The position numbers and the translations under genes were made by a program. The notes under the pieces were generated by a model that saw only the letters and a program-made list of their open reading frames with translations, was not told the DNA's origin and ran no database searches. 38,935 bases of DNA from positions 171 through 39,105 of the forward strand of contig PLZC01000101.1 in the NCBI GenBank assembly GCA_003151985.1, read 5' to 3'. The stretch comes from Acidobacteriaceae bacterium. Lineage in GTDB: Bacteria; Acidobacteriota; Terriglobia; Terriglobales; Acidobacteriaceae. Numbering within the stretch: the stretch's first letter is position 1; each line of letters starts with the position of its first letter. Shown one piece after another: positions 1 through 38,935 of this stretch.

Positions 1-981
<981 letters not shown>

Positions 982-2451
982 GTGCGTAATTTCAGATTGG
1001 CAAAAATGGTCTGCATTGTGGCTGCGCTGTGCGCCGCAAGTGCAATCTCCTCACCTGCGCAAACCCTTACCGTGCTTGCGAATTTCGGCGTGAACAGTGG
1101 TTCGTCTCCGCAAGGGCCACTGGCTCAGGGTGTCGATGGAAATTTGTATGGGGCAACCACTTTCGGAGGGTCCGGCACTCTGAGCATCGGTTCCATCTTT
1201 GACGTCACCCCAGGGGGAGAGTTGACGACCGTCTATAACTTTTGTTCGAAGAAGCACTGCAATGACGGCAGCGAGCCGAATTCCGGACTTCTGCTGGCCG
1301 CCGACGGAAACTTTTACGGTTTGGCCTCTAGTAGTGGGCTCTATGGAAACGGGACGATGTTCCGACTGACGCCTGCAGGCAATCTCACTACGATTTACAA
1401 CTTCTGCTCTCAAACCAACTGCGCCGACGGCGGCTACCCGGAAAGATGGTTGGCCCAGGGGACGAACGGCTTCTATGGCGTAACCGGCGGTTGGGGAGCC
1501 TATGGCTTTGGCACCGTCTTTGTGATCAACCAGGCAGGTACATTGACTACACTCCACAGCTTTTGTCCCAGCAGGGATGGCAGCAACTGTCCGGACGGCC
1601 GGAACCCGCAAGGCGGGCTCATCCAGGCCAGCAATGGAAACTTCTACGGAACCACAAACGAGGGTGGAGTCAATGGCTATCAGGGTGGCACGATCTTTGA
1701 AATCACCCCGGCTGGCCAGCTGACGACGCTTTACAGTTTCTGCTCGAAAGCGAACTGCGCTGATGGCGCCACTCCCAACGGTCTGATGCAAGCGGCGAAT
1801 GGGAACTTTTACGGCGCAACCTATGCTGGTGGCACAACGGGTTGTAACGGCAATGGCTGTGGCACGATCTTTGAAATGACTGCTGCCGGCAAGCTGACTA
1901 CGCTCTACACCTTCTGCAAGAAATCAGGCTGTGTTGACGGTTGGGGCCCGTCTACGATCTCACAGGGCACAGACGGGAATCTTTATGGGACATCGGTGGG
2001 CGGAACCTTTGGCCAAGGCACGATCTTTAGAATCACCCCGTCAGGCGAGTTCACGTCACTCTACAACTTTTGTACGTCGGAAACGAGCTGTCCCGAAGGA
2101 CGGCTCCCAGAAACGGGGGTGTCTCAAGCCACCGATGGCAATTTCTACGGGACCACCGTCGCCGACGGAGCTTATGGCTATGGCACGGTCTTTAGCTTGT
2201 CGATGGGTCTGGGACCGTTCGTCAAAACGGCTCCAGCCGCCGCCAGAATCGGAACGAAGATCATTATCCTGGGAAACAATCTGACGGGCACGACCAGCGT
2301 GAGTTTCAACGGCACTGCGGCAGCGTTCACCGTTGCTTCCGATACCGAAATCACCGCTACGGTGCCAGGCGGGGCAACTACCGGCACGGTCCAGGTGGTG
2401 ACTCTGGGTGGGACGCTTAACAGCAACGTGTCATTCCGCGTCACGAAGTAA
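982..2451 (+). CDS. Secreted tandem-repeat beta-propeller (GloVer type) with C-terminal IPT/TIG domain
   Basis: This is a predicted exported protein of unknown role. I start it at GTG 982, because AAAGGAG lies 6 nt upstream and the product then opens with a clean signal peptide (basic start, VCIVAALCAASAIS core, cleavage near SPAQ). An in-frame ATG at 931 is a possible longer start but has no such support. Residues 30-405 hold seven repeats of about 50-60 residues built around DGNFYG / GGxxGxGTIFxITPxGxLTTLYxFC; this pattern matches the GloVer tandem repeats common in Acidobacteria. Six repeats also carry a conserved FC...C-[DE]-G cysteine pair, compatible with one disulfide per blade after export. 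The last 80 residues resemble an IPT/TIG immunoglobulin-like fold. A hairpin terminator follows at 2479. The likely location is the cell surface or periplasm; ligand unknown. Confidence 0.85.
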   Translation: MRNFRLAKMVCIVAALCAASAISSPAQTLTVLANFGVNSGSSPQGPLAQGVDGNLYGATTFGGSGTLSIGSIFDVTPGGELTTVYNFCSKKHCNDGSEPNSGLLLAADGNFYGLASSSGLYGNGTMFRLTPAGNLTTIYNFCSQTNCADGGYPERWLAQGTNGFYGVTGGWGAYGFGTVFVINQAGTLTTLHSFCPSRDGSNCPDGRNPQGGLIQASNGNFYGTTNEGGVNGYQGGTIFEITPAGQLTTLYSFCSKANCADGATPNGLMQAANGNFYGATYAGGTTGCNGNGCGTIFEMTAAGKLTTLYTFCKKSGCVDGWGPSTISQGTDGNLYGTSVGGTFGQGTIFRITPSGEFTSLYNFCTSETSCPEGRLPETGVSQATDGNFYGTTVADGAYGYGTVFSLSMGLGPFVKTAPAAARIGTKIIILGNNLTGTTSVSFNGTAAAFTVASDTEITATVPGGATTGTVQVVTLGGTLNSNVSFRVTK

Positions 2452-2478
2452 CTTAGAACAATTCGGATCCACAGAAGA

Positions 2479-2508
2479 AGCCGCCTCTCGTCGGGCGGCT
2501 CCTTTCTT
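2479..2508 (+). terminator. Intrinsic terminator after the propeller gene
   Basis: A perfect 7-bp stem, AGCCGCC / GGCGGCT, with an 8-nt loop is followed by CCTTTCTT, 27 nt after the stop codon at 2451. The T-tract is imperfect, so termination strength is uncertain. Confidence 0.65.
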
Positions 2509-2545
2509 CGTGGAGCTGTACTACATAGCATCCGTGCCGTCCAAC

Positions 2546-2561
2546 TGTGACCCGAGTCACC
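2546..2561. promoter_or_regulatory. CRP/FNR-like operator, site 1
   Basis: TGTGACCCGAGTCACC is a GTGA-N6-TCAC palindrome of the kind bound by CRP/FNR-family regulators. It lies upstream of the small zinc-ribbon gene (start 2674). A possible -10, TCTAAT at 2605-2610, would place it near -62, a class I position. It is the least perfect of the four related sites in this window. Confidence 0.5.
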
Positions 2562-2673
2562 ATCCCCAGCGACCCTTGTCACTGCCCCAGAACCGTCCCT
2601 GTCCTCTAATGGAGCAGCGGGAACGGTGCAGAACTGCACGCCCCGTGATATTCCCCGATCGTGAGGCCCAGTA

Positions 2674-2925
2674 ATGGTGAACGACGACGTTGTAAAATGT
2701 CCGCTGTGCGGCGGATTCACCCACATTGAAAAGACCGAACTCCGCGAGGCCTTGAAGAACCCTCGCCTGCGCGAACAGGTCGAACTCTATATTGCCGAAC
2801 TTCTCAAGTCTCCGGTGGAGGATCTTGCCAGCGTCGGCGCCACCCAGTCGGGCCGCGACTTCCAGAAAGACGTGCACAGCTGGAATCCCTGCGTGCCCAT
2901 GTGGAAGAGAAGTCCGAAAGAATAG
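2674..2925 (+). CDS. Small zinc-ribbon-like protein, function unknown
   Basis: An 83-residue soluble protein. Near its N-terminus it has CPLCGG (Cys9, Cys12), a typical zinc-knuckle half. A helical middle follows (LREALKNPRLREQVELYIAELL), then a conserved-looking tail with a third cysteine (WNPCVPMW) and KRSPKE. No catalytic motif is visible. The ATG at 2674 has only a weak GTGAGG ribosome site. Two features argue that it is real: the codon-like composition, and the CRP/FNR-like operator about 120 bp upstream that it shares in type with neighbouring genes. It may be a single-gene unit, with 219 bp before the malic enzyme. I do not recognise a named family; regulatory or metal-dependent binding is only a guess. 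Confidence 0.65.
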   Translation: MVNDDVVKCPLCGGFTHIEKTELREALKNPRLREQVELYIAELLKSPVEDLASVGATQSGRDFQKDVHSWNPCVPMWKRSPKE

Positions 2926-3041
2926 GGCCCATGTCGCTGGTCTGGCTCAGGGTGTCCGGGTTGCGGACCAAAGTCTCCGCAACTCAACCTGAAGCCGACT
3001 GGAATGGTGGTCCCGGCGGCAACTCTACGCTCACCACGGAA

Positions 3042-3057
3042 TGTGATCTCAATCACA
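3042..3057. promoter_or_regulatory. CRP/FNR-like operator, site 2 (malic enzyme)
   Basis: TGTGATCTCAATCACA matches TGTGA-N6-TCACA perfectly. A -10-like TATACC at 3079-3084 predicts a start near 3091, which places the site centre (3049.5) at -41.5, the class II activator position. The malic enzyme ATG follows at 3145. Confidence 0.7.
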
Positions 3058-3144
3058 GCCCATTAACCACCCCGGGCATATACCCAAGAGTGTGGGTAGC
3101 CACGGATGGCAGCAGTTCGCGCCCGCGAACCGCACGGAGGAATC

Positions 3145-5457
3145 ATGTTAATCAGCAAGCAGCAGGCGCTCGATTATCACAATGGGGAGCGCCCGGGAAA
3201 GATTGAAGTCACGCCGACCAAGCCCTGCCGCACGCAGCGCGATCTCAGCCTCGCCTATACGCCCGGCGTCGCCGAGCCCTGTCTCGAAATTCAGAAGAAT
3301 CCCCAGGACGCCTACAAATACACCGGCCGCGGCAATCTGGTCGCAGTGGTGAGCAATGGCACGGCGGTGCTCGGCTTGGGTGACATCGGCGCGCTCGCCG
3401 GAAAGCCCGTCATGGAGGGCAAAGCGGTCCTGTTCAAACGCTTTGCCGATGTCGACGTCTTCGACATCGAAGTGAACAGCAAAAATCCCGAAGAGATCAT
3501 CAAGCTCTGCCAGTTGCTCGAACCCACGTTCGGGGGGATCAACCTCGAAGACATCAAAGCCCCCGACTGCTTCCAGATCGAGGAAGAACTGCGTAAGACC
3601 ATGAAGATTCCCGTCTTCCACGACGACCAGCACGGGACCGCGATCATTTCTGGCGCGGCCCTGCTGAATGCTCTCGAAGTGGTGGGCAAAGACATAAGCA
3701 AAGTGCGCGTGGTCTTCAACGGCGCTGGCGCGGCCGGAATTGCCTGCGCCGAACACTATGTGCAACTGGGCGTGAAGCGCGAGAACATCATCCTCTGCGA
3801 CACCAAAGGCGTCGTCTACAAAGGCCGCAAAAGTGGCATGAATAAATATAAAGACCGCTTCGTGCAAGACACGCCGCTGCGCACCCTGGCCGAAGCGCTG
3901 GTTGGCGCGGATGTTTTTGCGGGGCTCTCGGTCAAAGGCGCCCTCGACCAGGATATGGTCCGCTCCATGGCGCCCGACCCGATCGTTTTCGCCATGGCGA
4001 ACCCCGATCCGGAAATTACCTACGAAGAAGCCAAGGCCGCCCGTCCCGACGTCATCATTGCCACCGGACGCTCCGACTATCCCAACCAGGTCAACAACGT
4101 TCTCGGGTTCCCGTTTATTTTCCGCGGAGCGCTCGATGTACGCGCGACGGCCATCAATGAAGAGATGAAGCTGGCCGCCACACACGCGCTGGCCGATCTA
4201 GCCAAAGAAGACGTTCCGGATTCCGTGTGTCGCGCCTACGGTGTGGCCCGTCTGCAGTTTGGCCGCGAGTATCTCATTCCGAAACCTTTCGATCCGCGCG
4301 TGCTGATGTGGGAAGCCTCCGCCGTGGCCGAAGCCGCCATGCGCAGCGGCGTCGCCCAGGTACCCGTCGATCTCAAAACCTATCGCGGGCAACTCGAACG
4401 CCGGTTAGGCAAGGCCTACGAAGTCTCGCGCACCATGATTCACAAGGCGCAGGCCAATCCCAAGCAGGTTGTATTCCCTGAGGGAGACAACGAGAAGATT
4501 CTGCGCGCCTGTCGTGTGCTGGTCGAAGAAAAAATCGGCCATCCCATCCTGCTCGGTGAGCCCGCCAGGATTGAGAGCCGGGCGCATGAACTCGGCGTGG
4601 ATCTGGAAGGCATGAAGATTGTCGATCCGGCCACATCGGATCATCGTGAAGACTATATTCAGGAACTCTTTCGCCTGCGCCAGCGCCGTGGAGTCACGCT
4701 GCAGGAAGCCCAGACGCTGATCAACAACCGCAACGTCTTCGGCTCAATGATGGTTCGCATGGGCGACGCCGATGCCCTCGTCTCTGGCGTGACCCAGCAT
4801 TTCCCAGACACCATTCGTCCCGCTCTGCAGATCGTCCGCATGCGCGAGGGCCTGCACCGCGTATCCGGCTGCTACGCCGTCATCACCCGCAAGGGAGAAG
4901 TCTTCTTCCTCGCCGATGCCAGCGTGAACATCGAGCCAACAGCCGAAGATCTGGTCGAGATCGCGCTCTGCACGGCCCACATGGCGCGCCGCTTCGACCT
5001 CATCCCCCGCGTTGCCATGCTTTCGTTCTCCAGCTTCGGCGGCGTCGATCACCCTATTTGCACCAAGGTGCGCAAGGCTGTGGAACTGATCAAGTTCGCC
5101 GACCCCACCCTGATCGTCGACGGAGAAATCATGGCCGACGAGGCCCTCTCTCCCGAGATCATCGAAGAGCAGTATCCATTTAGCTCCCTGAAGGGCGGCG
5201 CCAACGTACTCATTTTCCCCGACCTCGCATCCGCCAATATTGCAACGAAATTGGTGGCGAAGATCGGCGGCGGCGAACTGATCGGCCCGATTCTGATGGG
5301 CATGAGCCGCCCGGTCCACGTGCTGCAACGTTCCGCAACGGTCGAAGTCGTGGTCAATGTGGCCGCGATCGCGGTCGTCGATGCGCAGGAAAACGGCACC
5401 TACGCGCACCCCCACGTGCACGTGTCAGTAGAGCCAGAGTTGGTTGGCGAAGACTAG
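3145..5457 (+). CDS. maeB: NADP-type malic enzyme fused to a phosphotransacetylase-like domain
   Basis: Decarboxylates malate to pyruvate while reducing NAD(P)+, feeding pyruvate and reducing power to biosynthesis; cytosolic. The ATG at 3145 is chosen because CGGAGG lies just upstream and homologues start at this point; an in-frame ATG at 3106 is less likely. The protein has 770 residues, the usual MaeB size. The malic domain shows [10 protein letters not shown] (catalytic Tyr38), EGKAVLFK (Lys93), HDDQHGTA with metal-binding Asp160/Asp161, and the nucleotide loop GAGAAGIA at 193-200. From about residue 425 to the end lies a PTA_PTB-type domain ([29 protein letters not shown]). In E. coli MaeB this domain is regulatory rather than a working acetyltransferase, and the same is inferred here. 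A CRP/FNR-like site at about -41.5 suggests activation by catabolite, redox or nitrosative signals. Confidence 0.95.
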
Positions 5458-5464
5458 GAAGTGC

Positions 5465-5541
5465 AAGGTTTCAGAGTTTCAACGTTTCAAAGTGCATCGG
5501 GTTTTGTCTTTGAAACCTTCGAAACCTTGAAACTTTGAAAC
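5465..5541. repeat. Imperfect inverted repeat of TTTGAAAC units
   Basis: The left arm (5465-5492) carries three GTTTCAA-type units and the right arm (5508-5541) four TTGAAAC-type units, so the transcript can fold into a long AT-rich hairpin. It fills most of the gap between the malic enzyme stop and the aminotransferase ribosome site. It may act as an attenuator or terminator, or be a mobile palindromic repeat; sequence alone does not decide. Confidence 0.6.
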
Positions 5542-5566
5542 TTTCTCTGCGAGGAGGCATTCGCGC

Positions 5567-6823
5567 ATGTCCACGCTCTGGAAGTCGCGGTACGCGCAAC
5601 GTACGCTCGGAGTCAAGAGCTCCGCCATCCGCGAACTTCTGAAAGTCACACAAAAGCCTGAAATCATCTCGTTCGGCGGCGGCCTACCTGCCCCCGACGT
5701 CTTCCCGGTCAAGCGCTTCGAGGAAGCCTGCCACAAAGTCCTCACCGAGCACGGCGCCGAGGCTCTGCAATATTCCGCCACTGAGGGCTACCAACCCTTA
5801 CGGGAGATGATCGCGCACAACCTGGCACGCTATGGCATCGTCGCCAGCGCTGAGAACGTCCTTATTACTTCCGGATCGCAACAAGCTCTCGATCTGATCG
5901 GCAAATTGCTCATCAATCGCGGCGACCGCGTCCTGGTCGAAGCCCCCACCTACCTTGGCGCCCTGCAGGCGTTCAACGTCTACGGCGCGCAATATGTTTC
6001 CGTCCCGGTCGACGATGACGGCCTGCTCACCGACCAACTCGATCCCAGCTTACGCGCCGGTCCTAAGTTCATGTATGTGCTCCCGAACTTCCAGAACCCC
6101 GCGGGAGTCACGCTCTCCGAAGGTCGCCGCCACCAACTCATTCTGCTTGCCGACAAATACGGCATCCCCATTATCGAAGATGATCCCTATGGCCAGCTGC
6201 GCTACGAAGGTCAGCACATCTCGCCGCTCGTGGTGCTCGACCGCGAGAACCTGCGCCGGGACAACGGATTCACTCTCGGCAACGTCATCTACCTGAGCAC
6301 CTTCTCGAAGACGTTGGCCCCGGGAATCCGTCTAGCGTGGATCGTCGCTCCCGAAGATGTGATCAGCAAACTGGTGCAACTGAAGCAGGCCGCCGACCTG
6401 CACACCTCCACCTTCAACCAGTATGTCGCGTATGAGGTCGCCCGCGACGGCTTCCTCGATCAGCACGTCAAGCTGATTCGCCAGGTCTATCGCGAGCGCC
6501 GCGACGCCATGCTCAACGCTTTGCATGAATACTTCCCACCAGAAGTGACGTGGACTCATCCGCAGGGCGGCCTCTTCCTTTGGGTGAACATGCCGGAAGG
6601 CAACGATTCGCAAACGCTGCTGACCGCGGCCCTGGCCGAGAATGTCGCGTTCGTTCCCGGCGGACCGTTCTACGCGAACAACGGGCACGAGGGCGGCCAC
6701 CACATGCGTCTGAACTTCTCATACTGTCAGCCTGACGTGATCCATGAGGGCATCCGCCGCCTGTCGGTCGCCGTAAAGATGCAGCTGCGCGGAAGCCATC
6801 ATCCGTCATCTGTCGGTCAGTAG
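5567..6823 (+). CDS. PLP-dependent aminotransferase, LysN/MocR-like class I
   Basis: A fold-type I aminotransferase of 418 residues. It resembles the LysN / 2-aminoadipate aminotransferase group, which moves amino groups between amino acids and 2-oxoglutarate. Visible marks are ISFGGGLPAPDVFP near the N-terminus, ALQYSATEGYQPLRE, the PLP-stacking segment SGSQQALD, PNFQNPAGVTLS, EDDPYGQLRY, and the cofactor lysine Lys248 in STFSKTLAPGIRLAW. The C-terminal PQGGLFLWV and MRLNFSY (arginine for substrate carboxylate) complete the family pattern. GAGGAGG lies 9 nt before the ATG. There is no MocR-type DNA-binding domain, so it is an enzyme only. The substrate (aminoadipate, aromatic or branched-chain amino acids) cannot be fixed from sequence. 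A hairpin-forming repeat separates it from the malic enzyme, so joint transcription is uncertain. Confidence 0.9.
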   Translation: MSTLWKSRYAQRTLGVKSSAIRELLKVTQKPEIISFGGGLPAPDVFPVKRFEEACHKVLTEHGAEALQYSATEGYQPLREMIAHNLARYGIVASAENVLITSGSQQALDLIGKLLINRGDRVLVEAPTYLGALQAFNVYGAQYVSVPVDDDGLLTDQLDPSLRAGPKFMYVLPNFQNPAGVTLSEGRRHQLILLADKYGIPIIEDDPYGQLRYEGQHISPLVVLDRENLRRDNGFTLGNVIYLSTFSKTLAPGIRLAWIVAPEDVISKLVQLKQAADLHTSTFNQYVAYEVARDGFLDQHVKLIRQVYRERRDAMLNALHEYFPPEVTWTHPQGGLFLWVNMPEGNDSQTLLTAALAENVAFVPGGPFYANNGHEGGHHMRLNFSYCQPDVIHEGIRRLSVAVKMQLRGSHHPSSVGQ

Positions 6824-6860
6824 AGTAGCGCCGCCGCCCGGCGGGCGTCTCGCCCGCCGT
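6824..6860. repeat. REP-like double hairpin, copy 2
   Basis: It begins AGTAGCGCCGCC directly after the aminotransferase stop codon (TAG at 6821-6823). Its main hairpin is GGCGGGCG/CGCCCGCC with a TCT loop. It is related to the copies at 672 and 7595. Its position makes it a candidate 3'-end stabiliser or terminator for the aminotransferase transcript. Confidence 0.7.
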
Positions 6861-6873
6861 GCTGACCACCACC

Positions 6874-6889
6874 AGTGATCCCAATCACA
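6874..6889. promoter_or_regulatory. CRP/FNR-like operator, site 3 (nine-cysteine protein)
   Basis: AGTGATCCCAATCACA has perfect GTGA-N6-TCAC half sites. It sits 140 bp before the ATG at 7029. A CACAAT -10-like box at 6913-6918 would place the site centre near -42 to -44. Confidence 0.65.
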
Positions 6890-6972
6890 TTTTCGGGTGA
6901 TGGAGGGCACCGCACAATCAACGTCTCGCACTCATCCTGTAAATGCCCAGACTGGGGCGTACCAGTCGTTTT

Positions 6973-7007
6973 GCTGAAAGCTGATAGCTGATAGCTGACG
7001 GCTGACA
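6973..7007. repeat. Short tandem repeat, five 7-bp GCTGANN units
   Basis: Five units (GCTGAAA, GCTGATA twice, GCTGACG, GCTGACA) lie in the leader just upstream of the ribosome site of the gene at 7029. Similar slippage-prone heptads are common between genes in this type of genome. An effect on translation is possible but unproven. Confidence 0.7.
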
Positions 7008-7028
7008 GCCGCCTTCCGGAGGTGCTCC

Positions 7029-7595
7029 ATGACGGTCACACAGTTCATTACATTTGTCGTCGTTGCGCTGGCAGCTGGTCTCTTCGTTTTTCGTGCCATC
7101 CCCGGAATCCGAGCCTATTTCAGCTATCGCGGAAAACGCCTCATCACTTGTCCCGAGACCCACGAACCGGAAGCCGTGGACGTTGCCGCCGGTGAAGCCG
7201 CTGTCGGAGCCTTCCTCGCTGAGCCAACGCTGCGTCTGAAGGAATGTTCGCGCTGGCCCGAGCGTCAGGATTGCGGCCAGGAATGCCTGAGCCAGATCGA
7301 GGTCGGTCCCGCCAACTGCCTGGTCTGGAACATCGTCGCGCAATGGTACGAAGGGAAGAGCTGCGCGTTCTGCCACAAGCCGATCGGCGAGCTTCATCAT
7401 CTGGATCACGCGCCTGCATTGCTGGGCCCGGATTTCAAGACCACCGAGTGGCGCGAGTTCCGCCCCGAACAGCTTCCCGATGTTTTCTCCAGATACCAAC
7501 CGGTTTGCTGGAACTGCCACGTGGCCGAGACGTTTCGGCGCCTGCATCCCGAACTGGTAGTGGACCGGGCTTTCGAGCCCAAGCGAACGATGTAA
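7029..7595 (+). CDS. Membrane-anchored nine-cysteine protein with two CXXCH motifs, function unknown
   Basis: A 188-residue protein. Residues 4-23 form one hydrophobic segment (FITFVVVALAAGLFVF), an N-terminal anchor that may leave the rest outside or inside. The remainder holds nine cysteines: C41 (CPETHEP), C73, C82, C86, C97, then C112-AF-C115-H116 and C160-WN-C163-H164. The last two fit the c-type heme consensus CXXCH, so a diheme cytochrome is possible. However, the spread of the other cysteines and the nearby histidines (HHLDH) fits zinc or iron-sulfur binding equally well. I do not recognise a characterised family. GGAGG lies 6 nt before the ATG. A CRP/FNR-like operator and a possible -10 lie upstream, and the convergent neighbour also has a CXXCH motif, so a redox-linked role is inferred. 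Confidence 0.8.
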   Translation: MTVTQFITFVVVALAAGLFVFRAIPGIRAYFSYRGKRLITCPETHEPEAVDVAAGEAAVGAFLAEPTLRLKECSRWPERQDCGQECLSQIEVGPANCLVWNIVAQWYEGKSCAFCHKPIGELHHLDHAPALLGPDFKTTEWREFRPEQLPDVFSRYQPVCWNCHVAETFRRLHPELVVDRAFEPKRTM

Positions 7596-7646
7596 GTAGC
7601 GCCGGCATCCTGCCGGCTGTCGCGAGGCCATCTTGGCCTCGCAGGC
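7595..7646. repeat. REP-like double hairpin, copy 3, between convergent genes
   Basis: It starts at the last base of the upstream stop codon and reads AGTAGCGCCGGCATCC. It forms GCCGGC/GCCGGC and then GCGAGGCCA/TGGCCTCGC around TCT. It ends a few bases before the stop of the minus-strand gene at 7653, so it is well placed as a two-way transcription barrier. Confidence 0.75.
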
Positions 7647-7652
7647 GAGTCC

Positions 7653-10097
7653 CTACGGTGTCGCCGTCGGTCCCGTCCCACTGCGCGCCAGCCCCTCGTA
7701 CCGCGCCAAACTCGCCTTCAACCTCGCAGCCAGCCCGTCGTTCTGCTGCCGGACCGCCAACTCCAACGCGCTCCGCGCCGTGCTCACGGCCTCCGAATAA
7801 CGACCGGTGTCGGAATACGTTGCCGCCAGCATTTCGAGAATCGTCGGTTCTTGCATAGAAGAGAGTTTCGCGGCCTCCTCGAACTGCACCACCGCCGCCG
7901 GAAGATCTCCCTTCGCCGCCAGCACGCGCCCGAAGTTATAGCGATAATCAGCCGCTTGCGGTGCGAGAGAAACGGCTTTCTCCATGTGCAGCACGGCATC
8001 GTCCAGCCTGCCCGCCCGCGCCAGTGCGACCCCCAGTCCGTTCTGCGCGCTCGCCGATTCTGGCTGCAGTTCGATGCCCTTGTTCAACTGTTGAATGGCT
8101 TCGTCCAGATGCCCGCCGTTAGCGGCCAGAGCATTTCCTAGATTGACACGCGCCGCCCCGTTGTCCGGATTCAACTCCACCGCTTTCTGGAATTCCGGCA
8201 GCGCTTCGTCCACCCGTCCCGCTTCCGCCAGCGCGCTTCCCAGATTATTGTGAGTCTGAGAACTCGAAGGATTCAGCTCCAGCGACTTCTTGTACTCCAC
8301 AATGGCTTCGTCAAATTTTCCCGTCGCTACCAGTGCCACGCCCAGATTGTTGTGACCCCGCGGATCTTCCGGCGCCAGCGCCAGAGCCTGCTTCCACGCC
8401 GGCACCGCGGCGTCATACTGTTTCTTGTCGGCCAACTGCACCGCGACGTCGAACAGCCGGTAGAACTCCGTCGCGGGCGCGTCGATCTTCTCCAGACCGC
8501 CGGGCGCGATGTTCATAAATTCAGGAATATTGACCGCGCGATTTGACTCCGTGGCGTGCTCAATCAGAACGGCCGGAGTGTCATTTCCATTCTCATCAAT
8601 GTGCGTCAGGTACATCTGCGTATAAAGCGACGGAGTCTTCGACGAGAACACCAGCCAGCGCCCGTTCGGCGACCAACTGTGCCAGGAGTTCATCGTCTTC
8701 AGATTGCAGTTGAGCAGCCGCTCTTTCCCGCCCGCAAACGGCACGATGTACAAGTGGCTGTCCGGCCGCATCAGCAGCCCATTCTTGTTGCGCACAAACA
8801 CAATCCACTTGCCGTCGGGGGACACCTTCGGAAAATTGTTGCTCATCCCATTTTCCGAACCGCCGATCAGTCTCTCGGCCTTGCCGCCCTTGCCGTCGTT
8901 GAACGGGATCTTATACAGGTCATACTGCATCTGCGTTTCGTTGGGATCGTTGGCATACAGCGCCCTCGGATGCCCCGTCTCATACGGATCCTTTGCCACG
9001 CCGTGCGAGTACACCAGATATTTGCCGTCGGGACTCCAGAACGCGCTGGTCTGTACAAAGTTCGGATCATCCGCTCCCGGGAGAACATGCAGCTTACCGG
9101 TCTCCTTGCTGTACCACGCCAGCACTCCCCGCGTGGGAAAGAACACCTGCCCGAATCCGTAGTCCGTGAAGAAGCCGTTGTAGAGGCGGTCCACCACTCG
9201 CGTCCCGTGCCCACCCGGCACGTCGATCGACGTGATGACGTACTTTCCATCCGGCGAGACCTGCGACATGAATCCGAAGCGCTTCTGCGCCAGCTTGTCG
9301 CTGAACGCGCTCCAGTGAATGATGTAATCATTGCTGATCGAACTGACTTTGTGGATCGGAATCAGCCCGTACAACCCCTTGTCGTTCTGCGGCCCGTCCA
9401 CGTCGATCCCCAGCGTCTTGCCATCGCGCGCAATGGAATGGCAGTTCGCGCACGTTGGCAGCCCCTCCATCACCACCTTGTTCTCGGTGCCGGAAATATA
9501 GCGAAGCCGCCACTTGATCTTAGGCAGAACAGAATCCGGCAGCGGCTTGATCACTCCGCGCTCGCCCTGCTCCGGCGGTGTTGGAATGAGAGGAACATCG
9601 CGATAGAAAATGGGTGCTCCCACCGGATCGGTCGAAGTTTGGATTCGCACTTGGCCCTGCGAAACCGGTTCGCCCGCGTTCTCACTGCGAAACCCCGTGA
9701 AGATGACAGTGGCGGGGCCTTTGACTGAGTGTTTCTTGATTTCGGCCCAGGTCTTCGGGTCCGGCTTCCAGATGTGTGCCGCTTCCTGCTCGGGCGTAAG
9801 AGTAGGCGGCACGTAGCCGACCAGGCTCGTGTCCAGTTCCCCCAGTTTCATCTTCTCGCCCTGCGACCAAAACTGTAGAGCGTGCGCGCGGTCGGCGAAC
9901 GTAACGTCAATCCGCCACGCCGTCGCCGCCGCCTCCGCATCGCGCCACTGGAACGTCGGCGCAATAATGTCAGGCGGAAACAGCGATCCTTCCGACGGAT
10001 AGTCCACGACGATTGCGCTGACAGAGGATTGCGGGCCGCTGGCATACAGTCCGACTGCAAGCACAGCGGCTGCAACCATCACCAGCATCCATTTCAT
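7653..10097 (-). CDS. Exported CXXCH / PD40 beta-propeller / TPR protein
   Basis: A large exported protein of unknown function, 814 residues if started at ATG 10097. That start is preferred over the upstream in-frame codons because GGGGAG lies 6 nt before it and the product then begins with a signal peptide (MKWMLVMVAAAVLAVGLYASG). An N-terminal region with a beta-sandwich look leads to CANCH at 216-220, a single c-type heme consensus. Four PD40/TolB-type blades follow, recognised by SPDGKY/SPDGKW/SPNGRW. The last 250 residues form about seven tetratricopeptide repeats (NNLGVALVATGKFDEAIVEYKKSLELNP and kin). The architecture suggests a periplasmic scaffold, perhaps an electron-transfer or sensing protein. 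A CRP/FNR-like operator lies about 100 bp upstream. It faces the nine-cysteine gene across a hairpin repeat. Confidence 0.88.
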   Translation of the reverse strand: MKWMLVMVAAAVLAVGLYASGPQSSVSAIVVDYPSEGSLFPPDIIAPTFQWRDAEAAATAWRIDVTFADRAHALQFWSQGEKMKLGELDTSLVGYVPPTLTPEQEAAHIWKPDPKTWAEIKKHSVKGPATVIFTGFRSENAGEPVSQGQVRIQTSTDPVGAPIFYRDVPLIPTPPEQGERGVIKPLPDSVLPKIKWRLRYISGTENKVVMEGLPTCANCHSIARDGKTLGIDVDGPQNDKGLYGLIPIHKVSSISNDYIIHWSAFSDKLAQKRFGFMSQVSPDGKYVITSIDVPGGHGTRVVDRLYNGFFTDYGFGQVFFPTRGVLAWYSKETGKLHVLPGADDPNFVQTSAFWSPDGKYLVYSHGVAKDPYETGHPRALYANDPNETQMQYDLYKIPFNDGKGGKAERLIGGSENGMSNNFPKVSPDGKWIVFVRNKNGLLMRPDSHLYIVPFAGGKERLLNCNLKTMNSWHSWSPNGRWLVFSSKTPSLYTQMYLTHIDENGNDTPAVLIEHATESNRAVNIPEFMNIAPGGLEKIDAPATEFYRLFDVAVQLADKKQYDAAVPAWKQALALAPEDPRGHNNLGVALVATGKFDEAIVEYKKSLELNPSSSQTHNNLGSALAEAGRVDEALPEFQKAVELNPDNGAARVNLGNALAANGGHLDEAIQQLNKGIELQPESASAQNGLGVALARAGRLDDAVLHMEKAVSLAPQAADYRYNFGRVLAAKGDLPAAVVQFEEAAKLSSMQEPTILEMLAATYSDTGRYSEAVSTARSALELAVRQQNDGLAARLKASLARYEGLARSGTGPTATP

Positions 10098-10190
10098 GAG
10101 CATCTCCCCATCGGGCAGTCCAAAGCCGAGCTGGGGCTTCGGCACAGCTCGACAACTGGGGAGATATTAGGGAGACGCCGCCGCCCACGC

Positions 10191-10206
10191 TGTGATTCAA
10201 ATCACA
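10191..10206. promoter_or_regulatory. CRP/FNR-like operator, site 4 (propeller/TPR gene)
   Basis: TGTGATTCAAATCACA is a perfect TGTGA-N6-TCACA palindrome. On the minus strand a TAATAT -10-like box (10169-10164) predicts a start near 10157, placing the site centre (10198.5) at -41.5. This matches the geometry at the malic enzyme promoter. Confidence 0.72.
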
Positions 10207-10247
10207 TGAGTACGGTCAAGCGCGCATCAGGTGCGGATGTTCGAACG

Positions 10248-11147
10248 CTACGGAGCCGGAGGCGGGGTAGAGTTACCGGGATCAGTCTTGTGCTTGCGCG
10301 ATACTGCACGGTGGATGTCAGGCCAGAATTCCTTCAGGACGATAGTGAACGTGTCGAGGCCGACCTGCGTGCCCCACACTTTGGCCGTGTTCTCCAAGGT
10401 TCGGTCGGAAGGAATAAACAGGTGCGGGTTGGTTGGAGTGCTGAGGTATGTACTCCTCGGATGGTAGCTGAAGGTCGAAATGCTGGCCGCTAAGGCGCTT
10501 CCAAAAACCTCGGAGTAGTTGAATTGCGAATGCCCGGAATCACCTCGGGTGACGAAGATCCGGCTGATCGCATAGCCACCCCGGCGCGCAAACCCGCCCT
10601 TGCCGGACTGGAAGAAGCGCGGGTCCTGATGCAGCAGCGCGGGCAGAACGGCAGCCGTCATAAAGTTCTCGATGATGCCGTCCGCAGCAGTCGTTCCGTA
10701 GCGCTTGGCATAGCCCTCAAAGCCCTGCCCGTAGGCGGGCTCGGCGTTGTCCGCTTGATTGATGCCTGCCAGCAAGCCCCACCACGGGAATTGCACGGGA
10801 TCGAACGTACCCCGCGCTACGACTGCAAATTTCTGCTTGGCCGTCAGCGGCGGAACCTTACCGCCATTTTCCAGGCTCAAGAAGTTCGGGAGGGCAAAGA
10901 GAAGCCGGTCATTCGAGGTGCCTGCGGTTTTGCCCTGGCCGGTTGCATCCTGGGTCTTCTTGTCTTTACTCTGCGGCCCCGGCTGCACCGCAGCTGGAGC
11001 CTGGCCCGGCGCGGGAGTCTGCGCCTGCGATTGTTCCGGTGAATCCGGACTTGATGATGGCGTGCTCTGCTGGGCGGCGCTCAGCGATGGGCAAAGGATG
11101 GTGAGCGCAAAGCACACCGTGAGTCTTGCGGCGAACTTAATAAACAA
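10248..11147 (-). CDS. Exported protein of unknown function
   Basis: A 299-residue protein with a signal peptide (ARLTVCFALTILCPSLSAAQQ). A low-complexity Ser/Pro/Gln/Ala linker (about 27-75) follows, and then a folded part with no motif I can name. Recurrent features are LPNFLSLENGG, LTAKQKFAVVARGTFDPVQFPW, GFEGYAKRYG, LLHQDPRFF and NYSEVFGSALAASIS, the style of secreted proteins seen across Acidobacteria. The chosen start is TTG at 11147 with GGGGGAG immediately upstream; no ATG fits better, because the signal peptide begins here. The gene stands alone: its nearest neighbours are the TonB receptor (upstream, same strand, behind a terminator) and the propeller/TPR gene downstream. Confidence 0.75.
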   Translation of the reverse strand: MFIKFAARLTVCFALTILCPSLSAAQQSTPSSSPDSPEQSQAQTPAPGQAPAAVQPGPQSKDKKTQDATGQGKTAGTSNDRLLFALPNFLSLENGGKVPPLTAKQKFAVVARGTFDPVQFPWWGLLAGINQADNAEPAYGQGFEGYAKRYGTTAADGIIENFMTAAVLPALLHQDPRFFQSGKGGFARRGGYAISRIFVTRGDSGHSQFNYSEVFGSALAASISTFSYHPRSTYLSTPTNPHLFIPSDRTLENTAKVWGTQVGLDTFTIVLKEFWPDIHRAVSRKHKTDPGNSTPPPAP

Positions 11148-11277
11148 TGATCTCCCCCACCGGCAAGTAGATGCGCGGACTGGAATGGCGATTTCTTTTA
11201 TTCTACCAATCCGGGTGCTCGCTTTCCCCGGCTTGGCGTTGTTTTACATTCGTTTACAAAACCGGAATTAAGATGCA

Positions 11278-11310
11278 AAAAAACGGCGGCCCGTACCGAG
11301 CCGCCTCTTT
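11278..11310. terminator. Intrinsic terminator after the TonB receptor gene
   Basis: GGCGGC / GCCGCC with a 9-nt loop is flanked by seven A on the left (a T7 tract on the minus strand) and TCTTTT on the right. It lies just past the stop of the minus-strand receptor at 11328, so it mainly ends that transcript, though it could work both ways. Confidence 0.8.
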
Positions 11311-11327
11311 TCGGTTGAACGTCAACT

Positions 11328-14021
11328 CTAGAAGTGGAACCCGACCTCCGCCGTAAGCGCACGAGGTGTTACGTAGTGCGTGCCGCTGAACGTTGAAAGG
11401 AAGTTGTAGAGCGCGTACTTGTTCGTCAGGTTGATTGCCGTGAGTTGGAGACTCACTTTGTACTTATCGCCACGGAACACGTTGTCATGTCCGATCGCGA
11501 TATCGAAAAGACTCCGCGGCGCGACGCGCGGCGGGTTGTGGTCGTCGTTTTCCGTGCCCGGTGCGGGAATTGAAATCAGCGAGGACTTGTACTGCGACGG
11601 GAGGCAGGACTGGAACCCTGAAGTGGGCGTTGCGGCGATTCCATTGCACAGAATTCCCGACTGCGCCTGCTGATCGAAGGTGAGGCTGCTCAGGTCTACG
11701 GGGGTGGTCGTGTCGGTGGCGAAGGGCATTGCTCCGGCTACCAGGCCGGAGTCGAAGCGCCAGTTCCAACCGGCCCAAAGCCCGGTGAGCAGCCCATGCT
11801 TGGCGACCTGGTACTGAAGATGAGTTGTCTCGTTGAACTTCTCATCGTGGTCAATGCGGAAGGCCTGACCGACGGCGACGTTCGGCACGGTGCCCAGCCC
11901 GCCCACCTGGGGCGAGAAGAAGCGGGCAGCCACGCTGGACATTACGACCTGGGCTGAAAATCCATGGAAGTCAGGCACGCTGGCGTTGGCGGCAAAGCCC
12001 GGTATCTTCGAGTTATGCCAGTCAATGGGGAATGTAATAGGCGTGTTGCCGAGGACGCTGAAGTCGAAGCTGTTGTGGGTGTACTTCCAGATGTACTCGC
12101 CGCCGAGAACCAGGTGGCGGCCCACGGCCTGCTGCAAGCCGGCATGAAACTCGTTGCGATAACCCGGCGGCAATGAGGCGGTGACGCATGGAACCAGGCC
12201 TTGAATCACGGGGGAGTCGCAGCCCTGGCTGGAGAGGACCAGGTTCTCGTTAAAGGGCGTCTCCAGCGTGCGCGCATAAGACGTGCGGAGAACAGTGCTC
12301 GTGCGCTTGACCCGGTAACTGAGGCCGAGGCGCGGTTCAGCCTGGCGGGCTACGGTCAGTCCGTTGTAGAGGTCGCCACGAATGCCCAGGTTGAAGAGCC
12401 AGTTGCCGGCGATGATGCTGTCCTGAAGGTAGAGGGCGGTTTCCTTTACGTCGGCGCGGCCGTGGAAATAGTAGAGGCCCGTGCTCTGGACGGGATGCGT
12501 GAAGTCGTAGAGGGCCAGTGCGGGCAGGTAATTCGGGTTTGGCGCATAGGCATGGCCCAGGCATTGGCTCGGCGAGGTGAGCAGCATGCTGACCACCGGG
12601 TTGCCATTGGCGTCGAGGCAGGGCGCGTTCAGGGTGGGATCGACAACGCCCAGGCCGTCGTTCTCGCGAAGCAGCGTTTGCGAATAGGTGGCGCCGCCCT
12701 TGACGTTTTGCCTGCCTTTGCTCCATGAAATGTCGGAATGGACGCCGAAATTGGTGAGGCTGCGGGTTTGGGAAACGGTCTCACGCTGCAGGTTTGCGGG
12801 CCCCAGGTCGGAGAGAGGATTGCGGCTTGGGTAGTAGTCGAATTGGTCCTTGCGCAAAAACGCGCCGGTGTTGAGCACGGAATTCGCGCTCAACACATGC
12901 GTCCAGGTGGGCGCGATGTTGACGGTGCCGATCTTGGAGCGCTGGTCGGTGGCGGGCAGGGAACCGGAGGCGAATGAACTGTTGAACTGCGCGGGATCCA
13001 GGTTGTCGTAGTTGTTGGGGGTTTGAAACCAGGAGCGCGTGTAGCCAAGGTTCAATTGCACGGTGTCATTGGCGTTGAAGCGGTAATCGGCGCGGTTGAA
13101 GAAGTTGGCTTCGTTGCCCTTGTCGTGAAGGACCTTGAACTCCGGTGGGTCAAGAAAGCGGCTGGTGTTGAGAAAGTTGGCGGAAATAAAGTCGCCCGCT
13201 TTCCTGCTTCCCGCGGCGAGGTTGAAGCCGGTATTGACGGAGCCGAAGGAGCCGTAGGATGTGTTGACATTGCCGGTGGGTTTGGGCGTATCGAGGCCGG
13301 AGCGGGTGGTCACCTTGATGACGACGCTGGTTTTGTCGCCGAACTCGGCTGGAGGCGCACCGCTGATGACTTCAAGCGATTGGACGGAGTCGAGCGGGAC
13401 CTGGTTGGAGAAGACTTTGCTCTGCTGGTCGGTAATGGCCTGGCCGTCCACGGAGAATGAGTTCTGCGCGTGATCGCCCATGCCATGGAAGAGACCGTTC
13501 GAGTCGGCGGAGATGCCGGGGGTGGAAAGCGTGACCAGCGAACTGATGCCGGAGGACTCGCTTTCCAGGGGTACCTTGGTGAATAGCTCACGATCCACAT
13601 CGGTGTGATAGGTGGAGTCGTTCTCGACAAGATCGCCACTGGCTTCGACGGTGACGGTGGAGTCGGCTGCAGCTATTTGGAGAACAAGTTTGAGTCCTGC
13701 GGTCGCCGCCGAATGGACCTCAATGGCCTGGCTTAGCTGGGCAAAGCCATTGGCGGAGACCTTGATCCGATAGGGATGGAACGGAACATTGGAGAAGTCG
13801 AATTCTCCGGCCGCGTCGGTGGTTTGGGTGCGGTTGAAGCCGCTGACCGGATTGACCAGGTTGACCATCGCTCCGGGGATTACGGCTCCGGTGGGATCGG
13901 TGACCGTGCCGCGCACGTCGCCGGCAGTGCCACTTTGACCGAGCGCGGACGGATTATGTGCCGATAAAAGCAGGGCAGTGAAGGGAAGGATGCAAAAAAT
14001 GGCGAAGCGCTTGAACTGCAT
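11328..14021 (-). CDS. TonB-dependent outer-membrane receptor, Oar-like, with carboxypeptidase-regulatory domain
   Basis: An 897-residue outer-membrane transporter. A signal peptide (FAIFCILPFTALLLSAHNPSALG) is followed at about 33-118 by a carboxypeptidase-regulatory-like beta-sandwich (VRGTVTDPTGAVIPGAMVNLV, GEFDFSNVPFHPYRIKVSANGF). The plug comes next (FSVDGQAITDQQSKVFSNQVPLDSVQSLEVISG). The rest is a 22-strand-type barrel ending in aromatic residues (TAEVGFHF), as expected for assembly by BAM. GAGG precedes the ATG. The substrate is not readable from the sequence. The small His/Cys membrane protein just upstream on the same strand hints at a metal or metal complex, but sugar or peptide uptake is equally common in this receptor class. 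The gene ends at a strong terminator. Confidence 0.92.
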   Translation of the reverse strand: MQFKRFAIFCILPFTALLLSAHNPSALGQSGTAGDVRGTVTDPTGAVIPGAMVNLVNPVSGFNRTQTTDAAGEFDFSNVPFHPYRIKVSANGFAQLSQAIEVHSAATAGLKLVLQIAAADSTVTVEASGDLVENDSTYHTDVDRELFTKVPLESESSGISSLVTLSTPGISADSNGLFHGMGDHAQNSFSVDGQAITDQQSKVFSNQVPLDSVQSLEVISGAPPAEFGDKTSVVIKVTTRSGLDTPKPTGNVNTSYGSFGSVNTGFNLAAGSRKAGDFISANFLNTSRFLDPPEFKVLHDKGNEANFFNRADYRFNANDTVQLNLGYTRSWFQTPNNYDNLDPAQFNSSFASGSLPATDQRSKIGTVNIAPTWTHVLSANSVLNTGAFLRKDQFDYYPSRNPLSDLGPANLQRETVSQTRSLTNFGVHSDISWSKGRQNVKGGATYSQTLLRENDGLGVVDPTLNAPCLDANGNPVVSMLLTSPSQCLGHAYAPNPNYLPALALYDFTHPVQSTGLYYFHGRADVKETALYLQDSIIAGNWLFNLGIRGDLYNGLTVARQAEPRLGLSYRVKRTSTVLRTSYARTLETPFNENLVLSSQGCDSPVIQGLVPCVTASLPPGYRNEFHAGLQQAVGRHLVLGGEYIWKYTHNSFDFSVLGNTPITFPIDWHNSKIPGFAANASVPDFHGFSAQVVMSSVAARFFSPQVGGLGTVPNVAVGQAFRIDHDEKFNETTHLQYQVAKHGLLTGLWAGWNWRFDSGLVAGAMPFATDTTTPVDLSSLTFDQQAQSGILCNGIAATPTSGFQSCLPSQYKSSLISIPAPGTENDDHNPPRVAPRSLFDIAIGHDNVFRGDKYKVSLQLTAINLTNKYALYNFLSTFSGTHYVTPRALTAEVGFHF

Positions 14022-14210
14022 GATGCCTCCGAATGGCTGACTGTGACTGGAACCAGGCTGCGGGAAAATGAGGCGAGGCCTGAGTAGTCGCGAAGCATCG
14101 TTTCCGGATCGGAGGGATGGATTCCTGGAAGGCTGTTCACTCTTCGCGATTGAAGAAGGGGCAAGCCCCGTTTCCGAGGGCCAATCGAATGAGGAATCCG
14201 GAACGATGGA

Positions 14211-14525
14211 TTAGCAGCCAGTTGGAGGGGGGCGGGTGAAGAGCTTTGGATGGAAGTGGTGGATCTTGGGAAGCGCTTCTACGTTTGGGATCGGGGTGCC
14301 AACGGTGACCGGGGCGGCGATTGCGACGGCGGCCGCGGCTGGAGCCGCCGAGTGCATGACCACGCAGAGCTGGCAATGGTCGGCCTCGCTGCCGAGCGGA
14401 TGCACGTGGGCCACCTGGACAACAGCCAGCAACGCGAGCAGCAGGAGACACACCACGGCGGCCGCAGGCAAAGCGAATTGCTTTGAGCGTCGGTTGTCGC
14501 GAAAGTGTGTTTCAAATCCCGTCAA
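14211..14525 (-). CDS. Small membrane protein rich in His/Cys, DUF2946-like, possible metal-linked role
   Basis: A protein of about 104 residues with one strong membrane segment (VVCLLLLALLAVVQVAHV). A metal-binding-looking stretch follows: HVHP, then DHCQLC and MH. A C-terminal HHFH cluster completes the pattern. Small proteins of this layout (DUF2946-like) are often found beside TonB receptors for copper or other metals, but I assign the family only by motif style. The start is uncertain: the frame opens at TTG 14525 with a weak AAGGG, and no ATG is in frame near it. The TonB receptor begins 190 bp downstream on the same strand, so the two may be co-transcribed, although a short GGGG-CAAG-CCCC hairpin (14158-14169) lies between them. 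Confidence 0.65.
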   Translation of the reverse strand: MTGFETHFRDNRRSKQFALPAAAVVCLLLLALLAVVQVAHVHPLGSEADHCQLCVVMHSAAPAAAAVAIAAPVTVGTPIPNVEALPKIHHFHPKLFTRPPPTGC

Positions 14526-14659
14526 TAAAACGAGCCCTTATCTTCAAGGATACAGAGATTAGACGCGCAGGATGGGCAGAGGGGTTTACGGCCCCCGCTT
14601 CTTTTTCGCGGGAGCGGCGCAAACACAGGGTCGTACGATTCGTCTAAGCTGTAGGGGCG

Positions 14660-15694
14660 ATGAAGCAATCCAGACATTTGCGGCAGATGCTTTTGGCAGG
14701 CTTGACGGCACTGTTGCTGCCCCTTGCGGCGGCTACGGCGCAGAATGCAAAGCCCCTTCCCTTGAAACCCAAGCCGACCGATACGACCACCTTCCATCAC
14801 CTGGTTCTCAAGGATGGCAATTACCAGATTGTGCGCAAATATGAGATTGTGGGCGACCGCGTGCGCTACATCTCGGTGGAACGGAGCGGGGATTGGGAGG
14901 AGCTGCCACTGGACCTGGTGGACTGGGAGGCGACACGCAAGTGGGAGCGGGACCACTCCGGCCAGCCCGAGGAAGACGCTTCGCCTGCCATGAAAGAGGC
15001 GGGGGACATCGACAAAGAAGCAGCAGCCGAGCGCGATGAGCAAAAGGCCAGGATGCCCGAGGTGGCCAAAGGCCTGGAGTTGCCGGACGAAGATGGCGTG
15101 TTTGTGCTGGACACCTATGAAGGCAAACCGGAACTGGTGGAACTGCTGCCGGTGGAACTGGGATTGAACGCCAAGACCAAACACGGGCTAAGCACATTGA
15201 ACCCCCTGGCGGGCGCCAAGGCGAATCTTGAACTTGAGGGCGCTCACGCCAAGGTGCATCTGCACGTGAACGACCCGGCGGTTTATCTGTCGCTTGGGGC
15301 GCAGGACAACGCCGAGAAGGTGCTGTCCCACGCCATGACGGTGAATGTGGGCAGCGCCAAAGATGTAGTGAATCGCAAACATGGCGCGCATTCGCCGGCT
15401 TCCGGCTTTGCCATTGTTCGCGTGGACGAGCGCAAAGGCCTGCGCATTGTGGGAGCCATCCATATGAGCGCGGCCGGGACAGTGACCCAGAACGAAGACG
15501 TGATCCCCGCCAAGGTGGAGGTGCTGCCGGGGAAGCACTGGCTGCGCATCCAGCCGCAGACGACGCTGACCATTGGCGAGTATGCGCTGGTGGAGATTCT
15601 TTCCGCTTCGGACATCAATCAGTCGGTATGGGATTTTCGCGTTGACCCGCGGCTGGGAGACAATCCGGGGTCGTTGGGGCCGATTTTCAAGTAG
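14660..15694 (+). CDS. Exported protein of unknown function
   Basis: A 344-residue protein with a signal peptide (MLLAGLTALLLPLAAATAQ). It is acidic and charge-rich in the middle (about 100-140, likely helical). A first block (HHLVLKDGNYQIVRKYEIVGDRVRYISVERSGDWEELP) has a beta character and looks like a short surface domain. The segment LPDEDGVFVLDTYEGKPELVEL recurs in secreted acidobacterial proteins as I know them, but no function is attached to it. The C-terminal half reads as a second beta domain. A weak AGGGG precedes the ATG. The gene is divergent from the small His/Cys protein and convergent with the DUF1080 gene, only 12 bp away, so it is probably a single-gene unit. Confidence 0.8.
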   Translation: MKQSRHLRQMLLAGLTALLLPLAAATAQNAKPLPLKPKPTDTTTFHHLVLKDGNYQIVRKYEIVGDRVRYISVERSGDWEELPLDLVDWEATRKWERDHSGQPEEDASPAMKEAGDIDKEAAAERDEQKARMPEVAKGLELPDEDGVFVLDTYEGKPELVELLPVELGLNAKTKHGLSTLNPLAGAKANLELEGAHAKVHLHVNDPAVYLSLGAQDNAEKVLSHAMTVNVGSAKDVVNRKHGAHSPASGFAIVRVDERKGLRIVGAIHMSAAGTVTQNEDVIPAKVEVLPGKHWLRIQPQTTLTIGEYALVEILSASDINQSVWDFRVDPRLGDNPGSLGPIFK

Positions 15695-15706
15695 GGATTG
15701 AGCCGC

Positions 15707-16498
15707 CTAATCAATCTCCCTGACCCAGATATTTCTGAAGCTGATGGGCTCGCTTTTGTCGCCGTGCGCTTGCAGCTTGATTGGGGCGGTCTCGTATTTT
15801 TTGTAGAACGGCTTGCCGTTGTAAAGAGTCTGGCCCTTCAGCTCGAAGTGATTCTGCACCAGGATGCCATTGAAGAGCACCGTGACGTACGCCGGGGTTT
15901 TGAGCGCGCCGTCGTTGTTGAAGGTTGGCGCTGTCCACGCCACGTCGTAGGTCTGCCATTCCCCGGGCTTGCGATTCGCGTTGGCGAGCGGAATTGCCTG
16001 CTTGTAGATGCTGCCGGCCTGGCCGTTGACGTAGGTCTTGTTGTTGTAGTTGTCGAGAACCTGGAGTTCGTACCCGTCGTCGCCGAGGCCGGTAGAGGCA
16101 AGAAACACGCCGCTGTTACCGCGCGCCTGGCCGCTGCCGGTGATGTTCTCGGGGATCTTCCACTCGATGTGAAGCTGGTAGTTTTTGAAGGGCCGCCTGG
16201 TTTCGATGCTGCCGGCGTCGGGCGCTTTGTTGACGGTCATTACGCCGCCGGCGACGGTCCACTTGGCCGGCGACTTGTCCTTGACCGTGACCCATTGGTC
16301 GAGGTTCTTGCCGTCGAACAAGACGGTGGCGTCGGAAGGCGGAGCCGTGCAGGTTGCGCCGGGAGTGACGACTTTGGGCTCGGGCGTCCATACTTCCGTG
16401 TCTTCGGGCTTGGGCGCTGCGGGCTGTTGCGCTGAAAGAGAAGCGGCCACGGCGAACAAGGTGGCAAACGCGAGGATTTTCGAATTTGGCATGCACAT
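15707..16498 (-). CDS. Exported DUF1080 protein (3-keto-disaccharide hydrolase-like fold)
   Basis: A secreted protein with a concanavalin-like DUF1080 domain; some relatives act on 3-keto-disaccharides, others only bind glycans. After a signal peptide (ILAFATLFAVAASLSAQ) and a Pro-rich linker, the domain starts with ATVLFDGKNLDQWV. It continues with the expected blocks NYQLHIEWKIPE, RGNSGVFLASTG, YELQVLDNYNN, GEWQTYDVAWTAP and FRNIWVREID. I place the start at ATG 16498; ATG 16492 is equally possible and an upstream frame to 16534 is not supported. No Shine-Dalgarno is visible, but TATCCT lies 7 nt before the ATG, compatible with a leaderless message. The precise substrate is unknown. Confidence 0.88.
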   Translation of the reverse strand: MCMPNSKILAFATLFAVAASLSAQQPAAPKPEDTEVWTPEPKVVTPGATCTAPPSDATVLFDGKNLDQWVTVKDKSPAKWTVAGGVMTVNKAPDAGSIETRRPFKNYQLHIEWKIPENITGSGQARGNSGVFLASTGLGDDGYELQVLDNYNNKTYVNGQAGSIYKQAIPLANANRKPGEWQTYDVAWTAPTFNNDGALKTPAYVTVLFNGILVQNHFELKGQTLYNGKPFYKKYETAPIKLQAHGDKSEPISFRNIWVREID

Positions 16499-16565
16499 GG
16501 ATTTCAGGATACGGCTAACCGGTGCAAGCCGCAAAGTGAATTCATCCGCGCGTCGGTTTGGATTC

Positions 16566-16626
16566 CCTCAGGGGCTAAAGCCCACGGAGTTAATGGTTGG
16601 TTTGATGTACGGGCTGAAGCCCGTAC
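16566..16626. repeat. Palindromic intergenic repeats of the GGGCT-AAGCCC type
   Basis: Two palindromes lie in the gap between the DUF1080 and recombinase-domain genes: GGGGCTAAAGCCC (about 16571) and GTACGGGCTGAAGCCCGTAC (16607-16626). The same core occurs at 17430 and 30990. They look like dispersed repeat units rather than terminators, since no T-tract follows. Confidence 0.65.
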
Positions 16627-16668
16627 CCTTCAGAGCATTGAGGCTCAGGTGCGGGCTAGTAGTGTTCC

Positions 16669-17121
16669 TCAAGCTTCGGGCGCTTTCGCCTTGGCGAACC
16701 TTTGGCGGCGTTTGTCCCATTCCTGGCTGGAGAAGAACCTGGGGCCAACTTCGATGAGCCGGGGGATCATGTTGAAGACGGCTACGCGGCTCCATGGCCT
16801 GCCGTCGCGCATGCGAAAGCCCTTCTCGTTCAGGTCGCTGACAATACTGGAATAAGAGAAGTCCTGGACCAGCAACTCCATCATGAGCATCAGCGCCTGG
16901 TGCTCGCGGGGATGGGGCTCCAGACGTTGGCAGTCGTCGGAGATGCGCAGGCCGTAGGGAATCTCTTCGCTGAACCCGCCTTCCGGCGGAGTTTCGGAAT
17001 CAGGCAGCTCGCGGCGCCACTCGATGGAAACCATTTGCCAGCCCGAAGCTGTGCGCTGCCGGATAATATCCGGGCTAAAAGGCTCGGAAACCACATCGCG
17101 AACCCGCTCAAAATACGCCAT
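16669..17121 (-). CDS. Orphan recombinase-domain-like protein
   Basis: A 150-residue cytosolic protein. The ATG at 17121 is chosen because AGGAGG lies 6 nt upstream. The N-terminal half (MAYFERVRDVVSEPFSPDIIRQR, SGWQMVSIEWRRELP) is unlike known enzymes. The C-terminal half (YSSIVSDLNEKGFRMRDGRPWSRVAVFNMIPRLIEVG) resembles the recombinase domain of large serine recombinases, in which a helix-turn-helix reads DNA. The catalytic resolvase domain with its serine is absent, so the protein can bind DNA at most and is unlikely to recombine it. It may be a domesticated DNA-binding factor. Neighbours give no clear partner: repeats lie on both sides, and the downstream gene (DUF1080, same strand) is 170 bp away. 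Confidence 0.72.
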   Translation of the reverse strand: MAYFERVRDVVSEPFSPDIIRQRTASGWQMVSIEWRRELPDSETPPEGGFSEEIPYGLRISDDCQRLEPHPREHQALMLMMELLVQDFSYSSIVSDLNEKGFRMRDGRPWSRVAVFNMIPRLIEVGPRFFSSQEWDKRRQRFAKAKAPEA

Positions 17122-17383
17122 GGCAAGCCTCCTGGTTCGTTCGTTCCTCAATGGAAAAGCTGACTTGTTGTTTCGACTGACTCCTCTCCACACTTGGAGA
17201 GGTCTCTTGAGCAGGTGCAATTTCGTGGCCAAAGGTCTGACCAAGCCGCCGACTGGAAATGCCTTGTACACAACGTGTTAGCGGAGAAGCCCCGGTAAGC
17301 CTGGCGTTCATGCTGTCCACTTTCGAAGTTCTTTGTCCGCTAACGGACAGCCAAGAAGGTGGATTTCCGCAGCGACTTAAACC

Positions 17384-17520
17384 GGCTGCGGAAAAAGGCC
17401 TCAAGCGTAGCGAAATGGCCCAATGGCGTCCCGCAGGGGCTACAGCCCATTGGTTCTATTGGCTTTATCGGCACGACTAAAGTCGTGCCCTTTCAAAACG
17501 ATGCCTTTTTCCGCAGCCTG
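17384..17520. repeat. Palindromic repeat element bounded by inverted GCCTTTTTCCGCAGCC
   Basis: The left end (17384-17399) reads GGCTGCGGAAAAAGGC and the right end (17503-17518) is its exact reverse complement. Inside sits the perfect palindrome GGCACGACTAAAGTCGTGCC (17470-17489). The same palindrome core and right end recur at 30954-31060, and the right end again at 23478-23493. No open frame lies inside, so it resembles a small non-autonomous element or a modular dispersed repeat. Confidence 0.7.
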
Positions 17521-17655
17521 TAAAGCCCATTGGCTTTATTGGCATCCTTCGACGGCGCTCAGGACAAGCTAGAAGTCGTGCCTTACTACAAGACCGCCGT
17601 TTGAGGGCAGGTTTTAAAACCATGCCATTTCAAAGCCAGCTAATTCTTCTTCAGC

Positions 17656-17695
17656 GCAAAAAGCCCGCGTCCAATTCTGGATGCGGGCTTTTTGC
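17656..17695. terminator. Bidirectional intrinsic terminator downstream of ppiD
   Basis: GCAAAAAGCCCGC pairs with GCGGGCTTTTTGC around a 14-nt loop, so a T5 tract follows the stem on both strands. It lies 22 bp past the stop of the minus-strand ppiD gene. Confidence 0.88.
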
Positions 17696-17717
17696 CGTCG
17701 GTTTGATGCGTGCAGGG

Positions 17718-19685
17718 CTATTCTCCCGGAGCTTCAGAGGACTGGGCCTTGGCGTTGAGCCGAATGCGATTCTTCTTCTTGTAGTCGTTAAAGACGGTAC
17801 TCGAAAAGACGTTGAAAGCTTCCGAGCGCCGCTCTTCAAGAATCTGATCGCGCATCTGGTCATAGTTCTTGGCGATCTCATCGACAGTTGGCTCCTGCTT
17901 GTCCACCAACTTTGCCACTACGCCGGTGCGCTGCGCATTGATGGGTCCGCTGATTGCGCCAGGGGTCATGTCGAAGAGTTGTGGCGCTACCTGGCCCACT
18001 TGACCGAGATCCGGCACCTGGCCTGTTTGGCCAACCAGGTCGCTGGTCTTTACCGTGGCGCCCATTTCCTTGGCAGTCTTGGCAAGGTCGTTCGAGCTCT
18101 TCGCCTTGGCCGCCAATTCCGCGGTCTTTTGGCTGAGCAATATGGGCAGTCGCTCATCGCGATAGTCTTCGGTGACCTTGGCTTTCCAGTCGGCAAAGGC
18201 AGGGGCGTGAGCCGCGGCCACTCCAGTAACCTGGAAGATCGCGTAACCTTCGCCGGTAGTGGCAAATTGCGGCGGGTCGCCCTGCTTGGACTCGAACGCC
18301 TTTGAGATCATCTGCGAACCGTCGGGCAGGGCAGCAACGACGCCTTGGCGCCCTACCAACGGAGTAGTGGCCACATCAAGGCGATGAGCCGCGGCAGTCT
18401 TCTCCAGGCCATTCTTGATTGCTTCGGAGGTCAAGGCGTGCGCGTAGTTCTCTTCCGCCGTTGCCGCTTTCTGGCGAATCAGCGTGGCCTGGATAGTGGG
18501 CAGCAACTCGTTCAACTGCTGGGCGTGGGCCTGCTGGCGCTCCTCGACCTGGACGATGTGGTAGCCGAACTGGCTTTTCACAATCTTGGTGTCGCCAATC
18601 TTCTGTGTGAAGATGGCGCTGTCGAACTCCGGTACCATGTGGCCGCGCTGCGCGAAACCAAGTTCGCCGCCAGAATCCTTGCTGCCGGGATCGTCTGAGT
18701 TCTTCTTCGCCACGTCGGCAAAGTTTGCGCCACCCTGAATCTGCTTGAGCAGACCCTCGGCCTTGGCCTTGGCGGCGGCATCGGTTTTGGCATCCGCGCC
18801 GGCGTCAACCTTGATGAGGATATGCCGTGACTTGGCCTGCTCGGGAATCGAATACTCGGACTGGTGCGCGGCAAAATACTGCTGAATCTCCTGCTGGCTG
18901 GGCTGCGGTACCCCGCCCGGCAACTGGTTGGGCGTGAAAGCAAAGTAAGCGATCTTGCGCTCTTCAGGAACGGCCGAGGCGTAGCGCGCGACGTTTTTCT
19001 TGAAGAATGCCTCGATGTCGCTGTCGCTGGGATTGATCTGCTTGCGCAAATCGTCCACGGAAATGACCGCGTAGTCGAATTTGATCTTGATGTTGTCCTT
19101 GCGGTACTTGTCGCGAACTTCCTGGTCGCCGACGGCAACTCCGGCAGTGATGAGCGCCTGGAGCCGCTTGATGACGATATCCCGCTTCACATCGTTCTCA
19201 AATTCCGTGACGGTGGTATTGAGCCGCTCAGAGATGAGCCGGGCGTACTGGTCGTCGCCAATGAACACCCCGTTGGGGAAGAGGACCTGCCCGGTTGGCC
19301 CGTTGTGCAGAAACTGGATCACATCCGCGTTGGTGGCGCGGATGCCCAGTTTGTCGGCCTCGGCGAGCATGATCTGCTGCTGCACCATTTGCTGGCCGAT
19401 TCGCTGCTCAAGCAGGTTCATGATCATCGGATTGTCCGGGTAGTGTTGCTGCTGAGCCTGCTGGCGGGCCATCTGGCTCACGCGTTGCTGGCTGATCGTC
19501 TCCCCGGAAGAAAGGAAGCGGTTATACCAGTGCGGATAAACCACGGCATACGTGTCGCCGGTTGCGGCGCTTTGGCCAGTGAGGCCGGGGATGAGGTAGA
19601 CCACCATGGACACCGAAGCGGCGGCGATGATGACGATGAAAAGTGCCTTGGTGAGGCGATTGTCTCTTTGCAGGAAACGGATCAT
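17718..19685 (-). CDS. ppiD: PpiD/SurA-like membrane-anchored peptidyl-prolyl isomerase
   Basis: A periplasmic folding factor for exported proteins, 655 residues. The layout is that of PpiD: a short basic cytosolic start (MIRFLQRDNRLTK), one transmembrane helix (ALFIVIIAAASVSMVVYLIPG), a SurA_N-like chaperone region (about 60-250, including PDNPMIMNLLEQRIGQQMVQQQIMLAEA), and one parvulin-type PPIase domain at about 285-385. The PPIase domain shows RHILIKVD, GGANFADVAKKNSDDPGSK, GGELGFAQRGHMVPEFD and FGYHIVQVEER. A long C-terminal region follows that may hold a second, degenerate parvulin fold. The ATG at 19685 has no Shine-Dalgarno; a TATAAT box on the minus strand (19804-19799) could be its -10. 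The gene ends at a strong terminator. Clients are unknown; secreted and outer-membrane proteins encoded nearby are plausible. Confidence 0.92.
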   Translation of the reverse strand: MIRFLQRDNRLTKALFIVIIAAASVSMVVYLIPGLTGQSAATGDTYAVVYPHWYNRFLSSGETISQQRVSQMARQQAQQQHYPDNPMIMNLLEQRIGQQMVQQQIMLAEADKLGIRATNADVIQFLHNGPTGQVLFPNGVFIGDDQYARLISERLNTTVTEFENDVKRDIVIKRLQALITAGVAVGDQEVRDKYRKDNIKIKFDYAVISVDDLRKQINPSDSDIEAFFKKNVARYASAVPEERKIAYFAFTPNQLPGGVPQPSQQEIQQYFAAHQSEYSIPEQAKSRHILIKVDAGADAKTDAAAKAKAEGLLKQIQGGANFADVAKKNSDDPGSKDSGGELGFAQRGHMVPEFDSAIFTQKIGDTKIVKSQFGYHIVQVEERQQAHAQQLNELLPTIQATLIRQKAATAEENYAHALTSEAIKNGLEKTAAAHRLDVATTPLVGRQGVVAALPDGSQMISKAFESKQGDPPQFATTGEGYAIFQVTGVAAAHAPAFADWKAKVTEDYRDERLPILLSQKTAELAAKAKSSNDLAKTAKEMGATVKTSDLVGQTGQVPDLGQVGQVAPQLFDMTPGAISGPINAQRTGVVAKLVDKQEPTVDEIAKNYDQMRDQILEERRSEAFNVFSSTVFNDYKKKNRIRLNAKAQSSEAPGE

Positions 19686-19864
19686 GGGTGGATTTAAGCC
19701 TTCAACTCTCTATGCGCGCGGATGGTGAGCCTGCAGCACTGCGGCGGGGCGGGCATCTCCCATCAGAGCGCAATTCTCGCTCGATGCGATTCTCTGCCAT
19801 TATAGACGAACCTGAGACTGAGTCGCCCGGCCCAACTGATTCCCAGGGAAGGGTGGAGTCTTCC

Positions 19865-19904
19865 AAAAAAATAGCGCGGGCACCCCGGAACCCGGGATGC
19901 CCGC
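19865..19904 (-). terminator. Strong intrinsic terminator after the BON-domain gene
   Basis: On the minus strand a 13-bp stem (GCGGGCATCCCGG with CCGGGGTGCCCGC, one internal mismatch pair) with a 3-nt loop is followed by GCTATTTTTTT. It lies 27 bp past the stop at 19931. Confidence 0.9.
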
Positions 19905-19930
19905 GACTCAGTCAGGGGATTGCCGAGCCT

Positions 19931-21244
19931 TCAGCGCCAATAGTAGTACCCGCCGGTGACGAAGTACGGCCGGTAATACACCGGCGGGTAGCGGTAGGGA
20001 TAGTTACCATAGGGGCCTGCCGGGCGGTAATAGCCGGGGCGATAGTAGCCGGGGCGCCGGTAGAGCGTGGGGCCGCCGGGATAAAGACCCTGCGCCAGAC
20101 GGGCTGCTTCTTCCCGGCTCACCGGGTTGACTGTGACCGGTTCCGCCAGGTGGAATTCGACCAGTGCTTCAGCAGGAATCCAAATCCCCGGTCCCGGAGA
20201 AGCTGCCGAGGCTGCCGCGCCGGCGCCCGCACCTACACCGGCGCCAATGGCTGCTCCTTCACCACGACCCACCACGCCGCCGATAATCGCGCCGATCAAG
20301 GCGCCGCCAATCATGTGGCCGGCGGTCGACTCGCCTTTGCCCGGGCTTCTAACCTTGAACTGATCGCTGCGAAGCTCGTAGTTCTGCCCGCCGAGGTCAA
20401 GAGAGGTGAGCCGAAGCGCCAATTCCGCGCTTCCGGTCAACTCGCCCGCTCTCCTGGTCTCGGTGACGACTCCGTGAACGGTGGCGCCGCGCGGAATAGC
20501 CAAAACGCCGCCGAAAACCACGTCTTGAATCACTGTGAATTGAACCGGGGTGCCTTCTTTGGCCCTTCGGCTTTCCAAAGGCTCGTTGGTCCGGAGCTGG
20601 ATCAAGGTTCCCTGGGGAACGGTTACTGGACCTTTGGGAGCCTCGTAATAATCCCGTGGCGGAGGAGGATAACCCTGCCGCCCATACTGAGGCCGCGAGT
20701 CCGGAGGCGGAGGGGCCTGGGCGCGATCCTGGTCTGGGGCGCGCTCACGATCCCAGGGCTGGCCCTGGGCTTGATCCTGGGCTTGATCCTGGGCTTGATC
20801 CTGACCGGGGGCCTGCTGCCGAGGCCGGGGCATTGGGCCATTGTCGCCTTGGGGTTCAATGCCAGGATCGCTGCTGTCCGCGCTGGTATCGGGGGGTAGC
20901 GCGTTCTGAGCGTCCTGGGGATTGCCCACCTTCAGGTTGTTATGCACCACGGTGACGCCGGTGACGTGGGCCACAATGGACTCCGCCAATTCCCGTGAGG
21001 CGTCGCTGGCCACGGTTCCCGCGAGCGTAACTTCGCTCTGAATGGTGGCGGCGGTAATGAGGTCTTTCTTTAGCGCAGGCGATGCATCGAGGGCATGCAC
21101 AACATCCATTTCGATCTGTCCGTCGCTGCGCTGGCCGGTCGCCGGCGGCGCACTTTGGGCTATCGCCATTACGCTGGAAAGGGCAACCGCCCCGGACCAA
21201 GCCAACACACGGGGAGCAAAACTCTTCAGCAATTGCCGTATCAT
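19931..21244 (-). CDS. Exported BON-domain / glycine-zipper protein with Tyr-Pro-rich tail
   Basis: A 437-residue envelope protein. A signal peptide (VLAWSGAVALSSVMAIAQS) is followed by one BON domain (about 42-108; VTLAGTVASDASRELAESIVAHVTGVTVVHNNLKV), a fold that binds membranes or phospholipids. Next comes a low-complexity Gln/Asp/Pro linker that includes three DQAQ repeats from a 12-bp tandem repeat. A beta region (PVTVPQGTLIQLRTNEPLESRRAKEGTPVQFTV) precedes a glycine-zipper segment (GGALIGAIIGGVVGRGEGAAIGAGVGAGAGA) that can insert in membranes. The C-terminal 50 residues are Tyr/Arg/Pro-rich and end in YYYWR. GAGGAGAC lies 6 nt before the ATG. It is probably a stress or envelope-integrity protein of the OsmY/glycine-zipper style; that function is inferred, not shown. 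Confidence 0.82.
   Translation of the reverse strand: MIRQLLKSFAPRVLAWSGAVALSSVMAIAQSAPPATGQRSDGQIEMDVVHALDASPALKKDLITAATIQSEVTLAGTVASDASRELAESIVAHVTGVTVVHNNLKVGNPQDAQNALPPDTSADSSDPGIEPQGDNGPMPRPRQQAPGQDQAQDQAQDQAQGQPWDRERAPDQDRAQAPPPPDSRPQYGRQGYPPPPRDYYEAPKGPVTVPQGTLIQLRTNEPLESRRAKEGTPVQFTVIQDVVFGGVLAIPRGATVHGVVTETRRAGELTGSAELALRLTSLDLGGQNYELRSDQFKVRSPGKGESTAGHMIGGALIGAIIGGVVGRGEGAAIGAGVGAGAGAAASAASPGPGIWIPAEALVEFHLAEPVTVNPVSREEAARLAQGLYPGGPTLYRRPGYYRPGYYRPAGPYGNYPYRYPPVYYRPYFVTGGYYYWR
20765..20800. repeat. Three 12-bp tandem repeats inside the BON-domain gene
   Basis: CTGGGCTTGATC occurs three times in direct succession and encodes DQAQ units on the minus strand. Because the unit is a multiple of three, copy number can change without breaking the frame, so the linker length may vary between strains. 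Confidence 0.85.
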
Positions 21245-21615
21245 CGTTGCGTCTCCTCTATCCTTTGCTCATGCTCACGGCTCAACGTCGATTAGACGGA
21301 AAATCAGGAAGGCCGTCATCGATTGGAACACCGTTCACGGGAGAAAGTTCCGTTCATTCAAGATAGGGGGGTGAATGCGGCACAGCTACGCGCGTGAGAT
21401 ATTCCGGGCAGGACTCGCCGCTGGAATCGGGGAAGCGATAAACGAGCGGGACTCAGGGTCCTCTCTTCCCTCCTGGACTTTGGGGGTAATCGGACCATTG
21501 CAGGCGGATTGGTGAGCAGGCTGTATAGATTTGCACACAAATGGGAGATTTACAGGCAACCTGAAGGGCGGAAATGGGCCGGTGCGGCCTCATTTCCGCG
21601 CATTTCATCCGGTCT
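21245..21615. other. Intergenic region between the BON-domain gene and pgi
   Basis: About 370 bases without a credible gene. It should contain the promoter of the BON-domain gene (minus). Near pgi it holds a hairpin (21568-21599): GCGGAAAT pairs with ATTTCCGC around an inner GGCC/GGCC stem. The hairpin lies 17 bp past the pgi stop but has no T-tract, so it may be a weak terminator or a 3'-end stabiliser. Confidence 0.55.
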
Positions 21616-23325
21616 TCAGGCAAGTGCCTGATCGATGGCCTTTGACAAGGTCTTCAAGCCAGCCGCGATATCGGACCCCAGGTGAACCCGCAAGGCACGG
21701 CGGCCGCGGGACTCCAGCACCGCCAGATCCCCGCCGGCCTGGGCGTCGATTACTACGCCAAAACTCAACTTCTGGCCGGGAATCTCCACGTCGAAGGCGT
21801 GGTCCGCGGTGATCTGCAAAAAGACGCCGGTGTTGGGGCCGCCCTTGTAGTCCTGGCCGGTGGAGTGGAGGAATCGCGGCCCGAAGCCCAGGCAAGTGGC
21901 AACCCGTTTGGCGTCGCGCACTTTGTGGCGGAAGAGCTGAATTGCCGCCTCGTGTTCAGGGAACATGGGCAGAAAGGCGAGTGCGGCAAAATAGTCGTCG
22001 GGATGAATCTGGCTGAAGTGCGCACGCAGCAGCCCGGCCAGGGTTGCCGAGGGCGCGGCGGCCTTGAGAGTGGCGGCGTAAGCATCGGTCGCGTAAAGCT
22101 CGATCCCGGCGTCATTCAGAATCGGCTTCCGCTCCGGCAACTTGCCGGTCTGCTCGTAGGCCGAGGTGAGGGCGCGGGTTTCGATCTTGGCCGACTCTAC
22201 ATCCGGCTGGTTGAACGGATTGATGCCCATTACCGAGCCGGCTACCGCCGTGGCGACTTCCCACGTAAAGAACTGTCCGAAAATCTCGTAGGGGTCAGAA
22301 ATCTCGATATGCACGACCGGGTGGCCGGCTGCCTCGAGGGCCGCAACCTTGGCGTCCTGCGAAACATCGGCCGTGCCTGTGAGCCGAACGTAGGTAAAGA
22401 TGCGGTCGTTGCCGTAGACCTCCGGCGCAGTTATGGCCTCGCGGTCCACTGGGGTAATTCCCTTGCCCAGCTTGCCGGTGGATTCGGCGATCAACTGCTC
22501 CAGCCACGCACCCAGGTCGTGGATTTCCGGCGAAGTGAAGATGGTGATCTTGTCGCGGCCTGCGTTGGCGGCCGAGCCCAATGCCAGTCCCAGTTGCACG
22601 GCTGGATTGGCGGAGGGCGCCTGCTTTGCCGATGCCACGCCCTTTGCCGCCTCGGCAAGAAGTTTGGCGGTATCGAGCCCGGCGACGGCGGCGACCACCA
22701 CGCCGAAATTCGAGAGCGCCGAGAAGCGGCCGCCAATGGTGGGATCGCCGTAGAAGATCCGGCGGAATCCATCGGCCTTGGCCACTTGCTCCATTTTTGA
22801 GCCCGGGTCGGTAATCGCCAGGAAATGGCTGCCTGCCTTGTCAGCGCCCACGGCCTTGGTCATTTCGGCAAAGAAGTATTGCTTGAGTACGTTGGGCTCA
22901 AGCGTTGAACCGGATTTGCTGGCAACGATCACCAGCGTTTCGGCCAGGTTGACTTTGTCGCGGGCGGCTTTGACCTGTGAGGGATCGGTAGAATCGACGA
23001 TGTGCAGCACTGGAAAACCTGCTTGCGGGCCAAAAGTGACGGCCAAAACTTCCGGGCACAAGCTGGAGCCGCCCATTCCGAGAAGAAGCACGGACTTGAA
23101 ACGCGCAGTCTTTACGTCCGCGGCCAGCGCGGCAAACGCCGACAGATCTTTTTGTTCACGCTCGACGATGTCGATCCAGCCTAACCACTTTTCCTCGCCG
23201 TCGCGGGTCCAGAGGGAGGGGTCTTTTTTCCAGAAGCGGTCAACCTTGTGGTTAGTGGTCCAATCGGCGGCGCCGTTTTCAACGGCGTCGCGAAGCTCAG
23301 CGGGGAGTACGAATCGGAAGCTCAT
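21616..23325 (-). CDS. pgi: Glucose-6-phosphate isomerase (PGI-domain protein)
   Basis: Interconverts glucose 6-phosphate and fructose 6-phosphate in the cytosol, linking glycogen use, mannose metabolism and glycolysis. The protein has 569 residues with two SIS-type sugar isomerase lobes. Visible marks are LLLGMGGSSLCPEV (about 81-94), the phosphate-binding SKSGSTLEPN, DPTIGGRFSALSNFG, EVYGNDRIFTYVRL, WEVATAVAGSVMGINPFNQPDVE and GGPNTGVFLQIT. The sequence is of the type that forms the C-terminal half of transaldolase-PGI fusions, but here no transaldolase is attached, since the frame opens at MSFRFVLP. There is no Shine-Dalgarno; TATAAA lies 5 nt before the ATG. It is transcribed alone or read into from the disrupted barrel gene upstream. 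Confidence 0.93.
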   Translation of the reverse strand: MSFRFVLPAELRDAVENGAADWTTNHKVDRFWKKDPSLWTRDGEEKWLGWIDIVEREQKDLSAFAALAADVKTARFKSVLLLGMGGSSLCPEVLAVTFGPQAGFPVLHIVDSTDPSQVKAARDKVNLAETLVIVASKSGSTLEPNVLKQYFFAEMTKAVGADKAGSHFLAITDPGSKMEQVAKADGFRRIFYGDPTIGGRFSALSNFGVVVAAVAGLDTAKLLAEAAKGVASAKQAPSANPAVQLGLALGSAANAGRDKITIFTSPEIHDLGAWLEQLIAESTGKLGKGITPVDREAITAPEVYGNDRIFTYVRLTGTADVSQDAKVAALEAAGHPVVHIEISDPYEIFGQFFTWEVATAVAGSVMGINPFNQPDVESAKIETRALTSAYEQTGKLPERKPILNDAGIELYATDAYAATLKAAAPSATLAGLLRAHFSQIHPDDYFAALAFLPMFPEHEAAIQLFRHKVRDAKRVATCLGFGPRFLHSTGQDYKGGPNTGVFLQITADHAFDVEIPGQKLSFGVVIDAQAGGDLAVLESRGRRALRVHLGSDIAAGLKTLSKAIDQALA

Positions 23326-23443
23326 ATCGCTTTATATTTTGCACTATCGATGCGGCATGAATCGAGCATTTGCCGGCGGCGCATGCTCGGAGCGCCTGCG
23401 GTGGGCGGTTTCGCGCCGTCCCGATCGATTCTGTCGGCTTCAA

Positions 23444-23493
23444 GCGGGGGTTGAATCCCCCGCCCTGCCGATTGAGGTTTTCCGCAGCCTGTT
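23444..23493. repeat. Palindromic intergenic repeat with CCGCAGCCTG tag
   Basis: The hairpin GCGGGGGTTGAATCCCCCGC (23444-23463) is followed by TTTTCCGCAGCCTGTTT (23478-23493 plus neighbours). The second part is the same tag that bounds the repeat elements at 17503 and 31043. The unit lies between pgi and the disrupted barrel gene. Confidence 0.65.
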
Positions 23494-23739
23494 TGCTCTG
23501 TTAGCTAAACTTTTGCGTTCCCATTCGCCAGCTTCACGGCCGGCTGCGATGCCGGAAATCGTACATGGCGCCGAAGGTAAAGCCGCGCGGATTCAGGGAG
23601 TGGGGACCAAAGAGTTCAGGCCAAAACTGGTACTCGTAGTCCACACGGGCCCAAATGTGGTGGTAGATCCGATACTCAACTCCCCCGCCAGGCCCGTAGA
23701 CGGTTCGCGTGTCATGCGTATACAGGGGGAGTTGTGGAA

Positions 23740-23747
23740 TTGTAAAA
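23740..23747. repeat. Target-site duplication, left copy
   Basis: TTGTAAAA directly abuts the left terminal repeat; the identical octamer abuts the right one at 23917-23924. Because the repeat ends with A on this side, the duplication length is formally ambiguous (8, 6 or 4 bp, depending on how many A/T pairs are counted as repeat). Confidence 0.85.
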
Positions 23748-23916
23748 GTGGGGTAGCTGCCTAAGTACAGTGCGCGCTATAGGTTGTGGTTGCTGGTTCA
23801 CTAATGCTGCGATCTATACTCTGTGTTTCCAGCATGATAGCTCACTATCTGGCGGTATGCGGCCCGAAGAGATGGCCCCATATATTGGGGCTGCTGTACT
23901 TAGGCAGCTACCCCAC
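23748..23916. mobile_element. MITE-like non-autonomous element, 169 bp
   Basis: The ends are perfect inverted repeats of 23 bp: 23748-23770 starts GTGGGGTAGCTGCCTAAGTA and 23894-23916 is its reverse complement. The element is flanked by 8-bp TTGTAAAA copies and sits inside a barrel gene. It has no open frame long enough for a transposase, so it must have been moved by an enzyme encoded elsewhere. Eight-bp duplications occur with several IS families (for example IS66, IS1595 and ISL3), but I do not recognise the terminal repeat and leave the family open. Intact ends and duplication suggest a recent insertion. Confidence 0.9.
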
Positions 23917-23924
23917 TTGTAAAA
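23917..23924. repeat. Target-site duplication, right copy
   Basis: TTGTAAAA follows the right terminal repeat directly and matches 23740-23747 exactly. Confidence 0.85.
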
Positions 23925-24468
23925 TTCAAGCCGCCAAATGCCATGTCGAATTTGCCGTAAGGGTGGATGTTATGGAAATGGTGCCAGGAATAAATTGCTC
24001 CTCCGCCGGCGGTCACATAGCGAAGGTTTTTCTCGTTGACGCCAGGGTTGAGGCTGACGTCGCGGGCTTCGATCTCAACACCGAGTCCTTGCAGAAAGGC
24101 CGGGAGCACGGTGGGGTAATAGTCCACCCACACTGTACCGCCTTCCATTCTCGTAGTGGCCCAATCCGTGTCCCAATAGTTAAAGCCACCGCCCACGGAT
24201 ACCGGAAGGCCACCTTCCCTGGCGGCGGCGGCGACTTGCGAAAAGGCCGGAGCGGCCACGGTGAACATAAGGGCAAACAGCGCTAGCTTAAGATAAAGCT
24301 TCGAGAACATGCTGCGTCTCCTTCATAACGCAAAAGATGTGATCTCCTTGCGATGATTCAAAGAAATATTGGGAATCATTTGCCATCGACTATACTTCAG
24401 TAACAGCGATTTACAACTTTCACGTTACTTTCGACTTTTCAACACCTGTTTGCACGGGCCCGAAGCAC

Positions 24469-25074
24469 TCAACAAAGAAATGCGGCGGCTTCGTCCTCAA
24501 CCGCAGCAATCAACGAACATAATAACTTAACCCTTGGTACCGCCAGTTGTTGCGCAATTTCGGTGCGCAACAGGGGTGGAAGATTCACGACGGCTCTCCG
24601 CAGGACCGGAAGTACGGACGAGAAAGTGGGAAAGCGTGTGTCGCGACCCACTTTAACCAACGCCCGGAAAGCTCCGATCGCGCCTAACTGCTCCAGAATA
24701 TCTGCATCCCTCAATAAAACTGCCTCGTATTGCTCAGGATCGTCCTGAGGCTGATGAGTTCGAATGACTTCGGCGACGGGTTGGAGTTTTTCCGCGGGGA
24801 ACCCCCAGGCTGCCAGCAACTGCTGTGACCGAGCAATGGTGTAGGGTACGTGATCCCAGCGCGCAAGCTCCTTCGGATCCTGAGGCCGGTGGCCGAGGAA
24901 AACCCCCAGATCGTGCATCCATGCCGCGGCAAAGAGAATGTCGTCGTCATAATCCGTACCTAAGCCGAGACGAACCGCCAGCGCGTAAAGGCGGGGCATG
25001 TGTCCGAACTTGTCTACCGGCTGCGCCTCGGCGCGGATATAGGAGACAATAGATTCCCGCCAGCCCGCTGTCAT
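24469..25074 (-). CDS. HD-domain phosphohydrolase-like protein, overlapping manA
   Basis: A 201-residue cytosolic protein of the HD superfamily, metal-dependent hydrolases of phosphate esters and nucleotides. The metal-site pattern is visible: His25 in FGHMPRLY, His54-Asp55 in AAWMHDLG, His107 in IRTHQP and Asp123 in LLRDADILEQLG. The ATG at 25074 shares ATGA with the manA stop, which points to translational coupling; a TTG further upstream is not needed. Relatives of this layout are mostly uncharacterised, and some act on nucleotides. Coupling to manA suggests a sugar-phosphate or sugar-nucleotide substrate, but that is inference. The gap to the disrupted barrel gene downstream is about 160 bp. 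Confidence 0.87.
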   Translation of the reverse strand: MTAGWRESIVSYIRAEAQPVDKFGHMPRLYALAVRLGLGTDYDDDILFAAAWMHDLGVFLGHRPQDPKELARWDHVPYTIARSQQLLAAWGFPAEKLQPVAEVIRTHQPQDDPEQYEAVLLRDADILEQLGAIGAFRALVKVGRDTRFPTFSSVLPVLRRAVVNLPPLLRTEIAQQLAVPRVKLLCSLIAAVEDEAAAFLC

Positions 25075-26063
25075 ACGGATTTTCCGGGCCAATTGGGTTT
25101 GATGCGGATAAGGTCGAGGGCGCCCTGGTCTTCAACCAAAAAGGTGGGGGAGGCCGCCGGTACGGCGACAACGCCACGGGGGGGCAAATCAACCGGCTCG
25201 AAACCGGGACCACTGATTTTGCCGGCTCCCGCGGCCGCGAAAAGATAGGCCAGCCCGGGACCGGACTCGCCCGCACCTGTAAGACTGCTGCCGGCGCGAC
25301 TGCCGGTTATTGGAATCCGCTCGATACGAAAGTACTCCGCATCCAGGAGGATCGTCCTGTCTTCCAGACTTTTGGGCAGTACCTTGCCGGCGCGGGTAGT
25401 GAGGCGAGTAGCTTCAAGGGATTTGTCGACGTGTAGTTCGCGAGGCCGTCCGTAGTCGTACATCCGGTAGGTAATGTCGCAATTCTGCTGTGTCTCCAGG
25501 AGAATTGATCCGGGCCAGATGGCATGTACAGTTCCGGCATCCACAAAAATCATGTCCCCGGTCTCGACACCGACCAAGTTCAGGCTCTGTTCCAGGGTGC
25601 CGTCACGAATGCCCTTGTCAATCTGGTCCAGTGTGACCCCCGGTTTGAGGCCGGCAGCCACTTGCGCCCCCGGTTCGGCCGCGAGGGCGTACCAGCATTC
25701 GGTCTTGCCGCGGGGCTGGCCATACTTCTGGGCCAATTTATCATCGGGGTGCACCTGGACACTCAGCTTTTCCCTGGCGAAGATCACTTTCAGCAGGAGC
25801 GGCGACTCGGGCGACGGCGCTGCCGCTCCAAGCAGCGCTTGCGATGCCTCATGGAACAAAGCGGCCAGCGCTTTCCCGGTATTTGGGCCGGTTGCAACCA
25901 GGCACTCATCCCCGGTTAGCCAGACTTCAGCGATGGGCTCCCCGTTGGTAACGCAGTCGTACCATGGACGGAGATCCTGAAAACCCCAAACCCTGTTCAC
26001 AAAACGGGGCTCGATGCGAAAGGGCGCAAACCGCGCAAGTTCAGCCTGTCCAGTTGATATCAT
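25071..26063 (-). CDS. manA: Mannose-6-phosphate isomerase, class I
   Basis: Interconverts mannose 6-phosphate and fructose 6-phosphate, the entry step for GDP-mannose and related surface sugars. It is a cupin-fold zinc enzyme of 330 residues. The zinc ligands expected for the class are visible: Gln103 and His105 in SVQVHPDD, Glu122 in GKTECWYAL and His180 in FVDAGTVHAI. The signature QQNCDITYRMYDYGR follows. At 330 residues it is shorter than the enterobacterial enzyme (about 390), as in the Bacillus-type ManA. No clear Shine-Dalgarno precedes ATG 26063, but TAGAGT lies 6 nt upstream, suggesting a leaderless message. It is divergent from the UDP-glucose dehydrogenase gene across a 260-bp promoter region and overlaps the HD-domain gene by four bases. 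Confidence 0.94.
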   Translation of the reverse strand: MISTGQAELARFAPFRIEPRFVNRVWGFQDLRPWYDCVTNGEPIAEVWLTGDECLVATGPNTGKALAALFHEASQALLGAAAPSPESPLLLKVIFAREKLSVQVHPDDKLAQKYGQPRGKTECWYALAAEPGAQVAAGLKPGVTLDQIDKGIRDGTLEQSLNLVGVETGDMIFVDAGTVHAIWPGSILLETQQNCDITYRMYDYGRPRELHVDKSLEATRLTTRAGKVLPKSLEDRTILLDAEYFRIERIPITGSRAGSSLTGAGESGPGLAYLFAAAGAGKISGPGFEPVDLPPRGVVAVPAASPTFLVEDQGALDLIRIKPNWPGKSV

Positions 26064-26323
26064 GCAACTACTCTATCCTTCACGAGGTGAGTTGATTTCG
26101 GTACTGAAGTATCCTCGGGCCAGATTTTTCCATCGATGCCATCTCACTCTACCAGACCGATATCGCATCCAATGAATTGAGCATGGAAGGCAAGAGCGTT
26201 CTACAGTCATCGCGGAGATTGCTCATCCCGCTCAATGCAGTTAGCCTAAAGAAGAGCCTCTTCGGCGGGGAATTTCCCTCGCCGCTATCCCTGGACAAAT
26301 TGCGAAGGAGTCAGCAGATACAC

Positions 26324-27733
26324 ATGTCAAAGCAAGTTTCCATTTGCGTAATCGGGTCGGGATACGTCGGGCTCGTTGCCGCCGCTTGTTTCGCCGAGAT
26401 GGGCCACTTCGTCACATGCGTGGACAACGACGAAGCGCGCGTCAAGACCCTTTGCGAAGGCGGGGTACCAATCTACGAAAAGCACCTGCCGGAATTGCTG
26501 GCCAGGCACCGCGGCCGCGGCGTAGTTTTCACCAGCGATCTTGCCGCGGCGGTAACGAAAAGCGAAGCCATATTTATTGCAGTCGGCACTCCACAGGGAG
26601 ATACCGGCGCGGCCGACCTCTCTTATGTCGAGGCTGTGGTTTCCGCCATCTCCCGTTCCATGAGCACATACAAGGTGATCGTGGAGAAAAGCACGGTGCC
26701 CGTTTATACCAACGAGTGGATTTGCCGGGTGCTGCATCGCTACGGCGTGGACCCAGCGTGTTTCGACGTGGTATCGAACCCGGAATTCCTGCGCGAAGGC
26801 ACGGCGGTAATCGACTTTCTGCATCCCGATCGAATCGTGGTCGGCGCCGGCAATGAGCGCTCAGCCGAAGTGCTTCGCCGCATCTATGAGCCGCTCACCT
26901 CAGGGTGCTATTACGAGCGGCCCGATGCATTGCAGGGCTCGTGCAGCAGCTTGAGCCCAGCCCGATTGCTGGTCACCTCCGCACAAAGCTCAGAGATCAT
27001 CAAGCATGCATCCAACGCTTTTCTGGCGCTGAAAATCTCCTTTATCAATGCGGTGGCAAACCTGGCCGAGGCTGTGGATGCGGACATCGAAGACATCGCA
27101 ATAGGAATGGGCCTGGACAAGCGCATCGGGCCCAAATTTTTGCGGGCCGGGTTGGGCTATGGCGGGTCTTGTTTCCCCAAGGATGTGGCCGCTTTCCATT
27201 GGGTAGCCCAGCAGTGCGGCGTGAATTTCCAACTGCTGCATGAGATCCGCAAGATCAACGAGACGCAGAAGGAAGTGTTCTTCAACAAGGTGCTGTCGGC
27301 GCTTTGGACGCTGCGCGGCAAGCGATTGGCGGCCCTGGGACTGGCCTACAAGGGCGATACGGACGATATTCGCGAATCTCCCGCCATCGACATGATCAAG
27401 AAACTTCTGGATGCGGGAGCTATTGTCACAGCCTACGATCCCGCCGCCAGGGAGCGTGCCCAGGCAGTGCTGCCGCCATCGGACAGAATGATCTATGCCG
27501 GAGACCTCTACGAGGCATCCAAGGATGCAGACGCGGTATTGATTTTGACCGACTGGAAGGAATTCGCCGACATCGATCTGGTGCGGCTCAACAAGTCGGT
27601 AAAGTTTCCCATCGTGATTGACGGCCGCAACCTTTACCAGCCACAGCAGATGCTGGACCATGGCTTTACTTATGTCAGCATGGGCAGGCCGGCCAGATAC
27701 CAGGCGCAACAAGGCAAGCCTAGAATGTTCTAG
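26324..27733 (+). CDS. ugd: UDP-glucose 6-dehydrogenase
   Basis: Oxidises UDP-glucose twice with NAD+ to UDP-glucuronate, the precursor of acidic and pentose sugars in surface polysaccharides. The protein has 469 residues from ATG 26324; AAGGAG lies 13 nt upstream. A longer frame from 26177 is not supported, as homologues begin at ICVIGSGYVGL. It has a Rossmann loop GSGYVG (11-16), VGTPQGDTGAADLSYV, EKSTVPV, NPEFLREGTAVIDFLHPDRIVVG and the catalytic Cys283 in GYGGSCFPKD, then the C-terminal UDP-binding domain (ALGLAYKGDTDDIRESPA). About 20 extra residues (around 200-220, PDALQGSCSSLSPARL) interrupt the segment before SSEIIKHASNAFLA. The UDP-xylose synthase gene follows 81 bp downstream, so both likely form one pathway operon. 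Confidence 0.95.
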   Translation: MSKQVSICVIGSGYVGLVAAACFAEMGHFVTCVDNDEARVKTLCEGGVPIYEKHLPELLARHRGRGVVFTSDLAAAVTKSEAIFIAVGTPQGDTGAADLSYVEAVVSAISRSMSTYKVIVEKSTVPVYTNEWICRVLHRYGVDPACFDVVSNPEFLREGTAVIDFLHPDRIVVGAGNERSAEVLRRIYEPLTSGCYYERPDALQGSCSSLSPARLLVTSAQSSEIIKHASNAFLALKISFINAVANLAEAVDADIEDIAIGMGLDKRIGPKFLRAGLGYGGSCFPKDVAAFHWVAQQCGVNFQLLHEIRKINETQKEVFFNKVLSALWTLRGKRLAALGLAYKGDTDDIRESPAIDMIKKLLDAGAIVTAYDPAARERAQAVLPPSDRMIYAGDLYEASKDADAVLILTDWKEFADIDLVRLNKSVKFPIVIDGRNLYQPQQMLDHGFTYVSMGRPARYQAQQGKPRMF

Positions 27734-27814
27734 TTACTCTGGTGGTTTCAGGCTTGTCCGTGAGTTACCGATAATCGGGCCCTCAATCTTAGAGCTTCGG
27801 AGCGTTTTACATCG

Positions 27815-28768
27815 ATGATGCGCATATTGGTTACCGGCGCGGCCGGATTCCTCGGTTCCCATTTGGTGGATCGCTTATTGGCCGATGGGCACTCGGTTGT
27901 CGGCGTCGATAATCTTTCCACCGGCAATCTGGAAAATCTGGCGCACCTGGAGCGTGACTCCCGCTTTCGTTTCGAGGAATGGGACATCTGCCGACCTTTC
28001 CCGGCGGGTTCCGATCCAGGGCCGGTAGATTTTGTCTTCAACCTGGCTTCTCCCGCCAGCCCCCCCGAGTACCTGCGCCTGGCAATCGAAACCCTGCGCG
28101 TGGGCTCGATCGGTACTGAGAACGCCCTGAAGATTGCGGAGCAGTACGGCGCAGGCTTTCTGCACGCTTCCACCTCGGAGTGCTACGGCGAACCCCTCGA
28201 GCATCCGCAGACGGAAAACTACTGGGGCAATGTGAACCCTGTGGGGCCGCGCTCGGTCTACGACGAGGCCAAGCGCTACGCCGAGGCCCTCGTGATGGCC
28301 TACAACCGTTCGCGCGGTGTTAAGACCCACCTGGTCCGGATATTCAACACCTACGGCCCCCGGCTGCACCCCAGCGACGGACGAGTCATTTCCAACTTCC
28401 TGATGCAGGCCTTGCGCGGCGAACCGCTCACCGTATACGGAGGCGGCACGCAAACCCGCAGCTTCTGCTACGTAGACGATCTGATCGAAGGCATCGTGCG
28501 CCTTGCCGCCAGCAGCGAAAGGTTGCCCGTCAACCTCGGAAATCCGGTGGAATTCACCATTCTGGAATGTGCGCAGGCCGTTCTGGAGGCCACCGGATCC
28601 AGGAGCGAAATCTGCTTTGAGCCCCTTCCCGAGGACGACCCGAGCCGCCGCTGTCCCGACATCACCAAGGCCCGGACGCTGCTCGGCTGGGAACCGCGGA
28701 TCAATCTCAAGGAAGGGCTGGCAATGTCGCTTGAGTTTTTTCGTAGCAAGGCCGCGGTCGGCGCTTAA
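27815..28768 (+). CDS. uxs: UDP-glucuronate decarboxylase (UDP-xylose synthase)
   Basis: Converts the UDP-glucuronate made by the preceding gene into UDP-xylose; a short-chain dehydrogenase/reductase of 317 residues. It shows the nucleotide loop GAAGFLGSH (8-16), VDNLSTG, the UXS-specific [11 protein letters not shown] (usually HLACPASP), TSECYG, the catalytic Tyr149-x3-Lys153 in [32 protein letters not shown] and the [10 protein letters not shown] block. These marks separate it from UDP-galactose 4-epimerases and dTDP-glucose dehydratases. Two adjacent ATG codons (27815, 27818) can serve as start, with only a weak CGGAG upstream. UDP-xylose implies a xylose-containing surface polymer, though no matching glycosyltransferase lies in the window. 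Confidence 0.92.
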
Positions 28769-29118
28769 AGCGAACGCGGAAAACTTCATGCGAGGTCGAT
28801 GGCCGCCGGAGACTCCGCAGTGGGAAATTGATAGCTATTTCCAATGGCAGAGGTCGCCCATTTGTTGACAGTCCCCAATTCTTGTCCGCCTGAATTTCAC
28901 TGTGCGAAAAAATCGAATGGCTCAGCCTGCGCCACATTGGATGGCGCGCCCTTAATGGTCCAGCCAGGGGACGAAAAAAAGCATTTCCTTGCTAGAATCG
29001 GAAGGTGTTTGACCCGATAAAGAGCGGGAGGGGAGTTTTTGGCCCGGTTGCCCTACGGGACTCCCATTCATAGTTCGTCGCTTTTGCGGATTTGAAGCAC
29101 CGTGGAGACAAGAAACCA
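28769..29118 (+). other. Intergenic region upstream of the glucan phosphorylase
   Basis: About 350 bases without a credible gene. An AT-rich stretch near 28972-28998 ends in TAGAAT (28993-28998), a possible -10 for the phosphorylase, and TTGACA occurs at 28865-28870 without a good partner box. No terminator was recognised after the UDP-xylose synthase gene. Confidence 0.45.
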
Positions 29119-30882
29119 ATGCAGCCGACCTCGTCCAAACCCTTTTCATACGAAACATTTCCTATTTCCGGCGTTGTAGCGTACTTCTCGATGGAGATTG
29201 CCATCAACCCCGCCATGCCCACTTACTCCGGTGGCTTGGGGATTCTTGCAGGAGACACATTGCGTTCCGCGGCCGATCTGGGCGTTCCCCTGGTGGCGTT
29301 TACCTTGGTGCATCGCAAGGGGTATTTCCAGCAGCACCTGGACGTTATGGGAACGCAGAAGGAAGAGGTGCAGCCGTGGGATCCAACCGATTTCTGCACC
29401 GAGGAGCCTGCGCGGGTTACCGTTTCGGTAGAAGGCCGGACTGTCACCGTGCGCTGTTGGCGCTATAACCTGGCTGGCCGCTATGGTCACGTGGTGCCAA
29501 TCTATCTGCTTGACACGGATGTGGACGGTAACTCGGGTTGGGACCGCGGCCTCACCGATCACCTCTATGGCGGCGACACCAACTATCGCCTGCAACAGGA
29601 GATTGTGCTTGGCATGGGTGGTGCGCGGATGGTTCGGGCGCTGGGTTTCAGGGCCAATGTGTACCACATGAACGAAGGCCACGCCGCGCTGTTGACGCTC
29701 GCGCTTCTTGAGAGCCAGTTGGGTGGCGGACCGCTTGGAGAGGCCACAGAAACCGATATGCAGCAGGTACGTAAGCGCTGCGTCTTCACCACGCACACCC
29801 CGGTTCCCGCCGGCCACGATCGCTTCTCTACCGAGCAGTCCATCCGCATCCTTGGAGGCGACCGGACGGCGCGCCTGGAGAAACTGGGCTGTTTTCGCGA
29901 TGGCATGCTCAACATGACGTTGCTGGCCCTGCGCTTCTCGCGCTATGCCAACGGCGTGGCCATGCAACATGGCAAAGTCTCCCGGGAGATGTTTCCCGAG
30001 TTTGCCATCGATTCCATCACCAACGGGGTTCACGCACCGACGTGGACTTCCGCGCCGATCCAGCAGATGCTCGATGAGCATATTCCCGCCTGGCGTCGCG
30101 ACAATCTCTATCTGCGCAACGCAATCGACCTGCCGGAGAAGGCGATCATCCAGGCCCACGCCCGTACCAAAGAAGCGCTGCTCGCCGATGTGGCTGCGCG
30201 CACCGGCCTGGTTCTCAACCCCAAGGTCCTCACGTTGGGATTTGCGCGCCGTGCCGCTACATATAAGCGCGCCACGCTGCTGTTCACCGATCCCCAGCGG
30301 CTGGTGGAAATTGCCACTGCAGCGGGCGGGTTGCAGATCCTCTACGCGGGCAAGGCGCATCCCCAGGACGAGCCCGGCAAAGCGCTTATCCAAAAGGTCG
30401 TCGAGGAAGCCGCCAAGCTCTCCAACGACGTTCTGCGGATTGTCTATCTGGAAAACCATGCATGGGACCTGGGCGCCTTGCTTACTTCCGGTGTGGACGT
30501 GTGGGTGAATACGCCGAAACGGCCTTATGAAGCCTCCGGCACCAGCGGCATGAAAGCCGCCCTCAACGGCGTGCCCAGTCTTTCGATTCTGGATGGGTGG
30601 TGGATCGAGGGCTGCATCGAGGGTTTCACCGGATGGGCCATTGAGGACGGCGCCAACGACGTTGAGGAGGCCACTTCTCTCTACAAGAAGCTGGAGACGG
30701 CGGTGGTCCCGCTTTTTCTTCAGCAGCCGGAGAATTGGGCACACCTCATGCGCAATACGATCGCCTTCAACGGCTCCTATTTCAACACCAATCGCATGGT
30801 CAAGCAATACACTCGCAACTCCTACTATCCGGTCAAACTGATTGAACAAGCGAAGGTGCAGGAAGTGGCATACGCGGGTTAG
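29119..30882 (+). CDS. glgP: Alpha-glucan phosphorylase (short GlgP type)
   Basis: Releases glucose 1-phosphate from glycogen or maltodextrin by phosphorolysis; cytosolic, PLP-dependent. At 587 residues from ATG 29119 it is of the short form found in many bacteria and archaea, not the 800-residue enteric form. Visible marks are [26 protein letters not shown] near the N-terminus, [51 protein letters not shown] and the PLP-lysine block [14 protein letters not shown] with Lys479. GGAG lies 11 nt upstream; a TTG at 29092 is a less likely longer start. Glucose 1-phosphate can feed both UDP-glucose (ugd just upstream) and glycolysis through pgi. MalQ, its usual partner, is encoded about 4 kb downstream. 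Confidence 0.94.
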
Positions 30883-30885
30883 AAG

Positions 30886-31132
30886 CAGGGATTAGGGATC
30901 AGGGGTCAGGGATTAAAGGCTGAGGGATTCGGGGTTGACGGGCTTTGTAACAGGGCACGACTTTAGTCGTGCCGATCTCGCCAACAAGAGCGCCGGGCTT
31001 CAGCCCCTGCTCAAGTCGCTTGGGCAAATCTCTCGAAATCAAGCCTTTTTCCGCAGCCTGTTCAAATCTGGGGGGAGGGGGCACGTGAAATGAACCTTCT
31101 GCCACCTGCCAGTCCCTGATCCCTGATCCCTG
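30886..31132. repeat. Composite intergenic repeat bounded by inverted CAGGGAT arrays
   Basis: The left end (30886-30905) reads CAGGGATTAGGGATCAGGGG and the right end (31113-31132) TCCCTGATCCCTGATCCCTG; the reverse complement of the right end matches the left at 18 of 20 bases. Inside lie GGCACGACTTTAGTCGTGCC (30954-30973), a GGGCTTCAGCCC palindrome near 30992, and GCCTTTTTCCGCAGCCTG (31043-31060), the last shared with 17503. It fills the whole gap between glgP and the histidine kinase. No gene lies inside. Confidence 0.7.
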
Positions 31133-31142
31133 TTCTCCGCAC

Positions 31143-31148
31143 TATAAT
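31143..31148 (+). promoter_or_regulatory. -10 box for a probably leaderless ntrY transcript
   Basis: A consensus TATAAT lies exactly 6 nt before the ATG at 31155, which puts the expected start of transcription on or next to the start codon. No Shine-Dalgarno is present. No good -35 box is visible, since the repeat arm occupies that position. Confidence 0.6.
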
Positions 31149-31154
31149 CGCCCC

Positions 31155-33458
31155 ATGCTCTTCAGCAGCGATCCTCGCCGCCGCTCTGTGGCCTTGCTTG
31201 CCGGCGGGGTGGTGTCGGTCTTCGCACTGCTGGGCGGGCTGCAGGCATTCAACACCTCGAACGTCGGCTTCCTCAGTCCCGAGACCTTCGGTGAGACGCT
31301 CGCCTTCACAGCTCTCACCGTGCTGGTGTTCCTGCTGCTCGTCGTCCTGTCCATGCTGCTGCTCAGGAACATTCTGAAGCTCTATGCAAGCCAGAGCAGC
31401 AGCGCGCTTGGTTCGCGGTTGCGAACCCGAATGGTGCTGGGCGCCGCCCTCATTGCGCTTACCCCGGCCATCTTCATGTTCCTGTTCAGCTTCGGGCTGA
31501 TGAATCGTTCCATCGACCGCTGGTTCTCGCCCAACACTTCAGAGTTGCGCGAGGACTCGACGCGGGTGGTGCTGGAACTTGCGCAATACGTTACCAGCAA
31601 CGCGCGGGGCGAGGCGGAGTCCATCGCGGCAACGGGAGCTGCGGACCGCGATGCGCCGGATCTGCAGAATGTAATGGGTTCCCACCGCATCACGTTGGAC
31701 GGGGGCTTCGTGGTGGTCTACGGCAAGGACCGCCGGCCCATGGCCAGCTTTGAGGCGCCCCCTGATTCAAGCCCCGCCAGCCTCATTCCCTGGCTCCCCG
31801 AAAAAGCCGATGAAAGCGAGCGGGGCGCGGCTATTCCGTTGCACGGGCCGCTCTCGCAAAACCTGCTGACCCTGGCGCAGCGCACCGACGAACCGGTCAT
31901 CCGCATCGCCGGCCAGGAATATGCGTTGGGCATGTCGGTCACTGCCAGTGGAAAGTCGGTTGTCGCGGCTCTGCCCATGCCTCAGGGGCTCAGCCAAACC
32001 ACCACGCGCATTCGCGCTGGGGCAGAGGAATATTGGCGGCTCTTCCGTTCTCGTAACCAGGTCCGCACCGTTTTCTTCCTTATGCTTCTGCTTATCACTG
32101 TCTTCGTATTCTTCTCCAGTGTCTGGGTTGCCTTGTTTCTCTCCAAGCAGATCACTCGCCCCGTCGAGGCTCTGGCGGAAGCAATGGATGAAATCGCGGC
32201 AGGCAAATACGACCACCGCGTGGCGGCTATTGCCACCGGTGAGATGGGCGACCTGGTCAAGGCGTTCAACCACATGGCCGCCGATCTGGACACCAGCCGC
32301 CAGTTGGCCGAGAGTTCCTCCGCGCAGCTAACTTCGGCGAACCTGGCCATCGAGGAGCGTCGCCGCGAACTGGAGACGATTGTCGAAACCATTCCCAGCG
32401 GTGTCGTCACTTTGGATGGCGATGGCAAGGTGCTTTTGTCCAATCGAGCTTTTGCTGTGCTGATGGGCCGGCGCCAGCACGAATGCCTGCGCGGGGAGAA
32501 GATCGAATCTCTGCTGCCGGCCGACAGCGCGGAAGATCTGGCCAGTGTCATCCGCCGCGGTCATCGCATGGGCGCGGCCTCGACCGAGATTGAGTTTCAA
32601 GCCAAAGGGCGGACGGTTCATTTGGCCATCACAAGCGCCCGGCTTGAGTTGGCCAACGCGCAATATGGAACCGTGCTGGTGGTGGAAGACTCCACCGAAC
32701 TGCTGCGCGCCCAGCGTCAGTTGGCCTGGAAAGAAGTGGCGCAGCGCGTTGCCCACGAAATCAAGAATCCCCTCACCCCTATTGCTCTTTCTGCCGAGCG
32801 CATAGGCCGGCATCTTGACCGCAGCCAGCCGGATTCTCCCAATGTGATCCGCAAGTGCAGCGAGGTAATCCTGGCCTGTGTGGGCACGTTGCGCACGCTG
32901 GTGGACCAGTTCTCTGCGCTGGCACAGTTCCCCGCACCGCAGCCACAGGTGTGCCACATGAATCGCGTAGCGGAGGAGGCGCTGGCGCTGTTTGCCGGCC
33001 GGCTCGACGGCATCACGGTGCTGTGGGATCTCGAACCCGAGTTACCGCCGGTGCTGGCCGACCCCGAGTCGATTCGCCGCGCGCTGGCCAACCTGATTGA
33101 CAACGCCGCCGATGCCATGCAGGGCAGCCTGCTGCGCGTGCTGGGCATTCATAGCTCTCTCAGCGAGGATGGCGCGTCGGTCGAGGTAGCCGTCTCCGAC
33201 ACCGGCCACGGGCTCACGGATGAAATTCGCGAGCGCCTGTTTCTCCCGTTCTATTCCACCAAGCAGCGCGGCACCGGGCTGGGCCTCTCCATCGCCGCCA
33301 AAATCGTGCAGGAGCACGGCGGTTCGCTTCGTGCCGAATCCAACACTCCCAAGGGCGCGCGCTTTCTGCTGCGCCTGCCGCTGATGGATTCCGCCGCCGC
33401 CGAAGCCGCACGGCTTGAGGCCGACGCCGCTTCGCCCATGCGGGGATCGCGCTCATGA
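31155..33458 (+). CDS. ntrY: NtrY-type membrane sensor histidine kinase
   Basis: A membrane sensor that phosphorylates the partner regulator encoded next; NtrY proteins respond to nitrogen, redox or envelope cues. The protein has 767 residues. The N-terminal membrane part has helices near 13-30, 48-70 and 93-113, then an extracytoplasmic sensor region and a further helix at about 308-330. HAMP follows (ITRPVEALAEAMDEIAAGKYDHRV), then PAS (IVETIPSGVVTLDGDGKVLLSN). HisKA carries the phospho-accepting His534 in VAQRVAHEIKNPLTPI. The ATPase domain shows LIDNAADAM, DTGHGL and GTGLGLSIAAKI. This order and the AHEIKNPLTP box fit NtrY rather than NtrB. The stop overlaps the ntrX start as ATGA, so the pair is translationally coupled. 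Confidence 0.92.
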   Translation: MLFSSDPRRRSVALLAGGVVSVFALLGGLQAFNTSNVGFLSPETFGETLAFTALTVLVFLLLVVLSMLLLRNILKLYASQSSSALGSRLRTRMVLGAALIALTPAIFMFLFSFGLMNRSIDRWFSPNTSELREDSTRVVLELAQYVTSNARGEAESIAATGAADRDAPDLQNVMGSHRITLDGGFVVVYGKDRRPMASFEAPPDSSPASLIPWLPEKADESERGAAIPLHGPLSQNLLTLAQRTDEPVIRIAGQEYALGMSVTASGKSVVAALPMPQGLSQTTTRIRAGAEEYWRLFRSRNQVRTVFFLMLLLITVFVFFSSVWVALFLSKQITRPVEALAEAMDEIAAGKYDHRVAAIATGEMGDLVKAFNHMAADLDTSRQLAESSSAQLTSANLAIEERRRELETIVETIPSGVVTLDGDGKVLLSNRAFAVLMGRRQHECLRGEKIESLLPADSAEDLASVIRRGHRMGAASTEIEFQAKGRTVHLAITSARLELANAQYGTVLVVEDSTELLRAQRQLAWKEVAQRVAHEIKNPLTPIALSAERIGRHLDRSQPDSPNVIRKCSEVILACVGTLRTLVDQFSALAQFPAPQPQVCHMNRVAEEALALFAGRLDGITVLWDLEPELPPVLADPESIRRALANLIDNAADAMQGSLLRVLGIHSSLSEDGASVEVAVSDTGHGLTDEIRERLFLPFYSTKQRGTGLGLSIAAKIVQEHGGSLRAESNTPKGARFLLRLPLMDSAAAEAARLEADAASPMRGSRS

Positions 33459-34810
33459 ACCACATCCTGGTGGTGGACGACGAAGCGGAGATTCGCACCT
33501 CTCTCGAAGATATCCTGCGCGAAGAGGGCTATGGCGTGGCCAGCGCGGGCTCTGCCGGCGAAGCAATGGTGCTCATTGAGGATGCGCCCTATGACGTTGT
33601 TCTGCTCGACATTTGGCTGCCGGATCGCGACGGGCTCGACGTTCTGGCTGACATCCACCAGTCGTCGGCGGAGACACGGCCTGAAGTAGTGATCATCAGC
33701 GGTCACGGCACAGTGGAGGCAGCCGTCAAAGCCACCAAGCTGGGCGCATACGATTTTCTTGAAAAGCCCCTCTCGCTCGACCGCACTCTCATTGTCCTCA
33801 AGAATGCGGTGGAGGCGCGGCGGCTGCGCATTGAAAACCTCGAGTTCAAGCGCCAATTCAACGTCGCCTCCGTGCTTACCGGCGATAGCGTGCCCTTGAA
33901 GGCCCTGCGCCAGCAGATCAAGCTGATGGCTCCAACCAATGGCCGGGTGCTCATTTATGGGGAGTCGGGCACGGGTAAGGAACTCATCGCCCGTTCGATC
34001 CACGCCGAGAGCCTGCGTCGCGATCGCGTCTTTGTGGAACTGAACTGCGCGGCCATTCCCGAGGCCCACATCGAGGCCGAGCTCTTCGGCTACCGGCACG
34101 GCGCACAGCCCGGCGGGCCGCCCGAGCAGCGCGGCACACTGGAGCGCGCCGACGGCGGGACACTTTTTCTGGACGAAGTGGGCGACATGAGCCTCAAGAC
34201 GCAATCCAAGGTGCTCTCTGCCCTCGACGATCAGCTTTTTACGCCGGTAGGCGGCACGCAGCCTCTGCGCGTGGATGTACGCCTCATTGCCTCCACCAAC
34301 AAGGATCTCGAAGAGGAGATCGCCAAGGGCAATTTCCGCGAAGACCTCTTCTACCGGCTCAACGTGGTTCCGTTTTTTGTGCCGCCGCTGCGCGAGCGCA
34401 AGCAGGATGTTCCACCCTTGGTGCGCGAGTTTCTCGCCGAGTTTGGCCGCCAATACGGCCGCCCGCGCATGGAAATCAGCGACGAAGCCCTCGCCACGCT
34501 AGCCCAATACCATTGGCCAGGCAACGTGCGCGAGCTCAAGAACGTTGTGGAACGGGTACTTATTCTGAATCCCCGCACCCTGCGCATTGAGCGCAAGCAT
34601 TTGCCGCCGTTAACGCACAAAGCGGGGACGCGTTCGACGGAGGAATTTTCCTCGCTGCAACAAGCGCGCGACGCGTACGAACGCGAGTTCATCCTGAAGA
34701 AGATAGAGGAAGCCCGGAACAACATAAGCCACGCCGCCGAATTGCTGGGATTGGAGCGCAGCCACCTTTACCGCAAGATGAAGGCTCTGGGCATTGGCGT
34801 GCGTGAGTAG
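33455..34810 (+). CDS. ntrX: NtrX/NtrC-family response regulator with altered GAFTGA loop
   Basis: A 451-residue regulator in three parts. The receiver has the acidic pocket at residues 8-9 and phospho-acceptor Asp52 in VVLLDIWLPDRDG, with Lys104 in LEKPLS. The AAA+ domain has Walker A GESGTGKE (169-176), Walker B GTLFLDEV (235-242) and the RLNVVPFFVPPLRER block. The C-terminus is a Fis-type helix-turn-helix (NNISHAAELLGLERSHLYRKMKALGI). The loop that should read GAFTGA and contact sigma-54 reads GAQPGG (216-221), in the context YRHGAQPGGPPEQRG, so classical sigma-54 activation is doubtful. It may work with the main sigma factor or as a repressor, as some NtrC relatives without GAFTGA do. The gene overlaps ntrY and is followed by malQ after 125 bp. 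Confidence 0.92.
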   Translation: MNHILVVDDEAEIRTSLEDILREEGYGVASAGSAGEAMVLIEDAPYDVVLLDIWLPDRDGLDVLADIHQSSAETRPEVVIISGHGTVEAAVKATKLGAYDFLEKPLSLDRTLIVLKNAVEARRLRIENLEFKRQFNVASVLTGDSVPLKALRQQIKLMAPTNGRVLIYGESGTGKELIARSIHAESLRRDRVFVELNCAAIPEAHIEAELFGYRHGAQPGGPPEQRGTLERADGGTLFLDEVGDMSLKTQSKVLSALDDQLFTPVGGTQPLRVDVRLIASTNKDLEEEIAKGNFREDLFYRLNVVPFFVPPLRERKQDVPPLVREFLAEFGRQYGRPRMEISDEALATLAQYHWPGNVRELKNVVERVLILNPRTLRIERKHLPPLTHKAGTRSTEEFSSLQQARDAYEREFILKKIEEARNNISHAAELLGLERSHLYRKMKALGIGVRE

Positions 34811-34935
34811 GAAACAGCTTGCGCCAAATCAGGCCCTGCGGAAGACACCATGCAGAGAAGGGTAACCGCGTTACGGACTGCCTAAAGATTCCGCGCCGGA
34901 ATGGCCGCAGGCGACCATAGAGATAAGGTATAAGA

Positions 34936-36477
34936 ATGGATTTTCAACGATCTTCAGGCGTCCTTCTACATATCAGCTCGCTGCCCTCGTATGGAGGCAT
35001 CGGCGACCTGGGACCGGCAGCCCACGATTTTCTGGCCTTTCTTGCCGAAGCCAAACAGCATGTCTGGCAAGTGTTGCCATTGTGCCCAACCGGATACGGC
35101 AATTCGCCCTATGCAGGCTCATCGGCATTTGCCGGCAATCCCTACTTGATCAGCCTCGAATACCTGTCGGACTGGGGCTGGATTGACGGCGAGCGGATCG
35201 GCGGCCTCGCCGGCCGCAGTGGTTACGTGGACTTCAATGAAGTCGAGCAGCGCAAACTGCCATTGTTATACGAAGCAGCAGGGAACTTCATCGATCGGGG
35301 TCCAACCGATCCTGGTCTTGCCGCGCAATGGGCCCAATTCGAAGAGTTTTGCCGGACCGAGGCAGGCTGGCTCACCGATTACGCCCTTTATGCCGAACTG
35401 CGCCGGCAGTTCAATACGGGCGCGTGGACGGCCTGGCCTGAGCCAATCCGTCGCCGCCAGCCGAAGGCCTTGGTCGAGGTGGCGGCAAAACAGGGACGAA
35501 GCCTGGCTCAGGAACAGGTGCTGCAATTTGCCTTTTTGGAGCAGTGGGACCAACTCCGAAGGGCGGCTGCCAAAAGCGGAATCCGAATTCTGGGAGACCT
35601 GGCCATCTTCGTCAATATGGATTCCTCCGACGTGTGGGTGCATCCCCACCTTTTCGAGCTGGACGAGGAGTTGAAGCCGGTGCGCATCGCCGGAGTTCCA
35701 CCCGATTATTTCTCTCCCACGGGCCAACGTTGGGGCAATCCGCTCTATCGCTGGGACGTGCTCGCGGAGAGCGGCTTCGACTGGTGGATCAGCCGGATTC
35801 GCCGCGCATGCCAGCTTTACGACATCGTTCGCCTGGACCATTTCCGCGGCTTCGAGGCTTACTGGGCCATTCCCGCCGAAGAGGAAACGGCGGTCAATGG
35901 CGAGTGGACCAAGGCGCCGGGGCTGGAGCTTTTTCGCGCGCTGGAAGCGGCGTTGGGGCCGCTGCCACTGGTGGCCGAGGATTTGGGGCTGATTACTCCC
36001 GAGGTGGAAGCGTTGCGCCTGGAGATGCACATGCCGGGCATGAAGGTCCTGCAGTTCGGCTTCAGTGACAAGGGCGCCCATATCCATTTGCCCCACCAAT
36101 TCACTCCCGACACCGTGGCCTATACAGGCACGCACGACAACGACACCACGCAAGGCTGGTGGAAAGCTGCAAGCAAGGTTGAGCGCGCCGCCGCCGAGTC
36201 TTATCTAGGGCCAATGGAGGAGCGCCCGGTGTGGCCGCTGATTCGTGCAACAGAGGCCAGCGTGGCGCAAATGGCTGTGGTTCCTGCGCAAGACCTGTTG
36301 GAGCTAGGTTCCGAAGCCCGCATGAATAGGCCCTCGATCGCAGCCGGAAACTGGAGCTGGCGAGTCCCGGAAGCAAGCTGGACGCCTGAGATGGCAGCAA
36401 ACCTTGCCGCGCTGGCCGAAGTGACGGATCGCGACAACGATCCGTTGAGCGAACCAAAGGAACCGGAGCCTGCCTAG
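34936..36477 (+). CDS. malQ: 4-alpha-glucanotransferase (amylomaltase)
   Basis: Transfers alpha-1,4-glucan segments between maltodextrins, making chains that the glucan phosphorylase can shorten; GH77 family, cytosolic, 513 residues. It begins RSSGVLLHISSLPSYGGIGDLG, the GH77 start, and continues with WQVLPLCPTGYGNSPYAGSSAFAGNP. Catalytic residues are seen at Asp301 (IVRLDHFRGFEAYW, nucleophile), Glu348 (LVAEDLGLITPEV, acid/base) and Asp401 (TGTHDNDTTQGWW). There is no Shine-Dalgarno, but TAAGGT lies 6 nt before the ATG, so the message may be leaderless. Its stop shares CTAG with the stop of the convergent gene, leaving no room for a terminator between them. It pairs functionally with glgP about 4 kb upstream. 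Confidence 0.95.
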   Translation: MDFQRSSGVLLHISSLPSYGGIGDLGPAAHDFLAFLAEAKQHVWQVLPLCPTGYGNSPYAGSSAFAGNPYLISLEYLSDWGWIDGERIGGLAGRSGYVDFNEVEQRKLPLLYEAAGNFIDRGPTDPGLAAQWAQFEEFCRTEAGWLTDYALYAELRRQFNTGAWTAWPEPIRRRQPKALVEVAAKQGRSLAQEQVLQFAFLEQWDQLRRAAAKSGIRILGDLAIFVNMDSSDVWVHPHLFELDEELKPVRIAGVPPDYFSPTGQRWGNPLYRWDVLAESGFDWWISRIRRACQLYDIVRLDHFRGFEAYWAIPAEEETAVNGEWTKAPGLELFRALEAALGPLPLVAEDLGLITPEVEALRLEMHMPGMKVLQFGFSDKGAHIHLPHQFTPDTVAYTGTHDNDTTQGWWKAASKVERAAAESYLGPMEERPVWPLIRATEASVAQMAVVPAQDLLELGSEARMNRPSIAAGNWSWRVPEASWTPEMAANLAALAEVTDRDNDPLSEPKEPEPA

Positions 36478-38935
36478 TTCGTTTTCGCGCCCGCAGCCGA
36501 TGGGACAGGTGCGAACTCCTTCATCCGGGCACGGAGAGCCCCTTGGCTCACGGGCATCTCGTGGAGCATCAGTTCGGTGGCCTGAATCAAGGGATTGGCA
36601 TGGAACCACCGCTGCACAACGTTGCCTTGCAACAGATTCACGATAGCCAGCAGCGACATTCCCTGGTGGTGGGCCATCCACTCGCGGACACGCTCAGGTT
36701 TGCTGGTTGATTCGGTAAAGTCCCCCGCCTCGTAGAAACCAAACGCACCCACCCACCCGGCAGAGGCCATGCGGCGCAGGTTGCGCAGCGCCTCGACCGA
36801 ATCGACGCCCAGGGCAAGAAAGCTCGAGTACGGCGAAATGACAGGCCCCGCGGTTGCCTCTGCCCACAGCGCGATCTGGGGCACTCCATATGCGTGGTAT
36901 GAGTAGTTACCCATGTCATCTCTGCTTGCAGCGCCTGACTCGGAGATGCCCCAGGGAATGTTGAGGGATCGCGCAAAGGCACGGTGCACATATACACATG
37001 CTGTCTGTGTTCGCGAGATGAGAGTGTCGGGGTAACTGCGCATCCACAAGGACGGCATCAGGTATTCGAACATGGTGCCGGTCCAGGAGAGAAGAAGGAA
37101 GCGGCCATAGGCATGGGCAAAGTCACGGCCCAGCTGGAACCAACCCACCTGTGGCAGGTCGCCGCGGGCAACGGCGAGGAACGTGGCGATGCGGGCCTCG
37201 GAGGCAAGCATGTCGTAGCAGGCCTCGTCGAGCCTGTGGTTCACCATGTCGTAACCAATCGAGAGTATCTGCCGGTTGGGATCGGCAAGAATGGAGAAAT
37301 CCGTTTCTTCCGCGACGCGCTCGGCGTCTTGTGCGATAGCTTCAAGACTGGCGGCAAGGGTGCGTAGATTTCGTATGGCGGCGGGCATGGCCGCGCGAAG
37401 ATTCTTCGCTTGCGCGAGGAGTCCCGTGTCGCCCTTCGGCGTCTCAATTGCGCGGGCCAGGCGTTCATCCAGTGCCTCTGAGAATTCGATTGCGTCTTCA
37501 AGGGACAGCGCGACCGTTTCCTTCTTGCCCGTTTTGTCTCTGGGGCCTAGATGATCCGACTCGATGAGAGGTTTGTACTCCGGCAGCATCCACGGGAGAT
37601 AGTCGTGGACCAGGGTCAGCATGGCGGCGATGCGGCGTTGCGTCTCTTCAATCCACCAATGGATGTCGGTTTCAATGCCGCCGGTTGCTGAAACCGAAGA
37701 GAGCACTGTGCCGGCTCCGGGAAGCCACGCGATCCATTCAGAAACCGGGGCATTGGTCCCCGGCGCGGAGAAATGCTGTAGCAGAATCGGCTGATGCTTC
37801 TCGAGTATCAGCCGCCAATGCGCGCGCAGGCCGCTGAGCAGTTGCCGTCCAAACAGCGGTTTCCTGGCCAGTTCCAACGTGCCGCTGTGCAGCGTATAGA
37901 GGGATGCGACAAAGTTGCCGCTGTCGACCGAAGAGACAAAAGGCGCGGCATCCAACAGCTTGAGAGTTTGCGTGTGGTACCAGTTATAAAGATGGCCGTG
38001 GTACTTATCCAACCGGGCAACGGTGGCAAGGCTTGCGCTGGTGAGTGAAACAAACTCCGGCACCGTCAGAAATCCAAACTCACACGCGGCCTGCCGGGCA
38101 TTCAGCAGCAGTCCAAGGTTTGTGGGTGAGACGCGCGCAGCCTGGTGGAGGGAGTCTTCATCCACATTGTCGGGAACAAGGTAATTGTGTTCTTCCGCAC
38201 CGAACTGATGAAAGTAGCGCCAGATGCGGAGTGCTTGAGCGAGCAGGAAAGTTCGGTCGGACGGGTCGAGGCGCTGGTACTGCTCGCGCGGCGGCCTGTT
38301 GAGCCATGAAGTTACGATATTGGCGAAGCCCCATAGCAGCAGGATAGGTGCGGCAAAGAAGATGGCGTCGCTACGCCGCGCGAGAAAGAAGACAGCGGTG
38401 GCCACGGCGAAAGCAACCAGGGGCATGAAGGTCAGGTAGCGATCTGCCGGTGTGCGGCTGGCGGTGTGGGATTCAGCCTCGGCCGCGGTTTCCCACTCAA
38501 GCAGGCGCTCGCCTGTGATGAATCGCCGGACAAGGGAGCGAACAATAGCGTCGAAGGCGAGGAGAGTCTGGTGTGGCAAGAAAAGGAGGTTCAGCAAGAC
38601 GACCAGCGACGCGCGCCAAAATCCGGCGAATGCCTCGCCGATGCCATCGTCGCTTTGGCCGAAGAGTGCGCGGCCCAAGCTGAATGCGAGCTGAACCAGG
38701 GTGGGAAAAATCAGCAATAGAAGGGGAACTATTGTCCAGTAGAGGGGGCCCCCCGGCAACCCGAGCCACCCGGCGACAAACAGGATGAAGAGGAATGGCT
38801 CCACAAGCGAGCGGCGCAGATTATCGAAGACCTTCCAGCGCGAAATCCTGGTGATGGGGTTACGCACCCAGCGGCCGGACTCTTCAGGGACACGGGATGA
38901 AATCCACTGTACAATTTGCCAGTCGCCGCGCACCC
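36474..38935 (-). CDS. Cyclic-glucan-synthase-like membrane protein with glycoamylase domain, C-terminal part (cut by window edge)
   Basis: This is the C-terminal 820 residues of a larger protein running off the right edge. The first visible part (RGDWQIVQWISSRVP, RNPITRISRWKVFDNLRRSLVEP) is the segment that follows the glycosyltransferase domain in NdvB-type cyclic beta-1,2-glucan synthases. Several membrane helices follow (about 45-65, 68-90, 105-125, 168-205). The rest is a soluble glycoamylase-type domain: LLLNARQAACEFGFLTVPEF, WYHTQTLKLLDAAPFVSSVDSGNF, PWGISESGAAS, YSYHAYGVPQIALW and WMAHHQGMSLLAIVNLLQG. NdvB proteins usually go on into GH94 phosphorylase domains, but this frame stops right after HANPLIQATELMLHEMPV plus 25 residues. 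A role in making a surface or periplasmic glucan is inferred; linkage unknown. Confidence 0.85.
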   Translation of the reverse strand, partial: VRGDWQIVQWISSRVPEESGRWVRNPITRISRWKVFDNLRRSLVEPFLFILFVAGWLGLPGGPLYWTIVPLLLLIFPTLVQLAFSLGRALFGQSDDGIGEAFAGFWRASLVVLLNLLFLPHQTLLAFDAIVRSLVRRFITGERLLEWETAAEAESHTASRTPADRYLTFMPLVAFAVATAVFFLARRSDAIFFAAPILLLWGFANIVTSWLNRPPREQYQRLDPSDRTFLLAQALRIWRYFHQFGAEEHNYLVPDNVDEDSLHQAARVSPTNLGLLLNARQAACEFGFLTVPEFVSLTSASLATVARLDKYHGHLYNWYHTQTLKLLDAAPFVSSVDSGNFVASLYTLHSGTLELARKPLFGRQLLSGLRAHWRLILEKHQPILLQHFSAPGTNAPVSEWIAWLPGAGTVLSSVSATGGIETDIHWWIEETQRRIAAMLTLVHDYLPWMLPEYKPLIESDHLGPRDKTGKKETVALSLEDAIEFSEALDERLARAIETPKGDTGLLAQAKNLRAAMPAAIRNLRTLAASLEAIAQDAERVAEETDFSILADPNRQILSIGYDMVNHRLDEACYDMLASEARIATFLAVARGDLPQVGWFQLGRDFAHAYGRFLLLSWTGTMFEYLMPSLWMRSYPDTLISRTQTACVYVHRAFARSLNIPWGISESGAASRDDMGNYSYHAYGVPQIALWAEATAGPVISPYSSFLALGVDSVEALRNLRRMASAGWVGAFGFYEAGDFTESTSKPERVREWMAHHQGMSLLAIVNLLQGNVVQRWFHANPLIQATELMLHEMPVSQGALRARMKEFAPVPSAAGAKTN

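Follow-up and report, generated by a model that had tools for sequence, protein, structure and literature searches.

A MITE with IS1595-family ends interrupts an outer-membrane barrel gene in an Acidobacteriaceae bacterium

The window analyzed here, a 38,935-nucleotide stretch of DNA from an Acidobacteriaceae bacterium, carries a 169-bp insertion at 23748-23916 that interrupts an outer-membrane barrel gene on the minus strand (24310-23534). We consider it very probable that the insertion is a non-autonomous MITE, most likely derived from an IS1595-family IS whose interior was lost or replaced. The MITE bears IS1595-family ends and appears to have moved recently.

The terminal inverted repeats of the MITE are perfect over 23 bp. 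GTGGGGTAGCTGCCTAAGTACAG opens the element at 23748 and an exact reverse complement of it closes the element at 23916, so that the left repeat occupies 23748-23770 on the plus strand and the right repeat 23894-23916 on the minus strand. The octamer TTGTAAAA abuts the element at both sides (23740-23747 and 23917-23924) as the two copies of a target duplication. The first-pass annotation had described these repeats, the matching octamers and the lack of a transposase within 169 bp, all of which were confirmed from the sequence. An inverted-repeat scan also returned the MITE ends, in this case as 34-nt arms (94%) because the flanking octamers are partly palindromic. With up to three mismatches allowed, the window contained the 22-base terminal repeat at these two places only and 100 shuffles contained none, and the MITE pair accounted for 12 of the 16 exact inverted 14-mers lying less than 1 kb apart, with three at the runner-up site. 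The short element, with its 23-bp repeats, has no similarity in its interior (23771-23893) to the IS transposase sequences tested: when the MITE was compared by blastn (word size 7, E up to 10) with six sequences that were IS1595-related or bore the ends, the middle of the element yielded nothing beyond chance matches of 11 bases. Passages of a study of archaeal MITEs state that these have little beyond the repeats in common with their partners (PMC3852290); a MITE middle without an IS match is therefore not unusual. Elsewhere in the window, another, shorter inverted repeat is found at 17384-17518 (three consecutive exact 14-mers, 16 bp), and a minus-strand ORF at 19931-21244 contains a short run of QDQA repeat units inside a Pro/Gln-rich region.

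Removal of the MITE and one octamer restored an in-frame gene of 199 codons plus a stop (600 bp), in agreement with the clean frame of about 200 codons proposed earlier, and the predicted empty-site sequence is AATTGTAAAATTC. In its present state, the ORF that begins at 24310 on the minus strand is 136 aa long, its stop codon being supplied by the right inverted repeat. Only about 131 of the 199 native residues precede this stop (136 codons in total), so that the last strands of the protein would be lost and, with them, probably its function. The 5′ part of the gene (23917-24310, minus strand) matched positions 2-112 of OMP_b-brl (PF13505) with 18.8 bits, and the 3′ part (23534-23747, minus strand), which retains its own stop, matched positions 123-175 with 23.1 bits. 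Both scores were below the curated Pfam cut-off of 28.7 bits, whereas the joined protein scored 50 bits over positions 3-175 of 175, confirming that an outer-membrane barrel gene had been interrupted.

When the first 131 residues of the barrel protein were searched against the genus, 52 of 80 genomes, including this one, matched at E up to 1e-10. We examined 31 barrel loci, namely 29 homologue loci among the larger number of matches from this search and two paralogues in this genome. All 33 homologous ORFs in these loci matched both barrel halves at E up to 1e-3 and spanned the insertion point. None of the 33 ended at the MITE junction, so the possibility raised in the first-pass annotation that homologues naturally stop there found no example. 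In 20 aligned homologues, the junction fell just before a variable-length loop. The neighbors of the barrel gene, which we take from their sequences to be gpi (glucose-6-phosphate isomerase) and an HD-like gene, were found within the 1.5-kb flanks at 5 and 11 of the 31 loci, respectively. At two syntenic loci (L164 and L169), the barrel gene was intact between both neighbors in the same order as in the window. Identity to the closest intact relatives is no more than about 47-50%, and a DNA-level empty site was therefore unavailable for comparison. The two paralogues persist in this genome, one with an open frame of 201 aa (48% identical) and the other with one of 207 aa (43% identical), and their retention may be the reason that loss of the interrupted gene is tolerated.

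The genome containing the window is a draft of 468 contigs and is 73% complete. Within it, the end pattern of the MITE was present at 20 places at up to three mismatches, and the reversed control was found at none. The copies comprised two whole and identical elements, two with an NN gap and further halves at contig ends. The second whole copy, on C384, is 100% identical to the MITE in the window and has a different octamer, TACCGGTA, at both sides. Thus, the same MITE occurring elsewhere without a duplication, which the first-pass annotation had named as an argument against insertion, was not what this copy displayed, and a second identical copy with its own octamer, together with ends shared with an IS of the IS1595 family, upholds the MITE assignment. 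On C159 and C359, both MITE ends surround an NN gap and are flanked by the duplicated octamers TAACCCCA and ATGTAGAA, respectively. The suggested genome search for the terminal repeat therefore did reveal other copies, C384 among them, but no full-length or autonomous IS with these ends was found among the assembled sequence of this genome.

The halves at contig ends were of two types. Comparison of 5 CCTAAG-type with 7 CCTTAG-type ends gave four cross pairs with a common octamer (C1/C254, C273/C185, C341/C38 and C359/C80) and no same-type pair. Column shuffles of the contig-end octamers yielded a mean of 0.07 pairs, and three or more pairs appeared in none of 5000 shuffles. Since C359/C80 competes with the scaffolded right side of C359 itself, three of the pairs are clean. 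These pairs imply that the assembly failed to span copies of an element whose two ends differ, perhaps the full IS. The ends on C376, C293, C310 and C444 had no pairing partner. The right-hand flanks of C359 and C80 also have ATGTAGAATTTACAA in common, seven bases past the octamer, before they diverge. At 1501-1601 of locus L018 (C272) lies a decayed element, roughly 100 bp long, whose ends are related; TGATGCAA flanks it on either side, and there is an extra A at the left.

The parent of the MITE, which had been left open in the first-pass annotation, is, as judged from sequence similarity, an IS1595-family IS and can be identified at the family level. At contig ends of a genome of the same genus (G020) and on C374 of this genome, the shared repeat leads into a transposase C-terminus. 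C374 holds a decayed IS fragment with one in-frame stop. The plus-strand start of the MITE (23748-23791, a stretch assigned to the minus strand) matched the right end of this IS, the end that holds the last transposase codons, with 90.9% identity over 44 bp, the last 21 bp of which lie beyond the repeat. The other MITE end (23880-23916, minus strand) was 83.8% identical over 37 bp to the left end of an IS in G109, also of the same genus, but resembled the right end on C374 as well (85.3%, 34 bp), the likeness being weak past the terminal repeat. In an ungapped comparison of positions 24-46 of this second end, 12 of 23 bases matched IS left ends and 10 or 11 of 23 matched right ends, counts that do not clearly mark it as of IS-left origin past the repeat.

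G109 contains a whole IS of 1036 bp with GTGGGGTAGCTGCCTTAATACAG at one end and two substitutions in the right end, and no matching octamers were found at the flanks of this copy. Its 322-aa transposase matched DDE_Tnp_IS1595 over positions 1-153 of 153 with 114.9 bits (E 4e-33, cut-off 27) and the NCBIfam IS1595 transposase with 203.6 bits (cut-off 75). The VDET motif is present. An N-terminal zinc ribbon was also detected (42.2 bits, cut-off 25.4, E 8e-11); this domain is absent from the IS1016 group of the IS1595 family. The family itself was reportedly founded in a 2009 paper by Siguier. A search with the transposase C-terminus matched 18 of 80 genomes of the genus at E up to 1e-6, mostly with 46-71% identity, and none of the transposase loci checked outside G109, G020 and this genome had MITE ends at up to six mismatches. 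Two PF12762 loci above cut-off in this genome (C240 and C50) were rejected as direct parents for lack of MITE ends, and so were five loci in G020 whose open frames are long; a single match there, at L070, had seven mismatches.

When the MITE sequence was searched in 99 relatives at E up to 0.01, five genomes matched, all of the same genus: this genome, G020, G025, G031 and G041. The G041 match covered 32 interior bases only (84%) and was probably due to chance. In G020, 72 ends lay on contigs (70 after ends with an identical 20-base flank were merged); the IS1595-type IS is there in dozens of copies and the assembly is broken by them. A second short element of about 243 bp, with the same repeats, a different interior and ATACGCAA at both sides, is located at about 1504-1747 of L025 (G025 contig C53). 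A scan for the exact 21-base end found two stretches among genome contigs and none among viral contigs. One of the two, L054 from a MAG labelled Granulicella, leads into a transposase N-terminus that is 73% identical over 140 aa; beside the end in the other, L053, no transposase was found. In a class-wide search, the end pattern was matched in 4 of 399 genomes (this genome, G242, G168 and G441), a sample that says little about the genus since only 14 of its genomes were in it and G020, G025, G031 and G109 were left out. In G242, which belongs to another genus of the same family, IS ends occur at L226 and L227; the transposase pieces there show 95% (306 aa) and 98% (63 aa) identity with the G109 transposase, a closeness suggesting recent transfer or recent spread. 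The single matches in G168 and G441 were taken as chance, the only nearby transposase similarity being a 31% match (E 0.22) in G168.

At the paired sites of this genome, 8 bases adjoin the repeat, with the exception of C272, where the left octamer is separated from the end by an A. In G020, 33 left ends were compared with 37 right ends. Pairs in which all inner bases matched numbered 4, 16 and 11 in registers 8, 9 and 10 (shuffle means 0.47, 0.73 and 0.2, respectively), and no fully matching pair was found in registers 11-14; some ends entered more than one pair, and the pair counts are therefore upper bounds on the number of sites. Each register-9 pair had at least 8 contiguous matching bases, and the inner 8 bases matched in every register-10 pair. 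These results fit a constant 8-bp duplication plus an extra A at the left, an extra T at the right, or both. An additional A or T between IS end and duplication, as seen at many sites in this relative, is mildly unusual. Because an A lay outside the repeat at all 33 left ends of G020 and at 34 of its 37 right ends, element bases and target preference are not fully separable here. It is possible, and we propose it only tentatively, that the parent is a member of an IS1595 lineage that has yet to be described, probably one of Acidobacteriota, with a transposase that is one base imprecise at either end and favors A/T-edged targets, and that it drives a recently moved MITE family.

Other explanations of the locus were weighed against these data. 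A real MITE might have been moved by an unrelated transposase, its IS1595-like ends having been captured or having converged. The MITE middle is unlike the tested IS sequences and one end is weakly IS-like past the repeat; however, the 44-bp match (91%) extends beyond the repeat into the end of an IS transposase gene in the same genome, and the 8-bp duplication agrees with that given for the IS1595 family in excerpts of PMC8101967. We regard this explanation as improbable. An assembly artefact, in which the interior of a repeat was misplaced within a contig, has some basis in the fragmentation and incompleteness of the draft, in the many contigs that break a few bases past the repeat, in the NN scaffolding of C159 and C359 and in the identity of the two assembled MITE interiors. 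Yet the contig is unbroken through both junctions with matching octamers, the barrel gene is in frame once the MITE and one octamer are removed, and the octamer at the other whole copy differs, which together make an artefact very improbable.

The remaining possibility is that the hairpin is a structured RNA or terminator at a natural gene end and that nothing was inserted. The minus strand folds strongly (-77.9 kcal/mol, z -7.6), but the interior alone folds as its shuffles do (z -0.8), Rfam at gathering cut-offs gave no match, and scans for terminator-like sites across 23500-24400 and for promoter-like sites within the MITE found neither. A function of the hairpin as RNA or terminator was rejected on these grounds and, as homologues do not end at the junction, a natural gene end at this position is scarcely credible. 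Insertion of a MITE derived from an IS1595-family IS thus remains the preferred reading.

Known systems resemble the MITE in part. It has terminal repeats and IS-end sequence in common with an IS whose protein fits the IS1595-family models, and it has 8-bp duplications, which parts of PMC8101967 describe as usual for the family; the MITE differs from IS1595-family ISs in its 169-bp length and lack of a transposase. ISApl4, an IS1595-family member of Actinobacillus pleuropneumoniae, has 8-bp, mostly A/T-rich direct repeats and many copies within one genome, according to passages of PMC12561309. It is, however, an autonomous IS of 712 bp with 14-bp repeats (GGGGCTGTACTAGA), whereas the MITE is non-autonomous and has 23-bp repeats of another sequence. 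MITEPye1 of Paracoccus yeei is likewise described, in excerpts of PMC11578231, as short, foldable and without a transposase, with IS-like terminal repeats and direct repeats, but it has IS1182-family ends. No IS1595 MITE from Acidobacteria appeared in the titles or abstract openings of the papers retrieved on IS1595, MITEs and Acidobacteria.

These comparisons are compatible with the following course of events. An IS1595-family IS would have lost or replaced its interior, possibly by internal deletion, giving rise to a MITE that lacks a transposase but still has the terminal inverted repeats and some 44 bp from the right end of the IS. An IS1595-family transposase acting in trans would recognize the MITE ends, and the MITE would enter an AT-rich target through cuts staggered by 8 bp, the repair of which would leave the octamer duplication. 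In the present case, the insertion would have fallen in the barrel coding sequence, in a gene that the same two neighbors flank in two relatives.

The insertion is an ordinary kind of event and involves a known type of mobile element. For a group that has been little studied, it contributes a mobile-element family along with the type of IS to which it belongs, and it provides an example of an outer-membrane protein gene recently lost to insertion. In addition, the end sequences allow contig breaks in related draft genomes to be explained and annotated.
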